64,000 bases of DNA from Janibacter cremeus (GTDB lineage: Bacteria > Actinomycetota > Actinomycetes > Actinomycetales > Dermatophilaceae), in assembly GCF_013409205.1 (NCBI RefSeq), contig NZ_JACCAE010000001.1:1-64000 (forward strand), in the 5' to 3' direction. Numbering within the stretch: the stretch's first letter is position 1; every line of letters begins with the position of its first letter. A program made the translations under genes and the position numbers. The notes under the pieces are model-generated. The model was not told the origin of the DNA and did no database searches. It was given only the letters and a program-made list of their open reading frames with translations. Shown here in pieces: positions 1-64,000 of this stretch.

Positions 1-2
1 CG

Positions 3-143
3 ACGGGCACAGGGTCCGATGCCACCACCCTGCACACGCTGACGAACGGCACGCAGCAGCCCCTGAAGCTGACCGCAGACGCCAAGATCATCCGGGTCAG
101 CTCGAGCGGTCACTGGCTCGTCAAGCTGCTCCCCGACGACTGA
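3..143 (+). CDS. 3' end of an unidentified gene
   Basis: The reading frame is open from the window edge to a TGA and gives the last 46 residues of a protein, ending in HWLVKLLPDD. The stretch has alternating hydrophobic and polar residues (KIIRVSSSGHWLVKLL) that would suit beta strands, as at the end of a repeat-type or secreted domain. No family can be assigned from so short a piece. It converges on the RecB-like gene; about 40 bases separate the two stops. A short GC-rich inverted repeat (CCCGCC at 174-179, GGCGGG at 190-195) overlaps the end of the opposing gene and might help termination. Confidence 0.6.
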   Translation, partial: TGTGSDATTLHTLTNGTQQPLKLTADAKIIRVSSSGHWLVKLLPDD

Positions 144-182
144 GCCGCCACCGATAGGTCTGCGCCGTCAGCGCCCGCCGGT

Positions 183-983
183 TCAGTCGGGCGGGTCGGT
201 CACCGGGAGCGGGGGAGGGGTGCCACCGAAAGCGGGGCAGAGCGGCTTGAAGTCGCACCACGAGCACAGCCGTGACGGGCGCGGCCGAAAGTCGCCCTCC
301 ACCGTGGCGCGGGCGATGGCCGCCCACACGGCCTGCACGTTCCGCTCCAGCGCGAGCAGATCCTCTTCGTCCGGCGCGTACCGGATGATCGTGCCGTCCT
401 TGAGGTAGACCAGCTGCAGCAGGTCCGGCACCCGGCCGGTGCGACGCCACATGACCAGGCCGTAGAACTTCATCTGGAACAGGGCCTTGCCCTCGAAGCC
501 GGGTCCGGGCGTGCGCCCCGTCTTGTAGTCCACGACCCGTACCTGCCCCTCCGGTGCCACGTCGACGCGGTCGATGACCCCGCGCAGGACCAGCCCGTCG
601 ACCTCGACCTCGACCTTCAGCTCACGGTCTGCCGGCTCGAGCCGAGAGGGGTCCTCGACGGTGAACCAGCGGTCGGTGAGCCTTCCGGCCTGGGCGAACC
701 ACGACTCCAGAGTCAGCGACTCGTCCGCAGCGAGCATCTCGGCCAGCTCCGGACGCTCCTCGACGAGGGCGTCCCAGCGGCCGGGTACGAGCTCCCGGGC
801 GGCCTCCGGCGTGCGCTCGGCGGCAGGCAGATCGAAGATGTCCTCGAGCACGGCATGCACGAGCGTCCCGCGCACCGCTGCCGGTGACGGCGCCTCCTGG
901 AGCCGGTCGATCGTGCGGAAGCGGTACTTCAGCGGGCACTGCTTGAAATCGGCCGCCCGCGACGGAGAAATGCTCGGGGTCAC
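183..983 (-). CDS. RecB-family PD-(D/E)XK nuclease
   Basis: A 266-residue protein of the Cas4/RecB-like nuclease superfamily. The core motif VVDYKTG near residue 150 supplies the catalytic D and K. Four cysteines, C16 near the N-terminus and C240, C243 and C249 near the C-terminus, are spaced like the iron-sulphur cluster ligands of AddB/Cas4-type nucleases. Members act on DNA ends, but this small stand-alone form has no proven role; the M. tuberculosis homologue lies near the tRNA methyltransferase and proteasome genes, as here. It starts with GTG inside the metH stop (GTGA overlap), so it is translationally coupled to metH and likely shares its transcript. Confidence 0.85.
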
Positions 984-3900
984 TCCGGCGCGTACCCGAG
1001 GTTGGGACCCAACCAGCGCTCGGCCTCACGCATGGTCCAGCCCTTGCGCCGGGCGTAGTCCTCGACCTGGTCCTTCGCCACGCGACCGACGACGAAGTAC
1101 TGGCTGTCGGGGTGCCCGAAGTACCAGCCGGAGACGGCTGCACCCGGCCACATGGCCATCCCCTCGGTCAGCTCGATGCCGATCTCGTCGACGTCGAGAA
1201 GCTGCCACAGCGTCTGCTTCTCCGTGTGGTCCGGACAGGCCGGGTATCCCGGCGCCGGTCGGATGCCGGCGTACCGCTCCTTGATCAGGGCAGCGTTGTC
1301 CAGGTCCTCGTCCGCCGCATAGCCCCAGTACTCCTTTCGCACCCGCTCGTGGAGCCGCTCGGCGAAGGCCTCGGCGAAGCGGTCGGCCAACGCCTCGAGG
1401 AGGATCGCGTTGTAGTCGTCGTGGTCGGCCTTGAACTCCGCGATCTTGTCCGCAGCGCCGAGACCACCGGTGACGGCGAAGGCCCCGATCCAGTCCTTCA
1501 GGCCGGTGTCCTTGGGCGCGACGAAGTCGGCGAGGCTGCGGTTGGGCACGCCCGGTCGGTGCTTGCCCTGCTGGCGCAGCATGTGCAGCGTGTGCGCGAC
1601 CTCGGAGCGGGACTCGTCGGTGTAGATCTCGATGTCGTCGCCCACCGCGTTCGCGGGGAAGAGACCGATGACCCCCTTGGCGGTCAGCCACTTCTCCTCG
1701 ATGATCTGGTCGAGCATCACCTGCGCCTCGTCGTAGAGCTTGCGCGCCACCTCACCTGTCGTGGGGCTGTTCAGGATGTCGGGGAAGGAGCCCTTGAGCT
1801 CCCAGGCGTTGAAGAAGGGCTGCCAGTCGAAGTACTCGCGCAGCTCGGCCAGGTCGTAGTCCTCGAAGACCACGCGGCAGGGGGAGGCCCCCGACAGGTG
1901 GGCCTGCTCCTGCCCCCAGTCGATCGGGGTGCGTGCCTCCAAGGCCTGCTCGTAGGTCAACTTCGGGCGGTCGTTGTTCTTCGCCGCGTGCCGCTTGCGC
2001 AGGGCCTCGTAGTCCGCGGCCACGTCGTCGAGCAGCCCCTGCTTCCCCTTCTCCGAGAGCAGCTGGCTGACGACCGGGACGGATCGGGAGGCGTCCTTGA
2101 CCCAGACGACGGGCCCGTCGTACTGCTGGTCGACCTTGACCGCCGTGTGCGCCCGGGAGGTGGTCGCCCCGCCGATCAGCAGCGGGATGTCGAAGCCCTG
2201 GCGTTGCATCTCCGAGGCGACACCCACCATCTCGTCGAGCGAGGGCGTGATCAGCCCGGACAGGCCGATGATGTCGGCGTCGTGCTCGCGTGCGGTCGCC
2301 AGGATCTTCTGCGTCGGCACCATGACACCGAGGTCGATGACGTCGTAGTTGTTGCACTGCAGGACGACCCCGACGATGTTCTTGCCGATGTCGTGCACGT
2401 CACCCTTGACGGTGGCCATGATGACCATGCCGTTCGAGCGGTCCGCATCGCCGGGTTTCTTCGATGCCTCGATGAAGGGGATGAGGTGGGCCACGGCCTT
2501 CTTCATCACCCGGGCCGACTTGACCACCTGGGGCAGGAACATCCTGCCCGCGCCGAAGAGGTCGCCGACGACCCCCATGCCGTCCATGAGCGGTCCCTCG
2601 ATCACCTCGATCGGCTGCCCGCCTTCGTCGTCGATCTCCTGGCGCAGGGCCTCGGTGTCCTCGACCACGTGGTCGTCGATCCCCTTGACGAGGGAGTGCG
2701 TGATGCGTTCGCGAAGGGGGAGCTCGCGCCACTCCTCATTGGCCTCCTCGGCCTTGTGCCCGTCACCGCGGAACTGCTCTGCGATCTCCAGCAGGCGCTC
2801 GGTGGAGTCCTCGCGACGGTTGAGGACGACGTCCTCGATCCGCTCACGCAGCTCGGTGTCGATCGTGTCGTAGGGGACGAGGGCTCCGGCGTTGACGATT
2901 CCCATGTCCATGCCGGCACGGATCGCGTGGTACAGGAAGACCGCGTGGATGGCCTCGCGCACGGCGTTGTTGCCGCGGAAGCTGAAGGAGACGTTGGACA
3001 CGCCTCCGGAGACGAGGACGTGCGGCAGGTTCTCCTTGATCCAGCGGGTGCCCTCGATGAAGTCGGTGCCGTAGGCAGCGTGCTCCTCGATACCGGTGGC
3101 CAGGGCAAAGATGTTGGGGTCGAAGACGATGTCCTCGGCGGGGAACCCGACCTCCTGCGTGAGGATGGTGTACGCCCGCTGGGCGATCTCCTGACGGCGC
3201 TGCAGGTTGTCTGCCTGCCCCTCCTCGTCGAAGCCCATGACGACGACTGCGGCGCCGTACTTGCGGCACAACCGGGCCTGCTCGACGAAGGGCTCGACGC
3301 CCTCCTTCATCGAGATCGAGTTGACGATCGCCTTGCCCTGGGCGCGCTGCAGTCCGGTCTCGATGACCTCCCACTTCGAGGAGTCGATCATCAGCGGGAC
3401 CTTCGAGATGTCCGGCTCCGAGGAGACGAGGTTGACGAAGGTGCCCATCGCGGCCACCCCGTCGAGCATCCCCTCGTCCATGTTGATGTCGATGGCCTGC
3501 GCGCCGTTCTCGACCTGCTGGCGGGCCACCGACAGTGCACTCGGGTAGTCGTCGGCCTCGATGAGCTTGCGGAAGCGTGCTGACCCGGTGACGTTGGTGC
3601 GCTCCCCGATGTTGACGAAGAGTGAGTCGCTGGTGACGTTGAAGGCCTCGAGCCCGGACAGGCGCAGCGCCGGCTCGACCTCGACGGGTACCCGAGGAGT
3701 GGCGCCCTCGATCCCGGCCGCGATGGCGGCGACGTGCTCCGGGCTGGTGCCGCAGCACCCCCCGAGGATGTTGACCAGCCCGGAGGTGGCGAACTCCGAG
3801 ACGAGCTCGGCCATGAACTGCGGGTCCTGGTCGTACTCGCCGAAGGCATTGGGCAGCCCGGCGTTGGGGTAGGCGGACACGAAGGTGTCGGCGACCCGGC

Positions 3901-4702
3901 CCAGCTCGACGAGGTACTGGCGCATCTCCTGCGCCCCCAGGGCGCAGTTGAGCCCCACCGCCACCGGCTGCGCGTGCCGGATGGAGTTCCAGAAGGCCTC
4001 GGTGGTCTGCCCGGTCAGGGTGCGTCCCGACGCGTCGGTGATCGTGCCGGAGACGATGACCGGCCACCGGCGCCCCTGCTCCTCGAACAGGGTCTCGATC
4101 GCGAAGATCGCGGCCTTGGCATTGAGCGTGTCGAAGATCGTCTCGATGAGCAGCACGTCGGCGCCGCCCTCGACGAGGCCCAGGGCCTGCTCGTGGTAGG
4201 CCGCCACGAGCTGGGTGAAGGTGATGTTGCGGTGGGCCGGGTCGTTGACGTCGGGGGAGATCGAGGCGGTGCGCACAGTCGGTCCCATCGCTCCGAGGAC
4301 GTAACGCGGGCGCGAGGGGTCGCCGGCCATCACCTCGTCGGCGGCCTCCCTCGCCAGGCGTGCGGCGGCGACGTTGATCTCGTGGGCCAGGTCCTCCATG
4401 CCGTAGTCGGCCAGGGAGATCCGCTGGGCGTTGAAGGTGTTGGTCTCGATCAGGTCGGCACCGGCGTCGAGGTACTGACGGTGCAGGTCCTTCACGATGG
4501 CCGGCTGGGTGAGCGAGAGGAGGTCGTTGTTGCCGCGCACGTCGCTGGTCCAGTCGGCGAAGCGCTCCCCCCGGAACTCGGCCTCCGACAGGCCCTGCTG
4601 CTGGAGCATCGTTCCCATGCCGCCGTCCATGAGCAGGACCTGCTCGCGCATGGCCTCCTGCAGGGACTCGGTGGCGTCGGGACGAAGGGCGGTGTCATTC
4701 AC
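980..4702 (-). CDS. metH: cobalamin-dependent methionine synthase MetH
   Basis: This 1240-residue enzyme transfers a methyl group from 5-methyltetrahydrofolate through cobalamin to homocysteine, making methionine in the cytosol. The domains follow the standard order. The homocysteine domain (about 1-330) has zinc ligands C253, C316 and C317 (GGCCG). The pterin domain spans about 355-640. The cobalamin domain has the GDVHDIG motif with cobalt ligand H770. The C-terminal reactivation domain starts near 900. Length is normal for the family. The start is GTG with AGGA eight bases upstream; an earlier start would run into the divergent protease promoter. The 76-base gap to the divergent gene is too short for a cobalamin riboswitch. 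Confidence 0.97.
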
Positions 4703-4778
4703 CGGAGAGATCCTGTCATCGAAAGGGTGGGGGACCTTCCATTATCCGCATGCCGGTCGCTCGCCTAGGGTCAGGGCC

Positions 4779-6937
<2,159 letters not shown>

Positions 6938-6996
6938 GCGATCGGGGGAGACTGGGCAGGAGACCGCCTCACCCGGCGGGAAGGGAGCAGACGTCG

Positions 6997-8667
6997 ATGA
7001 CAGAAGAACCGACCCCCCAGCACGATCGTGAGCTGCGTGACCTGCGTGCGGACCTCGCGCGGCAGAAGTCGCAGTCGGCGACCGTCGCCTCGCAGAACGA
7101 GCGGCTCGTGCGCACCCTCAAGGACGCCCGGCAGGAGCTCGTCACCCTCCGCGAGGAGCTGGAGCGGCTGGCGCAGCCGCCCGCGTCCTACGCCGTCATC
7201 GTCGATGTGCACGCGCAGGACCAGGCCGTCGACGTGCTCAGTGGTGGCCGCAAGATGCATGTTGCGGTCAGCCCGGCCGTGGACGTCGCGGAGCTGGGGG
7301 TCGGCCGCGAGGTGCGGCTCAACGAGGCGATGAACGTCGTCTCGGTCCACGGTGAGGACGTCGCCGGCGAGGTCGTGGTCGTCAAGGAGGTCCTCGACGA
7401 TGACCGACTGCTGGTGATCATGCGCCAGGACGAGGAGCGGGTCGTGCGGCGCGGCGGCCGGGTGACCGAGAAGCAGGTGCGCGTCGGGGACGCCGTGCTC
7501 GTCGACCAGCGCAGCAACATCGCCGTCGAGCGCATCCCGCGCGCCGAGGTCGCCGACCTGGTCCTCGAGGAGGTCCCGGACCTGGGTTATGACGACATCG
7601 GTGGCCTGACGACGCAGATCGAAGCGATCCGCGACAGCGTGGAGCTTCCGTACCTGCACGCCGACCTCTACGAGCGCCACCAGCTCAAGGCGCCCAAGGG
7701 TGTGCTTCTCTACGGCCCGCCCGGCAACGGCAAGACGATGATCGCCAAGGCCGTCGCCTCCTCGCTCGCCCGCAAGGTCGCCGAGCGCACGGGGCAGGAG
7801 AGCGCCACGGCCTACTTCCTCAACATCAAGGGCCCGGAGCTGCTCAACAAGTACGTCGGCGAGACGGAGCGGCACATCCGGTTGATCTTCCACCGCGCCC
7901 GTGAGAAGTCGAGCGACGGGACCCCGGTCGTCGTCTTCTTCGACGAGATGGACTCTCTCTTCCGCACCCGCGGGTCGGGTGTCTCCTCGGACGTGGAGAC
8001 GACGATCGTGCCGCAGCTGCTCGCGGAGATCGACGGTGTCGAGGGTCTGGACAACGTCATCGTCATCGGCGCGACGAACCGGGAGGACATGATCGACCCG
8101 GCGATCCTGCGTCCCGGTCGCCTGGACGTGAAGATCAAGATCGACCGCCCTGACGTCGAGGGCGCACGCGACATCTTCAGCAAGTACCTCACCGCGGACC
8201 TGCCGTTGCACCCGGAGGACCTCGGGGAGCACGACGGCAATCCCGCGGCGACGGTCTCGGAGATGATCGACGCGGTCGTCGAACGGATGTATGCCGAGTC
8301 CGACGAGAACCAGTTCCTCGAGGTCACCTACGCCGGAGGCGACAAGGAGGTCCTCTACTTCAAGGACTTCAACTCCGGCGCGATGATCCAGAACATCGTC
8401 GACCGGGCGAAGAAGGCCGCGATCAAGGACTTCCTCACCACGGGCACCGAGGGCCTGCGCGTCGGGCACCTGCTCGACGCCTGCGTGGCGGAGTTCAAGG
8501 AGAACGAGGACCTGCCCAACACGACGAACCCGGATGACTGGGCGAAGATCTCGGGCAAGAAGGGCGAGCGGATCGTCTACGTGCGCACGCTCATCGGTGG
8601 CAAGTCCGGGGGCGCCGAGCCGGGCCGCTCGATCGACACGGGGCACCGCACCGGCCAGTACCTCTGA
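6997..8667 (+). CDS. arc: proteasome-activating AAA ATPase ARC/Mpa
   Basis: This 556-residue hexameric ATPase recognises pupylated proteins, unfolds them and feeds them into the 20S proteasome. The N-terminal coiled coil (about 8-60), which binds Pup, is followed by two OB-fold repeats (about 65-185). The AAA domain has Walker A GPPGNGKT at 240-247 and Walker B FFDEMD at 314-319. The protein ends in GQYL, the C-terminal motif with a penultimate tyrosine that docks on the proteasome alpha ring and opens the gate. A good ribosome site (AAGGGAG) precedes the ATG. The gene is separated from dop by three minus-strand genes. Confidence 0.97.
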
Positions 8668-8690
8668 CCCGCGGTCCCCGTCGTGACGAC

Positions 8691-9080
8691 TCAGGTCCTT
8701 GCGAGTCGTCCGGCCACGAGCCGCCAGCCGATCAGCGTGGCCGCCAGGAAGAGCGTCGCGACGACGACGAAGGGCGCGGCCGTCCCCTGACCGCTCGCGG
8801 CCCGCAGGAGCATGCCCGTCACGAGGGTGGCCAACCACACGGGCACGCCGTCGACCCACCGGAGCGGCCACGTGCGCCGGATGACCACGACGAGCGCCCA
8901 GCCGAGGACCAACCCGACGAGGAACGGCCAGGCGGTGTGCCACCACCCGGCCGGGTCGAGCGCCTCGTCGTGGGTGCGACGTCCCAGGAGCGTGAACACC
9001 GCGATGATCACGACGTCGATCCCGAGAGCGACGACGGTACGGGTGCCGGGCGACCGGAGTGCCGGCCCGGGTGGAGTCAT
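8691..9080 (-). CDS. DUF3054 family membrane protein
   Basis: A 129-residue protein with about four hydrophobic segments (near 14-32, 48-64, 78-92 and 100-120) and the conserved GWWHTAWPFLVGLVLGW region of the DUF3054 family. Function is unknown; members are small integral membrane proteins common in actinobacteria. It lies three bases downstream of the alpha/beta hydrolase gene on the same strand, so it is probably the last gene of that short operon. It converges on the proteasomal ATPase gene. Confidence 0.8.
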   Translation of the reverse strand: MTPPGPALRSPGTRTVVALGIDVVIIAVFTLLGRRTHDEALDPAGWWHTAWPFLVGLVLGWALVVVIRRTWPLRWVDGVPVWLATLVTGMLLRAASGQGTAAPFVVVATLFLAATLIGWRLVAGRLART

Positions 9081-9083
9081 CGG

Positions 9084-10079
9084 TCAGACCTCCTCGACCA
9101 GGTGTCGGTGCAGCTCGCGGACGAGCTCCTCGCGGTGCTGTGCTCCCGAGCGTGCGATCCCGGGGAAGTTGGCGAACCCGTGCGGCAACCCGACGTAGTT
9201 CGTCACGCGCACCGGGACCCCGGCCCGGCGCAGGGTCTGGCCGTAGCGCAGTCCGTCGTCGCGGATCGGGTCCAGGTCGGCAGTCTGCACCAGAGCCGGC
9301 GCCACCGAGGCAACCTCTCCGAACAGCGGTGAGACGAGGGGGTCGGTGTAGTCCACCGCCTCGTCGGCGTCCCCGATGTAGAGGGCTCGGAAGGCGATGA
9401 TCTTGGCCTGCGTGAGGATCGCCCCCTGCGAGTGCTCCGCGATCGACGGGGAGGCCATGGTCATGTCCGTCGCCGGGTAGATCAGCGCCTGGTGGCGGAT
9501 GACCGGCTCGCCGTCACCGGTGCGCAGGTCGCGCAGCTGCTGGGCGACGACAGCCGAGAGGTTGCCTCCGGCGGAGTCGCCACACAGGGCGATCCGGTCC
9601 CGGTCGACCCCGTGGTCGGCGTGCTCGTGCAGCCACCGCGTGACGTCGATCGCGTCGTGCGCCGCCGTCGGCGCGCGGTGCTCCGGCGCCATCCGGTAAT
9701 CGACGCTGACCACCACGGCGTCGAGTTCGGCCGCGAGGTGGCTGCACAGCGGGTCGTACATCCGCGTGGATCCCTGCACCCAGCCGCCACCGTGGAAGTA
9801 GACGACGAGTGGTCGTTGTGAGCGCGCTCCGGACGGTGTGTACCAGCGAAGGGGGATGGTCGCCCCATCACGCGCGGGGGCGCTCCCTTCGTCGACCGTC
9901 ACGTCCGCACGGACCCGGCCGGTGATCCAGGCGAAGGGGGGTGAGGTCGGGTAGACCTGAGCCCGGGACCGCTTGATGTCCTCGATGGTGGCGTCGACGA
10001 TCGAGACCCGCCCGACGGTGTCGAGCACGGTGGTCAGCAGGCCCACCATCGGGGCGAGGCCGGGGTAGGGACGCTTCAT
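9084..10079 (-). CDS. alpha/beta hydrolase, HSL family (copy 1)
   Basis: A 331-residue esterase/lipase-type hydrolase of the hormone-sensitive lipase group. The oxyanion-hole motif HGGGW is near residue 90, the nucleophile elbow GDSAGG near 165 and the catalytic His in GLPHGF near 300. Substrates are probably short-chain or secondary esters; nothing here narrows this down. It overlaps the upstream paralogue by four bases (ATGA), so the two are translationally coupled. The pair share motif order and similar length and look like a tandem duplication. Confidence 0.9.
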   Translation of the reverse strand: MKRPYPGLAPMVGLLTTVLDTVGRVSIVDATIEDIKRSRAQVYPTSPPFAWITGRVRADVTVDEGSAPARDGATIPLRWYTPSGARSQRPLVVYFHGGGWVQGSTRMYDPLCSHLAAELDAVVVSVDYRMAPEHRAPTAAHDAIDVTRWLHEHADHGVDRDRIALCGDSAGGNLSAVVAQQLRDLRTGDGEPVIRHQALIYPATDMTMASPSIAEHSQGAILTQAKIIAFRALYIGDADEAVDYTDPLVSPLFGEVASVAPALVQTADLDPIRDDGLRYGQTLRRAGVPVRVTNYVGLPHGFANFPGIARSGAQHREELVRELHRHLVEEV

Positions 10080-11062
10080 CGATCCTCCACGTGCAGATGG
10101 TGTCGCAGCTCGCCCACGAGCTCCTGGAGTGCGGGCTCCGCCGCGGGGGCGAGCCCCGGGAAGTTGAGGAAACCGTGCGGCGCACCACGGTAGTTCGTGT
10201 GCCGTACCTCGACCCCGGCCGTGCGCAGGGCGTCGACGTACGTTTCCCCGTCCGGGCGAAGGGGGTCCAGCTCGGCCGTCTGCACCAGCGCCGGCGGCAG
10301 GTCGGTGAGGTCGCCGTGGGCGGGGGAGATGAGCGGGTCGTGGGCGTCCGCGTCGTCGCCGAGGTAGAGACTCCGGAAGCTGCGCAGCATGGCAGGGGTC
10401 AGGATCGGGTAGCGCCGGTCGAGCGACTGCAGGTCCGCCAGCTCGCGCTCGGTCAGGTCGGGAGCGGGGTAGACGAGGGCCTGGTGGCGCAGCCCCACGA
10501 AGGCATCGTCGCGCAGGTGCTGGGCGATCCCGGCCGCGAGGTTGCCGCCGGCCGAGTCCCCGGTGACGCCGACTGCGTCGGTGCGGGCGCCGATCTCCTC
10601 GGCATGCTCCAGGGCCCAGGTGGTGGCGTCACGGCAGTCGAGGGCGGCCTGCGGCCCCCGGTGCTCGGGCGCCATCCGGTAGGCGACCGTGACGACGACG
10701 GCCCGGGCCGCTGCGGCGATCCGGGTGAGGTAGGGGTCGTAGATGCCGATGTGGCCGATGACGAAGCCGCCCCCGTGGAAGTGCAGGAGGAGCGGCAGCC
10801 GCTCGGCCGACGCGGGTCGGTGGACGCGCACCTTCAGCTCGTGGCCGTCGCGCACGGTGATCCAGCGGTCCTCGCTGCGCACGCCACGATGCGGTGCCCC
10901 GACGACCCAGGTGTAGGGCGCTCGCATCGGCACCGCGCTGCGCATTCTGGAGAGCCGATCCGCGGTCATCTCGTCGGCGGTGACCGCGAAGCGAGTGAGG
11001 AAGTCGAGGATCCTCGTGCCCATGGGCATCCACGTCTGATCGTCCACGGCCCCATTCAACAC
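10076..11062 (-). CDS. alpha/beta hydrolase, HSL family (copy 2)
   Basis: A 328-residue paralogue of the downstream hydrolase, with HGGGF, GDSAGG and GAPHGF motifs in the same order. It is the first gene of a minus-strand operon of two hydrolases and a DUF3054 protein. The GTG start leaves 43 bases to the divergent dop start; an ATG about 11 codons further in (MPMGTRIL) is an alternative, but the longer form matches the N-terminal length of copy 1. The operon interrupts the ATPase-dop-pup order, suggesting a lineage-specific insertion or rearrangement. Confidence 0.88.
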   Translation of the reverse strand: MLNGAVDDQTWMPMGTRILDFLTRFAVTADEMTADRLSRMRSAVPMRAPYTWVVGAPHRGVRSEDRWITVRDGHELKVRVHRPASAERLPLLLHFHGGGFVIGHIGIYDPYLTRIAAAARAVVVTVAYRMAPEHRGPQAALDCRDATTWALEHAEEIGARTDAVGVTGDSAGGNLAAGIAQHLRDDAFVGLRHQALVYPAPDLTERELADLQSLDRRYPILTPAMLRSFRSLYLGDDADAHDPLISPAHGDLTDLPPALVQTAELDPLRPDGETYVDALRTAGVEVRHTNYRGAPHGFLNFPGLAPAAEPALQELVGELRHHLHVEDR

Positions 11063-11105
11063 GCTGCCCCTTCGACCACGGGGTGGGGGCGCCTACCCTG
11101 TGGCC

Positions 11106-12602
11106 ATGAGTGTGCGACGGGTCATGGGTGTCGAGACCGAGTACGGGATCTCCGTGCCGGGGGAGCCGCAGGCCAATCCGATGGCCGCCTCCGGCGACGT
11201 CGTCACCACCTATGCGCGGGCACACGGGTTGCGGGCCGCACACGGCGCATGGGACTACAGCGACGAGCACCCGCTCATCGACGCCCGCGGCTTCGAGGTA
11301 CCCCGGTCCCGGGCCGACCTGTCCCAGCTGACGGACATCGAGGACCCCACGCTGGCCAACGTCGTGCTCGCCAACGGGGCCCGCCTGTACGTCGACCACG
11401 CACACCCCGAGTACTCCAGCCCGGAGGTCACCTCCCCGCGGGACGCCGTCGTGTGGGACCGCGCGGGGGAGCTGGTCATGCGCGAGGTCGTGCAACGACT
11501 GGCCGCCACCCCGCCCGGTATCAACCTGTACAAGAACAACACCGACGGCAAGGGCTCCTCGTACGGCACGCACGAGAACTTCCTGGTCACCCGCAGGACT
11601 CCCTTCGAGCGGATCGTCGCCGGGCTGACCCCCTTCTTCGTCGCCCGCCAGGTCATGTGCGGTGCGGGACGGGTCGGGATCGGCCAGGAGAGCGAGCACG
11701 CCGGGTACCAGATCTCCTCCCGCAGTGACTTCTTCGAGGCGTCGGTCGGGCTGGAGACGACCTTCAAGCGCCCGATCATCAACACCCGCGACGAGCCGCA
11801 CGCCGATCCCGACATCTGGCGCCGGCTGCACGTGATCATCGGCGACGCCAACCAGGCGGACGTGGCCAACCTGGTCAAGACCGGCTCCACCTCGCTCGTG
11901 CTCTCCCTCATCGAGGCGGACGCGTTCGACCGTGGGCTCGAGGTGCTCCACCCGGTCGAGGCACTGAAGGTCATCTCCCACGACCCCACCTGCACGGCGA
12001 CGGTGCGGATGCGCGACGGACGGGACCTCACGGCGGTACAGATCCTCACCGAGTACCTCGAGATGGCCACCGCCTTCGTCGAGCGCGAAGGGAGCGACCC
12101 GGCGACCGACGAGGTACTCGCCCACTGGGAACGGCTCCTCGGGCTCCTCGCACACGACCCGATGGACGCGACGGCCGACATCGACTGGGTCGCCAAGCTC
12201 AACCTGCTCGAGCGCTACCGCCATCGGGACGGCATGGAGTGGACGGACCCCAGGCTGACGGCGATCGACATCCAGTTCTCCGACGTGCGCCCTGAGAAGG
12301 GCATCTTCCACAAACTCGAGGAGGCCGGCCGGATCACCCGACTGACCAGCGACGAGGAGGTCCGAGCAGCGGTCTCCACCCCGCCTGCCGACACCCGCGC
12401 ATGGCTGCGTGGAGGTGTCGTCGAGCGCCTTGGGCAGCACGTCATTTCCGCGTCGTGGGACAGTCTCGTGCTCCGTCTGCCGCGGGCCGGTCGGATCGCC
12501 CGGGTGTCGATGCTGGACCCGCTCGCCCACGGCCGCGACGAGACCGAGTCGCTGCTGTCCACCGGAGACGTCGACGACCTCGTGGTCGGGCTCGGGGCAT
12601 AG
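11106..12602 (+). CDS. dop: Pup deamidase/depupylase Dop
   Basis: This 498-residue enzyme of the carboxylate-amine ligase fold deamidates the C-terminal glutamine of Pup to glutamate and also removes Pup from targets. The N-terminal GVETEYG motif provides metal/ATP-binding glutamates, and [10 protein letters not shown] is the conserved mid-domain signature it shares with PafA. It keeps the extra loop between about residues 40 and 80 that distinguishes Dop from PafA. The ATG at 11106 was chosen; a GTG six bases earlier is possible. Pup here ends in Gln, so Dop activity is needed before ligation. The pup gene follows after 53 bases. Confidence 0.96.
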   Translation: MSVRRVMGVETEYGISVPGEPQANPMAASGDVVTTYARAHGLRAAHGAWDYSDEHPLIDARGFEVPRSRADLSQLTDIEDPTLANVVLANGARLYVDHAHPEYSSPEVTSPRDAVVWDRAGELVMREVVQRLAATPPGINLYKNNTDGKGSSYGTHENFLVTRRTPFERIVAGLTPFFVARQVMCGAGRVGIGQESEHAGYQISSRSDFFEASVGLETTFKRPIINTRDEPHADPDIWRRLHVIIGDANQADVANLVKTGSTSLVLSLIEADAFDRGLEVLHPVEALKVISHDPTCTATVRMRDGRDLTAVQILTEYLEMATAFVEREGSDPATDEVLAHWERLLGLLAHDPMDATADIDWVAKLNLLERYRHRDGMEWTDPRLTAIDIQFSDVRPEKGIFHKLEEAGRITRLTSDEEVRAAVSTPPADTRAWLRGGVVERLGQHVISASWDSLVLRLPRAGRIARVSMLDPLAHGRDETESLLSTGDVDDLVVGLGA

Positions 12603-12655
12603 GCTCGTAGGGACCGGGTGCCGGCAGCGGCCGGCCACGACGAGAAGGAGCAGTC

Positions 12656-12850
12656 ATGGCGCAGGAGCAGATCCGTCCCGAGCGTTCCGGTGGGGGTGAC
12701 GAGGAGCCCGTCGACGAGGGGACCCAGGTGGCGGCGCAGAACGCCGCTCGTGACGAGGACGTCGACTCGGTGCTCGACGAGATCGACGGCGTCCTGGAGT
12801 CCAACGCCGAGGAATTCGTCAAGGGCTTCGTCCAGAAGGGTGGCCAGTGA
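12656..12850 (+). CDS. pup: prokaryotic ubiquitin-like protein Pup
   Basis: A 64-residue, mostly disordered modifier attached to lysines of proteins destined for the proteasome. It is rich in Glu, Asp and Gln and ends in the diagnostic KGGQ. The C-terminal Gln must be converted to Glu by Dop before PafA can ligate it. The central region ([20 protein letters not shown]) is the helix that pairs with the ATPase coiled coil. GAGAAGGAG precedes the ATG. Its stop overlaps the prcB start (GTGA). Confidence 0.97.
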
Positions 12851-13674
12851 GTCCGACGCTGTCCCACGGGCGCCTGCCGGAGGCCTTCATGACCGCCGGA
12901 GGTGCCTCCTTCACGGAGTTCGTCGGGAGGCACGAGCCGCAGCTGCTGCCCGGCCGGCGTCCGTTACCCAGCACGCCGGCGCTGGAGGCGCCCCACGGCA
13001 CGACGATCGTCAGCCTGGCCTGGCCCGAGGGTGTCCTGATGGCGGGTGACCGACGCGCCACGTTGGGCAATGTCATCGCCAACCGGGACATGGACAAGGT
13101 CTTCGCCGCCGACGACCTCTCGCTCGTCGGCATCGCCGGCACGGCGGGGGTGGCGATCGAGATGGTGCGGTTGTTCCAGGTCGAGCTGGAGCACTACGAG
13201 AAGATCGAGGGCACGCATATGTCCCTCGAGGGCAAGGCCAACCGCTTGGCCGCGATGCTGCGCAGCAACCTCGGCCTGGCGATGCAGGGGCTGGCCGTCG
13301 TCCCGGCCTTCGGCGGGTACGACGCCGTGGCCGGCACCGGTCGGATCTTCTCCTACGACGTGACCGGGGGGTGCTACGAGGAGCACCGCCACCACAGCGT
13401 CGGTTCGGGAGCGGCCTTCGCGCGTGGTGCGTTGAAGAAGCTCTGGCGTCCCGACATGGGGCGTGACGAGGCGGTGCGCGTCGCCGTCGAAGCGCTCTAC
13501 GACGCCGCCGACGACGACTCCGCGACCGGGGGACCGGACGTGCACCGACGCATCTGGCCGACCGTCGGCATGGTGGGTGCCGACGGGGTGACTTTCCTGG
13601 ACGAGGTGGTCCTCGAGGGCGCGGTCGCGACCGTGCTGGAGACCCGCCGCGACAACCCGGGAGGTGCCCGGTGA
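12847..13674 (+). CDS. prcB: 20S proteasome beta subunit PrcB
   Basis: This 275-residue catalytic subunit has a propeptide of 51 residues that is cut after Gly51 to expose the nucleophile Thr52 (sequence HGTTIVSL). The catalytic Asp/Lys context follows in GDRRAT. The mature chain is about 224 residues, normal for actinobacterial beta subunits. It starts with GTG inside the pup stop and ends with its TGA inside the prcA start, so pup, prcB and prcA are linked by two successive four-base overlaps. It assembles with PrcA into the 28-subunit core. Confidence 0.97.
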
Positions 13675-14366
13675 GCCAACCCCCCTTCTACGTCTCACCC
13701 GAGCAGGTGATGAAGGACCGGGCGGACTTCGCCCGGGCCGGGATCGCCCGCGGTCGCTCGGTCGTGGTCCTCGCCTACGACGGGGGCATCCTCTTCGTCG
13801 CCGACAACCCGAGCAGCCGGTCGCTGAACAAGGTCAGCGAGATCTACGACCGCCTCGGCTTCGCTGCGGTCGGCAAGTACAACGAGTTCGAGAACCTCCG
13901 CGTCGCCGGTATCCGCTACGCCGACCTGCGCGGCTACTCCTACGACCGTTCCGACGTCACCGCACGGGGTCTGGCCAATGCCTACGCCCAGACCCTGGGC
14001 ACGGTCTTCACCGAGGACCAGAAGCCCTACGAGGTCGAGATCGTGGTCGCCGAGGTCGGGGGCAGTCCCGAGCGCGACCGGATCTACCGACTGACCTACG
14101 ACGGGTCCGTCTCCGACGAGGCCGGGTGCGTGGTCATCGGCGGTGCCAGCGAGCAGCTCAACGAGACGTTGCGCTCCCGCTGGCACAACGGGATGTCGCT
14201 GACCGAGGCGTTCGACGTGGCCGTGGAGGTGCTCTCCATCCACGGCGAAGGGGAGGGGACGGGCCCGCGGATCCCGCTCGATGCACTCGAGGTCGCCGTG
14301 CTCGAGCGTGACCGGCCGCGCCGGTGCTTCCGCCGGCTCACCGGGCCGGCCCTGCGCGAGGGTTAG
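13671..14366 (+). CDS. prcA: 20S proteasome alpha subunit PrcA
   Basis: This 231-residue non-catalytic subunit forms the outer rings and gate of the proteasome. The N-terminal gate segment and H0 helix ([22 protein letters not shown]) are followed by the standard proteasome fold. There is no propeptide and no catalytic Thr. Its outer-ring pockets receive the GQYL tail of the ATPase. GTG start, GTGA overlap with prcB. pafA follows nine bases after its stop. Confidence 0.97.
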
Positions 14367-14375
14367 CCTGCACAC

Positions 14376-15746
14376 GTGGAGCGACGCATCTTCGGCATCG
14401 AGACCGAGTTCGGGATCACGGCCGTCACCGACGGGCATCGACGACTGACGCCGGACGAGGTCGCCCGGTACCTCTTCCGCAAGGTGGTCACCTGGGGGCG
14501 GTCGAGCAATGTCTTCCTGCCCAATGGCTCCCGGCTCTACCTCGACGTCGGCAGCCACCCCGAGTACGCCACTGCCGAGTGCGACGACCTGCGCACGCTC
14601 ATCGCCCACGACCGGGCGGGGGAGCGAATCGTGCAGGATCTCGTCGAGGACGCCCAGGCGCGACTGGCGCAGGAGGGCGTCGCCGGTGACATCTACGTCT
14701 TCAAGAACAACGTCGACTCCGCCGGCAACTCCTACGGCTGCCACGAGAACTTCCTCGTCGCGCGCACGGACAACTTCGCCGCGGTGACCGAGGGTCTGCT
14801 GCCCTTCCTCATCACCCGCCAGATGATCGCCGGCACCGGCAAGCTGATGCAGGGCACCCGGGGAACCACCTTCTCGGTGAGCCAGCGGGCCGACCACATC
14901 TGGGAGGGCGTCTCCTCGGCGACCACCCGATCGCGGCCGATCATCAACACCCGCGACGAGCCGCACGCCGATGCCGAGCTCTACCGACGCATGCACGTCA
15001 TCGTCGGCGACTCGACGATGACCGAGACCACGACGCTGCTGAAGGTCGGGTCGGCCCACCTCGTGCTGCGCATGCTCGAGGACGGCGTCGCCATGCCGGA
15101 CATGACCCTGGAGAACCCGATCCGGGCGATCCGCGACATCAGCCTCGACCGGACGGGGCGCACTCCGGTGGCCCTGGCCGACGGCCGCCGGATGAGCGCG
15201 CTGGAGATCCAGGTCGAGTACCTGGCCAGGGCCACCGAGTACGCCGCGCGCGAGGGCATCGACGACGACCTGACCACGCAGGTCCTCGACCTGTGGGAAC
15301 GCACGTTGCAGGCCGTCGAGACCGACGATCTCTCGCTCGTCGACACGGAGATCGACTGGGTGATCAAGTACCGCCTGCTCGATGCGTACGCCACCCGGCA
15401 CGGGCTCGACCTGGACGACCCGCGACTGGCCCAGCTCGATCTCGCCTACCACGACATCGACCCGGCTCGGGGCGTGCACCACGTGCTCCAGCGGGCCGGA
15501 CGGATCGCGCGGGTCGTCACGGACGAGGAGATCGTGGCGGCCATGGACACCCCGCCGCAGACGACGCGTGCCAAGCTGCGCGGGGACTTCGTGCGCACCG
15601 CGCGGGAGCACTCACGCGACGTCACGGTCGACTGGGTGCACCTGAAGGTCAACGACGAGGCGCAGCGCACCGTGCTGTGCAAGGATCCCTTCCGTAGTGT
15701 CGACGAACGGGTCCAGCGACTCATCGACATGATGGTCGGCACATAG
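14376..15746 (+). CDS. pafA: Pup--protein ligase PafA
   Basis: This 456-residue ligase phosphorylates the C-terminal Glu of Pup with ATP and joins it to substrate lysines. The N-terminal [11 protein letters not shown] motif carries the Mg/ATP-binding glutamates; [12 protein letters not shown] and [13 protein letters not shown] are family signatures shared with Dop. Length matches PafA (about 450), and the Dop-specific loop is absent. GTG start directly after prcA. It ends the tightly packed dop-pup-prcB-prcA-pafA block. Confidence 0.97.
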
Positions 15747-15770
15747 CGGCCGATGCACACCCTTGGGTCA

Positions 15771-15804
15771 GCGGACACCCAGAATCGCTGGTTAGGGTGT
15801 CCGC
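15771..15804. repeat. 10-bp perfect inverted repeat between pafA and the FKBP lipoprotein gene
   Basis: GCGGACACCC at 15771-15780 and its exact reverse complement at 15795-15804 flank a 14-base spacer. It starts 25 bases after the pafA stop and ends 35 bases before the preferred start of the lipoprotein gene. There is no T-run after it, so it is either a weak terminator for the proteasome transcript or an operator for the isomerase gene. Confidence 0.5.
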
Positions 15805-15838
15805 GGACCATTTCCTACACCCATCGATGAGGTTGATC

Positions 15839-16876
15839 GTGCCGAAGGCCCGTCCCCGCTTGACCACCGCCGTTGCGGCATCGCTCGCATCGCTGATGCT
15901 GCTGACCGCCTGTGGCGGTGACTCCGAGAGCGACTCGTCGGACAAGGGGTCCAGCGAGTCGGCGTCCGACTCCAAGGACGCGACGCCCACCCTCGCGGAG
16001 CCGAAGGAGGAGGACCTCGACAAGGTCGAGGAGATCGAGGTCACCCAGGCCGAGGGCAAGAAGGGCCCCTCCGTGGAGCTGCCCGAGAAGCCGCTCGAGG
16101 TCTCCCAGACCACCCGCACGATCCTGGACGAGGGCGACGGCAAGGACCTGCCGGACGACGCCTACGCCACGGTCGACCTCGCGATGTTCTCTGCCAAGGA
16201 CGGCAAGGCCATCGACGGTTCGGAGACGTACACCAGCTCGCCGATCGTCCTCGACCTGGGCAACAAGCAGTCCCTGCCCGGGCTCGTCAAGGCCATCAAG
16301 AGCCAGCCGATCGGATCCAGCGGCGTCGCCGTGCTCACGCCCGAGGACCTCTTCGGAGAGGAGGGCGCCCCGCAGCTGGGCATCGACGGCAAGGACAACC
16401 TCGTTCTCGTCTACGACGTGCGTGGCCAGCTTCCGACGAAGGCGCAGGGCAAGGAGGTCGAGCCGCAGGCCGGTCTGCCGAAGGTCGACTGGAAGCCGGA
16501 CGCACCCGCCGACATCACCGTCCCCAAGGGCGAGGACCCGCCGAAGAAGCTCGTCGTGGAGAAGCTCATCGAGGGTGACGGCGAGAAGATCAAGAAGGAC
16601 GACTACGTCTATGTCTCCTACACCGGTGTGACCTGGGAGGACGGCAAGGTCTTCGACTCGTCCATGAAGGACGGACGCGGCCCGTTCGCCTTCCCGGTCG
16701 GCCAGAACGCCGTCATCCCCGGCTGGGACAAGGCCGTGGAGGGCGCGAAGGTCGGTGACCGCCTGCTCGTGGTGGTCCCGCCGAAGGAGGGCTACGGCAA
16801 GGAGGGCACTCCGGACGGGTCGATCGAGGGCGGCTCCACGCTCGTCTTCACCGTCGACGTCCTCGGCGCTCCCTGA
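15839..16876 (+). CDS. secreted FKBP-type peptidyl-prolyl isomerase lipoprotein
   Basis: A lipoprotein of about 345 residues. A basic N-terminus (PKARPR) and hydrophobic stretch lead to the lipobox LLTAC, followed by a Ser/Asp/Glu-rich linker. A first, degenerate FKBP-like region spans about 95-200. The second, canonical FKBP domain (about 250-345) has VSYTGVTWEDGKVFDSS, VIPGWDKAVEG and GYG. It should catalyse proline isomerisation of exported proteins at the outer membrane face. The GTG at 15839 has GAGG six bases upstream; ATG at 15827 and GTG at 15797 are in frame and possible. It sits between pafA and a second FKBP gene. Confidence 0.88.
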   Translation: MPKARPRLTTAVAASLASLMLLTACGGDSESDSSDKGSSESASDSKDATPTLAEPKEEDLDKVEEIEVTQAEGKKGPSVELPEKPLEVSQTTRTILDEGDGKDLPDDAYATVDLAMFSAKDGKAIDGSETYTSSPIVLDLGNKQSLPGLVKAIKSQPIGSSGVAVLTPEDLFGEEGAPQLGIDGKDNLVLVYDVRGQLPTKAQGKEVEPQAGLPKVDWKPDAPADITVPKGEDPPKKLVVEKLIEGDGEKIKKDDYVYVSYTGVTWEDGKVFDSSMKDGRGPFAFPVGQNAVIPGWDKAVEGAKVGDRLLVVVPPKEGYGKEGTPDGSIEGGSTLVFTVDVLGAP

Positions 16877-16907
16877 GGTCTCAAGGCATCGCCCGCAGTG
16901 CGGGCCC

Positions 16908-16935
16908 GCACCTCAACCACCGGTGGCTGAGGTGC
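16908..16935. repeat. palindromic intergenic element, REP-like or terminator
   Basis: GCACCTCAACCACC is followed directly by GGTGGCTGAGGTGC, a 14-bp inverted repeat with one G-T type mismatch and no loop beyond the CCGG centre. A smaller hairpin (GCCCGC-AGT-GCGGGC, 16891-16905) precedes it. It lies in the gap after the lipoprotein gene. Such GCACCTCA-containing palindromes resemble intergenic repeats of other high-GC actinobacteria; a terminator role is also possible. Confidence 0.5.
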
Positions 16936-16968
16936 GCAGGCCGTCCGCGGCCGTAGCCTCGAAGCCAC

Positions 16969-16995
16969 GACCACCCCGACCACCCCGACCACCCC
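16969..16995. repeat. three tandem copies of GACCACCCC
   Basis: Three exact 9-bp direct repeats lie just upstream of the ribosome site of the cytosolic FKBP gene, followed by a partial fourth (GACACC). They fall in the likely 5' untranslated region. Copy number could vary by slippage and alter spacing of upstream signals; no function is shown. Confidence 0.7.
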
Positions 16996-17013
16996 GACAC
17001 CAAGGAGATCCAC

Positions 17014-17400
17014 ATGCCGTTCGACCCGAACACCACCAAGCCGGAGATCGACTTCCCCGGTGACACCCCACCCAGCGACCTCGTCGTCGAGGACATCGCC
17101 GTCGGCGACGGCGCAGAGGTGACCCCCGGCTCGCCGATCCAGGCGCACTACGTCGGCGTCGCCCACTCGACCGGCGAGGAGTTCGACGCCTCCTGGAACC
17201 GTGGCGCGCCGCTGGCCTTCACCGCCGGCGTCGGGCAGGTCATCCAGGGCTGGGACCAGGGCCTGATCGGCATGAAGGAAGGTGGTCGACGCAGGATCAC
17301 CATCCCTCCCCACCTCGGGTACGGCGACCAGGGCGCCGGCAACGTCATCAAGGGCGGCGAAACCCTGATCTTCGTCGTCGACCTGGTGAAGGCCGGCTGA
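17014..17400 (+). CDS. cytosolic FKBP-type peptidyl-prolyl cis-trans isomerase
   Basis: A single-domain FKBP of 128 residues with the active-site residues in AHYVGVAHSTGEEFDASW, VIQGWDQGLIGMKEGG and HLGYGDQGAG. There is no signal peptide, so it acts in the cytosol, unlike the lipoprotein encoded just upstream. A strong AAGGAG precedes the ATG. FKBP genes between pafA and pafBC occur in other Micrococcales. It ends in a strong hairpin. Confidence 0.94.
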   Translation: MPFDPNTTKPEIDFPGDTPPSDLVVEDIAVGDGAEVTPGSPIQAHYVGVAHSTGEEFDASWNRGAPLAFTAGVGQVIQGWDQGLIGMKEGGRRRITIPPHLGYGDQGAGNVIKGGETLIFVVDLVKAG

Positions 17401-17436
17401 GGACCTGACACACCCGGCCGGATGACGGTCGACGAC

Positions 17437-17475
17437 GGGCCGCGGCGATCAGGACACGTTCCTGCGCCGCGGCCC
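17437..17475 (+). terminator. hairpin terminator after the FKBP gene
   Basis: GGGCCGCGGCG (17437-17447) pairs perfectly with CGCCGCGGCCC (17465-17475) across a 17-base loop, and flanking TCGACG/CGTCGA can extend the stem. It lies 36 bases after the FKBP stop and 55 before the pafB start, so it probably separates the two transcripts. Confidence 0.7.
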
Positions 17476-17530
17476 TTCGCGTCGACGAGCACCCCGGCAG
17501 GTTAGCCTCGCCGTGACGAAGGGAGCGGAT

Positions 17531-18520
17531 GTGGCGGCACCCAACACACCCAAGGCCAAGGCCGAGCGCCTGCTGAACCTGACGATGAGCCTGTTGTCAT
17601 CTCGGATCCCCCTGCCCAAGCAGCGGATCCGTCAGCTGGTCGAGGCCTACCGCAGCGTCGAGTCCGACGAGGCCTTCGACCGCATGTTCGAGCGGGACAA
17701 GGACGACCTGCGCGCCATGGGGATCCCGCTGGTCACCGAGGAGATCGGGGTCTTCGAGGACGAGCTGGGCTACCGGATCGACCGTCGGGACTACGACCTG
17801 CCGCCGATCGAGCTCACTGCGCAGGAACTGGCGGTGGTGGGCCTCGCGAGCCGCGCGTGGGCGCACGCGGCGATGGCCGGGACGGCTGCGACGGCGTGGC
17901 GCAAGGTCGCTGCCGGTGACGAGCTGAGCGAGGACCCCTTCATCGGCCTGGAGCCGCACCTCGGCAGTGGCGAGAGTGCCTTCGAGCCGCTCAAGGACGC
18001 CGTCCTGACGGCGGCCACCGTCCGCTTCGACTATGCCCGCGCGGGGGAGGGGAAGCCCGGTCCCCGACACGTCGAGCCCTGGTACCTGACTGCATGGCAC
18101 GGCCGGTGGTACCTCGTCGGTCACGACCTCGACCGGGCGGCGTCGCGCGTCTTCCGGCTCTCGCGCGTGACCTCCACGGTGACCACCACGGGTGAGTCGG
18201 CCACACAGGTCGTGCCCGAGGACCTCGACCCCGTCTCGATGATCGCGGCGACCGACGGCAGGGAACCACCCTCGAGCGCTGCTGTGCTGCGGGTCCGTGT
18301 CGGGACCGGGCACGTGCTGCGCCGTCGCGCCACTGCCGTGGCCGACATCGACGAGCAGTGGGACCGGGTCGACGTCGACCACGGTGACCCGACCGCCTTC
18401 GCCGCCGAGATCGCCAGCCACGGCCCCGACGTCGTCGTCGAGGAGCCCACTGCGCTGCGCGCTGCCGTCATCGACCGGCTCGAGGCCGTCGTCAGCGCAC
18501 ACCAGGAGGCCCCGGCATGA
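17531..18520 (+). CDS. pafB: WYL-domain transcriptional regulator PafB
   Basis: A regulator of about 329 residues with an N-terminal winged helix-turn-helix (about 8-75) and a central WYL domain (EPWYLTAWHGRWYLVGHDLDR). PafB with PafC activates the RecA/LexA-independent DNA damage response in mycobacteria. The GTG at 17531 is preferred because GGGAG lies six bases upstream; a GTG 18 bases earlier is in frame. It overlaps pafC by four bases (ATGA). No enzymatic link to pupylation is needed to explain the linkage, but neighbourhood with pafA is conserved. Confidence 0.93.
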   Translation: MAAPNTPKAKAERLLNLTMSLLSSRIPLPKQRIRQLVEAYRSVESDEAFDRMFERDKDDLRAMGIPLVTEEIGVFEDELGYRIDRRDYDLPPIELTAQELAVVGLASRAWAHAAMAGTAATAWRKVAAGDELSEDPFIGLEPHLGSGESAFEPLKDAVLTAATVRFDYARAGEGKPGPRHVEPWYLTAWHGRWYLVGHDLDRAASRVFRLSRVTSTVTTTGESATQVVPEDLDPVSMIAATDGREPPSSAAVLRVRVGTGHVLRRRATAVADIDEQWDRVDVDHGDPTAFAAEIASHGPDVVVEEPTALRAAVIDRLEAVVSAHQEAPA

Positions 18521-19476
18521 CCCGCCAGCCCGTGGAATCGGCCACCAACCGTGTCGAGCGTCTGCTGACGATGGTCCCCTGGCTCGCCAGCCGCCAGGGG
18601 ATCGAGATCGAGCGCGCCGCGGCGGGACTCGGCATCACCGAGAAGCAGTTGCGCGCCGATCTCGACCTGCTCTTCATGTGCGGGTACGGACCGATGCCGG
18701 ACGAGCTCATCGAAGCCAGCTACGAGGGTGGACGCGTCTTTGTCAGCAACGCGGACGCGATCTCCCGCCCCCTTCGCCTGACCGTCGACGAGGCCACCTC
18801 GCTCATCGTCGGCCTGCGCTCCCTGGCCGCATCCGGCGCGGGGGAGTCCAGCGCCGTGGAGCGCGCCCTGAGCAAGCTCGAGGGTGCGGCCGGGGCCATC
18901 CCTGGCGTCGACCGCGTCCTCGTCGTCGAGGACGACACGCAGGCGGGTCACGTGCTCGCGGACCTGCGTGACGCCCTGGCCGCCGGCCGTCGGGTGCACC
19001 TGGGCTACCACGTGCCCAGCCGGGATGAGCGCACCGAGCGCGACGTGGACCCGATGCGACTGGCCCGGGTCGAGGGGCACTGGTACCTCGAGGGCTGGTG
19101 CCACCGTGCCCGGGACCTGCGCCTCTTCCGGATCGACCGCATCGAGGCAGTCGACGTCCTCGACGTGCCCGCCGACCCACCCGAGGGGCTCGCCGGCCGC
19201 GACCTGCGTACCGGCGTCTACCAAGGTGGCGCCGAGGACGTGGCGGTCCTGGTGCGTCTGGCACCGGGCGCGCACTGGGTCGCCGAGTACTACCCGGTCA
19301 CCGATCGCACGCCGGACGGTGATCACCTCCTGGTGACCATGCCCTCGAGCACCGAGGGGTTCATGCAGCGTCTCGTGCTGCGTCTGGGAGGCGGCGTCGA
19401 GGTCCTCGAGCCCGCGTCGCTGCGGTCCTCCGTGGCCGCACACGCCCGGTCCGCACTGGCTGCGTACCGGACCTGA
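18517..19476 (+). CDS. pafC: WYL-domain transcriptional regulator PafC
   Basis: A 319-residue partner and paralogue of PafB. It has an N-terminal winged helix (about 10-70) and a WYL domain with [20 protein letters not shown], whose basic and aromatic residues are proposed to sense single-stranded DNA or another nucleic acid ligand. It forms a heterodimer with PafB to activate DNA repair genes. Its ATG overlaps the pafB stop, ensuring matched synthesis. Confidence 0.94.
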
Positions 19477-19547
19477 GAACCGTGCAGGGCGACGAAACCC
19501 CGAGTCGTACACTGGTGAGCAAACGTACCAACGCGAAAGGTGCCGTC

Positions 19548-19820
19548 ATGCCCAGTCTGGGTCCCATGGAGATCGTCCTCATCCTGGTCGTCATCCTCCT
19601 GCTCTTCGGCTTCAAGAAGCTGCCCGATGCTGCGCGCAGCCTCGGCAAGTCGGCCCGCGTCTTCAAGGCCGAGGTCAGCGAGATGAAGGAAGAGGACCGC
19701 CAGCGTGAGGCGGAGAAGTCCGCCCGTGACTCCGGCACGGTCGAGTCGACCACGACCGAGCGCTCGCCCGCCGACGACGCGAAGCCGCGCACGGACAACG
19801 AGTCCGGCCCGGGTGCCTGA
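19548..19820 (+). CDS. tatA: Sec-independent translocase subunit TatA
   Basis: A 90-residue protein with one N-terminal membrane helix ([20 protein letters not shown]), the conserved FG hinge, an amphipathic helix ([17 protein letters not shown]) and a charged tail. TatA oligomers form the passage for folded proteins carrying twin-arginine signals. AAAGG precedes the ATG. A TACACT hexamer at 19508-19513 could be a -10 element. tatC follows at once. Confidence 0.94.
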
Positions 19821-19845
19821 CTCGCCCCCTTCGTCCACGCAACGC

Positions 19846-20706
19846 ATGGCCCGACGTGACCGCATGCCCAAGGACCCCGAAGGGCGGATGCCACTCAAGG
19901 CGCACCTCCTGGAGTTCCGCAACCGGTTGATGGTCGCGGCCTCCGCGGTCATCGTCGGGGCGATCCTCGGGTGGGTGCTCTACGACGGGGTCACGATCGG
20001 CGGCTTCACCTACGCCGGGGTCTACGAGCAGCTGACGCAGCCCTTCGACCAGTACAAGGCGTCCAACCCGGAGAGCGCCGCTGCCCTGCTCAACTACGGC
20101 AACGCCACCTCCGCGTTCACCACGCAGCTGGGGATCTCGATCTTCACCGGTGTCATCATCTCCAGCCCGATCTGGGTGTGGCAGATCTGGGCCTTCATCC
20201 TCCCCGGGCTGACCCGCCGCGAGAAGCGGATGTCCCTCGGTGTCTTCTTCACGGCGATCCCCCTCTTCCTCACCGGGTGCTTCTTCGCCTACGTCACCCT
20301 GCCGAAGGCCCTGATCATTCTCTTCGGTTTCACCCCGGACGACGGCAAGTCGAGCAACATCCAGCAGGCGAGCGACTACTTCACCTTCGTCACCCGCTTC
20401 ATCCTCGCCTTCGGGCTGGCGTGGCTGCTGCCCGTCTTCCTCATCGGGCTCGTGTCGATCGGTGTCCTCTCCGGCCGGACCCTGCTGAAGTCCTGGCGGG
20501 TGGCCATCCTGCTGATCTTCATCGCGTCGGCGATCATCACCCCGACCCCGGACCCGTTCACGATGTTCCTGCTCGCGGGCCCCCTGTGCGTGCTGTACTT
20601 CATCGCCATCGGGATCGCGCTGCTGATCGACCGGCGACGAGTCGAGCGCGGCGACGAGCCCGACTGGTCGCACCTGTCGGACGACGAGGCCTCACCACTG
20701 ACGTGA
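19846..20706 (+). CDS. tatC: Sec-independent translocase subunit TatC
   Basis: A multi-spanning receptor of about 286 residues that recognises twin-arginine signal peptides. The conserved N-terminal segment EGRMPLKAHLLEFRNRL and the FILPGLTRREKR loop are characteristic, and six membrane segments are visible. The ATG at 19846 is preferred; a GTG at 19813 overlapping the tatA stop would add 11 residues. No tatB is present, as in many actinobacteria where it lies elsewhere. Confidence 0.95.
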   Translation: MARRDRMPKDPEGRMPLKAHLLEFRNRLMVAASAVIVGAILGWVLYDGVTIGGFTYAGVYEQLTQPFDQYKASNPESAAALLNYGNATSAFTTQLGISIFTGVIISSPIWVWQIWAFILPGLTRREKRMSLGVFFTAIPLFLTGCFFAYVTLPKALIILFGFTPDDGKSSNIQQASDYFTFVTRFILAFGLAWLLPVFLIGLVSIGVLSGRTLLKSWRVAILLIFIASAIITPTPDPFTMFLLAGPLCVLYFIAIGIALLIDRRRVERGDEPDWSHLSDDEASPLT

Positions 20707-20729
20707 TCGTTCTGGCATAGCGTGGGGAC

Positions 20730-23543
20730 ATGTCCTCGCCCGCCGAACGCTATGCCGCTTCCCGCCGCAAGGGCCGAGGGGAGCTGGCGGCCTTCACCGC
20801 CACCTACGACTTCGACCTGGACCGCTTCCAGCTGGACGGGTGCGAGGCGATCGAGGCCGGCAACGGCGTCCTCGTCGCTGCACCGACCGGGGCCGGCAAG
20901 ACGGTCGTCGGTGAATTCGCCGTCCACCTGGCACTCGCCCGCGGTCAGAAGGCCTTCTACACCACACCGATCAAGGCGCTGAGCAACCAGAAGTACCACG
21001 AGCTCGTCGCCACGCACGGTCACGACAACGTCGGGCTGCTCACCGGGGACGTCTCCGTCAACGGCGAGGCGCCGGTGGTCGTCATGACGACCGAGGTGCT
21101 GCGCAACATGATCTATGCGGGGTCAACGACGCTCGACACCCTGGCCTTCGTCGTCATGGACGAGGTCCACTACCTCGCTGACCGGTTCCGCGGCGCCGTG
21201 TGGGAGGAGGTCATCATCCACCTGCCCCGCTCGGTGCAGGTGATCTCCTTGTCGGCGACGGTGAGCAACGCGGAGGAGTTCGGCGACTGGCTCGCCGAGG
21301 TGCGCGGTGGCACCGAGGTCGTCGTGACGGAGGAGCGGCCCGTGCCACTGTGGCAGCACATGCAGGTCGGCCGGGACGTGCACGACCTCTTCGTCGACGA
21401 GGAGGGAGCGTCAGCAGGGGCGCCGACGAAGGTCAACCCCGAGCTGCTCCACGCCATCCGCGAGAAGGTTCGCGGTACCGAGGACGACCCGCGACTGCAG
21501 CGCGGTGGCGGCCGCGGGGGGCGCGACCGTCGCGGTGGTCGGGAGCGGCGTGGCGGCGGCCGCAACCAGGGCGGTCAGGGGCGTCAGCGCGGGGGAGGAG
21601 GCCGATTCGGCGGGGCCGCCTCCCGCACCGAGGTCATCCGCGAGTTGGATCGTGACGGCCTGCTGCCGGCAATCACCTTCATCTTCAGCCGAGCAGGGTG
21701 CGACGGTGCCGTGACCCAGCTGCTGGCCAATGATGTCCGCCTGGTCTCCGAGCGCGAGGGCGAGCGCAACCGCCGCACCGTCGAGGAGCGCGCGGCCGTG
21801 CTCGAAGGGGAGGACCTCGACGTCCTCGGCTACCACCAGTTCGTGGCCGGTATCGCAGCCGGCTTCGCCGCCCACCACGCGGGCATGCTGCCCCTCTTCC
21901 GCGAGATCGTCGAGGAGTTGTTCACCGCGGGCCGCATCCGCGCCGTCTTCGCCACCGAGACGCTTGCCCTGGGCATCAACATGCCCGCTCGCACGGTCGT
22001 GCTCGAGAAGCTGGTGAAGTTCAACGGCGAGTCGCACGTGGAGATCACGCCGGCGGAGTACACCCAGCTGACCGGTCGTGCCGGCCGGCGGGGGATCGAC
22101 GTCGAGGGGCACGCGCTCGTGGTGTGGTCGCGCGGGCTGGATCCGATGGCCGTGGCCGGTCTCGCCTCGACCCGGACCTACCCCCTTCACTCCAGCTTCA
22201 AGCCGACCTACAACATGGCGGTCAACCTGGTCGCCCAGGTGGGGCGCCAGACGGCGAAGGAGGTCCTGGAGACCTCCTTCGCGCAGTTCCAGGCCGACCG
22301 GGCGGTCGTGGGCCTGGCGACGAAGGTGCGCGAGCAGCAGGACTCGCTGGACGCGTACGCCGAGGCGATGCACTGCCACCTCGGTGACTTCCGGGAGTAC
22401 GCCGCGCTGCGGCGCCGGATCACCGACGTCGAGAAGGAGGGCAAGCGTCGCCGGGGTGCCAATCGTCGGGCCGAGATCGCCGTCTCCCTCGAGGCACTGC
22501 GCGTCGGGGACGTCATCCGCATCGGGGGACGACGCTCCGGTCTCGCCCTGGTCATCGCGCCACCGCGCTCGTACAAGGGGGAGGAGTCCGCGCCCACGGT
22601 CCTGACCGAGCACAAGCAGGTGCGCCGGCTCGTACCGGCCGACCTCGACGGACCCGTGGCCGCGTTCGGGAAGCTGACCATCCCGCGGGGCTTCAACCCC
22701 AAGTCCACCAAGCAGCGCACCGATCTCGCGACGACGCTGCGGATCAAGGCGCCCGACGAGCAGGCCCCGAGTGTGCGCACCCGGGCCACGGAGGCGGCGA
22801 AGGGGGAGGACGAGCACCTCGCGCAGCTGCGCCGGCAGCTGAAGGAGCACCCCTGCCACCAGTGCCCTGAGCGAGAGGTGCACGCGCGGTGGGCTCAACG
22901 GTGGTGGAAGCTGAAGCGGGAGACCTCGTCACTGCAGCGCAAGGTCGAGCACCGCACGAACTCCGTCGCCCAGACCTTCGAGCGGATCTGCGTCGTCCTG
23001 ACGAGACTGGGCTACCTCGACGACGAGGGCGAGAGCGTGAGCGAGCTCGGCGGGCGACTGCGGCGGCTCTACACCGAGAAGGACCTCCTCGCGGCCGAGT
23101 GCCTGGGTGGGGGAGCGTGGTCGAGGCTCGACCCGGCCGAGCTGGCTGCCGTGGTCTCGATGCTCGTCCACGAGCCCCGCCGTGAGGAGCACGACCCCTT
23201 CCCCCGGCTGCCCACCGACGGGGTCTCGGATGCGTGGCAGGACATGCTGCAGCGGTGGAGCGAGCTGGAGGACCTGGAGAGCGAGCACGCGTTGCCTCAG
23301 ACCGGTGAGCCCGACGGCGGTATCGCCTGGGCCGTGCACCGGTGGGCGAGCGGTCGCCGGCTCGACGAGGTGCTCAGCGGGTCGGACCTGACGGCCGGGG
23401 ACTTCGTGCGTCGTTGCAAGCAGATCGTCGACCTGCTCGGCCAGGTCGCGGATGCGGCGCCGGAGCCACACCTGCGGACCGTGGCCCGCAAGTCCGTCGA
23501 CAAGGTGCGTCGAGGCGTCGTCGCCGCCGACCGCCTGGACTGA
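20730..23543 (+). CDS. helY: Ski2/Mtr4-like superfamily 2 RNA helicase HelY
   Basis: This 937-residue helicase has Walker A APTGAGKT at 51-58, the DEVH box at 144-147, SAT near 175 and QLTGRAGRRG in motif VI, followed by a long C-terminal region with a CPEC-type pair (CHQCPE). These match the Ski2/Mtr4 group, which unwinds RNA for degradation. A Gly/Arg-rich insert (about 258-295, many RGG units) lies between the two RecA domains. It follows tatC by 23 bases, as in M. tuberculosis (Rv2092c). Substrate RNAs are unknown. Confidence 0.93.
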   Translation: MSSPAERYAASRRKGRGELAAFTATYDFDLDRFQLDGCEAIEAGNGVLVAAPTGAGKTVVGEFAVHLALARGQKAFYTTPIKALSNQKYHELVATHGHDNVGLLTGDVSVNGEAPVVVMTTEVLRNMIYAGSTTLDTLAFVVMDEVHYLADRFRGAVWEEVIIHLPRSVQVISLSATVSNAEEFGDWLAEVRGGTEVVVTEERPVPLWQHMQVGRDVHDLFVDEEGASAGAPTKVNPELLHAIREKVRGTEDDPRLQRGGGRGGRDRRGGRERRGGGRNQGGQGRQRGGGGRFGGAASRTEVIRELDRDGLLPAITFIFSRAGCDGAVTQLLANDVRLVSEREGERNRRTVEERAAVLEGEDLDVLGYHQFVAGIAAGFAAHHAGMLPLFREIVEELFTAGRIRAVFATETLALGINMPARTVVLEKLVKFNGESHVEITPAEYTQLTGRAGRRGIDVEGHALVVWSRGLDPMAVAGLASTRTYPLHSSFKPTYNMAVNLVAQVGRQTAKEVLETSFAQFQADRAVVGLATKVREQQDSLDAYAEAMHCHLGDFREYAALRRRITDVEKEGKRRRGANRRAEIAVSLEALRVGDVIRIGGRRSGLALVIAPPRSYKGEESAPTVLTEHKQVRRLVPADLDGPVAAFGKLTIPRGFNPKSTKQRTDLATTLRIKAPDEQAPSVRTRATEAAKGEDEHLAQLRRQLKEHPCHQCPEREVHARWAQRWWKLKRETSSLQRKVEHRTNSVAQTFERICVVLTRLGYLDDEGESVSELGGRLRRLYTEKDLLAAECLGGGAWSRLDPAELAAVVSMLVHEPRREEHDPFPRLPTDGVSDAWQDMLQRWSELEDLESEHALPQTGEPDGGIAWAVHRWASGRRLDEVLSGSDLTAGDFVRRCKQIVDLLGQVADAAPEPHLRTVARKSVDKVRRGVVAADRLD

Positions 23544-23569
23544 CACGTCCAGGGGCTCACGGCCGCAGG

Positions 23570-23585
23570 GCGACCTGCGCCCCCG
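23570..23585. repeat. 16-bp direct repeat, copy 1
   Basis: GCGACCTGCGCCCCCG lies 27 bases after the helY stop and occurs again, identical and in the same orientation, right after the stop of the plus-strand transporter gene at 29929-29944. Both copies continue into a similar C-rich stretch ending near CCCCCGA. Both sit between convergent genes. Confidence 0.6.
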
Positions 23586-23619
23586 GAGACCCCCGATGCC
23601 CCAGCGGAGGAGGGGCCCT

Positions 23620-24558
23620 CTAGAGCGAGCGAAGGGCGGTGCCCATCCGGTCGAAGGGGCCGGTGAGGGCGTGCTCGAGGGCGAGCCGGCTCATCGCGCC
23701 GGGGTCGGCGATGTCGTCCGGCAGGTGGAGGTCGAGGTCGCCGACCGGCACGTCGTGGGCCACCCGGACGACGAGTGGCGCGACGTCGAGGTAGTCGGAG
23801 GCCGCCTCGAGATTGGTGCGCCGGGCGCCCTTGATGCGCGGGTCACCCGCGGCCACGGCCGCGCGCACCCCGGCCAGCGAGCCGAAGTCCCAAATGAGGG
23901 TCGCAGCCGTCTTGTCGCCGATGCCCTTCACCCCGGGCAGGCCGTCGCTGGTGTCTCCGCGCAGCGCCGCCATGTCGAGGTATGCCTCGCCCGTCGGTAC
24001 GCCGTACTTCTCCGCCAGGAACGACTGGGTGACGAGATCGGGCTGCCGGACCCCGCCGCGCGCGGTGTAGAGCACTCGCGTCCCCGACGCGTCATCGACG
24101 AGCTGGAAGAGGTCCCGGTCGCCGGTGACGACGTCGATCGGCATCTGCCCGCGGTGGCGCATCGCCAGGGTGCCGATGACGTCGTCGGCCTCGTAGTCCG
24201 CGGCCCCGATGCGCGGGATACCGATCGCCTCCAGGGCTGCGGCGATGACCGGGACCTGCGGCCCGAGCTCATCGGGTACGGCCTCGCCGTCGACGGCGTC
24301 CTCGGCGACGCGGTGTGCCTTGTACGTCGGGATCGCGTCGACCCGCCACTGCGGACGCCAGTCGTCGTCCCAGCAGGCGACCAGGTGGGTGGGCCGGTAA
24401 CGGGTGACGAGGGTGGCGATCATGTCGAGGAATCCGGCGACCGCGTTGGTGGGGATCCCCGAGGGGCCGGTGCTTCGCGGCGGGACGCCGTAGAAGGCGC
24501 GGAAGTACAAGGATGCGGAATCGAGCAGGAGCAGGCGTTCACTCGCCGGGGCGGACAT
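23620..24558 (-). CDS. 5'-3' exonuclease of the flap-nuclease family
   Basis: A 312-residue stand-alone version of the N-terminal nuclease domain of DNA polymerase I. It has metal-binding acidic residues in LLLDSASLYFRAF, CWDDDWRP, YEADDVIG and VTGDRDLFQL, and the helix-hairpin-helix GVKGIGDKTA. It should cut 5' flaps during repair. The start MSAPASER was chosen over an upstream ATG eight codons earlier because the latter would overlap the divergent promoter. It is divergent from an Lrp/AsnC gene and corresponds to M. tuberculosis Rv2090. Confidence 0.92.
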   Translation of the reverse strand: MSAPASERLLLLDSASLYFRAFYGVPPRSTGPSGIPTNAVAGFLDMIATLVTRYRPTHLVACWDDDWRPQWRVDAIPTYKAHRVAEDAVDGEAVPDELGPQVPVIAAALEAIGIPRIGAADYEADDVIGTLAMRHRGQMPIDVVTGDRDLFQLVDDASGTRVLYTARGGVRQPDLVTQSFLAEKYGVPTGEAYLDMAALRGDTSDGLPGVKGIGDKTAATLIWDFGSLAGVRAAVAAGDPRIKGARRTNLEAASDYLDVAPLVVRVAHDVPVGDLDLHLPDDIADPGAMSRLALEHALTGPFDRMGTALRSL

Positions 24559-24593
24559 GCCTCGACGATACGTGTGTCGCATATGGTTCTGTC

Positions 24594-25016
24594 ATGGAAG
24601 CGGCCGACCGACGCATCATCGACCTCCTGCGCCAGGACGGCCGGATGAGTTTCACCGACCTCGGCAAGGCTGTCGGGCTGTCCACCTCCGCGGCCCACCA
24701 ACGGGTGCGACGCCTCGAGGAGCGGGGCGTGATCTCCGGGTACGAGGCCGTGGTAGACGCTGCTGCGCTCGGCACGCCGCTGACGGCCTTCGTCGCCGTC
24801 GCGCCGCTCGACCCGCGCGATCCCGACGACATCCCCGACCGGCTGCGTGGCATCGAGGCGATCGACGCCTGCTACTCGGTGGCCGGGGACTCCAACTACA
24901 TGCTGCGCGTGCGCGTCGGCACGCCACAGGACCTCGAAGAACTGCTGGCCAGGGTCCGGGCGGCCGGTGGGGTCTCCACTCGCACGACCATCGTGCTGAC
25001 GACCCCGTGGGAGTGA
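24594..25016 (+). CDS. Lrp/AsnC family transcriptional regulator
   Basis: A 140-residue regulator with an N-terminal helix-turn-helix (IIDLLRQDGRMSFTDLGKAVGLSTSAAHQRVRRLEE region) and a RAM ligand-binding domain in which GDSNYMLRV is the typical turn. Such proteins bind amino acids and form octamers on DNA. The targets here are unknown; it could control the divergent exonuclease or itself. It overlaps the next gene, lnt, by four bases (GTGA), so it may also be coexpressed with the lipoprotein genes. Confidence 0.93.
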   Translation: MEAADRRIIDLLRQDGRMSFTDLGKAVGLSTSAAHQRVRRLEERGVISGYEAVVDAAALGTPLTAFVAVAPLDPRDPDDIPDRLRGIEAIDACYSVAGDSNYMLRVRVGTPQDLEELLARVRAAGGVSTRTTIVLTTPWE

Positions 25017-26596
25017 GCGCTCTGCCACTGCTCGCACGCCCGGTGCCCGCGCGCCTCCTGCTGGCCATCACCGGAGGACTCCTGCTGTGGCTGTCCTTCC
25101 CCGACCACGACGTCGCGGTGGCGGCCGTCGGGGGAGTGGTCCTCATCAGCGTGGCCATGTGGGACGTGCGCCCCCGCCTGGGCGCGCTGCTGGGCTTCCT
25201 GGCCGGCTTCGCCTGCTTCGTGCCCACCCTCAGCTGGTCGGGCATCTACGTCGGTGCCTTCCCGTGGTTCGCCCTGGCGACCTTCGAGTCGCTGTACGTG
25301 GCCCTGATGGGCGCGGTGCTCGTGTGGGTGCAGCGTCCGTTGATCCGGCGGGGCCGTGCCCTGCCCGCCGCCCTGCTCGTCCCCGTGCTGTGGGTGCTGC
25401 AGGAGCTGATGCGTGGGACCGTCCCCTATGGCGGCTTCCCCTGGGCACGGATCGCCTTCAGCCAGGCCGACTCCCCACTGGCGCGGTGGGCCGCGATCGG
25501 TGGTGCACCGCTGATCACCTTCGTCGTGGCCCTGGTGGCGGTGCCGGTGGTGCTGCTCGTGGTCACGCGCCGTCTGCCGAAGGTGGCCCTGGCACTCACC
25601 CTGGTCGTCGGGCTCGGATCATGGGCGGTCCCGGTGCCCTCCGGTGGCGACAGCAGCGCCCGGGTGGGGCTCGTGCAGGGCAACGTCCCCAGCCCCGGTC
25701 TGGACTTCAACGCCGAGCGTCGCGCGGTCCTGGACAATCACGTGGCCGGGACCCAGGAGCTGGCGGCGAAGCACGACGACCTCGACCTGGTGATCTGGCC
25801 GGAGAACGCCTCGGACATCGACCCCCTTCGCAATCCCGACGCGAAGGCGCAGGTCGCGCGCGCGGTCGAGGCGGTGGACACACCGCTCATCGTCGGCGCG
25901 ATCCTCGACGAGCCGGCCCCGGCGGTCTCCAACGCCTCGCTGCTCTACCGACCCGGCGGCGGTGAGCCGGAGCGCTACGTCAAGCAGCACCCGGTGCCCT
26001 TCGCGGAGTACGTGCCGCACCGTGACTTCTACCGCCACTTCAGCGACAAGGTCGACCTCGTGCGGGTCGGCTTCGCGAAGGGGGATGCGCCCGCAGCCTT
26101 CCGCATCGAGGGCGACGACGGCACCTTTTCCGCCATCCCCACGATCTGCTTCGAAGTCGCCTACGACGGGTTGATGCGCGGGGCCGTGCGCAACGCCGAC
26201 GACAAGAGCCGGCCCAGCCTGCTCGTCGTCCAGACCAACAACGCCACCTTCGGCTACACCGCTGAGTCGACGCAGCAGTACGCGATCTCCCGCATCCGGG
26301 CCATCGAGCACGGACGCAGCGTCGCGCACGTCTCGACGGTCGGAGTCTCCGGATTCATCAACCCCGACGGCACCTCGACTCCCACGACCGGGTTGTTCAC
26401 CGCGGCGCAGCCCGTCGACGAGGTGGTGCTGCGCAGCGGATTGACCGTCTCCGACCGCCTGGGACCATGGGTCGAGTGGGTCTGCGGGTTCCTGCTCATC
26501 GGTGCCGGTGCACTTCGTGTGCGCAAGCGACTCGCGGGTAGAATGGGGGGTCGTCCCTCCACCCCGCAGACCGAGGATGTCACCACCGGTGCCTGA
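25013..26596 (+). CDS. lnt: apolipoprotein N-acyltransferase Lnt
   Basis: A 527-residue membrane enzyme that adds the third acyl chain to lipoproteins. Several membrane helices fill residues 10-205, followed by a nitrilase-fold domain with the catalytic triad E264 (IWPENAS), K324 (YVKQHPVPF) and C379 (PTICFEVA), and a last helix near 500. The GTG start overlaps the regulator stop. In M. tuberculosis this activity is fused to Ppm1 in one protein; here ppm1 is a separate gene overlapping the end of lnt. Confidence 0.94.
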   Translation: MSALPLLARPVPARLLLAITGGLLLWLSFPDHDVAVAAVGGVVLISVAMWDVRPRLGALLGFLAGFACFVPTLSWSGIYVGAFPWFALATFESLYVALMGAVLVWVQRPLIRRGRALPAALLVPVLWVLQELMRGTVPYGGFPWARIAFSQADSPLARWAAIGGAPLITFVVALVAVPVVLLVVTRRLPKVALALTLVVGLGSWAVPVPSGGDSSARVGLVQGNVPSPGLDFNAERRAVLDNHVAGTQELAAKHDDLDLVIWPENASDIDPLRNPDAKAQVARAVEAVDTPLIVGAILDEPAPAVSNASLLYRPGGGEPERYVKQHPVPFAEYVPHRDFYRHFSDKVDLVRVGFAKGDAPAAFRIEGDDGTFSAIPTICFEVAYDGLMRGAVRNADDKSRPSLLVVQTNNATFGYTAESTQQYAISRIRAIEHGRSVAHVSTVGVSGFINPDGTSTPTTGLFTAAQPVDEVVLRSGLTVSDRLGPWVEWVCGFLLIGAGALRVRKRLAGRMGGRPSTPQTEDVTTGA

Positions 26597-27377
26597 CCGC
26601 CCCCGAGAGCCGCGCCCGCCGATCGAGCGAATCGCCGTCCTCATCCCCACGTACAACGAGCGCGAGAACCTGCCCGGCATCGTCGAGCGGGTGCGGGCCA
26701 CCGTGCCCGATGCCGACGTGCTCGTCCTCGACGACAACTCACCGGACGGCACCGGCCGGGTCGCCGACGAGCTGGCCGCGGCGGACCCACGCGTCCTCGT
26801 CCTGCACCGTGAGGTCAAGGAGGGGCTGGGCGCTGCCTACCTCGCCGGGTTCCGCTGGGCTTTGGAACGCGACTACGACGCGGTCGTCGAGATGGACGCC
26901 GACGGGTCGCACCGTCCGGAGCACCTTCCCGTGATGCTCGAGGCCGCCGCGCAGGCCGACCTCGTCATCGGTTCGCGATACGTACCCGGGGGGCAGGTCG
27001 TCAACTGGCCGGTGGAGCGCAAGGCGATCAGTGTGGCCGGCAACGTCTACATCAGGGCCATCCTCGGGATGCCGGTCAACGACGCGACGGCGGGCTACCG
27101 GGTCTACCGGTGCCAGACCCTGCGCACCATCGGTCTCGACGACGTGGAGAGCGCGGGCTACTGCTTCCAGACGGATCTGACCGTGCGGACGGTGCGTGCC
27201 GGACTGACCGTCGTCGAGGTCCCGATCACCTTCGTCGAGCGGGAGATCGGCGACTCCAAGATGGACGGCGACGTCGTGCGGGAGTCGATCACCCGGATCA
27301 CCACGTGGGGTGTGCAGCACCGGTTGGCCCAGGCCCGCCGACTCCTCGAGCGCGAGCCGAGGTGGCACCGGCTGTGA
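26577..27377 (+). CDS. ppm1: polyprenol monophosphomannose synthase Ppm1 (GT2)
   Basis: A family 2 glycosyltransferase of 266 residues that makes polyprenyl-phosphate mannose from GDP-mannose, the donor for lipoglycan and glycoprotein mannosylation. Motifs are IPTYNERENL, DDNSPDGTG, the catalytic EMDADGSH and SRYVPGG. There is no C-terminal membrane part. The ATG overlaps lnt by 20 bases; an in-frame GTG 12 bases on, with GAGG 12 bases upstream of it, is an alternative. The overlap means tight coupling with lnt. Confidence 0.93.
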   Translation: MSPPVPDRPREPRPPIERIAVLIPTYNERENLPGIVERVRATVPDADVLVLDDNSPDGTGRVADELAAADPRVLVLHREVKEGLGAAYLAGFRWALERDYDAVVEMDADGSHRPEHLPVMLEAAAQADLVIGSRYVPGGQVVNWPVERKAISVAGNVYIRAILGMPVNDATAGYRVYRCQTLRTIGLDDVESAGYCFQTDLTVRTVRAGLTVVEVPITFVEREIGDSKMDGDVVRESITRITTWGVQHRLAQARRLLEREPRWHRL

Positions 27378-27868
27378 CCCTCCCACCCGGCAACCGCACA
27401 GGGCGACGCAGGATCCGCTGGATCCCACTGGCCATCGTCCTCGTCGTGATCCTGGAGATCGCGGTCTTCGTCGGCGTCGCCCGGCTGATCGGCGTGCTCC
27501 CGACCGTGATCGTGGTGCTGACGCTCTCCACGCTCGGGGCCTTCCTCGTGCGCAGGGAGGGACGACGCACGTGGCGGGCACTGGAGCAGGCGCTGCGCTC
27601 GGGCAAGATGCCCAACCGCGAGATCGCCGACGCCATCCTCGTCGTGGCCGGGGGAGCGCTCCTCTTCATACCCGGCCTCGTCACCTCGGTGGTCGGGTTG
27701 GTCTTCGCGCTGCCCTTCACCCGGCCCGTCGCCCGGATCGGCCTCGAGGTGGTTGTCGCGCGGCGCCTGCTGGCCGCGGGTGTCGGGGGAGAGGTGCGGG
27801 TGCGTCGTACGCGTCCCAGGGGCGAGGACGACGTCGTCGAGGGCGAGATCATCGACGACGACGAGTGA
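27374..27868 (+). CDS. fxsA: FxsA family membrane protein
   Basis: A 164-residue membrane protein with the FxsA pattern: hydrophobic helices at about 17-36 and 38-54, the RREGRRTWRALEQALRSGKMPNREIADA connecting region, and a further hydrophobic pair (ILVVAGGALLFIPGLVTSVVG). The tail is acidic (EGEIIDDDE). In E. coli FxsA overproduction relieves F-plasmid exclusion of phage T7; the normal role is unknown. GTGA overlap with ppm1 puts it at the end of the lnt-ppm1 operon. Confidence 0.87.
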   Translation: MTLPPGNRTGRRRIRWIPLAIVLVVILEIAVFVGVARLIGVLPTVIVVLTLSTLGAFLVRREGRRTWRALEQALRSGKMPNREIADAILVVAGGALLFIPGLVTSVVGLVFALPFTRPVARIGLEVVVARRLLAAGVGGEVRVRRTRPRGEDDVVEGEIIDDDE

Positions 27869-27880
27869 GCGTGCAGGCAT

Positions 27881-27914
27881 GACCCTTCGAGGCTCGTGCC
27901 TCGCACCTCAGGAC
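27881..27914. repeat. REP-like palindromic sequence
   Basis: CGAGGC-TCGT-GCCTCG (27888-27903) forms a small hairpin inside GACCCTTCGAGG...GCACCTCAGGA, a layout I associate with interspersed intergenic palindromes of Intrasporangiaceae-type genomes. It shares GCACCTCA with the element at 16908-16935. It directly precedes a much stronger terminator. Confidence 0.4.
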
Positions 27915-27917
27915 AGG

Positions 27918-27954
27918 CGAAGGGGTTGCCCGCCATCGGCGGGCAACCCCTTCG
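27918..27954. terminator. strong bidirectional hairpin terminator
   Basis: A perfect 17-bp stem, CGAAGGGGTTGCCCGCC against its reverse complement, with a three-base ATC loop and TTCGTTCG after it. It lies between the convergent fxsA and rbpA genes and can serve both. Confidence 0.9.
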
Positions 27955-27971
27955 TTCGTGGACCGCGGAGG

Positions 27972-28328
27972 TTAGGCGCTGCGCTTGCGTGGCTTCTCGC
28001 CACGCTTGGCGCGCAGCAGCGCCAGACGCTCGTCGAGGAGCTCCTCGAGCTCGGGAATGGAGCGACGCTCCAGAAGCATGTCCCAGTGCGTGCGCACGTG
28101 CTTGGCGGGCTTCGTGTCCGGCTCCGGCCCGTCGACGAGCTTGCCGAACTTGCCGCAACGGCACTCCCACGTTCCCGGGATGTCGGCCTCGACGGAGAAG
28201 GGCAACTCGGTGCGGTGGCCGTCGTCACAGACGTAGGCCGTGATCTGACGGTCACTCGGGACGACGTTGTCCGTCGTCTCCATGCTGAAGCTGACCATGC
28301 GCGTGCCGCGCAGCGTGCGCTCTGCCAT
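27972..28328 (-). CDS. rbpA: RNA polymerase-binding protein RbpA
   Basis: This 118-residue actinobacterial protein binds the principal sigma factor and RNA polymerase and stabilises the open promoter complex. The central RbpA core has Cys/His residues (VCDDGHRTELPF, WECRCGKFG), followed by a basic linker and the C-terminal sigma-interacting helix (SIPELEELLDERLALLRAKRG). AGGAG lies eight bases before the ATG. A SigR-type promoter is found about 70 bases upstream, in agreement with rbpA control by SigR in Streptomyces. Confidence 0.97.
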   Translation of the reverse strand: MAERTLRGTRMVSFSMETTDNVVPSDRQITAYVCDDGHRTELPFSVEADIPGTWECRCGKFGKLVDGPEPDTKPAKHVRTHWDMLLERRSIPELEELLDERLALLRAKRGEKPRKRSA

Positions 28329-28395
28329 GTTGCAAGTCTCCTGGTGTCTCTCGCGATGTTCACGCCCCTGCAGCGCGGACCTTCACGTGTGTGTC

Positions 28396-28421
28396 AACGC
28401 CCGGTGGGCACCGGTTGTTCC
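28396..28421 (-). promoter_or_regulatory. SigR-type (oxidative stress) promoter of rbpA
   Basis: Read on the minus strand the sequence is GGAAC, exactly 18 bases, then GTT, an exact match to the SigR/SigH consensus GGAA(T/C)-N18/19-GTT. It points toward rbpA with a leader of about 60 bases. Streptomyces rbpA is a known SigR target induced by disulphide stress. Confidence 0.75.
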
Positions 28422-28578
28422 ACACGACGCGTCGTTGCGGTGGTGAGGTCCGTCTCCTCCCGGCCGGATGCGGCCCGGCTGTGGTCAATACGTGGTTGAC
28501 CATGGAGCGACCCCACAGGATAGCGCGAACCACCCCGGTGACGCACATCGTGTCCCTGCCGCGGGTTACTCTCGGTTC

Positions 28579-29928
28579 GTGACCGCCTCGACACCTCCCG
28601 CAGCCGAGCCAGAGACCGCCCTTCGAGCACGGGGCGAGGGTGGTCGTGGGCGCATCGTCGCCTGGGCGATGTGGGACTGGGGTTCACAGCCGTTCAACAC
28701 GGTGATCACGACGTTCGTCTTCTCGGTCTACCTGACCAGCGAGAGCTTCGGCAGCACCAACACCACGTCGACGGCGTTGGCTGTCGCCACGGCGATTGCC
28801 GGACTCCTCGTGGCCCTGCTCGCGCCGGTACTGGGACAGAACTCCGACCGGTCGGGCCGGACCGTGCGCAACCTGCGCATCCAGACCTGGATCCTGGCCG
28901 CGCTGTCGGCCTCGCTCTTCCTCGTCAAGCCCGACCCGTCCTTCCTGGTGCTGGGTCTGGTCCTCCTGGGAGCGGGGTCGATCATCTCCGAGATCGCCGG
29001 GGTCAACTACAACGCCTCCATCGAGCAGGTCGCCTCACCGAGCAACGTCGGTCGGGTCTCCGGCTTCGGCTGGGGGATGGGTTACCTCGGTGGCATCCTC
29101 GTCCTCCTTCTGCTGTTCTTCGTGTTCATCCAGCCCGAGGTCGGCCTCTTCGGCGTCACTGACGACTCGGCCCTGGACATCCGGGTCTCGATGCTCGTGT
29201 GCGGCCTGTGGACGCTGCTCTTCACCGTGCCGACCTTCCTCGTGCTCAGGGACTCGCCGCGCGAGCGGGCACCCCGAGTCGGGATCATCGACTCGTACAA
29301 GCTCGTGTGGGCGTCACTGCGTAGGCTGTGGGGCAGGTCCAGGCACACCGTCTACTTCCTCGGTGCTTCGGCACTCTTCCGGGACGGACTCGCCGGTGTC
29401 TTCGCCTTCGGTGCCGTGCTGGCTGCCGGCACGTTCGGGATGTCTGCCGGTGACGTCATCATCTTCGGTGCCGCGGCCAACATCCTGGCCGGGGTGAGCA
29501 CCATGGCCTTCGGCCTGCTCGACGACCGGTTGGGACCGAAGCAGGTGATCGTCATCTCCCTGAGCGCGCTGGTCGTCCTCGGCCTGGGGGTGTTCCTGCT
29601 CCACGACGGCGGCACGATCGTCTTCTGGACCCTCGGCCTGGCCATGACGGCCTTCGTGGGGCCGGCCCAGGCGGCCTCCCGCAGCTTCCTCGCGCGGGTG
29701 ATCCCCGAGGGGCACAGCGGTGAGATCTTCGGCTTGTACGCCACGACCGGTCGAGTCGTCTCGTTCCTGTCGCCGGCCGCCTTCGCGCTCTTCATCTGGC
29801 TGGGGGCAGTGTTCACCGGCCGGGACAACACCCAGTACTGGGGCATCCTGGGCATCGCCCTGGTGCTCGTCGCCGGGCTCGTGGTGCTGCTGCCGGTGAA
29901 GTCTCCCTCGGGGGCTCCCGGCCGCTGA
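28579..29928 (+). CDS. MFS transporter of the UMF1/Atg22-like family
   Basis: A 449-residue membrane protein with about 12 predicted helices. It has the family-typical AWAMWDWGSQPFNTVI segment after the N-terminus, the GQNSDRSGR loop between helices 2 and 3 and the GFGWGMGYLGG motif. Atg22 in yeast exports amino acids from the vacuole; bacterial substrates are unknown. The GTG start follows a short basic leader region. About 250 bases separate it from the divergent rbpA gene; they hold the rbpA promoter and its leader, and little else that I recognise. Confidence 0.87.
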   Translation: MTASTPPAAEPETALRARGEGGRGRIVAWAMWDWGSQPFNTVITTFVFSVYLTSESFGSTNTTSTALAVATAIAGLLVALLAPVLGQNSDRSGRTVRNLRIQTWILAALSASLFLVKPDPSFLVLGLVLLGAGSIISEIAGVNYNASIEQVASPSNVGRVSGFGWGMGYLGGILVLLLLFFVFIQPEVGLFGVTDDSALDIRVSMLVCGLWTLLFTVPTFLVLRDSPRERAPRVGIIDSYKLVWASLRRLWGRSRHTVYFLGASALFRDGLAGVFAFGAVLAAGTFGMSAGDVIIFGAAANILAGVSTMAFGLLDDRLGPKQVIVISLSALVVLGLGVFLLHDGGTIVFWTLGLAMTAFVGPAQAASRSFLARVIPEGHSGEIFGLYATTGRVVSFLSPAAFALFIWLGAVFTGRDNTQYWGILGIALVLVAGLVVLLPVKSPSGAPGR

Positions 29929-29944
29929 GCGACCTGCGCCCCCG
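29929..29944. repeat. 16-bp direct repeat, copy 2
   Basis: Identical to the repeat at 23570-23585 and starting at the base after the transporter stop codon. It also lies in a gap between convergent genes. Confidence 0.6.
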
Positions 29945-29986
29945 AGTCCCCCCGAAGTGCCCGCACTGCCGCCACGAGCCACGGGG

Positions 29987-31285
29987 TCAGCCCGAGAACT
30001 CCCAGTGCCATGGCTCGGGGAGGGAGCCGCCCGCTGCAGCCCAGGACGGGTGGAACCAGCCGTACAGGGGTGCGTTCTGCTGCATCCACAGATGCGCCGG
30101 ATGGCCGAAGCTGTTGACCCCGCCGCACAGGTCGAGGGCCATGCCGACACCGTGGTTGCTCGTGCCGGGAGCAGCCGCCCACTGTCCGCGTGAGGCCTTG
30201 GTGACCACTTGGTTGGCATACGAGCGGTAGCTGTCGGTCACGCAGAGCAGGTGCCCGGTGTCGCGTTGGTAGGCCAGGCTCATCGAGTTGAACGCGGCAG
30301 CCGCCTGGGGTCGAAGTGACTCGCTCGGAGCGCCCAGGAGCGGGCACAGGGCGGCCGGTGGGATCTGGCCGTTGGGGTAGGACATGGTGTTGGTCGAGCA
30401 CGGCTCGGCGCCCTCGAACTCCGAGACGTCCTGGCCCAGGTCCTGCAGCGTCTCGCTGAGCTGCTCACTTGCGCCCTGGGCGGCACCGTTCGGCTGACCG
30501 ATGAGCGCAGTGATGACGGGGCCGGCGTTCGCCAGGTCCTCGGAGTGCTTCTCCCGCAGCTCGTCCAGCGACGCCTTGCGCTCCTGGAGCACCTCGTCGG
30601 CGTCATCCTTGGCCTGGGCGGCCTCGTTCTTGGCCTGGGAGGCTTCCCGGACGGCCGACTCCTTCCTCTTCGTCAGCTCGGCCTGGATGTCGGTCTCCTG
30701 CTGCACGACGTCCACGGAGCGGATCCGTTCGTTGGTCAGGTACCGCAGGTCGCCGGCGCTGTTGCTGCCGCTGTCCGGCGCCTTCGCCAGCGTCCCGAAG
30801 AGCTCCAGCGTGTCGTTGTAGCCCCCGGACTGCGTGTAGGTCTCGAAGGCCCAGTCCCGCAGATCAGCCTCGCCCTCGGCGAGCCGTTCCTGGAAGTGCT
30901 CGAGCTGTGTCTGTGCCTTGTCGACGTCGCGCTTGGCCTGCTCGTACTTCTCGCGGGCCTCGGCCTGGCGCTGCAGCAAGGTGTTGACGCGCTTGGAGTA
31001 CTTCTCCAGGCCCTTGACCGCGGCGGCGATCTCCTTGTTGTCCTCGGTCAGGCTCTTCGAGAGGCGCTCGGCCTCGGCCACCTGCTCATCGAGGCTCTTC
31101 TCGCTCAATGGCGTGCCGTGGTCGCCCTCACCGGGGTCGTTGTCGGCGCTCCACGCGGTGCTGGGGGATGGGTCGTCCGACGGACCCGTCGCCAAGGCCG
31201 GCGGTGCGAATGCGATGCCTGCGGACAGGCACAGACCGACAACTGTCCAAACAGTGCCGTTCGGACGTCGACGACGCTGGGTCAT
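29987..31285 (-). CDS. secreted coiled-coil D,D-carboxypeptidase, VanY/M15B family
   Basis: A 432-residue exported protein. A basic N-terminus and hydrophobic segment ending near ALA-TG make a signal peptide (about 1-33). Long coiled coils (about 60-245) resemble the regulatory halves of CwlO/RipA-like hydrolases. The C-terminal domain (about 325-432) has the zinc motif SNHGVGMALD and EPWHWEF of M15B D-Ala-D-Ala carboxypeptidases. It should trim peptidoglycan stem peptides, with the coil controlling placement or activity. Gap of 117 bases to the gene upstream, with nothing recognised. Confidence 0.9.
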   Translation of the reverse strand: MTQRRRRPNGTVWTVVGLCLSAGIAFAPPALATGPSDDPSPSTAWSADNDPGEGDHGTPLSEKSLDEQVAEAERLSKSLTEDNKEIAAAVKGLEKYSKRVNTLLQRQAEAREKYEQAKRDVDKAQTQLEHFQERLAEGEADLRDWAFETYTQSGGYNDTLELFGTLAKAPDSGSNSAGDLRYLTNERIRSVDVVQQETDIQAELTKRKESAVREASQAKNEAAQAKDDADEVLQERKASLDELREKHSEDLANAGPVITALIGQPNGAAQGASEQLSETLQDLGQDVSEFEGAEPCSTNTMSYPNGQIPPAALCPLLGAPSESLRPQAAAAFNSMSLAYQRDTGHLLCVTDSYRSYANQVVTKASRGQWAAAPGTSNHGVGMALDLCGGVNSFGHPAHLWMQQNAPLYGWFHPSWAAAGGSLPEPWHWEFSG

Positions 31286-31402
31286 TGAGTCTCCTGAGGG
31301 GGTGGACCAGCGAGCAGTCTAGAGGCGCTTGTCACACTGCGGAAGGGGATGTGACGGGAAGCGCGGACCGCAATGCCTCTCGATGAGGTCGTTACGCCCG
31401 GA

Positions 31403-32281
31403 TCACGGCTTCCCCGAGGTCTTGACCGTGGTCTTCTTCTTCGCCGTGGTCGTCCTGGGCGTGGACTTCTTGGCGGTCGACTTCGCGGGTTCCGCTGTCT
31501 TCTTCGACGTGCTGGCCCCGCCGCGCCTGGTCCGCAGCCGTACCTGGATCATCGACGACTCGTTCCTCGTCTCGAGGTAGGGCTGCTCCTCGACGAGCGT
31601 GGACAACTTCTGGTGGCCGAAGGCCCGCGGGTCGAAGTCGGCGTGCGCCCGCGACAGGTGCTGACCGAGGGTGCCCAGCGTGCTCCACCCGTCGTCGCCG
31701 GAGGTGGCGTTGATGGCCTTGGTCAACGCCGACTGAAGGTTGATCGACGTCTCGGGGGCCTCGTGGTCATCGGCCGAGGTGGGTGTGCTTGCCCGACCGC
31801 CGCTTTCCACCCGGTCGGTCTCGTCGCGGGACTGCTCCTGCAGCAGCTCGAGGTAGATGAACTGGTCGACGGCTCGACGAAGGGACTCGGGCGTCTTGCG
31901 CATGCCCAGTCCGTAGACGCGCTTGCCGGACTCGCGCAGACGGGTGGCCAGACGGGTGAAGTCGGAGTCGGACGAGACGAGGGCGAAGGCCTCGACGTGT
32001 CCCTGCCACAGCAGGTCCATCGCGTCGATGATCAGCGCCGAGTCAGTCGAGTTCTTGCCGACGGTGTAGGCGAACTGCTGTACCGGCTGGATCGCGTTGC
32101 GCTGCAGCTCGCCCTTCCACCCACCGAGCTGGGTGGTGGTCCAGTCGCCGTAGGCACGCTTGACCGTGGGCGTGCCGTACTTGGCCAGCTCCTCAAGGAC
32201 CGCTGCTGTGTGCTTGCTGGAGACGTTGTCGCAGTCGATGAGCACGGCGATGCGGGTGGAGGTACGGGGGTCGGCATCCAT
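31403..32281 (-). CDS. NYN-domain (PIN-like) protein with LOTUS-like region and basic tail
   Basis: A 292-residue protein. The NYN nuclease-like domain (about 8-150) has acidic residues in VLIDCDNVSS, SALIIDAMDLL and LVSSDSDFTRLATRLRESG, as in LabA/NYN proteins that may cut RNA. Residues about 185-255 (ALTKAINATSGDDGWSTLGTLGQHL) look like an OST-HTH/LOTUS RNA-binding domain. The last 40 residues are Lys/Thr/Ser/Ala-rich, like histone H1 tails. Substrate unknown. Confidence 0.85.
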   Translation of the reverse strand: MDADPRTSTRIAVLIDCDNVSSKHTAAVLEELAKYGTPTVKRAYGDWTTTQLGGWKGELQRNAIQPVQQFAYTVGKNSTDSALIIDAMDLLWQGHVEAFALVSSDSDFTRLATRLRESGKRVYGLGMRKTPESLRRAVDQFIYLELLQEQSRDETDRVESGGRASTPTSADDHEAPETSINLQSALTKAINATSGDDGWSTLGTLGQHLSRAHADFDPRAFGHQKLSTLVEEQPYLETRNESSMIQVRLRTRRGGASTSKKTAEPAKSTAKKSTPRTTTAKKKTTVKTSGKP

Positions 32282-32301
32282 GTCGGCAACCTACCGCCGG
32301 C

Positions 32302-33045
32302 TCAGCGCGCCTGCCCCGCCAGCCACTCGCTGAATGTCTGTCGGCCCAAGGTCGTGCCCGCACGGGCAATGAGCGTGCCGTCCCGCATCGCCCGACCGAA
32401 GCCACCGGGGAAGGGCACCTCGATGACGCGGCTGCGCCCCCCTTCGTGGTCGATCACCCGGCGGGCCAGGTCCGCCACCCTCAACTCCTGCGGGCCGGCG
32501 ATCTCGGGGCCGACGCCCTGCGGTTCCTGCTCCGCCACGTCGACGAGCAGGCCGGCGACCTCACTGGCCGCAACCGGCTGGGAGCGCATCCTGGGGATGG
32601 CGTAGACCGGCCCCGCCTTGGTCCGGGCCATCATCTGCTGCGCGAACTCGTGGAACTGGCCGGCTCGCACGACGGTGCCGATGGTTTGGTCGAGGACGAG
32701 CTCCTCCTGGACCCGCTTTCCTGCGTAGTAGGAGAAGGGAGCGGTTTGGGCTCCGATGACAGAGATGGCGATGTGGTGGCGCACCCCGCATCGCCGACCG
32801 GCAGTCACCAGGTGCTGTGTGACCGTGCGGAAGAAGTCGATGGACGTGCGGGCCGAGATCGTCTGCACCGAGGTGGCGTCGATGACCGTGTCCACTCCGG
32901 TGAGGCGTTCGTCGATCCCGGTGCCCTCGTAGAGGTCGGCTCCGGTTCGTCTGGAGAGGACCACCGTCTTGTGCCCACGAGCGCGTGCAGCGGCGACGAC
33001 GTGGTGGCCGACCACGCCGGTGCCTCCCGCGATGGCAATCCTCAT
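32302..33045 (-). CDS. NAD(P)-binding atypical SDR/NmrA-like protein
   Basis: A 247-residue protein with the dinucleotide-binding motif IAGGTGVVGHHV at the N-terminus and the order of an atypical short-chain dehydrogenase (ISVIGAQ, YYAGKRVQEELV with the YxxxK pair). Members act as reductases, epimerases or redox sensors; no substrate is evident. AGGAGG upstream of the ATG is strong. It sits 20 bases upstream of the NYN gene on the same strand; cotranscription is possible but no functional link is known. Confidence 0.85.
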   Translation of the reverse strand: MRIAIAGGTGVVGHHVVAAARARGHKTVVLSRRTGADLYEGTGIDERLTGVDTVIDATSVQTISARTSIDFFRTVTQHLVTAGRRCGVRHHIAISVIGAQTAPFSYYAGKRVQEELVLDQTIGTVVRAGQFHEFAQQMMARTKAGPVYAIPRMRSQPVAASEVAGLLVDVAEQEPQGVGPEIAGPQELRVADLARRVIDHEGGRSRVIEVPFPGGFGRAMRDGTLIARAGTTLGRQTFSEWLAGQAR

Positions 33046-33086
33046 GGGTCCATCCTCCTGCCACGGTGGCTTCCTGCCAACGGGTG

Positions 33087-33530
33087 CTAGTCGTCCCTCG
33101 GCGTCGCTCTGTTCTGCTTGATCACTGCCCGCCGACGCTTGGCGGCCAGCCGGCGACGCTGGGAGCCACGGGTGCGTTTGGTCGCGCGCCGTGATGGGGG
33201 AGGAGGTGCGAGAGCCTCGCGCAGCAGGGAGGCCATCCGCTCCCGTGCGGCCGTGCGGTTGCGGCGCTGGGACCGGTGCTCCGCAGCGTCGACGGTCAGG
33301 ACCGTGCCGACAAGGCGGCTCGAGAGGTGAGCAAGGACGCGGTCGCGTTGGCGATCGGTCAGGGCGCTTGCCGTTCCCACATCCAACGAGAGCTGGACAC
33401 GCGAGTCGGTGGTGTTCACGCCCTGACCTCCGGGCCCGCTGGCCCGGCTGAACTGCTCGGACAGGTCCGAGCCGGGGATGGCGATGCCGTCGGGGACCCC
33501 CGGACCGGGAGGGACGCGGAGCTCGTTCAC
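33087..33530 (-). CDS. arfB: peptidyl-tRNA hydrolase ArfB-like ribosome rescue factor
   Basis: A 147-residue release-factor-like protein with the catalytic GGQ (34-36) in SGPGGQGVNTTDSRVQL and a basic C-terminal tail (SRRATKRTRGSQRRRLAAKRRR) that in ArfB/YaeJ enters the mRNA channel of stalled ribosomes. It has no codon-recognition domain. It should hydrolyse peptidyl-tRNA on ribosomes without a stop codon. GTG start, with AGGAG about 15 bases upstream. Confidence 0.92.
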   Translation of the reverse strand: MNELRVPPGPGVPDGIAIPGSDLSEQFSRASGPGGQGVNTTDSRVQLSLDVGTASALTDRQRDRVLAHLSSRLVGTVLTVDAAEHRSQRRNRTAARERMASLLREALAPPPPSRRATKRTRGSQRRRLAAKRRRAVIKQNRATPRDD

Positions 33531-33615
33531 CTGGTCAGGATGTCACTCCTGCACCAGCGCGACCTCGAGCGGAGGCGGGGCGTGCAGTGCGCGTCCCAGG
33601 TGCCGATCGCGCCGG

Positions 33616-34731
33616 TCATCGGGCGGCGCCGACGAGCTGGTCGGCGGACCGCAGCTCCTCGGGCAGGTTCTTCTCGAGCTCGCGCACGATCGGGATGACC
33701 TGCCTGCCGAAGTGCTCGACGTCCTCCCGGACGTGGAGGAATCCGGTGAGCATGAGGTCGATGCCGACCTTCCTGTACTCGATGATCCGCTCGGCGACCC
33801 GCTCAGGAGTGCCGATGAGGCCCGTCCGGAACCCGTCGTTGTACTGGACGAGGTCCTTGAACTCGCTGTCGGCCCACATGCCCTTCTTGTCGGCCGTCGC
33901 ACTGCCCGCCTGCTTCACGGCCTCACCGAAGTCGTTGACCTTGTCCACGTTCGCCTTGGCAATGATCTCGTCGACGACGGCCAGGGCCTCCGCCTCGGTG
34001 TCGCGCACGACGGCAAACCCGTTGAGCCCGAAGCGCACTCGTCGCCCGTGCTTGGCGGCCTGCTCGCGCACGGACTGGACCTGTTCGGCGGCGCCCTCGA
34101 TGGTCTTGCCGTTCATGAAGTACCAGTCGGACAGTCGGCCGGCCATGGCCTGGGCCGAGGTCGAGTTGCCGCCCTGGAAGATCTCCGGGTTCGTCTGCGG
34201 CTGCGGCCGGAAGGTGACGTCGCGCGTGCGATAGAAGTCCCCGCGGTAGGTGAAGTCCTCCTCGTCCCACAGCCCACGCAGGACCTCGATGAACTCCTCG
34301 GCCCGGCGGTAGCGCTCCTCGTGGTCGAGCCAGTCCAGACCGAGGTCGGTGTACTCCTTCTTGAACCAGCCGGAGACGACGTTGAGAGCCAGTCGGTTGC
34401 CGCTCGTCGCCTGGCCCGTCGCGGTCAACTTGGCGAGGAGGTGGGCCGGCCACTGGCCCGGGTGCACGGCGGCAATGACCTTCAGCCGCTCCGTGGCGGC
34501 CAGCAGGTCGAGGGAGAAGGAGACGGACTCGTGCTGGGCATCAGCGCCGTAGGACGCGAGGTAGCGCACCTGGGTCAGGGCGTAGTCGAAGCCGACCTGC
34601 TCGGCGGTGCGGGCCACATCGCGGTTGTACTCGGGGGAGTGGTCGGTGCGCTGCTCGATGTCGGAGACGACGAGACCGCCAGAGACGTTGGGCACCCAGT
34701 AGGCGAAGTTCAGGGGGTCGGAGGAGGTCAT
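33616..34731 (-). CDS. sfnG: FMNH2-dependent dimethylsulfone monooxygenase SfnG
   Basis: A 371-residue flavin monooxygenase of the luciferase-like family. The N-terminal FAYWVPNVSGGLVVS and the HESVSFSLDLLAAT, VVSGWF and DLVQYNDGFRT segments agree with SfnG of Pseudomonas as I remember it. SfnG oxidises dimethylsulfone to methanesulfinate with FMNH2 and O2 so the sulphur can be assimilated. The reductase gene lies two bases upstream and supplies FMNH2. A sulphur-linked leader peptide precedes the pair. Confidence 0.9.
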   Translation of the reverse strand: MTSSDPLNFAYWVPNVSGGLVVSDIEQRTDHSPEYNRDVARTAEQVGFDYALTQVRYLASYGADAQHESVSFSLDLLAATERLKVIAAVHPGQWPAHLLAKLTATGQATSGNRLALNVVSGWFKKEYTDLGLDWLDHEERYRRAEEFIEVLRGLWDEEDFTYRGDFYRTRDVTFRPQPQTNPEIFQGGNSTSAQAMAGRLSDWYFMNGKTIEGAAEQVQSVREQAAKHGRRVRFGLNGFAVVRDTEAEALAVVDEIIAKANVDKVNDFGEAVKQAGSATADKKGMWADSEFKDLVQYNDGFRTGLIGTPERVAERIIEYRKVGIDLMLTGFLHVREDVEHFGRQVIPIVRELEKNLPEELRSADQLVGAAR

Positions 34732-34733
34732 GG

Positions 34734-35252
34734 TCAGGCTCCGTTCGGGGTCGTGGTCAGCGTGGTCAGGGGGTAGTAGCCACCGGCGTGGTGCACGAGT
34801 GGCCGGCGGTCGGTGATGTCGGCGGTGTCGACGCGCGCGACGGCGATGAAGCTGTCGCCCACGTCGACGAGGTCGACGAGATGGGTGACGAGGCGGGCTG
34901 CGACGCCGTGGACCTGGGGGAGGCCTCCGCCGTCCAGGGACCACGTGCCGTCGTCGATGAACCGGCGGTCCCGGTCGCTGGCGAACCGACTTGCGACAGA
35001 ACGCTGCTCGTCGGACAGTAGGTGCAGTGCGGCCCTGCGGGAGCGGCTGATGGGCGCCAGCGAGCTCGACGTCTTGGAGATGTTGAAGCTCACGAGCGGT
35101 GGATCGACCGAGACGGAGACGATCGAGATGGCGGTGAAGCCGACGTGTCCGGCGGTGGAGCTGCCGGTGACGACCCAGGTGCTCGCGGCCGCGCCGCGGA
35201 AGGCATCACGCAGATCGAGTGGCTCGAGGACGTCGGCGAGGGGCGTGCTCAT
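34734..35252 (-). CDS. flavin reductase domain protein, partner of SfnG
   Basis: A 172-residue flavin reductase-like protein. Residues 25-60 (TWVVTGSSTAGHVGFTAISIVSVSVDPP region) bind FMN, and the GDSFIAVARVD and HHAGGYYPL segments are family-typical. It should use NAD(P)H to make FMNH2 for the downstream monooxygenase. GAGGAGG gives strong initiation. The 120 bases upstream separate it from the leader peptide stop and may fold into attenuator structures. Confidence 0.88.
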   Translation of the reverse strand: MSTPLADVLEPLDLRDAFRGAAASTWVVTGSSTAGHVGFTAISIVSVSVDPPLVSFNISKTSSSLAPISRSRRAALHLLSDEQRSVASRFASDRDRRFIDDGTWSLDGGGLPQVHGVAARLVTHLVDLVDVGDSFIAVARVDTADITDRRPLVHHAGGYYPLTTLTTTPNGA

Positions 35253-35372
35253 GGTTCCTCCTCAGGAGGTGTGGGTAGGCAGGCATGGTTGCGGCGTGGC
35301 CGGGCCATGTCAGGACGAAGGGGGCTGCGCAGCGCGGTCGAGGCGGCAAGAGGGCAGCGGGGGCGGCTGTTG

Positions 35373-35492
35373 TCAGACGGCGCGACAGGCGCTGACGCCG
35401 CGTCGCATCAGGTCGACGGCGCGGCGACTGAAGAGCGCCTGCCCGTGGGCAGGACGCAGGGGAGTGGTCACAGCGGACACGGAGTGGTGCAT
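35373..35492 (-). CDS. short leader peptide (sulphur/cysteine type) upstream of the SfnG operon
   Basis: A 39-residue ORF ending in SRRAVDLMRRGVSACRAV. This fits the RR-x-VDL-x-R-x-xSA-x-CR pattern of short putative leader peptides that precede sulphur-assimilation genes in many actinobacteria. GGAGG lies four bases before the ATG. The single Cys codon near the end lets cysteine supply affect ribosome position. It is on the same strand as the flavin reductase and SfnG genes and 120 bases upstream, so it probably controls them by attenuation. It is too short for most gene callers. Confidence 0.7.
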   Translation of the reverse strand: MHHSVSAVTTPLRPAHGQALFSRRAVDLMRRGVSACRAV

Positions 35493-36129
35493 CGATCCTC
35501 CATCGATCCTGGCGTGAGCACCTGCCCCCGGAGGGTGGTTGCTGCGGCGTCGTCGAGCCAGATCTCTCGGCCGCTCTGGATGGGTGCGTCCAGTAGAAGC
35601 CCACAACGGCTCGCTGGTCAACTCGTGTCTCGTCAGGTGGGCCGGGGACCCACCGCCGGACAGTGATCGCGTCATGCTCCGCAGGATTCTCGACGGCCCC
35701 GCGAAACCGTTGCGGCGCAACGATGATGGCTGGACACCGACAACCCATAGCGAGGGAGTGGCATGGACCGAGGCATGACGAATCACGACGTCGACGGGAC
35801 CAGCCACATCGAGCTCACCGGACGGAGCAGCGGTGCGCCCACCGCACGAGAGCTGCCGGTGCCCGAAGGTGATCTCCGTTGACGGACAGACCGCTCGTGC
35901 GCAGCCTGTCGGCACGTTCTGCGGAGGCGACGACGAAGGTCTTCAGACCACCTTCGATGAAGTGCGCCGCGTACATGGCTACTTGGCCAGGCGACGAACA
36001 GGGGGGCCGGGACAGGATCAACTCACATCAATAATGACATAATGTGGATTATCGGCGTTACGTCGACGTGGGCTCGGATTCCGTTACTGCCTCAGCACGA
36101 CGACAGGACGCTGCGCCTTGTCCTGGCCC
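35493..36129. other. accessory intergenic region without an intact recognised gene
   Basis: No complete conserved gene is evident. On the minus strand part of it should be the promoter region of the leader peptide; a TTGACC hexamer (minus strand, near 35617-35622) is a weak -35 candidate. A 39-codon plus-strand ORF at 35763-35882 has a GAGGGAG site but no recognised family. A likely gene remnant lies at 35815-36021. An AT-rich patch near 36028-36052 contrasts with the surroundings. The region looks like decayed accessory DNA. Confidence 0.5.
35815..36021 (-). pseudogene. possible N-terminal remnant of a ketopantoate reductase-like gene
   Basis: The translated stretch VAMYAAHFIEGGLKTFVVAS followed by ERADRLRTSGLSVNG resembles the start of the Rossmann domain of ApbA/PanE-type reductases, where a glycine-rich loop is followed by a strand and an ERAxxLRxxGLxV segment. 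The usual GAGAVG loop is missing, there is no good start or ribosome site, and a stop follows about 20 codons after the match, so no functional protein is expected. The assignment is tentative. Confidence 0.3.
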
Positions 36130-36366
36130 TCAGAATCCGTCAGGCGTGAAATCGACCTGCGTCGGCGGAGCCAGCGCCTCCTTCGACACGATCCGCCGAG
36201 CCGATGCGTACAGGCCCATCACGGAGTCATCGTCCGGGGCTTCACCGCGAGTCGCTGCCGTCAGGATCTCCGCGGCCTCGGCCTCCATCGTGCGGCCGTG
36301 GCTGTTCGCGAGTTCGGTGAGCTTGCTCTCGACGCCGTTGTCGAGGTTCTTGATCGTGAATGTCAT
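36130..36366 (-). CDS. orphan FitA-like ribbon-helix-helix antitoxin
   Basis: A 78-residue protein with an Arc-type ribbon-helix-helix N-terminus (TFTIKNLDNGVESKLTELA) and the HGRTMEAEAAEILTAA segment typical of FitA/VapB antitoxins, then a toxin-binding tail. No PIN-domain toxin follows in the roughly 130 bases downstream that I translated, so the toxin has been lost or lies elsewhere. It is only loosely similar to the complete FitA at 36945, so it is not a recent duplicate. A GTG 12 bases upstream is an alternative start. Confidence 0.8.
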   Translation of the reverse strand: MTFTIKNLDNGVESKLTELANSHGRTMEAEAAEILTAATRGEAPDDDSVMGLYASARRIVSKEALAPPTQVDFTPDGF

Positions 36367-36531
36367 GTAGATCACCACCTGACGACCAACCTACCTGTAC
36401 CGGATGCGCCTGTGCCCCCTTCTCGGCGCTGCCACGCCCGGACCCCGAAGACGAGGCCCTCCGACACCATCATCGATGGAATCAATCCCCTCGCTCCTTG
36501 CTGACGATGGGTGCCATGGATGTTGCTGTCG
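36367..36531. other. 165-base gap between orphan antitoxin and FitB
   Basis: It should contain the promoter of the orphan antitoxin gene. I see no open frame with a ribosome site and no strong hairpin. Confidence 0.4.
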
Positions 36532-36948
36532 TCATCGCCATGGATCGACGAGCTCGAGACCCAGACCCCCGAAATCGCGGATGTTGCGTGTAGCCAGTCC
36601 GACGTCATGTGCAAGGCAGGTGGCCGCGATCAGCGCGTCCATGGTCGCGATGGGCCGTCCCGCCCGACTGCGAGCGCCCATCACGCGCCCGAACTCGACG
36701 GCCGCACGCGCGTCGAAGTGGAGCATGCGCTCATCGCCCACCCTGCGGAAGAAGGCGTCAAGTGCGAGCTCAAGCCCGAAACGGCGCGATCCCCCGGGGA
36801 GGCGTTCGACCCCATGGAAGAGCTCTGCTGCCGCAACGGTGGGCACGGTGATGTCCCCATCGTCAACGAGGGACCCCCAACGAAGCACCTGGCTGTCCGG
36901 GTGAACCTTCATCAGCTCGGACACGACGTTGGTGTCGACTGCGATCAT
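36532..36948 (-). CDS. PIN-domain ribonuclease toxin, FitB/VapC family
   Basis: A 138-residue PIN nuclease. The acidic metal-binding residues are D5 (AVDTN), E42 (AAELFHG), D104 (TMDALIAA) and D125, with the TRNIRDF motif near the end. VapC/FitB toxins cut tRNA or rRNA at defined sites when free of antitoxin. It overlaps the upstream antitoxin by four bases (ATGA), the usual order antitoxin first. All key residues are present, so it should be active. Confidence 0.92.
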   Translation of the reverse strand: MIAVDTNVVSELMKVHPDSQVLRWGSLVDDGDITVPTVAAAELFHGVERLPGGSRRFGLELALDAFFRRVGDERMLHFDARAAVEFGRVMGARSRAGRPIATMDALIAATCLAHDVGLATRNIRDFGGLGLELVDPWR

Positions 36949-37205
36949 CCGAACTCGTGCCCCGAGAAGTCGACCCTCAGCGCCTCAACTTCACGATGTG
37001 GCAATTCCAGATCAACCTCAACATCGACGCCGCGTCTGGCCCAGTAGAGGTCCATGAGCGCATTCGGGGAGCGCTCCCCCCGGCCGGCGGCTGCCGCGAG
37101 GATGGTGCGCACCTCAGCCTCCATCGACCGCCCATGACGGGCAGCCAGGAGCCTCAACTCGTCGCGCACGGAGTCGTCGAGATTTCGAACCGTAATTGAC
37201 GCCAC
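36945..37205 (-). CDS. FitA-like ribbon-helix-helix antitoxin
   Basis: A protein of about 86 residues with a ribbon-helix-helix N-terminus (SITVRNLDDSVRDELRLLAA), the HGRSMEAEVRTILAAA segment and a C-terminal tail that should block the toxin active site. It binds DNA with FitB to repress its own operon. The GTG at 37205 is preferred because GGGAG lies eight bases upstream; a GTG three codons earlier overlaps that site. Confidence 0.9.
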   Translation of the reverse strand: MASITVRNLDDSVRDELRLLAARHGRSMEAEVRTILAAAAGRGERSPNALMDLYWARRGVDVEVDLELPHREVEALRVDFSGHEFG

Positions 37206-37235
37206 TGCAATCACTCCCTGACAGCAATGCTAGCA
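37206..37235 (-). promoter_or_regulatory. candidate FitAB operator
   Basis: TGCAATCA (37206-37213) and TGCTAGCA (37228-37235) are separated by 14 bases, directly upstream of the antitoxin start. The gonococcal FitAB operator, as I recall it, has half-sites TGCTATCA and TGATAGCA about 12 bases apart; each half-site here differs by one base. The second half-site is itself a perfect 8-bp palindrome. Confidence 0.4.
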
Positions 37236-37252
37236 CTTGACTCCGGTGCGCC

Positions 37253-37390
37253 TCAGACCCGACGCCACATCTCCCACGCCGTGCCCCGGCGCCTTGTGCC
37301 GGCGAGCGACTCGACGTGCTCGATCAGACGACTCGTCCGGTCCGCCTCCCCATCGCCGGTCACCGCTCCCCCTTCGCCCTTGGCCGTCAT
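37253..37390 (-). CDS. small hypothetical protein coupled to the immunity-like gene
   Basis: A 45-codon ORF that starts one base after the TGA of the immunity-like gene (TGAGATG), so it is probably translated by coupling. Third codon positions are strongly G/C, as in real genes here. It encodes a charged peptide with a likely helix (SRLIEHVESLAG) and a basic, Trp-containing end (RRRGTAWEMWRRV). I recognise no family. No toxin domain is visible. Confidence 0.4.
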   Translation of the reverse strand: MTAKGEGGAVTGDGEADRTSRLIEHVESLAGTRRRGTAWEMWRRV

Positions 37391-37391
37391 C

Positions 37392-37907
37392 TCAGCACTC
37401 GAAGACCGACCAGCAGATGTCGTTGCGCCTGTGCTGGTCCTCGAGCACGAGCGCACGAATGTCGGTGTGCAGCTGATCGCGCTGCCACGAGCACTCCCGG
37501 CGACCGGCCCGGTCGGCTTCGCCCTCGGGCACTGCTGCCCGCACGGCCTTGATCGCATAGGCAGCCGCCCCGAGGTCGTGCTCCGCGACGTGACCGACGC
37601 AGGCAGCCTGACCGGCGGCGTAGGCCGCGAACCGGGCCGCTCCGGTCAGGTCGCGTGCAGCACCCATCGCGTGTCCTCCCGCCGCCCGAGCGTCCATCAT
37701 CGGCAGCTCCCCGCGGGTCCACGCCCGTGCCGCCGCGATGGCCTCGCGCGGGCGAACGTCATCCGGACGAACTGCTTCGAAGAGATGCAGGACGTGCTCG
37801 GCGCACGCAGCGGCCCACAGCGCCAGCAGGTGGTGATCGGCGTCCGCGAGCGTCCCACCACGACGGATCGTGACCATCCGTGGGTCCCGCACCTGGGGCA
37901 GGATCAC
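37392..37907 (-). CDS. immunity-protein-like (Imm-5-like) helical protein
   Basis: A 171-residue Ala-rich helical protein of a family annotated as putative immunity proteins. Typical segments are the N-terminal DPRMVTIRRGGTL, ALWAAACAEHVLHLFE, RPREAIAAARAWTRGE and the end HRRNDICWSVFEC. Such proteins are predicted to protect against polymorphic toxins. No toxin gene is next to it; nearby are only the FitAB pair and a coupled 45-codon ORF. GTG start, chosen because the family N-terminus includes the VRDPR segment. Confidence 0.75.
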   Translation of the reverse strand: MILPQVRDPRMVTIRRGGTLADADHHLLALWAAACAEHVLHLFEAVRPDDVRPREAIAAARAWTRGELPMMDARAAGGHAMGAARDLTGAARFAAYAAGQAACVGHVAEHDLGAAAYAIKAVRAAVPEGEADRAGRRECSWQRDQLHTDIRALVLEDQHRRNDICWSVFEC

Positions 37908-37923
37908 CGGTGGCCCTTCGAGA

Positions 37924-38319
37924 TCATGACTCCGCGACCTCCCGGGCCGAGCGCAGGATGCAGAACTCGTTGCCCTCCGGATCGACGAGGACTACCCAGC
38001 CAGAACCCGGCCCGTACTCTCCGCGGAGGTCAGCGATCAGCGTGGCTCCGGATGCCTTCACCCGCTCGACCTCCTCGTCACGGGACACGTCCCGTGGACG
38101 CAGGTCGAAGTGGAGTCGGTTCTTGACCTCCTTCGCCTCCGGGACCTCGATGAAGAGGATCGTGTGTCCCGTCCGGGGGTCCTGGATCATGCACTCCTGG
38201 TGACCGGGCGCGTTGGGGTCGCCCTCGATGTCGGTGTAGCCGAGCAGGGCCTTCCACCACTGCGACAGGTCATAGGCGTTGCGGCAGTCCACGGACGTGT
38301 GCGAGACAAGACAGCTCAT
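37924..38319 (-). CDS. VOC-fold (glyoxalase/bleomycin resistance-like) protein
   Basis: A 131-residue protein with two beta-alpha-beta-beta-beta modules. LVSHTSVDCRNAYDLSQWWKALLGY opens the first module and DPEGNEFCIL closes the second, with E as a likely metal ligand. Members bind metals and act on or sequester small molecules; the substrate is unknown. It lies 16 bases upstream of the immunity-like gene on the same strand. Confidence 0.87.
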   Translation of the reverse strand: MSCLVSHTSVDCRNAYDLSQWWKALLGYTDIEGDPNAPGHQECMIQDPRTGHTILFIEVPEAKEVKNRLHFDLRPRDVSRDEEVERVKASGATLIADLRGEYGPGSGWVVLVDPEGNEFCILRSAREVAES

Positions 38320-38361
38320 GAACTCATCCTCACCGGCACGGTTGATTCGGGACAGCCATTT

Positions 38362-38694
38362 TCATTCAGCCGAGGTGTCGATGACGCAGAACAGATTCCC
38401 AGCCGGGTCGGTGAGGACGACGAAGTCGGCGTCGTCGGGGTACTCCCACTCAACTCGTGCGGCTCCGAGTGAGACCAGTCGTTGAACCTCCTCCTGCTGT
38501 TCCTCGGCACTGTCGGTCCACAGGTCGAGGTGAGTGCGGTCGTTCTCGTCCAGATGCACTCTGGTGGAGGCGGACCCCACAGGTCGGAGGAAGTCCGGGT
38601 TGGCCTCGTACTCGTACCCGAGCGCCTCGCTCCAGAACGCGGAACCGCGCGTGGAGTCGGACACGTGCAGGACGATCGCGCCGATGCGAAGCAT
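38362..38694 (-). CDS. VOC-fold protein, second copy
   Basis: A 110-residue VOC protein beginning MLRIGAIVLHVSDSTRGSAFW, with DPAGNLFCVID at the end. It is distinct in sequence from the VOC protein 42 bases downstream but has the same architecture, and both lie on the minus strand. Possibly an antibiotic- or aldehyde-binding protein; no clear substrate. Confidence 0.87.
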   Translation of the reverse strand: MLRIGAIVLHVSDSTRGSAFWSEALGYEYEANPDFLRPVGSASTRVHLDENDRTHLDLWTDSAEEQQEEVQRLVSLGAARVEWEYPDDADFVVLTDPAGNLFCVIDTSAE

Positions 38695-38768
38695 CCTGCG
38701 ACGCTACTCCCCCACTCCCCTGCTTTGGGCCCACGTGCAGCTGCCCCAGTACTCGGGCGACGGCCCGC

Positions 38769-41135
38769 TCAGACCGTGGCGCCGACGTAGTCGGCCAGGT
38801 GCTCCCCCGTGAGCGTCGCGCGGTCCTCGACGAGCTGGCGCGGAGTGCCCTCGAAGACGACCCGGCCACCGTCGTGGCCGGCCCCCGGCCCGAGGTCGAT
38901 GATCCAGTCCGCGTGGGCCATCACCGCTTGGTGGTGCTCGATGACGATGACGGACGTGCCGGAGTCGACGAGTCGGTCGAGCAGACCCAGCAGGTTCTCC
39001 ACGTCGGCCAGGTGCAGCCCGGTGGTCGGCTCGTCGAGGACGTACACCTCCCCCTTCTCCCCCATGCGCACGGCGAGCTTCAGGCGCTGGCGCTCACCGC
39101 CGGACAGGGCGGTCAGCGGCTGCCCGAGCGTCAGGTAGCCCAGGCCGACATCGACCAGGCGGGTGAGGATCGTGTGGGCGGCCGGCAGGCTCGTCGGTCC
39201 GTCCTTGGCGAAGAAGGCCTCGGCCTCACTCATCGACAGCTCGAGAACGTCGGCGATGTTCTTGCCGGCCAGCTCGAATTCCAGGACCGCGTCCTGGAAC
39301 CGCCGCCCCTCGCAGTCCTCGCACGGCGACTCGACCGTCGCCATGACCCCGAGCTCGGTGAAGATCACGCCCGCGCCGTTGCACGTCGGGCAGGCGCCCT
39401 GCGAGTTCGAGCTGAAGAGCGCGGGCTTGACGTCGTTGGCCTTGGCGAAGGCCTTGCGCACCGGCTCGAGGAGTCCGGTGTAAGTCGCGGGGTTGCTGCG
39501 CCGCGAGCCCTTGATCGCGGCCTGGTCGACGATGACGATGTCGTCGCGGTGATCGAGGGCGCCGTGGACGAGCGAGCTCTTGCCCGAGCCTGCGACACCG
39601 GTGACGACGGTCAGGACGCCGAGCGGGATGTCGACGTCGACATCCCGGAGGTTGTGGGTGTCGGCGCCACGGATCTCCAGCGCATCCGTGGACCCGCGCA
39701 CCGTCTCCTTCAGCCGGACCCGGTCGTCGAGGTGCCGACCGGTGAGCGTGTCGCTGGAGCGCAGCTCCTCGACGCTGCCCTCGAAGTTCACCTCTCCCCC
39801 CTTCGACCCCGCCAACGGACCGAGGTCGACGGCGTGGTCCGCGATCGCGATCGTCTCCGGCTTGTGCTCGACGACCAGGACGGTGTTGCCCTTGTCCCGC
39901 AGGCGCAGGAGCAGGTCGTTCATCCGGGCGATGTCGTGCGGGTGCAGCCCGATCGTCGGCTCGTCGAAGACGTAGGTGACATCGGTCAGGGACGAGCCGA
40001 GGTGGCGGATCATCTTCGCGCGCTGCGCCTCTCCCCCGGACAACGTTCCGGCCGGCCGGTCCAGTGACAGATAGCCCAGGCCGATCTCGGTGAAGGAGTC
40101 GAGCAGGTGGCGCAGGCCCTTCAGCAGCGGCTCGAAGCCCGGCTCGTCGAGGTCACGCACCCACTGGGCCAGGTCGTTGATCTGCATCCGGCACAGGTCG
40201 GCGATGCTCTTGCCGTTGACCGTCGACGACCGGGCCTCCGGCGTCAGGCGCGTGCCCTCGCACTCCGGGCAGATCTGGAAGGTCACCGCCCGCTCGACGA
40301 AGCGACGCACGTGCGGCTGCATCGCCTCGTGGTCCTTCGAGAGCATCGACTTCTGGATCTTGGGGATGATCCCCTCGAAGGTGAGGTTGATCCCCTCGAC
40401 CTTGATCTTGGTCGGCTCGGACCAGAGCATCGTCTCGAGCTGTTTCTTCGTGAACGTCGCGATGGGCTTGTCCATCGGCAGGCCCATGCCCTCGAAGAGG
40501 CGCCCGTACCAGCCGTCCATCGAGTAGCCGGGGACCGTGAGTGCACCCTCGCGCAGCGACTTGCTCTCGTCGTAGAGGGCGGTGAGATCGATGTCGCTCA
40601 CCTGCCCCATGCCCTCGCAGCGCGCGCACATGCCACCGAGGTAGACGGCCTGCTTGACCGCCTTCTTCTCCACGCGCCCGCCGGACTTCTCCGTCGACAT
40701 CATGCCGCTCGCCTTGCGAGTGGGGACGTTGAAGGAGAAGGCCGTCGGCGGTCCCACGTGCGGCTGCCCGAGCCGGGAGTACAGGATGCGCAGCATCGCG
40801 TTGGCATCCGTCGCGGTGCCCACGGTCGAGCGTGGGTTGGCGCCCATCCGCTCCTGGTCGACGATGATCGCCGTCGTCAGCCCCTCGAGGTTGTCGACGT
40901 CCGGCCGTGCCAGTGAGGGCATGAAGCCCTGCAGGAAGGCGCTGTAGGTCTCGTCGATCATCCGGCGCGACTCCGCCGCGATCGTGCCGAAGACGAGCGA
41001 GCTCTTGCCCGAACCCGACACCCCGGTGAAGACCGTCAGGCGCCGCTTCGGGATGTCCAGACCGATGTCCTTGAGGTTGTTCTCCCGAGCCCCCTGGACA
41101 CGGATGAGGTCGTGGCTGTCGGCGACGTGCGTCAT
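38769..41135 (-). CDS. UvrA-like ABC ATPase, short class (drug resistance/repair type)
   Basis: A 788-residue protein of the UvrA superfamily, shorter than canonical UvrA (about 940-1000). It has two ABC modules (Walker [10 protein letters not shown] near 38; second GVAGSGKSS; signatures LSGGEAQR and LSGGERQR) and two CxxC zinc elements (CARCEGMG with CPECEG, and CPTCNGAG with CEDCEG). The UvrB-binding region is reduced, as in class II UvrA/DrrC-like proteins linked to drug tolerance. It follows a TetR gene by 26 bases, so it is likely cotranscribed with and perhaps controlled by it. Confidence 0.9.
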
Positions 41136-41161
41136 GGTGTCTCCAGACGAAGGGGACGGGA

Positions 41162-41776
41162 TTACTCGTCCGATCCAAGCAGATCGGCGCCGCCCTCCCC
41201 CACCAACGAGGCGACGAGGGTCCGGGCGACGAGCTCGCCGCGGGCGATAGCGGTCTCCTGGTCGCCACGCAGCATCCCGGTGATCGTCCCGAGGTAGGCG
41301 ACGGCGACCTGGTCGGCCAGGTCCTGCGCTCGGTCCTCGCCGGCGACCTCGCCCGCGAACGCGCGCAGTCGGGCGTGGAGCAGCTCGTCCTCCGCCTCGA
41401 GCATCTCCACGATCTCCTCCGAGGGGCGATAGATCGCGGCAGCGGTCCCACTGAATGCGCACCAGCGCTCCGCGAGCCGCTCGCGCTGGTACGTGCGCAG
41501 CGCCGGGAAGATCGCGAAGAGACGGCCGGTCGGCGAGTCGGCCGCCTCGATCGCCGCATCCCACGCCTGTGTCCAGTCCGTCAGCCGGCGCTCGAGAGCT
41601 GCCGCGATCAGACCGTCCTTGTTGCCGAAGTTCGAGTACAGCGTCGCTGCCGAGGCGCCCGCGCGCTTGAGCACCACGTCCACGGGGGTGAGCACGACTC
41701 CGTCGACGAACATCAACTCCTCGGCCGCGGCGAGCAGGCGCTCCCGGGCCGGGCGCTTGCGGGCGTGGCTGATCAT
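41162..41776 (-). CDS. TetR family transcriptional regulator
   Basis: A 204-residue repressor with an N-terminal helix-turn-helix ([25 protein letters not shown]) and a variable ligand-binding domain. It is divergent from betB-betA-bcct, and a long inverted repeat lies between, so it is the likely choline- or aldehyde-responsive repressor, in the role of BetI. It also leads the transcript of the UvrA-like gene, which could therefore fall under the same control. A GTG two codons earlier is possible. Confidence 0.88.
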
Positions 41777-41790
41777 GGACACACCCTAAC

Positions 41791-41830
41791 CGTAACGCGC
41801 GTTTCGATTAATAGTGAAACGTGCGTTACG
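41791..41830. promoter_or_regulatory. TetR operator between the regulator and the bet operon
   Basis: CGTAACGCGCGTTTC (41791-41805) and GAAACGTGCGTTACG (41816-41830) are reverse complements at 14 of 15 positions, around a 10-base AT-rich spacer (GATTAATAGT) that could include a -10 element. It lies between the divergent starts, so one bound repressor could control both directions. Confidence 0.75.
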
Positions 41831-41865
41831 GTCGACGAGTTCCCGAGCCGACCCAAGGAGTCCCC

Positions 41866-43359
41866 ATGACGACGCTGCACATCGCCGGCGAGTGGCGCAC
41901 CGCCGCCTCCGGTCAGACCCGAGAGATCACCTGCCCCGCGGACGGGTCCGTGGTCGTGACCGTGGACGAAGGGGGCGTGGCCGACACCCAGGACGCCGTG
42001 AAGGCCGCACGGGTTGCCTTCGACAACGGCCCGTGGTCGAAGACCCCGGCCCCCGAGCGGGCCGCACTGCTGCACCGTCTTGCCGACCGCCTCGAGGACG
42101 AGCTCGACGACGTCGCTCGCCTGGAGTCCCAGGACACCGGCAAGCGGCTCGTCGAGGCCCGCATGGACATGCAGGACATCGTCGCGGTCTTCCGCCACTT
42201 CGCCTCACTGGCGCAGGCCGAGGCCGGTCGGGTCGTCGACCCCGGCACCGCGGACGTCTCCTCCCGGATCGTCCACGAGCCCGTCGGTGTGTGCGCGCTG
42301 ATCACGCCCTGGAACTTCCCGCTGCTGCAGACGGCATGGAAGGTCGCGCCGGCGCTGGCCGCGGGCAACACCTTCGTCCTCAAGCCCAGCGAACTCACCC
42401 CGCAGACCGCCATCTGGCTCGTGCGCACGCTCGTCGAGGAGGGCCTGCCCGACGGCGTGGCCAACCTCGTGCTGGGCCCGGGCTCGACGGTCGGCGCCAC
42501 CATGACCAGCGCGCCGGAGGTCGACCTCGTCTCCTTCACCGGCGGCCTCGCGACCGGACGCACCATCATGGCGGCCGCCGCAGCCACGGTGAAGAACGTC
42601 GCGCTGGAGCTCGGTGGGAAGAACCCGAACATCATCTTCGCCGACGCCGACATGGACGCCGCGATCGACAACGCCCTCACGGCGATCTTCCTCGACTCGG
42701 GGCAGGTCTGCTCGGCCGGCTCCCGCCTGCTCGTGGAGGACTCCGTGCACGACCGGGTCGTCGACGAGCTCGTGCGTCGCGCGAAGACCATCCGGATGGG
42801 TGGTCCCTTCGACGAGGCCGCCGAGACCGGACCGCTCATCAGCGAAGAGCACCGCCGGAAGGTCGAGGCCTACGTCGAGGCGGCTCTCGCCGAGGGCGCC
42901 GTGCTGCGCTGCGGCGGCGAGCGCCCCGGTGGCGACCTCGCCGTCGGCAGCTACTACCCCCCGACGATCCTCGACGGGTGCACCGCCGACATGTCGTGCG
43001 TCCAGGACGAGTCCTTCGGGCCGGTCCTGACCGTCGAGACCTTCACCGGGGACTCCCCCGAGTCGGTCGAGGAGGCTGCCGTCTCCCTCGCCAACGACAC
43101 GATTTACGGGCTCGCCGGCGCTGTGTGGACGCAGAACGCCGGCCGGGCCGAGCGGGTCTCGCGCCGACTGCGCCACGGGACGATCTGGATCAACGACTTC
43201 CACCCCTATGTCCCGGCAGCGGAGTGGGGAGGCATGAAGCAGTCCGGCATCGGTCGCGAGCTCGGTCTGACCGGCCTGCACGAGTACCAGGAGAGCAAGC
43301 ACATCTGGCACAACTCCCGACCGGCCACCACCGGTTGGTTCGGCAACGACCAGGACTGA
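41866..43359 (+). CDS. betB: betaine-aldehyde dehydrogenase-like enzyme BetB
   Basis: A 497-residue aldehyde dehydrogenase. The catalytic Cys is C282 (DSGQVCSAGSR), the general base E248 (LELGGKN), and the NAD region includes ITPWNFPLLQ and FTGGLATG. Together with the next gene it should oxidise choline through betaine aldehyde to glycine betaine. AAGGAG lies seven bases upstream of the ATG. First gene of the operon. Confidence 0.9.
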   Translation: MTTLHIAGEWRTAASGQTREITCPADGSVVVTVDEGGVADTQDAVKAARVAFDNGPWSKTPAPERAALLHRLADRLEDELDDVARLESQDTGKRLVEARMDMQDIVAVFRHFASLAQAEAGRVVDPGTADVSSRIVHEPVGVCALITPWNFPLLQTAWKVAPALAAGNTFVLKPSELTPQTAIWLVRTLVEEGLPDGVANLVLGPGSTVGATMTSAPEVDLVSFTGGLATGRTIMAAAAATVKNVALELGGKNPNIIFADADMDAAIDNALTAIFLDSGQVCSAGSRLLVEDSVHDRVVDELVRRAKTIRMGGPFDEAAETGPLISEEHRRKVEAYVEAALAEGAVLRCGGERPGGDLAVGSYYPPTILDGCTADMSCVQDESFGPVLTVETFTGDSPESVEEAAVSLANDTIYGLAGAVWTQNAGRAERVSRRLRHGTIWINDFHPYVPAAEWGGMKQSGIGRELGLTGLHEYQESKHIWHNSRPATTGWFGNDQD

Positions 43360-43420
43360 CCAGCCCGAGAAGCACTGACCACACACGCGTTCGCCACACG
43401 CACGACACGGGAAGGACCCC

Positions 43421-45181
43421 ATGAATAAGCGCTACGACTACGTCATCGTCGGAGGAGGATCGGCCGGCTCCGCCCTGGCCAACCGCCTCAGTGCCGACGA
43501 GAGCACGAGCGTGCTCGTCCTCGAGGCAGGACGGGCCGACTTCATCGCCGACCCTCTGATCCACATGCCGGCCGCCCTGATGTTCCCCGCCGGCAACCCC
43601 CTCTACGACTGGGCCTATGAGACCGAGCCCGAGCCGCACATGGGCGGCCGTCGCGTCAAGCACGCCCGGGGCAAGGTTCTCGGCGGCAGCTCGAGCATCA
43701 ATGGCATGATCTTCCAGCGCGGCAACGCGGGTGACTTCGACAAGTGGGCCACCTTCGAGGGCATGGACCACTGGGACTACGCCCACTGCCTGCCCTACTT
43801 CAAGCGCATGGAGACCACGACCGCCGGTGCCGACGCCTGGCGTGGTGGGGCCGGTCCGCTCACCCTCGAGCGTGGGCCCGCCTCCAGCCCCCTCTTCCAG
43901 GCCTTCTTCGAGGCGACGGACCAGGCCGGGTACGCCCGCACGGACGACGTGAACGGCTATCGCCAGGAGGGGTTCGCCCCCTTCGACCGCAACGTCTCCA
44001 AGGGCAGCCGGATCTCGGCCTCCCGCGCCTACCTGCGGCCCATCCGCGACCGCAAGAACCTCGATATCACCACCCTGGCGACCGTGACGAAGCTGCGCTG
44101 GCAGGGCACTCGCGTCACCGGTGTCGACTTCCTGCGCGCTGGCAAGCGAAAGCACTCCGTGGACGCCGGCGAGGTCATCCTCTGCGGTGGGGCCTTCAAC
44201 ACGCCACAGCTGCTGCAGCTGTCCGGTGTCGGTGACCCGCAGACACTGCGTGCCGCGGGCATCACTCCGCACGTCGACCTGCCCGGTGTCGGTGAGAACC
44301 TGCAGGACCACCTCGAGGTCTACCTGCAGCACGAGAGCCTGCAGCCGGTCTCGATCGCTCCGTGGCTGAAGAAGTGGAAGGCGCCCTACATCGGCGCAGA
44401 GTGGCTCTTCCTCAACCGTGGCGTCGGTGCCTCGAACCACTTCGAGGGGGGCGGGTTCATCCGCACCAACGACGACGTCGCCTACCCGAACCTGATGTTC
44501 CACTTCCTGCCGATCGCGGTGCGCTACGACGGCACGGCCGCGGGCGGGAAGCACGGCTACCAGGTGCACATCGGCCCGATGAACTCCGATGTGCGCGGTC
44601 ACGTGCGGATCAAGAACGACGACCCGTTCACCAAGCCCGGCATCGTGTTCAACTACCTGTCCACGGAGCGTGACCGCCAGGAATGGGTCGAGGTCGTGCG
44701 TGCCGCGCGGCACATCCTCGACCAGCCGGCCTTCGCCCCCTTCGACGGGGGTGAGCTCTCCCCCGGCCTGGGTGTCGAGACCGACCAGGAGATCATCGAC
44801 TGGGTCGCCCAGGACGCCGAGACGGCCCTGCACCCGTCCTGCACCGCAAAGATGGGCACCGACGAGATGTCCGTGGTCGACCCCTCGACGATGAGGGTGC
44901 ACGGCACGCAGGGCCTGCGCGTCGTCGACGCCTCCGTCTTCCCGACCATCACCAACGGCAACATCTACGCGCCGGTGATGATGGTCGCGGAGAAGGCTGC
45001 CGACCTGATCGCCGGCAACACTCCCCTGGCCGCCGAGCACCCGCCGGTCTACCGCGCGGGTGAGGGCATGCCACTCCACCCCGAGGGCGACCCGCGCAAC
45101 ACCGCCTGGGACGCCCGTGATCACCTGCCGAGCGCCCTGCGCGCCATGCAGACTGCTCCGACGAAGGGAGATGACCAGTGA
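43421..45181 (+). CDS. betA: choline dehydrogenase-like GMC oxidoreductase BetA
   Basis: A 586-residue flavoprotein with the FAD motif [18 protein letters not shown] at the N-terminus, the GMC signature [15 protein letters not shown] near 85-100 and active-site histidine in [11 protein letters not shown], with [11 protein letters not shown] near the end. It oxidises choline to betaine aldehyde, passing electrons to the respiratory chain. GMC specificity cannot be proven from sequence, but the operon with betB and a BCCT carrier supports choline. It overlaps the transporter start (GTGA). Confidence 0.92.
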
Positions 45182-47202
45182 GTGCGAACGACACCTCGAT
45201 CGACCCCCAGCTGACTGCGGAACGCCCCAGCACACCCCGCCTGAAGACCACCGTGCTCGCGGTCTCGGGAGTGATCATCGCCCTCATCGCCGCTTGGGCG
45301 CTGATCGCCCCGGGTGCGGCGGAGAGCACCTTGGGGAGTCTGGTCACCCGTATCGGTGATTGGTTCGGCTGGTTCTACATCACACTGGCGACGGTGGTGC
45401 TCGTCTTCGTCATCTACGTCGGCGTCCGCTACGCCCGCGTGCGGCTGGGCGATGACGACGACCGACCCGAGTTCTCCACCTTCGCGTGGGCCTCGATGCT
45501 CTTCGCCGCCGGCATCGGCACAGACGTGATGTTCTTCGCCGTCGCCGAGCCCGCCTCCCAGTTCCTCGCCCCCCCACAGGGTGAGGCAGGGAGCGTGGAT
45601 GCGGCGCGGGAGGCGACCGTGTGGACCCTCTTTCACTACGGCATCACCGGCTGGGGCATGTACGCACTCATGGGCATCGCCCTGGGCTACTTCGCGCACC
45701 GCAAGAAACTGCCCCTGGCCGTCCGCTCCGCGTTGTACCCGATCTTCGGCAAGCGCATCCGCGGACCGATCGGTGACACGGTCGACATCGCCACCGTGCT
45801 CGGCACCATCTTCGGTGTCGCCACGTCCCTGGGCATCGGTGTCGTCATGCTCAACGTCGGTCTGGGCGTGATGTTCGACGTCCCGCAGGGCATCCCCGCA
45901 CAGGTGGGACTCGTCGTGCTCGCTGTCGCCGTGGCCACCGTCTCCGCGACCACGGGCGTCGACCGCGGTATCCGCATCCTCAGCCAGCTCAACGTCATCC
46001 TGGCCATCCTGCTCGCGCTGTGGGTCCTCGTCACCGGCAGCACGACATTCCTGCTGCGGGCGATCACGATGAACGTCGGCGACTTCATCTCCATGTTCCC
46101 CGGGATGACCCTGGACACGATGGCCTACGACCACCCGGCCGAGTGGATGAACCTGTGGACCCTCTTCTTCTGGGCATGGTGGGTCGCCTGGGCGTCCTTC
46201 GTCGGGATGTTCCTCGCCCGCATCTCCAAGGGCCGCACCATCGGACAGTTCGTGTTCGGCACCCTCACCATCCCCTTCAGCTACATCGTCATGTGGGTCT
46301 CGATCTTCGGCAACTCCGCCGTCAAGCAGATCGCCGACGGCGATGCCACCTTCGGCGAGCTGGCGATGAACCAGCCCGAGCAGGGCTTCTACACCCTGCT
46401 GCAGCAGTACCCGGGAGCCTTCTTCCTGGTCGGGCTCGCCACCTTCGTCGGGCTGCTCTTCTACGTCACGTCCGCCGACTCCGGTGCGCTCATCATGGCC
46501 AACCTGACGTCCGACCTTCCGGACAGCCAGACGGATGCTCCGGCGTTCCTGCGGGTCGTGTGGGCGGTCGCGACCGGCGTCCTGACCATCGCGATGCTCG
46601 TCGTCGGTGGGATCGTCGCCCTGCAGTACGCGACGATCATCATGGGGCTGCCCTTCGCGATCGTGATGATCCTGGTGATGGTCGGCCTGCACAGGGCGCT
46701 GGAGGTCGAGCGGACCAACTTCGACGCCGCCCGGCTGTCACTGGCCACGCATCTGGCCGGTCAGGAGATCCAGCACCAGCTCTCCTGGCGCCAGCGGCTG
46801 TCGCACGCCTTCGGCACCGTGAGCATCCAACGGGCCAATGAACGTCTGGCGAGCGTGGTCGTCCCCGCGTTGGAGGAAGTCGTCACGGAGATGGAGTCGC
46901 AGGGCCGTCTGGCCCACCTCGAGGTTCGGCACGGGGACGCGAACACCCCCTCCTCGGCGGAGCTGGTCATCGGCGAGGGGGAATCCCCCTTCGTCTGGTC
47001 CGTGCGCGCTCGCCCCGGGCCGGCGCCCTCCTACGGCGTGCGCATGATCGAGGCCGACGACCGCACGACGCGGCTCGACGTCGCGCTGCCCAGCGGCGGC
47101 GGCTACGACGTCTTCCCCTACAGCGGTGAGGAGATCTGTCACGACGTGCTGGATCACTTCGAACGCTGGACCGTTGCGGGGACGTTGACCGAACAGATCT
47201 GA
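45178..47202 (+). CDS. betT: BCCT family choline/betaine transporter
   Basis: A 674-residue carrier with about 12 membrane helices. It has the BCCT signature [19 protein letters not shown] with [11 protein letters not shown], and [15 protein letters not shown] with substrate-coordinating aromatic residues. A cytoplasmic tail of about 150 residues follows, as in BetT-type osmosensing carriers. With BetBA it most likely imports choline. GTG start in the betA stop. The operon ends in a strong terminator. Confidence 0.93.
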
Positions 47203-47217
47203 GCCATCTCCCGCCGG

Positions 47218-47256
47218 GACCGGGGCAGTGACCACGACGTGGTCACTGCCCCGGTC
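47218..47256 (+). terminator. strong hairpin terminator after the bet operon
   Basis: A perfect 18-bp stem (GACCGGGGCAGTGACCAC and its reverse complement) with a three-base GAC loop, 16 bases after the transporter stop and followed by CTCTTCGT. Confidence 0.9.
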
Positions 47257-47327
47257 CTCTTCGTGCCCCGGCTCTCTGCGCGGCGAGCTACTCCCCCGAG
47301 CATCGGCAGGGAGCGTCGAATTGCATA

Positions 47328-47346
47328 TACATAGGACCCCTATGTA
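47328..47346. promoter_or_regulatory. MarR-type operator
   Basis: TACATAGG-ACC-CCTATGTA is a perfect 8-bp inverted repeat with a three-base centre, ending ten bases before the marR GTG. It overlaps the only AT-rich stretch in the promoter region, so binding would block transcription of the marR-MFS operon. Confidence 0.7.
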
Positions 47347-47356
47347 ACGTTGACGC

Positions 47357-47803
47357 GTGCCCCACGACGAGTTGTCCACCGCCAGCGATCTGGTGACCCA
47401 CGCAGCGCGCCTCGTACGCGCATCGCGACAGCACATCCACTCCACTCCCCCGGCCGGAGTGCGCGTCCTCTCTCTCCTGGACGAGCACGGGCCCTGCGGC
47501 GTGGGTCAACTCGCGCAGCTCGACCGCACCTCCCAGCCGACGATGTCCGGCCTCGTCAGGACGCTCGTCGAGCGCGGCTGGGTGACCAAGGAGAGCGACC
47601 CCGACGATGCGCGGGCCACCCTCGTGGCCTTCACCCCGGCCGGTCGTGAGGCCTTGGCCGTCATACGCGAGCGCAACGCGATGGCCGTCCTCACCGCAGT
47701 CCGGGAGCACCCCACACTCACCCCCGAGGACCTCACCACTGCAGTGAAGGTGCTGCACGAGGTTCTCGAGGCCACCGCACACCAGCAGGAAGGCCAGCAG
47801 TGA
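47357..47803 (+). CDS. MarR family transcriptional regulator
   Basis: A 148-residue winged-helix regulator. The recognition region is GQLAQLDRTSQPTMSGLVRTLVERG, and DPDDARATLVAFTPAGRE is the typical wing. It likely represses itself and the transporter gene through the palindrome just upstream until a small molecule binds. GTG start. It overlaps the transporter gene by four bases. Confidence 0.93.
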   Translation: MPHDELSTASDLVTHAARLVRASRQHIHSTPPAGVRVLSLLDEHGPCGVGQLAQLDRTSQPTMSGLVRTLVERGWVTKESDPDDARATLVAFTPAGREALAVIRERNAMAVLTAVREHPTLTPEDLTTAVKVLHEVLEATAHQQEGQQ

Positions 47804-49041
47804 CGTCCCCAGCAACACCCTCGACCGAGAGCCCCTCGATGTGGAAGCAGCCACGCGCAGTGTGGGCCGTGGCCTTCGCCTGTGTCATCGCCTTCATGGG
47901 CATCGGCCTCGTCGACCCCATCCTCAAGCCGATCGCCGACGAGCTGGGCGCCAGCCCGAGCGAGACCTCGCTGCTGTTCACCAGCTACATGGCGGTCATG
48001 GGCGTCGCGATGCTCATCGCCGGCTTCATCTCCTCTCGCATCGGAGCCAAGCGCACGCTCCTCGCCGGCCTCGCGCTGATCATCGTTTTCTCCGCACTGG
48101 CAGGGATGTCGGACTCCATCGGTGCCATCGTCGGCTTCCGTGCCGGGTGGGGCCTGGGCAATGCGCTCTTCGTCGCCACCGCACTGTCGACCATCGTCGT
48201 GGCCTCCGCCGGCAGCGTCGGCCAGGCCGTCATCTTCTTCGAGGCGGCCCTGGGTCTCGGGATCGCCGTGGGGCCGATCGTCGGCGGCCAGCTCGGCGCC
48301 ATCTCCTGGCGCGCCCCGTTCTTCGGTGTCGCGGCCCTGATGGTCATCGCGATCGTCGTGACCGCCTTCCTCCTTCCGCCCACTCCCCCGTCGGGCCGGC
48401 ACACCTCCCTGGCCGACCCGATCCGGGCCCTGAAGCACCCGGGTCTGCTCACCGTGGCCCTGACCGCGCTCTTCTACAACATGGGCTTCTTCACCCTCCT
48501 CGCGTTCGCCCCGTTCCCGCTGGACATGGGCGCCTCGCAGGTGGGCTGGATCTTCTTCGGCTGGGGTCTGTTGCTCGCCATCAGCTCGGTCCGGACCGCG
48601 CCGTGGCTGCAGCGCCGCTTCGGCACCATCCCCTCGATCCTGGGTGCCCTGACGTTCTTCGCCGCCGACCTGGCGATGATGGCCCTCTTCGTCGAGTCCA
48701 CGACCGTCCTGATCATCGGGATCGTCATCGCCGGTGCCTTCCTCGGTGTCAACAACACCCTGATCACCGAGGCCGTCATGGGCTCGGCGCCCGTCGAGCG
48801 CTCCGTTGCCTCCTCGGCCTACTCCTTCGTCCGCTTCTCCGGTGGCGCCGTTGCCCCGTGGGCGGCCGGCCGACTCGGCGAGGAGGTCAACATGAGTGCT
48901 CCGTTCTGGATGGGCACCATCGCCGTCCTCATCGGTGTCGCGATCTTCGCGTTCGGCTCACGCCATCTGCGCCCCGGGCCAGCACCGACGGCGCACAGCG
49001 CCACCGAGGGTGAGGCCGTGCTGGTCGGCGACGCCGACTGA
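47800..49041 (+). CDS. MFS efflux transporter
   Basis: A 413-residue carrier with 12 membrane helices, the SSRIGAKRTLLAG loop between helices 2 and 3 and a GRLGEEV segment near the end. It is probably a drug or metabolite exporter because it is translationally coupled (GTGA) to a MarR regulator; the substrate is unknown. The gap of 90 bases before the acyl-CoA synthetase holds no evident signal. Confidence 0.9.
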   Translation: MTSPATPSTESPSMWKQPRAVWAVAFACVIAFMGIGLVDPILKPIADELGASPSETSLLFTSYMAVMGVAMLIAGFISSRIGAKRTLLAGLALIIVFSALAGMSDSIGAIVGFRAGWGLGNALFVATALSTIVVASAGSVGQAVIFFEAALGLGIAVGPIVGGQLGAISWRAPFFGVAALMVIAIVVTAFLLPPTPPSGRHTSLADPIRALKHPGLLTVALTALFYNMGFFTLLAFAPFPLDMGASQVGWIFFGWGLLLAISSVRTAPWLQRRFGTIPSILGALTFFAADLAMMALFVESTTVLIIGIVIAGAFLGVNNTLITEAVMGSAPVERSVASSAYSFVRFSGGAVAPWAAGRLGEEVNMSAPFWMGTIAVLIGVAIFAFGSRHLRPGPAPTAHSATEGEAVLVGDAD

Positions 49042-49131
49042 GACGGGCAGATCACGCATCGGGCAACCACCCCGGCACGAGTGGCAAGGTTGGGGACGTA
49101 CCGCATCGTCGCGAACACGCAAGGAGTCGTT

Positions 49132-50763
49132 GTGACCGCACCCGCACACCCCTCGTACACCTCGGGCATCTCGAACACTCCCCTGCTCGGGGACACCATC
49201 GGGGCCAACCTCGAGCGCACCACCGCCACACACGGCGACCGGGAGGCCATGGTCGACGTGCCCTCCGGCCGTCGCTGGACGTACACGCAGCTGCTCGCGG
49301 ACGTGGACGCACTCGCCAAGGGCCTGATGGCGAAGGGGGTGGTTGCCGGTGATCGAGTCGGCATCTGGTCGCCGAACTGCCCCGAGTGGACGCTGCTGCA
49401 GTACGCCACGGCGCGCACGGGCGCGATCCTGGTCAACGTCAACCCGGCCTACCGCTCGCACGAGCTGACCTACGTGGCCCAGCAGTCGGGTATGCGGATG
49501 CTCGTCAGCGCCACCACGCACAAGACGTCCGACTATCGATCGATGGTCGAGGAGGTGCACCCGCAGGTGTCCTCCCTGACCGAGATCGTCTACATCGGTG
49601 ACTCGTCCTGGGACGACCTCGTCGCGGCCGGCGGCGCGGTCACCGACGAGGAACTGGCCGAGCGTGGGGCGGCTCTCACCCCGGACGACCCGATCAACAT
49701 CCAGTACACCTCGGGCACCACGGGTTTTCCCAAGGGCGCGACCCTGAGCCACCACAACATCCTCAACAACGGCTACTTCGTCGGCGAGATGATCGCCTAC
49801 ACCGAGCAGGACCGCATCTGTATCCCGGTGCCCTTCTACCACTGCTTCGGCATGGTCATGGGCAACCTCGCGGCCACCTCGCACGGTGCCTGCATGGTCA
49901 TCCCGGCCCCCTCCTTCGACCCGGTCGCGACCCTCGATGCGGTCGTGCAGGAGCAGTGCACCTCCCTGTACGGCGTGCCGACGATGTTCATCGCCGAGCT
50001 GGACCTGCCGACCTTCGCCGACTACGACCTGGGCAGCCTGCGGACCGGGATCATGGCCGGGTCCACGTGCCCGGTCGAGGTCATGAAGCGTGTCGTCGCC
50101 GAGATGAACATGTCCGAGGTGGCCATCAGCTACGGCATGACCGAGACCTCACCGGTCTCGACGATGACCCGGATGGACGACGACCTGGCCCGGCGCACCG
50201 AGACCGTCGGTCGCTCGATGCCGCACATCGAGACCAAGGTCGTCGACCCGGTGAGCGGCGTACCGCTCCCCCGCGGCGAGGCCGGTGAGCTGTGCACGCG
50301 CGGCTACAGCGTGATGCTCGGCTACTGGGAGCAGCCGGACAAGACCGCCGAGGCGATCGACGACGCGCGGTGGATGCACACGGGTGACGTCGCGACGATG
50401 GACGAGCACGGCTACGTCAACATCGTCGGGCGGATCAAGGACCTCGTCATCCGAGGCGGGGAGAACGTCTACCCCCGCGAGGTCGAGGAGTTCCTCTACA
50501 CCCACCCGTCGATCGCCGACGTGCAGGTCATCGGCGTCCCCGATGACAAGTACGGCGAGGAGCTCATGGCGTGGGTCGTCCTCACGGCCGGTGCGGAGTC
50601 GCTCACCGCCCAGGAGGTGCGCGACTTCGCCACCGGGAAGCTGGCCCACTACAAGATCCCCCGGTACGTGCACGTCACCCAGGAGTTCCCGATGACGGTC
50701 ACGGGCAAGGTCCGCAAGATCGAGATGCGCGAGCGTGCGGGCGAGATCCTCGGGCGGGAGTAG
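49132..50763 (+). CDS. AMP-binding acyl-CoA synthetase
   Basis: A 543-residue ANL-superfamily enzyme that activates carboxylic acids to acyl-AMP and then acyl-CoA. It has the ATP motif [35 protein letters not shown] and the C-terminal domain with [13 protein letters not shown] carrying the catalytic Lys. Sequence is of the medium/long-chain FACS type. The GTG at 49132 with AAGGAG seven bases upstream was chosen over an earlier in-frame start. Confidence 0.92.
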
Positions 50764-50772
50764 GCACAGGAG

Positions 50773-50802
50773 GAGGGGAGCCTCCCCGCGGAGGCTCCCC
50801 TC
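50773..50802 (+). terminator. terminator after the acyl-CoA synthetase gene
   Basis: GAGGGGAGCCTCC pairs perfectly with GGAGGCTCCCCTC around a four-base CCGC loop, nine bases after the stop. Confidence 0.85.
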
Positions 50803-50821
50803 GTGCGTGCCCCGGCACGCG

Positions 50822-50862
50822 CGAAGGGCGGGCACCGGGACGAACCCGGCACCCGCCCTTCG
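50822..50862 (-). terminator. second hairpin between the convergent genes
   Basis: CGAAGGGCGGG and CCCGCCCTTCG form an outer stem, CCGGG and CCCGG an inner stem, around a five-base ACGAA loop. It ends 17 bases from the stop of the minus-strand membrane protein gene, so it probably terminates that transcript and reinforces the one before. Confidence 0.75.
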
Positions 50863-50879
50863 TCAGGTGCGGCGGATGA

Positions 50880-52124
50880 TCAGAGCTGCTGGTCATCCTT
50901 GCGCGACTGCGCCTCGGCGTTGGCCGAGACACGGTCGAGCTGACGGGCGGCCGCGTCGCGACCACCCAGGCCGAAGGCCAGGGCCGCTGCTGCAGCGCCA
51001 CCGACGACGAGGGCGCCGAAGCCGAGCTCGATGATCGAGTCGGCGATGCCCATGTACTTCAGGCCCATGGCGACGAAGAGCACGATCGTGGCGTACTTGA
51101 CGATCGTCGCGCCGATGCCGGAGAGCAGCTTCGCCAGCAGGCTGGCGATGAAGAAGCCGGCCGCGATGATCGCGCCACCGAAGATGACCTTGCCGCCGAG
51201 CTCGATGACCTCGCTGAGGAAGCTCGTGATCTGCGGGAAGTGCAGCAGCTCCGCCGCCATGACGGCGAAGAACAGCACGATGCCGATCTGGGCGACCTTG
51301 GCAATGGTCGGCACGACCTTGGTGCCCTCGGGCAGGACATCCACGGAGGCCAGCTGACGGTCGACACCGACACCGTCGAGGACCTGCTGGAGCAGGTCAC
51401 CGGCGAAGCGCGCGATGAAGACACCCAGGGCGAGCACGATGCCGGCCGCGAGGACGTTCGGGATGGCGTCGAAGATCGTCTGGAGCATCTGCTCCGCGGG
51501 CTGCGAGATGGCCCGGATACCCAGGATCTGCAGGGCGGAGATCGCGACGACGATCATGATCAGCGCGTACAGGACGGTGCCGATCGTTTTCGGAAGGGAG
51601 CTGGCGATGCCGTCACCGGCCGGCTGCGCGTTGGGCGGGGGCGGCGTGGCGCCCTCGGTCTGGGCCGACGGGCTGCCGGGGATGTTGCTGGCGGTCGACC
51701 CGGCCTTCGAGAACCACTTCTCGAACGGGACGGCGCCCAGTGCTGTCTCGACGAGCTGGCGCACGACCTTGGCCAGGAGTGCACCGACGACGAAGACGAC
51801 GATGGCGCCGATGAGGTTCGGCAGGAAGCCGAGCACACCATCGAGCAGCGACTGGATCGGTGCGAGCGCGGCGCTGAGGCCGAGGAGCTGGAGCAGAGCC
51901 ACCAGGCCGAACATCCAGGCCAGCAGGGATCCGATCGAGCCGAGGGTGGATCCGATGCTGGCGCCGTCGGCGCCGGACTTCTGCAGGGCAGGCACCTTGG
52001 TCGCGAGCTTGGTGAAGACCGACTTGATGACCATGGCGATGATCCACGTGACCACCAGGATGGCCACGGCGGCGAGGACCGTGCCGAGCAGGGATCCCCA
52101 ATCAGTATCGTCGAGGAAATCCAT
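50880..52124 (-). CDS. CmpX-like mechanosensitive-channel-related membrane protein
   Basis: A 414-residue protein with repeated pairs of hydrophobic helices (conserved TM-helix repeats near 10-130 and 205-395), a Pro/Gln-rich linker near 165-190 and an Ala-rich end (GAAAAALAFGLGGRDAAARQLDR) typical of CmpX and related proteins of the MscS neighbourhood. It may affect membrane tension response or channel assembly; transport is unproven. TAGGAG lies seven bases before the ATG. Confidence 0.85.
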   Translation of the reverse strand: MDFLDDTDWGSLLGTVLAAVAILVVTWIIAMVIKSVFTKLATKVPALQKSGADGASIGSTLGSIGSLLAWMFGLVALLQLLGLSAALAPIQSLLDGVLGFLPNLIGAIVVFVVGALLAKVVRQLVETALGAVPFEKWFSKAGSTASNIPGSPSAQTEGATPPPPNAQPAGDGIASSLPKTIGTVLYALIMIVVAISALQILGIRAISQPAEQMLQTIFDAIPNVLAAGIVLALGVFIARFAGDLLQQVLDGVGVDRQLASVDVLPEGTKVVPTIAKVAQIGIVLFFAVMAAELLHFPQITSFLSEVIELGGKVIFGGAIIAAGFFIASLLAKLLSGIGATIVKYATIVLFVAMGLKYMGIADSIIELGFGALVVGGAAAAALAFGLGGRDAAARQLDRVSANAEAQSRKDDQQL

Positions 52125-52163
52125 GATTGAGCTCCTATGTGACGTGGGTTTGAACACCGCGAC

Positions 52164-52193
52164 CGTATATGCCGCCAAGCCCCGCATGTCCAA
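52164..52193 (-). promoter_or_regulatory. sigma-70-type promoter for the CmpX-like gene
   Basis: Read on the minus strand, TTGGAC, 18 bases, then TATACG, with the gene start about 40 bases on. It is one of the few good -35/-10 pairs in the window. Confidence 0.5.
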
Positions 52194-52236
52194 TCACAGA
52201 CCCGCCGATTGCGCTTCCCCCGTACCCTGATCAATC

Positions 52237-53364
52237 GTGGAGTGCACCCATTTCGACGCCGATTCCTGCCGTTCATGCGCCCTGATGGGGATTTCGTATG
52301 CCCGCCAGGTGAGTGATCTATGCTGTGAACTGGCTGAGAATCTGCATCCTTTCGTTATCTCGCAGGCGTGGGCATCGCCCTTCTTGGGACCCGAATCCGC
52401 TTTTCGCAACAAGGCGAAGCTGGCCGTCGGAGGAACGAAGTCATCACCGACATTCGGGATCCTGGACGCACAATTCAATGGTGTCGACCTGCGCGATTGC
52501 GGCCTGTACGAGCCGGCACTGGCCGCGGCTCTGCCAGCACTGACCGGCCAGGTCGCCGCACTTGGGCTGATGCCCTTCGACGTGCCGGCGCGCTCGGGTG
52601 AGCTGAAGCACCTCATCGTCACGGCCAGTCCGGACGGTGAGCTGATGGTCCGCTTCGTCCTGCGCTCTCCCGGCCAGTTGCCACGGATCCGGCGGGGGCT
52701 GGACTCCCTTCGAGCCGCTGTCCCGGCAGTGCGCGTGGTCTCGGTCAACCTCCAGCCCGAGCACAAGGCCGTCCTCGAGGGCGAGGAGGAGATGGTGCTC
52801 ACGCAGGACGAGTCCTTGGCGATGCGGTTGGATGACATCACCTTCCGGTTGCGTCCGGGCAGCTTCTTCCAGACCAACAGCGTCGTCGCGGCCGGCCTCT
52901 ACCGGCAGGCGCGCGAATGGGTGAGCCAGGTCGACCCGGACAGTGTCCTGGACCTGTACTGCGGGGTCGGCGGCTTCGCGCTCAACGCCGCGATGGCGAA
53001 GGCGGCGCACACACGGCGAGTCGAGGGGGTCGAGGTCGCGCCCGAAGCCGTGGCGAGCGCGCGCACCGCGGCTACGCAGCTCGGGGTGGCAGCGCACTTC
53101 CGCATCGGGGATGCCAGCGCCCTCGAGCGCGTGGCCGCGGACCTGGTCATCGTCAACCCACCGCGTCGTGGCATCGGGGCCCGGCTCTGCGCCGCCCTGG
53201 CCTCAGCGGCGCCGGCCCACATCATCTACTCCAGCTGCAACGCCACCAGCCTGGCCCGTGATCTGGGGGACCTTCCCGGGTACCGCGTCGAGCGGGCCCG
53301 CCTGTTCGACATGTTCCCCCAGACCCGCCACCACGAGGTGATGGTGTTGCTGTCCCGGCGGTGA
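52237..53364 (+). CDS. rlmC: 23S rRNA (uracil-C5)-methyltransferase, RlmC/RumB type
   Basis: A 375-residue SAM-dependent enzyme with an N-terminal cysteine set C3, C11, C14 and C29/C30 for a 4Fe-4S cluster, the SAM motif DLYCGVGGFALN and the catalytic Cys in SSCNATSLARDL, preceded by VNPPRRGI. It should make m5U747 in 23S rRNA. Several bacterial groups have such proteins without an established rRNA position, so the exact uridine is inferred. The first 250 bases are less GC-rich than the rest. GTG start. Confidence 0.87.
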   Translation: MECTHFDADSCRSCALMGISYARQVSDLCCELAENLHPFVISQAWASPFLGPESAFRNKAKLAVGGTKSSPTFGILDAQFNGVDLRDCGLYEPALAAALPALTGQVAALGLMPFDVPARSGELKHLIVTASPDGELMVRFVLRSPGQLPRIRRGLDSLRAAVPAVRVVSVNLQPEHKAVLEGEEEMVLTQDESLAMRLDDITFRLRPGSFFQTNSVVAAGLYRQAREWVSQVDPDSVLDLYCGVGGFALNAAMAKAAHTRRVEGVEVAPEAVASARTAATQLGVAAHFRIGDASALERVAADLVIVNPPRRGIGARLCAALASAAPAHIIYSSCNATSLARDLGDLPGYRVERARLFDMFPQTRHHEVMVLLSRR

Positions 53365-53435
53365 GGTTTCTCCCCCTTCGCGATGGTCGCTAGTGTCGTG
53401 ACGACGGTCACCCCCGTAGCCACGACAGGAGAACG

Positions 53436-54476
53436 ATGCGCGCACTGGTCAAACCCCGCCCCGGCCCCGGTCTGGAGCTGGCCGATGTCCCCGAACCCAC
53501 CCCGGGCGCCGACGAGGTGAAGATCCGGGTGCTGCGGGCCGGTCTCTGCGGGACCGACCTCCACCTGCACGGCTGGGACGAGTGGGCGGCGGGCGCCGTG
53601 CCCACGACGCCGCAGGTGATCGGGCACGAGTTCTACGGCGAGGTGGTGCAGGTGGGCTCCGCGGTGACGAGCGTCGCGGTCGGTGACCGCGTCTCCGGCG
53701 AGGGCCACCTGGTGTGCGGCTCGTGCCGCAACTGCCGAGCAGGTCGACGTCACCTGTGCATCAACACCGTCGGTATCGGCGTCAACCGTGACGGGGCCTT
53801 CGCCGACTTCGTCGTCATCCCGGCCGCGAACGCCTGGGTGCACACCAACGGTATCGACCCGGACCTCGGGGCGATCTTCGACCCGCTGGGCAATGCCGTC
53901 CACACGACCCTGTCCTTCCCCCTGGCGGGCGAGGACGTCGTGGTCACCGGTGCCGGGCCGATCGGGGTGATGGCGGCCGCCATCGCACGGCACGTGGGTG
54001 CCCGCTACATCGCCGTGACCGACCTGTCCGACCATCGTCTGGAGCTGGCGCAGGCGGCGGGAGCCGACCTGCTCGTCAACGCCGCGTCCTCCGACCTCGC
54101 GGCCGCGATGCGCGAGCTGGGCATGAAGGAGGGCTTCGACGTGGGGCTGGAGATGTCCGGCGCTCCCCCGGCGGTGGCCGACATGCTCGACAACCTCAAC
54201 CACGGGGGTCGCATCGCGATGCTCGGCCTCCCGAAGGACCCCTACCCCATCGACTGGTCGAAGGTCATCACGCACATGATCACGATCAAGGGGATCTACG
54301 GCCGCGAGATGTACGACACCTGGTACACGATGAGCGCGATGCTCTCGACCTCTCCCGCTCTGCGCGAGACCATCTCGTCGGTCATCACCCACCGCTTCCC
54401 CGCGCAGCAGTGGGAGGACGCGTTCGCCACCGCCGCCTCGGGAGAGTGCGGCAAGGTCATCATGGACTGGAGCTGA
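53436..54476 (+). CDS. tdh: L-threonine 3-dehydrogenase
   Basis: A 346-residue zinc alcohol-dehydrogenase family enzyme with catalytic zinc ligands C38, H64 and E65 ([16 protein letters not shown]), the four-cysteine structural zinc site ([15 protein letters not shown]) and the NAD motif [10 protein letters not shown]. It oxidises threonine to 2-amino-3-ketobutyrate. One base separates it from kbl, which consumes the unstable product. Confidence 0.95.
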
Positions 54477-54477
54477 G

Positions 54478-55671
54478 ATGTACGGATTCAAGGACGAGCT
54501 CACCGCGACCCTGCAGCAGATCCGAGACGACGGGCTGTGGAAGGACGAGCGCGAGCTGACCAGCCCGCAGCAGGCGCACATCACGACCACCAAGACGCAG
54601 GCACTGAACTTCTGCGCCAACAACTACCTCGGTCTCGCCGATCACCCGGAGGTACTGACCGCGGCCACCGATGCGCTGCAGCAGTGGGGCTTCGGCATGG
54701 CCAGCGTGCGCTTCATCTGCGGCACGCAGGAGCAGCACACCCGGCTCGAAGGTGCCCTCTCCGACTGGTTCGGGATGCAGGACACGATCCTCTACTCCAG
54801 CTGCTTCGACGCCAACGGCGGCGTTTTCGAGGTGCTCTTCGGCGAGGGCGATGCGATCATCTCCGATGCGCTCAACCATGCCTCGCTCATCGACGGGATC
54901 CGCCTGAGCAAGGCGGCCCGGTACCGGTATGCCAATGCCGACATGGATGACCTGAGGGCACAGCTCGAGGCGGCGAAGGGGTCCCGTCGCACCGTGATCG
55001 TCACCGACGGCGTCTTCTCCATGGACGGCTACCTCGCTCCCCTGGAGCAGATCTGCGACCTCGCCGAGGAGTACGGGGCGATGGTCCTCGTCGACGACTC
55101 GCACGCGGTCGGGTTCATCGGCGACGGCGGCGGTGGCACCCCCGAGGCCTGCGGCGTCGCCGACCGGGTCGACCTGCTCACCGGGACCCTCGGCAAGGCT
55201 CTTGGTGGTGCCAGCGGCGGGTACGTCTCCGGCCCGGCGGAGGTGGTCGCCCTGCTCCGTCAGCGCTCCCGGCCGTACCTCTTCTCCAACGCCGTCGCCC
55301 CGGTGGTGGCCGCGGGCTCCCTCAAGGCCATCGAGATCGCCCGGACGTCAGCGGATGCCCGGGCGACTCTGCGGCGCAACACCGCCCTGTTCCGGGAGCT
55401 GATGACCGACGCCGGCTTCGACCTGCTCCCGGGTGATCACCCGATCGTGCCGGTGATGTTCCCCGGCGAGGACGGAGCCCGTCAGGCGGGGCAGATCGCC
55501 GAGGCGATGCTCGAGCACGGCGTGTACGTCATCGCCTTCTCCTACCCCGTCGTGCCCAAGGGAGCCGCCCGGATCCGCGTCCAGCTCTCTGCCGCCCACA
55601 GCGAGGAGGACGTGCGCACCTGCGTGGCCGCCTTCGTCACGGCCCGGACCGAGGTACTCGGCAACTCCTGA
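54478..55671 (+). CDS. kbl: glycine C-acetyltransferase (2-amino-3-ketobutyrate CoA ligase)
   Basis: A 397-residue PLP enzyme of the alpha-oxoamine synthase family. It cleaves 2-amino-3-ketobutyrate with CoA to glycine and acetyl-CoA. The PLP Lys lies in [11 protein letters not shown]; other signatures are [26 protein letters not shown] and SNAVAP. Its length matches E. coli Kbl. It forms the threonine degradation pair with tdh. Confidence 0.96.
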
Positions 55672-55691
55672 TCACGGACGCCGCCGCTCGA

Positions 55692-56312
55692 CTACTCGAA
55701 GGGGGTCGCGTCGCCCGCGCCGTAGCGGGCGATCTCGGCGCCGTCCCCGGAGAGGTCGACCACGGTGGTGGGCTCGGTGGACACCTCGCCGGCGTCGATG
55801 ACGATGTCGACCTGGTGGTCGAGGGCCTCCTTGACGTCCCAGCCGAAGGTGGGGGTGCGCTCCTCACCCGGGAACAGCAGGGTCGAGGTGAGCATCGGGT
55901 CGCCGAGTCCCTCGAGCAGCGCCCTGGTCAGCGGGTTGTCCGGGATCCGCACCCCGACGGTCTTCTTCTTGGCGTGCAGCAGGCGGCGCGGCACCTCCTT
56001 CGTCGCCGGGAGGATGAAGGTGTACGGCCCCGGGGTGGCCGCCTTGATGGCACGGAAGACCGAGTTGTCGATGTGCACGAGCTGGCCCAGCTGCGCGAAG
56101 TCGGCGCACAGCAGCGTGTAGTGGTGCCGGTCGTCGAGCCGACGAATGTCACGGATGCGGTCCTTGATCTGCTGGTCATCCAGTCGGCCTCCGAGGGCGT
56201 AGCCGGAGTCAGTGGGGAAGGCGACGAGGGCGCCCTCACGCAAGCGCTCGACGACCTTGCCGACGCTGCGTGGCTGCGGATTGTCCGGGTGAACTTCGAC
56301 GAAGGTTGCCAT
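55692..56312 (-). CDS. L-threonylcarbamoyladenylate synthase-type protein (YciO/Sua5/YrdC)
   Basis: A 206-residue YrdC-fold protein with the PTDSGYALGGRL motif near residue 33, a KKKTVGVRIPDNP segment and STLLFPGE. It lacks the C-terminal Sua5 domain. YrdC proteins make threonylcarbamoyl-AMP for tRNA t6A37; YciO-type paralogues such as this have weaker or unclear activity. It converges on kbl, with 20 bases between. Confidence 0.87.
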   Translation of the reverse strand: MATFVEVHPDNPQPRSVGKVVERLREGALVAFPTDSGYALGGRLDDQQIKDRIRDIRRLDDRHHYTLLCADFAQLGQLVHIDNSVFRAIKAATPGPYTFILPATKEVPRRLLHAKKKTVGVRIPDNPLTRALLEGLGDPMLTSTLLFPGEERTPTFGWDVKEALDHQVDIVIDAGEVSTEPTTVVDLSGDGAEIARYGAGDATPFE

Positions 56313-56366
56313 CGGCCCAGCCTAGGATCCTTCGCCTCTGGTGGCCACGGTGCGGCCGTGTCGACG

Positions 56367-57407
56367 TCAGGACCCGCCGAGCTCGACGGCCAGCCGGGCA
56401 ACGAGGGACCTGGCCGTGCGTCCGACCCCGATGAGCGTGGCGGACGCCGGCCCCGTCCAGTCCCCGTAGCCGACGAAGCACACCCGCGGGTCCTTGACCG
56501 AGCGGTTGCCGGCCACCTCCGGGATCCCCCTCGCCGTGCGCAGCCCGAGCGATCGCAGATGCCGCAGGGCCGGTCGGAAGCCGGTGCACCAGATGACGGC
56601 GTCCACGTCGAGGTGCTCACGACCGATGACGCCGCCGTGCGGGGTCATCCGGTCGAACATCGCCCGCAGCTGCAGCGCCCCCTTCGCCCGGGCGGCCCGC
56701 ACCTGCGGAAGAGCCACGATGTTGCCGACGAAGGCCGCCTCTGCGTCCCCCTCGTCGAGCCTGGCGGTGGCCTGGTCGAACAGGTGTCGTCCGTCGACGT
56801 CGTCGGGCAGGAAGCGCAGTCGGCGGGCCGAGACCAACGAGACCTCCTCTGCGTGGTCGACCAGGTCCGCGGTGATCTGCACTCCGGAGTTGCCGCCACC
56901 GACGACCGCGACACGCTGACCGTCGAAGGCGTGCGGGCCGCGGTAGTGGGCGCTGTGCAGCTGCAGCCCCCGGAAGTCCGAGGCGCCCTCCACCTGCGGG
57001 ACGAAGGGCGCTGCCCACGTCCCGGTGGCGTTGATGACGTAATTCGCCCTCAGAGTCCCGTTGTCGGTGATCACCGCGAGCCCGTCGTCGAGCGAATGCA
57101 CATCGGACACCCGCACGGGGCGCTCGATCGGAAGGTCATAGCGGTGCTCGTACTCGGTGAGGTAGTCCAGCGCGTGGTCGACCGGCGGGAACGTGTCCGG
57201 GTGTGGCGGCATCGGTCGTCCCGGCAACGACGAGTGGATCGACGAGGAGAACAGGCGCAGTGAGGGCCACGTGGCCTGCCAGGCGCCACCGGAGGACTCC
57301 TGACGGTCGAGGATGACGTGGTCCAGACCGGCCCGGCTCAGGTAGTAGCCACAGGCCAGTCCCGCCTGTCCCCCGCCGATGACAGCGATGTCGACGTCGG
57401 TGCGCAT
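56367..57407 (-). CDS. FAD-dependent monooxygenase, ArsO/CzcO-like
   Basis: A 346-residue flavoprotein with the FAD motif IAVIGGGQAGLACGYYLSRA at the N-terminus, SSGGAWQATWPSLRLFS and a second Rossmann motif VAVVGGGNSGVQIT for NADPH near 165. This arrangement fits the single-component flavin monooxygenases called ArsO or CzcO. No arsenic or metal gene is nearby, so the substrate is unknown. It is seven bases downstream of the OsmC gene on the same strand. Confidence 0.87.
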   Translation of the reverse strand: MRTDVDIAVIGGGQAGLACGYYLSRAGLDHVILDRQESSGGAWQATWPSLRLFSSSIHSSLPGRPMPPHPDTFPPVDHALDYLTEYEHRYDLPIERPVRVSDVHSLDDGLAVITDNGTLRANYVINATGTWAAPFVPQVEGASDFRGLQLHSAHYRGPHAFDGQRVAVVGGGNSGVQITADLVDHAEEVSLVSARRLRFLPDDVDGRHLFDQATARLDEGDAEAAFVGNIVALPQVRAARAKGALQLRAMFDRMTPHGGVIGREHLDVDAVIWCTGFRPALRHLRSLGLRTARGIPEVAGNRSVKDPRVCFVGYGDWTGPASATLIGVGRTARSLVARLAVELGGS

Positions 57408-57414
57408 CGCCCTC

Positions 57415-57888
57415 CTACGAGTCCTGCGCGGTCATGGCCACCGGCATCCCCAGCTGGACCGTGCGGGAGACGGTGCACAGGCGGTCCCGGGACTGGGCCA
57501 CGGAGCGGGGGAAGGCGGCTCGGGCCGAGTCGCCCCCTTCGCCCTCGGGGAACCCCAGACGGAAGGTGACCTCGAGGTCCGTCATGTGGTTCCCGGCCTC
57601 CGGCGTCGAGGCCTTCCCCCCCTCGGCGACGACGACGAAGCTCTCCGGCTCCGCCCGGCGGGAGGTGATGTGGTCGACGTCGACGGAGCTGCACCCGGCC
57701 AGCGCAGCCAGGAGCAGCTCGACCGGGGTGAAGTCGTCGGTACTGCCGTCGCCGATGGTGATCGTGCCTCCCCGGGCATTACGGATCTCGTACCGCCCCA
57801 AGGCCTCTCGGGTCAGCTCGACACTGCGGTACCCGGGCCCGGTACCGCCGGTCGATTCGTCCGTGGTGGTGGTCTCATCGGCAGCCAT
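57415..57888 (-). CDS. OsmC family protein
   Basis: A 157-residue protein of the OsmC/Ohr family with FTPVELLLAALAGCSSVDVDHI, which holds the first redox cysteine, and SRDRLCTVSRTV, which holds the second. OsmC proteins reduce organic hydroperoxides with dithiols. It lies between a GCL-like gene (four-base gap) and a flavin monooxygenase gene, apparently in one operon. Confidence 0.88.
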   Translation of the reverse strand: MAADETTTTDESTGGTGPGYRSVELTREALGRYEIRNARGGTITIGDGSTDDFTPVELLLAALAGCSSVDVDHITSRRAEPESFVVVAEGGKASTPEAGNHMTDLEVTFRLGFPEGEGGDSARAAFPRSVAQSRDRLCTVSRTVQLGMPVAMTAQDS

Positions 57889-57892
57889 GGCC

Positions 57893-59374
57893 TCAGGGTA
57901 GTGGCCAGGTGTGGACCGGTTCGTTGCGGCTCATCAGATCGCGGTAGCGACCGACCATGTCGGCCAACGCGGCAGCACGCTCCATGCCTCGCTCCTGAAG
58001 GCGGGCAACGCATTCGGTCTGCCACACGGCGCCGTTGACGCCGGAGGTGCACCGCCCCTCGATGACGTCGAGGTACCTCGAGATCACCGTCGAGGACACG
58101 CCCCAGTCCTCCAGGCCGCTGCGGGCCATCGGCAGCAGGTGGCGCACGGTCAGCTCGTCAGCCGTCAGCTGCCCGAGCCCCGGCCAGTACAGGCGGGCCG
58201 TCAGTCCGTCCCGGGCGGCCGCCTCGAAGTTGGCCTGCGCAGCGGGGAAGGACATCTGGGTCCACACCGGCCGGTCCTCGTTCGCGAGAGTGCGCACCAC
58301 GCCGTAGTAGAAAGCCGCGTTGGCCAGCACGTCGACGATCGTCGGCCCGGCCGGGAGGACGCGGTTCTCCACGCGCACGTGGGGGGTGCCGTCGCCGGGT
58401 TCGTAGATCGGGCGGTTCCACCGGTAGACGGTGCCGTTGTGCAGGTTGAGCTCCCCGAGCTGCGGGGTTCCGCCGGCGTCGAGGACGGCGATCGGGTCCT
58501 CGTCCGTGGCCTCGGCGAGCAGTGCCGGGAAGTAGCGCACGTTCTCCTCGAAGAGGTCGAAGATGGAGGTGATCCACCGGTCCCCGAAGAACACGCGTGG
58601 GCGCACCCCCTGGTTCTTCAGCTCGATCGGCCGGGTGTCCGTGGCCTGGGAGAACAGCGCGATCCGGGTCTCGGCGTGCAGGCGCTTGCCGAAGAAGAAC
58701 GGCGAGTTGGCCGCGAGCGCGACCTGGACGGCCGAGATGGCCTGCGCGGCGTTCCAGTGGTCGGCGAACTGGGTGGGCCCCACCTGCAGGTGCAGCTGCA
58801 CGGAGGTGCAGGCCGACTCCGGGGCGATGGAGTCGGCGAAGCAGTTCAGCCGTTCCCCGGTCGGTCCCTCGATGTCGATGACGACGTCCTCACCGCGCGC
58901 GGTGAAGATGGAGTCGTTGAGGGCGGTGTAGCGGTTGTTGGCGCTGATCCACTCCCCCTGGAAGTGCTCCGGTCGAATGGTGGGCAGGATCCCGATCGGG
59001 ACAAGTCTGGCGCCGCGCTCGGCCGCCTTCTCGTCGGCCCGGTTGAGCGAGTCCCGCAGCATGGTCTCCAGGTCCAGGGCGGAGTCCCCCGGCAGCGGCC
59101 GGGGCGCGACGTTCAGCTCGATGTTGAACTGCGCGAGCTCGGTCTGGTAATCGGGATCCGCGATGGACTCGAGCACCTCGTCGTTGACGAAGGCCGGCTG
59201 GTTGTCCTCGTCGACGAGGTTGAGCTCGATCTCCAGGCCGGTGAGGGGCACTGCGTCGTCGAAGACGCTCTCGGCCAGCATCCGCTCGAAGACATCGAGG
59301 TTCTGGCGCACCTTCTCCCGGTAGTGCTGGCGCTCCTCGCGTGTGTAGCTCTGGGTCCTGACTTCCTTGCCCAT
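57893..59374 (-). CDS. glutamate-cysteine ligase family protein
   Basis: A 493-residue protein of the GCS2 carboxylate-amine ligase family. The ATP/Mg region includes GLEIELNLVD and HLQVGP, and RVFFGDRWI and ENRVLPAGPTIVD are conserved further on. It is larger than YbdK-type ligases (about 370). Actinobacteria usually lack glutathione; related enzymes make gamma-glutamyl-cysteine for ergothioneine (EgtA) or unknown compounds. No egtBCD genes are present here, so the product is open. Confidence 0.8.
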   Translation of the reverse strand: MGKEVRTQSYTREERQHYREKVRQNLDVFERMLAESVFDDAVPLTGLEIELNLVDEDNQPAFVNDEVLESIADPDYQTELAQFNIELNVAPRPLPGDSALDLETMLRDSLNRADEKAAERGARLVPIGILPTIRPEHFQGEWISANNRYTALNDSIFTARGEDVVIDIEGPTGERLNCFADSIAPESACTSVQLHLQVGPTQFADHWNAAQAISAVQVALAANSPFFFGKRLHAETRIALFSQATDTRPIELKNQGVRPRVFFGDRWITSIFDLFEENVRYFPALLAEATDEDPIAVLDAGGTPQLGELNLHNGTVYRWNRPIYEPGDGTPHVRVENRVLPAGPTIVDVLANAAFYYGVVRTLANEDRPVWTQMSFPAAQANFEAAARDGLTARLYWPGLGQLTADELTVRHLLPMARSGLEDWGVSSTVISRYLDVIEGRCTSGVNGAVWQTECVARLQERGMERAAALADMVGRYRDLMSRNEPVHTWPLP

Positions 59375-59493
59375 GGGACTCCACCTCTCGCCGAGGGTCG
59401 GCTGTGTGATGAATCTACCGAGGGAATGCCGGTGCCGACAGAGTCAGACCGTGGTCGGATGCGCAGTCCACCGGCCTTGCCTAGGCTCACCGG

Positions 59494-60756
59494 GTGATCG
59501 TCGACGCCACTGCCCCGCTCCGGGCTCCCTTCGTCCGGGGCCAGGAGTGGTTCCGGGCGCACCGCGGCCTCGTCGACGCTGCCCTGGCGCTCTTGATGTG
59601 GGTCCTGTTCACCCTCGTCACTTTCGTCGCGTCGGTGTCCGTGCTGCCCGGCCGGGAGACCTTCTGGCTGGTCGTGGTGAGCTCGTCCCAGATACTCCCC
59701 CTGGCGTGGCGCCGTACCCGTGCCGACCTCTCCTTCGTCCTCATCACCGCCGGTCACGTCCTGCAGCTGGTGGTGAACTCGAACCCGGCCCCCTCCAACA
59801 TCGCGGCCCTGATGTCGGCGTACGCGGTTGCCGGCTACTCCCGGCGCCGACAGGTCCGTCTGGCTGCCCTGGCCGTCGCCGCTGCCTCGGGTTGGCTCGC
59901 CACCCTGGACTGGGAGGGCTACCGGGACTCCGGCACGGTGGGACTGATCGTGTCCTCGCTGATGTTCAGCGGCATGGCGATGCTGTGCTGGCTCTGGGGT
60001 GACCTCACCCGCAAGCGCCGCGAGCTGGTCCTGCGTCTGCGCGAGCAGAACGAGGCACTGCGTCGCGACCAGGACCAGCGAGCACGTCTGGCCGCGCAGG
60101 ACGAGCGCACCCGTATCGCCCGGGAGATGCACGACATCGTCGCCCACTCCCTCAGCGTCGTCGTCGTGCAGGCTGACGGCGCGGCGTACACGGCGATGCA
60201 CTCCGGCGACTTCGATCGGGAGCACGCCGGGGGCGCCCTGACGACCATCGGGACGACCGCGCGGGAGGCACTGGCCGAGACCCGCCGCCTCGTGGGTGTG
60301 CTGCGCACTGCCGATGACGAAGAGGGCGGGATCACCGACCTCGACTACTCGCCCACCGACGCCCTGACCGAGCTCCCGGACCTCGTGGATCGGATGGCGG
60401 CGTCCGGGTTCGACGTCACCCTCGATGCACCCTCGGACCTCGAGGCAGTTCCGCGGGAAGCGGGACTGGCGGCCTACCGGATCGTCCAGGAGTCGCTGAC
60501 CAACGCCATCAAGCACGCCGGTCCCGGCGCACGGGTCCGGGTGGGGGTCGCCACCACCGGCGACGAGTTGAGGGTCGAGGTACGCGACGACGGGCGCGGC
60601 GCCGCAGCACCGGATGACGGCCGCGGCCACGGCCTGATCGGCATGCGGGAACGCGCAGCAAGCGCGTCCGGCACCGTCGTGACCGGACCCGCCCCGGGCG
60701 GTGGCTACCGCGTGGCCGCGGCCCTCCCCCTTCGTCCCCCTCAGGAGAGCCGATGA
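59494..60756 (+). CDS. sensor histidine kinase, NarL/HisKA_3 type
   Basis: A 420-residue membrane kinase with about five or six hydrophobic segments in the first 170 residues, a short coiled coil, the phosphoacceptor H213 (IAREMHDIVAHSLSVVV) and an ATPase domain with QESLTNAIKHAG, VRDDGRG and HGLIGMRERA. It has no large extracellular sensor, so it may sense within the membrane. Its ATGA overlap with the response regulator gene defines the pair. GTG start. Confidence 0.93.
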   Translation: MIVDATAPLRAPFVRGQEWFRAHRGLVDAALALLMWVLFTLVTFVASVSVLPGRETFWLVVVSSSQILPLAWRRTRADLSFVLITAGHVLQLVVNSNPAPSNIAALMSAYAVAGYSRRRQVRLAALAVAAASGWLATLDWEGYRDSGTVGLIVSSLMFSGMAMLCWLWGDLTRKRRELVLRLREQNEALRRDQDQRARLAAQDERTRIAREMHDIVAHSLSVVVVQADGAAYTAMHSGDFDREHAGGALTTIGTTAREALAETRRLVGVLRTADDEEGGITDLDYSPTDALTELPDLVDRMAASGFDVTLDAPSDLEAVPREAGLAAYRIVQESLTNAIKHAGPGARVRVGVATTGDELRVEVRDDGRGAAAPDDGRGHGLIGMRERAASASGTVVTGPAPGGGYRVAAALPLRPPQESR

Positions 60757-61454
60757 ACCCGAGCACCGAGCCCATCCGGCTCGTCCTCGTCGACGACCAG
60801 TCCCTGGTCCGCGCCGGATTCCGCATGGTCCTCGATGCACAGACCGACATGACCGTCGTCGGGGAGGCCGGTGACGGTCAGGCCGCGCTGGACCTGCTGC
60901 ACACCACCGCCGCCGACGTCGTCCTGATGGATATCAGGATGCCGCGCATGGACGGGGTGGCCGCGACCGAGGCCCTGTGCCTGCGCCCCAACGGCCCGAG
61001 GGTCATCGTCCTGACGACCTTCGACCTGGACGAGTACGCCCACGCGGCGCTGCGCGCGGGGGCCTCCGGGTTCCTGCTGAAGGACGCAGGTCCGGAGGAC
61101 CTCCTCGCCGCGATCCGATCAGTCCACGGCGGTGATGCGGTCATCGCCCCGAGCACGACGCGGCGGCTGATCGAGCACTTCGCGGACCAACCCGGGCCGT
61201 CCCCTTCACCGGCGGCGTCGCGCCCGCAGGACCACCCCCGCCTGACCGACCTGACCACCCGCGAGGTCGAGGTCCTCACCGCCGTCGCCCGGGGCCTGAC
61301 GAACGCCGAGATCTCCGCCGAGCTGTACCTCGCCGAGGCGACGGTCAAGACCCACATCGGCCGCATCCTGGCCAAGGCACATCTGCGTGACCGGGTGCAG
61401 ATGGTGCTGCTGGCCTACGAGAGCGGACTGGTGGACGTACGACCACGGTCGTAG
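60753..61454 (+). CDS. LuxR/NarL family response regulator
   Basis: A 233-residue regulator with a receiver domain (phosphoacceptor D60 in VVLMDIRMPRMDG, Lys in FLLKDAG) and a C-terminal helix-turn-helix (LTTREVEVLTAVARGLTNAEISAEL). It is coupled to the kinase gene, and an ABC transporter follows in the same direction, so it probably controls that transporter. Confidence 0.95.
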   Translation: MNPSTEPIRLVLVDDQSLVRAGFRMVLDAQTDMTVVGEAGDGQAALDLLHTTAADVVLMDIRMPRMDGVAATEALCLRPNGPRVIVLTTFDLDEYAHAALRAGASGFLLKDAGPEDLLAAIRSVHGGDAVIAPSTTRRLIEHFADQPGPSPSPAASRPQDHPRLTDLTTREVEVLTAVARGLTNAEISAELYLAEATVKTHIGRILAKAHLRDRVQMVLLAYESGLVDVRPRS

Positions 61455-61531
61455 TCGACACCGGCACACCGTCGCAGGACCAGACCACGGACCGATGTGC
61501 GCCCTGCCCTCCCCGGGCGAGAGTGGCTGTC

Positions 61532-62293
61532 ATGACGACAACCACGCCCAGCCCGTCCGCGACCAGCATCGCCACCGCGGCCCGCACGATCGGCCTGACC
61601 AAGATCTTCGGCACCACCGACTCCGGCGTCACCGCGCTGGACGCCGTCGACGTCGGCATCGAGGTGGGCCGGTTCACCGCGATCATGGGGCCGTCCGGCT
61701 CCGGGAAGTCAACGCTCATGCACTGCCTCGCCGGCCTGGAGACCCCCACGAGCGGGCAGGTCCTCCTCGGCGACACCGACCTCACCCGGCTGTCCGACAA
61801 GGCGCTCACCCTGCTGCGCCGTGAGCGCATCGGCTTCATCTTCCAGTCCTTCAACCTGCTGCCGATGCTCACCGCCCGGCAGAACGTCGAGCTGCCGCTG
61901 ACCCTCGCCGGACGTTCGGTGGACCGGGAGCGGATGGACCGCATCGTCACGGTCCTGGGCATCCAGGACCGGCTCGGACACCGGCCGAGCGAGCTCTCCG
62001 GCGGCCAGCAGCAGCGGGTGGCCGTTGCCCGGGCCCTGGTCACCGGCCCCGACGTCCTCTTCGCCGACGAGCCGACCGGCGCCCTCGACTCGCGCTCGTC
62101 CACCCAGATGCTGTCCTTCCTGCGCTCCAGCGTGCGCGAGTTCGGCCAGACCATCGTCATGGTCACCCACGACCCACGCGCCGCGTCCTACGCCGACCGG
62201 GTCCTGCTCCTGGCCGACGGCCGCCTCGCGGGCGAGCTGCACGACCCGACCGAGGACTCCGTCCTCGCGGCCATGAAGGGCCTGGGTGAGTGA
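61532..62293 (+). CDS. ABC transporter ATP-binding protein, MacB/LolD type
   Basis: A 253-residue ATPase with Walker A GPSGSGKS at 53-60, the Q-loop in FIFQSFNLLPML, signature LSGGQQQRVA and Walker B VLFADEPTGALD, as in the exporters with FtsX-like permeases. It works with the permease encoded two bases downstream. The ATG at 61532 was preferred over a GTG three codons upstream. It lies 77 bases after the response regulator gene. Confidence 0.94.
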   Translation: MTTTTPSPSATSIATAARTIGLTKIFGTTDSGVTALDAVDVGIEVGRFTAIMGPSGSGKSTLMHCLAGLETPTSGQVLLGDTDLTRLSDKALTLLRRERIGFIFQSFNLLPMLTARQNVELPLTLAGRSVDRERMDRIVTVLGIQDRLGHRPSELSGGQQQRVAVARALVTGPDVLFADEPTGALDSRSSTQMLSFLRSSVREFGQTIVMVTHDPRAASYADRVLLLADGRLAGELHDPTEDSVLAAMKGLGE

Positions 62294-62295
62294 CG

Positions 62296-64000
62296 ATGCT
62301 GAGCCTCTCCCTCGCCTCGCTGCGCCACCAGTCCCGCCAGTACCTCGCCCCGGGCCTGGCCGTCGTCCTCGGCGTCGCCTTCGTCGCCGCCACCCTCGCC
62401 CTGACCGGCACGCTGTCCTCGTCCGTGCGCGCTGCGGTCGCCGGCCAGTACGCCCCCTACTCCGGCGTCGTCGTCCCCGGCCCCGACGGGCCCATCCCGG
62501 AGGACCTGGCCGCCCAGGTGGCCGGCATCGACGGCGTCGAAGCCGTGGATCCCGTCCGCAGCGGGTCCGCCATGCTTCGCGGCGGCGGTGGCGAGTCCTT
62601 CGCCATGGTCACCACCGAGTCCGAGATCTCCCCCCACCCGCTGGTGCAGGGACGCATGCCGGGCAGCGCGAGCGAGATCGCCCTGAGCGAGACCGTCGCC
62701 GCGGGCAGTCAGCTGGACGTCGGAGAAAGCGTCCGGGTGGCCGCCCTGTCGGGTGGGGAAGACTCCACGACCCGGGCCACCGTCGCCGGGATCGTCGATG
62801 TCGCCGGTGACCCCCGCTACGCCGGTGGCACCCCAGCGGTCTTCGCCACCGCATCGGGGGTCACCGAGCTCACCGGCGCGACCGGGTGGGAGGAGATCGA
62901 CGTCGTCGGGTCCGGCGACGAAGAGGCGACGACCGCCGCCCTCCGCTCAGCACTCGAGGCGGAGGGGGCCGACGTCACCGTCCGTACCGCCACCGCCCAG
63001 GCTGATGAGCAGGTCAGGCAGTTCTCCGGAGGGACGAACTTCATCTCCATCTTCCTGCTCGCCTTCGCGGCCATCGCACTCTTCGTCTCCGCGATCGTGA
63101 TCGCCAACACCTTCTCCATCCTGCTCGCCCGACGCGCCCGGGAGACCGCGCTGCTGCGTGCGGTGGGCTCCACCCGCGGCCAGGTCATCCGCTCCGCGCT
63201 GGTCGAGTCGCTGGTGGTCGCCGTGCTCTTCGCCGTCACCGGAGTGCTCGTCGGCATCGCTGCCGCGTGGTGCCTGGCACGGATCGGGTGGGCGCTGGCC
63301 GGGGACACGCTCCCCGATCTCGTCTTCACCGTGGCGCCCCGCGCCGTGCTGGTCCCCGTCGTCGCAGGGGTGGTCGTGGTGCTCGTGGCTGCGCTGCGAC
63401 CGGTGGTCCGCTCCTCACGGGTGGCGCCGCTGGAGGCGCTGCGACCTGATGCAGCCCTGACCGCCGGCTCCCGCGCCGGACGGTGGCGGATCGTCGTTGG
63501 TGCTCTGCTCGTGCTCGGCGGCTCCGGCGCACTCGTGGCCGGCGCTGCCCTCCCCTCGGTGCTCGTCGGTGTGGCCGGTGGTCTGGTCTCCTTCACCGGC
63601 GTCATCCTCGTGGGCACCGTGCTGGTGCCCTGGGCCGTCCGGGGCGTGGGACTGGTGGCGGCGCGGCCCTTCGGTCCGGCCGGCCGCCTGGCCGTGGACA
63701 ACGCGGTGCGCAATCCCGCCCGGGCGGCCGCCACCGCCTCCGCCCTGCTCGTCGGCGTCACCCTGGTGACGATGACCGCCGTCGGGGCGGCGACGGCCCG
63801 CGCCGCGGTCACCGATTTCATCAACGGGCAGTACCCGGTGGATGTGCTCGTCGAGGGCATGGACGTCACCGACTCGTCCGCTGCCGCCATCGGCCGCGTC
63901 GACGGCGTGGTGGACACCGCCGCCCTGACCGGCACGACCGCAACCGCCCTCGTCGGCGACACGTCCACCGAGACGATGGTCGCCGGGTTGTCGCAGGACG
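62296..64000 (+). CDS. FtsX-like ABC transporter permease (runs off window)
   Basis: The frame is open from the ATG at 62296 to the window edge (568 codons), so the 3' end is missing. It begins MLSLSLASLRHQSRQYLAPG and has a first membrane helix (about 20-42), an extracellular MacB-like domain (about 50-245), then three helices typical of FtsX/MacB permeases (FISIFLLAFAAIALFV, VVAVLFAVTGVLVG, VLVPVVAGVVVVLVAAL). A second half begins near 480 (LAVDNAVRNPARAAATASALLVGV), so it is a two-unit permease of about 800 residues. With the ATPase it likely exports a peptide or lipid, or gives antibiotic resistance. Confidence 0.9.
   Translation, partial: MLSLSLASLRHQSRQYLAPGLAVVLGVAFVAATLALTGTLSSSVRAAVAGQYAPYSGVVVPGPDGPIPEDLAAQVAGIDGVEAVDPVRSGSAMLRGGGGESFAMVTTESEISPHPLVQGRMPGSASEIALSETVAAGSQLDVGESVRVAALSGGEDSTTRATVAGIVDVAGDPRYAGGTPAVFATASGVTELTGATGWEEIDVVGSGDEEATTAALRSALEAEGADVTVRTATAQADEQVRQFSGGTNFISIFLLAFAAIALFVSAIVIANTFSILLARRARETALLRAVGSTRGQVIRSALVESLVVAVLFAVTGVLVGIAAAWCLARIGWALAGDTLPDLVFTVAPRAVLVPVVAGVVVVLVAALRPVVRSSRVAPLEALRPDAALTAGSRAGRWRIVVGALLVLGGSGALVAGAALPSVLVGVAGGLVSFTGVILVGTVLVPWAVRGVGLVAARPFGPAGRLAVDNAVRNPARAAATASALLVGVTLVTMTAVGAATARAAVTDFINGQYPVDVLVEGMDVTDSSAAAIGRVDGVVDTAALTGTTATALVGDTSTETMVAGLSQD

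Follow-up and report, generated by a model that had tools for sequence, protein, structure and literature searches.

The sfnG locus of Janibacter cremeus

The window, that is the whole stretch of 64,000 nucleotides analyzed here (Janibacter cremeus contig NZ_JACCAE010000001.1, positions 1 to 64,000), carries on its minus strand a gene for dimethylsulfone monooxygenase, sfnG, which is preceded by a flavin reductase gene and, further upstream, by a short open reading frame with the translation MHHSVSAVTTPLRPAHGQALFSRRAVDLMRRGVSACRAV followed by a stop codon. In the direction of transcription, the locus comprises the following features:

35592..35621, minus strand: candidate promoter picked by eye, TTGACC (35616-35621), 18 nt, TCTACT (35592-35597)
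35497..35586, minus strand: SAM-I riboswitch aptamer (RF00162, 59.5 bits, gathering threshold 44.4)
35497..35501, minus strand: GGAGG Shine-Dalgarno sequence of the leader (sequence and aptamer alignment)
35373..35492, minus strand: cysteine leader ORF of 39 codons, RR-x-V-D-x8-C type (translation; held-out profile, E=3.4e-8)
35385..35387, minus strand: UGU codon of Cys36, nine residues past Asp27 (UGU at this place in 75/75 gated leaders counted)
35253..35372, minus strand: spacer of 120 nt, 49% C and 23% G, with no terminator-like site (composition and terminator scan)
34734..35252, minus strand: flavin reductase (PF01613, 90.1 bits)
33616..34731, minus strand: sfnG, dimethylsulfone monooxygenase (TIGR04021, 578.5 bits, above the cut-off of 382.95)

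The initial annotation had described a 39-codon minus-strand ORF with GGAGG four bases before its ATG, lying 120 bases (35253-35372) ahead of the reductase-sfnG pair, and coordinates, translation and profile match all agree with this description. TTGAC elements resembling the candidate promoter occur at the same distance in many relatives; a promoter scan of the window gave no match at 35592-35621. The Shine-Dalgarno sequence of the reductase lies within a CCTCC-TGA-GGAGG hairpin (35257-35269), which is common to the same-genus loci L019 and L020. Upstream of the operon (36130-37214) a PIN-domain gene is flanked by two genes for FitA-like ribbon-helix-helix antitoxins, and downstream of sfnG (33087-33530) a release-factor-like protein with an RF-1 domain is encoded.

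A SAM-I riboswitch overlaps the Shine-Dalgarno sequence of the leader

The RF00162 match is the single one in the 3.31-Mb genome and stops 4 nt short of the leader ATG. In the aptamer alignment P1 (CCATC/GATGG) is formed by 35579-35583 paired with 35500-35504. Its 3' strand extends into the leader GGAGG, the first two G of which (35500-35501) are P1 pairs. Due to this overlap the leader would become a gated second input. The earlier proposal that the position of the ribosome on the leader reports the supply of cysteine or sulfur had overlooked the riboswitch; a readout by ribosome position does fit the selection on the cysteine codon described below.

Judging by the riboswitch class, SAM would be expected to close P1 at this aptamer as well. 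Several observations count against the model developed here: the P1 of the window is short with its five standard pairs, the ligand-free fold of the window segment does not favor P1 (-37.5 kcal/mol without P1 versus -33.3 kcal/mol with it), and in one relative (L010) P1 reads GATGGCCG and has no GGAGG within it, the reductase start following 15 nt further on.

The stretch 35491-35507 of the window, ATCGAT-GGAGG-ATCGAT, may form a hairpin with the leader Shine-Dalgarno sequence in its loop that would rival P1 (-6.6 kcal/mol for 21 bases). As a common feature this palindromic hairpin was rejected because it is not general. A plasmid search yielded three partial matches, one in Rhodococcus (18% of the query) and two in Deinococcus (9%), all matching over the aptamer and without annotated features.

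The leader peptide belongs to a known family

A profile of 35 other leaders, some from family relatives and with the row of the window excluded, was run against the 1289 stop-to-stop segments of the window that have at least 15 residues. It retrieved the window frame at E=3.4e-8, the runner-up having E=0.13. No second leader of like strength was found in the genome of the window, where one match lay at E<=0.05 and the next at E=0.068. When the leaders of 34 relatives were compared with NCBIfam at a permissive E<=10, 27 matched NF042934 ("putative leader peptide", best 2.5e-11), 20 matched NF042936 (Ms4527A) and 19 matched NF042933 (Ms5788A). The matches to NF042934 bear out the initial assignment to a conserved actinobacterial cysteine-type leader; the family as such is already known from NCBIfam.

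The leader of the window itself stays below all NCBIfam cut-offs. For NF042934 (cis_reg_atten) a 21-residue piece of it scored 13.7 versus 27 bits and no match was listed for the whole 39 residues; for NF042933 (leader_Ms5788A) the scores were 10.2 and 11.6 versus 45 bits. It has all features of the actinobacterial cysteine leader type, i.e. RR-x-V/I-D, a cysteine nine residues on and near the stop codon, and sulfur genes after it.

Occurrence of riboswitch and leader

SfnG above the cut-off is encoded in 27 of the 186 genomes of the window's family, and RF00162 is found upstream of it in 22 of these 27, the window included, and is absent there in L013, L014, L017, L018 and L022. As expected initially, the peptide is conserved in relatives: a motif leader follows the riboswitch at 15 of the 22 loci, the reductase start follows at four (L010, L011, L024, L025) and a different short ORF at three (L015, L026, L027). 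The latter ORFs encode 17-18 residues with early cysteine codons (MFQCF.., MSCCF.., MFCRN..) and are located 5-8 nt past the aptamer, before the sfnG operon. A further case of a gene start directly after the riboswitch is L028, where SfnG is below the cut-off. In L028 and L029 the SfnG matches are disrupted by a frame change or stop codons and the riboswitch is retained in both genomes.

Throughout the family RF00162 occurs at 67 places in 50 of the 186 genomes, one place being under the cut-off. Sorted by P1 sequence, these places comprise a leaderless class (24 members), a second class with a leader in 5/5 and the class of the window with a leader in 22/38, such that the leader is present at 27 of 67. 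First genes other than the reductase are OsmC-like (L037, L070 and L071 were scanned), isochorismatase-like (L063) or belong to the PLP-dependent enzymes of Cys/Met metabolism (L075).

A scan of a species-genome collection with a string covering P4, P1 and the Shine-Dalgarno sequence gave at least 119 stretches in named genomes. Among the matches listed, the first 80 named loci have 83 places, 72 of which reached at least 70 bits with the aptamer model, the others scoring 16.4 at best, and a motif leader is present at 34 of these 72. The 11 places without aptamer (L110, L121, L127, L137, L142, L145, L158, L167, L172, L177, L185) were left out; near them no motif leader was found in any frame within 200 nt (0/11, among the matches listed). 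The other 39 loci (L188-L226) were held out. Among the matches listed they have an aptamer at 37 of 39 places, L194 and L216 having none and being left out and L196 being truncated at the edge of its locus (54.4 bits), and a leader at 14 of the 37. Overall, a motif leader starts 2-11 nt past P1 in 48 of 109 aptamer places of named genomes, among the matches listed, whose 122 places are a sample.

Leader hosts among the matches listed include Lentzea, Amycolatopsis, Actinokineospora, Saccharothrix, Prauserella, Pseudonocardia and Rhodococcus as well as Nocardia, Kineococcus, Quadrisphaera, Blastococcus and Plantactinospora. For the leader loci of Lentzea, Amycolatopsis and Actinokineospora among the first 80 loci listed, the gene after the leader falls into one cluster in 11/11 cases, with MetN as the best family of its sole scanned member (L108). 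Some of the first genes assigned in named loci are wrong-frame ORFs. At other named loci an SfnG-like, rhodanese-like or transporter-like ORF stands directly at the P1 site, as judged by eye. The initial annotation placed the leader ahead of sfnG as part of an organosulfur-scavenging operon, but the arrangement is not sfnG-specific: the same riboswitch-leader pair precedes MetN-like, OsmC, sulfhydrylase-like and other genes and is therefore better described as a module.

The leader also occurs on its own. Leader matches at E<=0.05 were obtained for 67 of 346 genomes drawn from the phylum, with up to 16 per genome; the weak ones may be chance. RF00162 was found in 169 of these 346 genomes, a number lowered by filters that lose weak matches. 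The genus with most leader copies, with genomes of 7-10 Mb, has one RF00162 per genome in nine genomes. The draw yielded 22 motif loci besides the window: ten are in genomes without RF00162, ten are distant from the listed RF00162 place and two (G235, G397) could be placed neither way. As most strong leaders of the phylum draw lie away from any riboswitch found, the leader appears to work without a riboswitch, and gating comes on top of a leader family that was already known.

A fixed UGU codon

In each of the first 57 gated leaders, selected without requiring cysteine, a cysteine stands exactly nine residues past the motif aspartate, and its codon is TGT in 57/57 (29/29 after collapsing at 80% identity). 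TGT accounts for 255 of 1182 cysteine codons (21.6%) in the long ORFs of the same loci, and at Asp+2 cysteine is encoded by TGC in 22/24. Four leaders from outside the initial pattern or length limit (L128, L136, L143b, L184), chosen with cysteine required, have UGU at Asp+9 in 4/4, and held-out leaders from L188-L226, for which cysteine was not required, have it in 14/14. The total is 75/75 gated leaders, 74 of them distinct since L117 and L003 share one contig; L060 and L061 are repeats of L009 and L025. One candidate, L073, was taken to match by chance and was excluded. The aptamer there belongs to the leaderless class with 24 members, the candidate has TGC and no cysteine at Asp+9, and it would be an exception if kept.

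The rule extends to leaders without a riboswitch. UGU is present in 7/8 leaders of the family set (exception L101), from which L104 was taken out because it is identical with the gated leader of L055, and in 21/22 motif loci of the phylum draw (exception L227), where the search had required cysteine. In the surroundings of the key cysteine all four CGN forms are in use for arginine and the third base of the flanking codons varies freely, spacing and reading frame being kept. Such confinement of selective constraint to one codon argues for decoding of the UGU codon by the ribosome. That UGU and motif are instead kept for RNA structure or binding of a protein, with translation of the leader not required, is very improbable. 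In single folds the mean pairing probability of the third UGU base is 0.59, an uninformative value, whereas 56 distinct segments gave no consensus structure (energy 0.0), and the freedom of the flanking third bases at constant spacing and frame speaks against it too; this explanation was rejected. Hardly credible is a riboswitch that controls the operon alone, with the ORF as a passenger: gene starts directly after the riboswitch, as in 4/22 of the family's sfnG cases and many named ones, would accord with it, but the held-out profile match (E=3.4e-8) and the UGU rule do not.

In bacteria one tRNA reads both UGU and UGC. A fixed UGU would therefore serve slow wobble decoding or arrest and not the choice of an isoacceptor. 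The SAM gate could be real and the leader sense something other than Cys-tRNA, for instance free cysteine or a different thiol that binds the leader as a nascent-chain arrest peptide, with UGU serving arrest. From the sequence such a reading may be suggested by the fixed Asp-Cys distance and by the conserved upstream RR and Asp, which lie within exit-tunnel range. We nevertheless consider it unlikely, as a single key cysteine codon equally suits plain tRNA sensing.

The spacer between leader and gene

From the cysteine to the stop codon there are two codons in 30/57 leaders and three in the window. The subsequent spacer has a median length of 120 nt (57 leaders), C exceeds G in 56/57, and C minus G amounts to 0.143 versus 0.008 in 153 control upstream regions (p=3.9e-18), with gene starts assigned by a simple rule and with controls drawn solely from the window and L108-L187. 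Some spacers are probably overlong, e.g. those of L113, L075, L070 and L074. C also exceeds G in the 120 nt 3' of the stop codon of held-out leaders (14/14, in one case by a single base) and after the leader of motif loci of the phylum draw (23/23, window included). A C-rich, G-poor stretch as in tnaC-type Rho attenuation is therefore present. This composition is compatible with Rho without proving its action; the held-out leaders strengthen the codon rule and not the Rho step.

A classical terminator attenuator was rejected, given that the scan found no terminator-like site after the window leader and that a U-tract is present in only 2/57 spacers. The alternative hairpins envisaged initially for the 120-base spacer gained no support from folding, and conserved spacer hairpins were likewise dismissed as none was found.

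With the same two sensors the output could be translational, the position of the ribosome on the leader opening or closing a structure over the Shine-Dalgarno sequence of the reductase. This is a possible, though rather doubtful, alternative. The accessible part of PMC13236596 refers to the related mycobacterial (Ms) leaders as attenuators of translation, which counts against Rho as output; furthermore, the reductase Shine-Dalgarno sequence of the window is enclosed in the hairpin mentioned above (CCUCC-UGA-GGAGG in the RNA), and the leader tail pairs with the Shine-Dalgarno sequence at z below -1.5 in 8/57 cases (14%). That hairpin, however, was found in the window, L019 and L020 only. The mean duplex z of -0.16 is at shuffle level, for which reason pairing between leader and reductase Shine-Dalgarno sequence was rejected as a general feature, and modeled access to the Shine-Dalgarno sequence is flat (55 loci: 0.36 free, 0.37 with the ribosome on Cys, 0.35 with the ribosome at the stop). 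C-rich spacers, the absence of terminators and an access that is insensitive to the ribosome on Cys are better suited by ribosome dwell at the leader end combined with Rho than by a structural switch.

A two-input model

We propose, with a probability of about one half, that the 5' end of the mRNA is a two-input regulator of organosulfur scavenging in which SAM gates the leader, cysteine is read at UGU and Rho provides the output, corresponding to NOT SAM and NOT Cys. The riboswitch-leader architecture is well supported; we infer ribosome stalling and the Rho step. At high SAM, P1 would be closed and the leader Shine-Dalgarno sequence covered, so that the leader would stay unread and the long untranslated RNA would be terminated. 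At low SAM and sufficient cysteine, the leader would be read, the ribosome released and the spacer exposed to Rho, again leading to termination. Only when both SAM and cysteine are low would shortage of Cys-tRNA hold the ribosome at UGU near the leader stop, shielding the spacer and turning on reductase and sfnG. The C-rich, G-poor spacer would accordingly be a loading site for Rho whenever no ribosome occupies the leader end.

A wider formulation, for which we would claim slightly less than even odds, is that actinobacteria possess a serial two-metabolite RNA gate, in which the SAM-I riboswitch licenses reading of the leader and the leader senses cysteine via one obligatory UGU whose spacing from a nascent-chain motif assisting ribosome arrest is constant, and that the UGU rule holds across the wider cysteine leader family, gated or not.

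Relation to known systems

The arrangement consists of two known RNA parts in a new combination. For actinobacterial cysteine leader peptides, a study by Canestrari from 2020 is reportedly to be named beside that of Seliverstov. In tnaC of E. coli the ribosome is held at the leader end, Rho acts on the spacer and tryptophan is sensed. The ribosome held at the leader end and the action of Rho on the spacer are proposed here by analogy, whereas tryptophan sensing and the lack of a riboswitch set tnaC apart. The tandem-aptamer logic gates of Sherlock 2018 are said to bring two metabolite signals together on one leader RNA; they use two aptamers, as opposed to the serial order of aptamer and translated peptide in the present case.

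According to the accessible portions of the sources, the actinobacterial cysteine leaders (NF042934, NF042936 Ms4527A, NF042933 Ms5788A) resemble that of the window in RR-x-V/I-D, a cysteine near the stop, subsequent sulfur genes and the absence of a terminator. The leader of the window differs in the SAM-I riboswitch overlapping its start, its one key cysteine and its scores under the NCBIfam cut-offs. In the part available, Seliverstov (2005) reported cysteine leaders without terminators, suggested Rho, and described base stems of actinobacterial riboswitches that directly overlap initiation sites. The overlap is the same here, the covered start often being that of a leader peptide and not of a gene. 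The B12 riboswitch of M. tuberculosis ppe2 has a translated uORF whose Shine-Dalgarno sequence is covered by the riboswitch (Kipkorir, 2024; PMC11260477, as excerpted), which is similar to the overlap of P1 with GGAGG in the window. The ligand is B12 and not SAM, however, uORF and gene overlap in AUGA and reinitiation takes place in ppe2 whereas they are 120 nt apart in the window, and the excerpted description of ppe2 contains no amino-acid-sensing codon. The Rhodobacterales cysS leader uORFC-8-2 shares cysteine codons ahead of a sulfur-related gene but has an intrinsic terminator and tandem cysteines, mostly encoded by UGC (PMC8632094, accessible part). No account of the unit of SAM-I riboswitch and cysteine leader or of the UGU rule was found in the literature searched, which included the accessible parts of PMC8079986, PMC9094748, PMC11133741, PMC6429828 and PMC3766115 and left subscription papers mostly outside, so that absence is unproven; a search with leader motif strings returned nothing relevant.

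Our findings connect two known RNA regulators to a series circuit in several actinobacterial families, with sulfur scavenging and methionine uptake among the genes under control, and offer an account of why actinobacterial SAM-I aptamers often stand before a tiny ORF. They also provide a signature for annotation, consisting of a P1 ending in ...GATGGAGG, a start codon 2-11 nt later and RR-x-V/I-D-x8-C with UGU, and they make the terminator-less action of actinobacterial cysteine leaders testable, with the fixed UGU and the C-rich spacer as handles.

Other short ORFs and aptamer pairs

In L054 and L066 nine-residue ORFs containing methionine (MRMHMRTRS, MRMHMHQRS) occupy the leader position 4 nt past the aptamer. 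The ORF after them resembles an ABC ATPase, and they perhaps represent a methionine-sensing version. Another leader type is seen in L065 and L077, where short RRMC ORFs (..TRRMCSGRMCLRP.. and ..GRRMCLTPRRR) follow the SAM aptamer, which is under the Rfam cut-off in L077; the one in L065 precedes an ABC ATPase (PF00005). Divergent pairs of SAM-I aptamers about 120-260 bases apart occur in L157 (1254-1619), L168 (4047-4447), L197 (6362-6695), L204 (570-907) and L219 (3812-4245).
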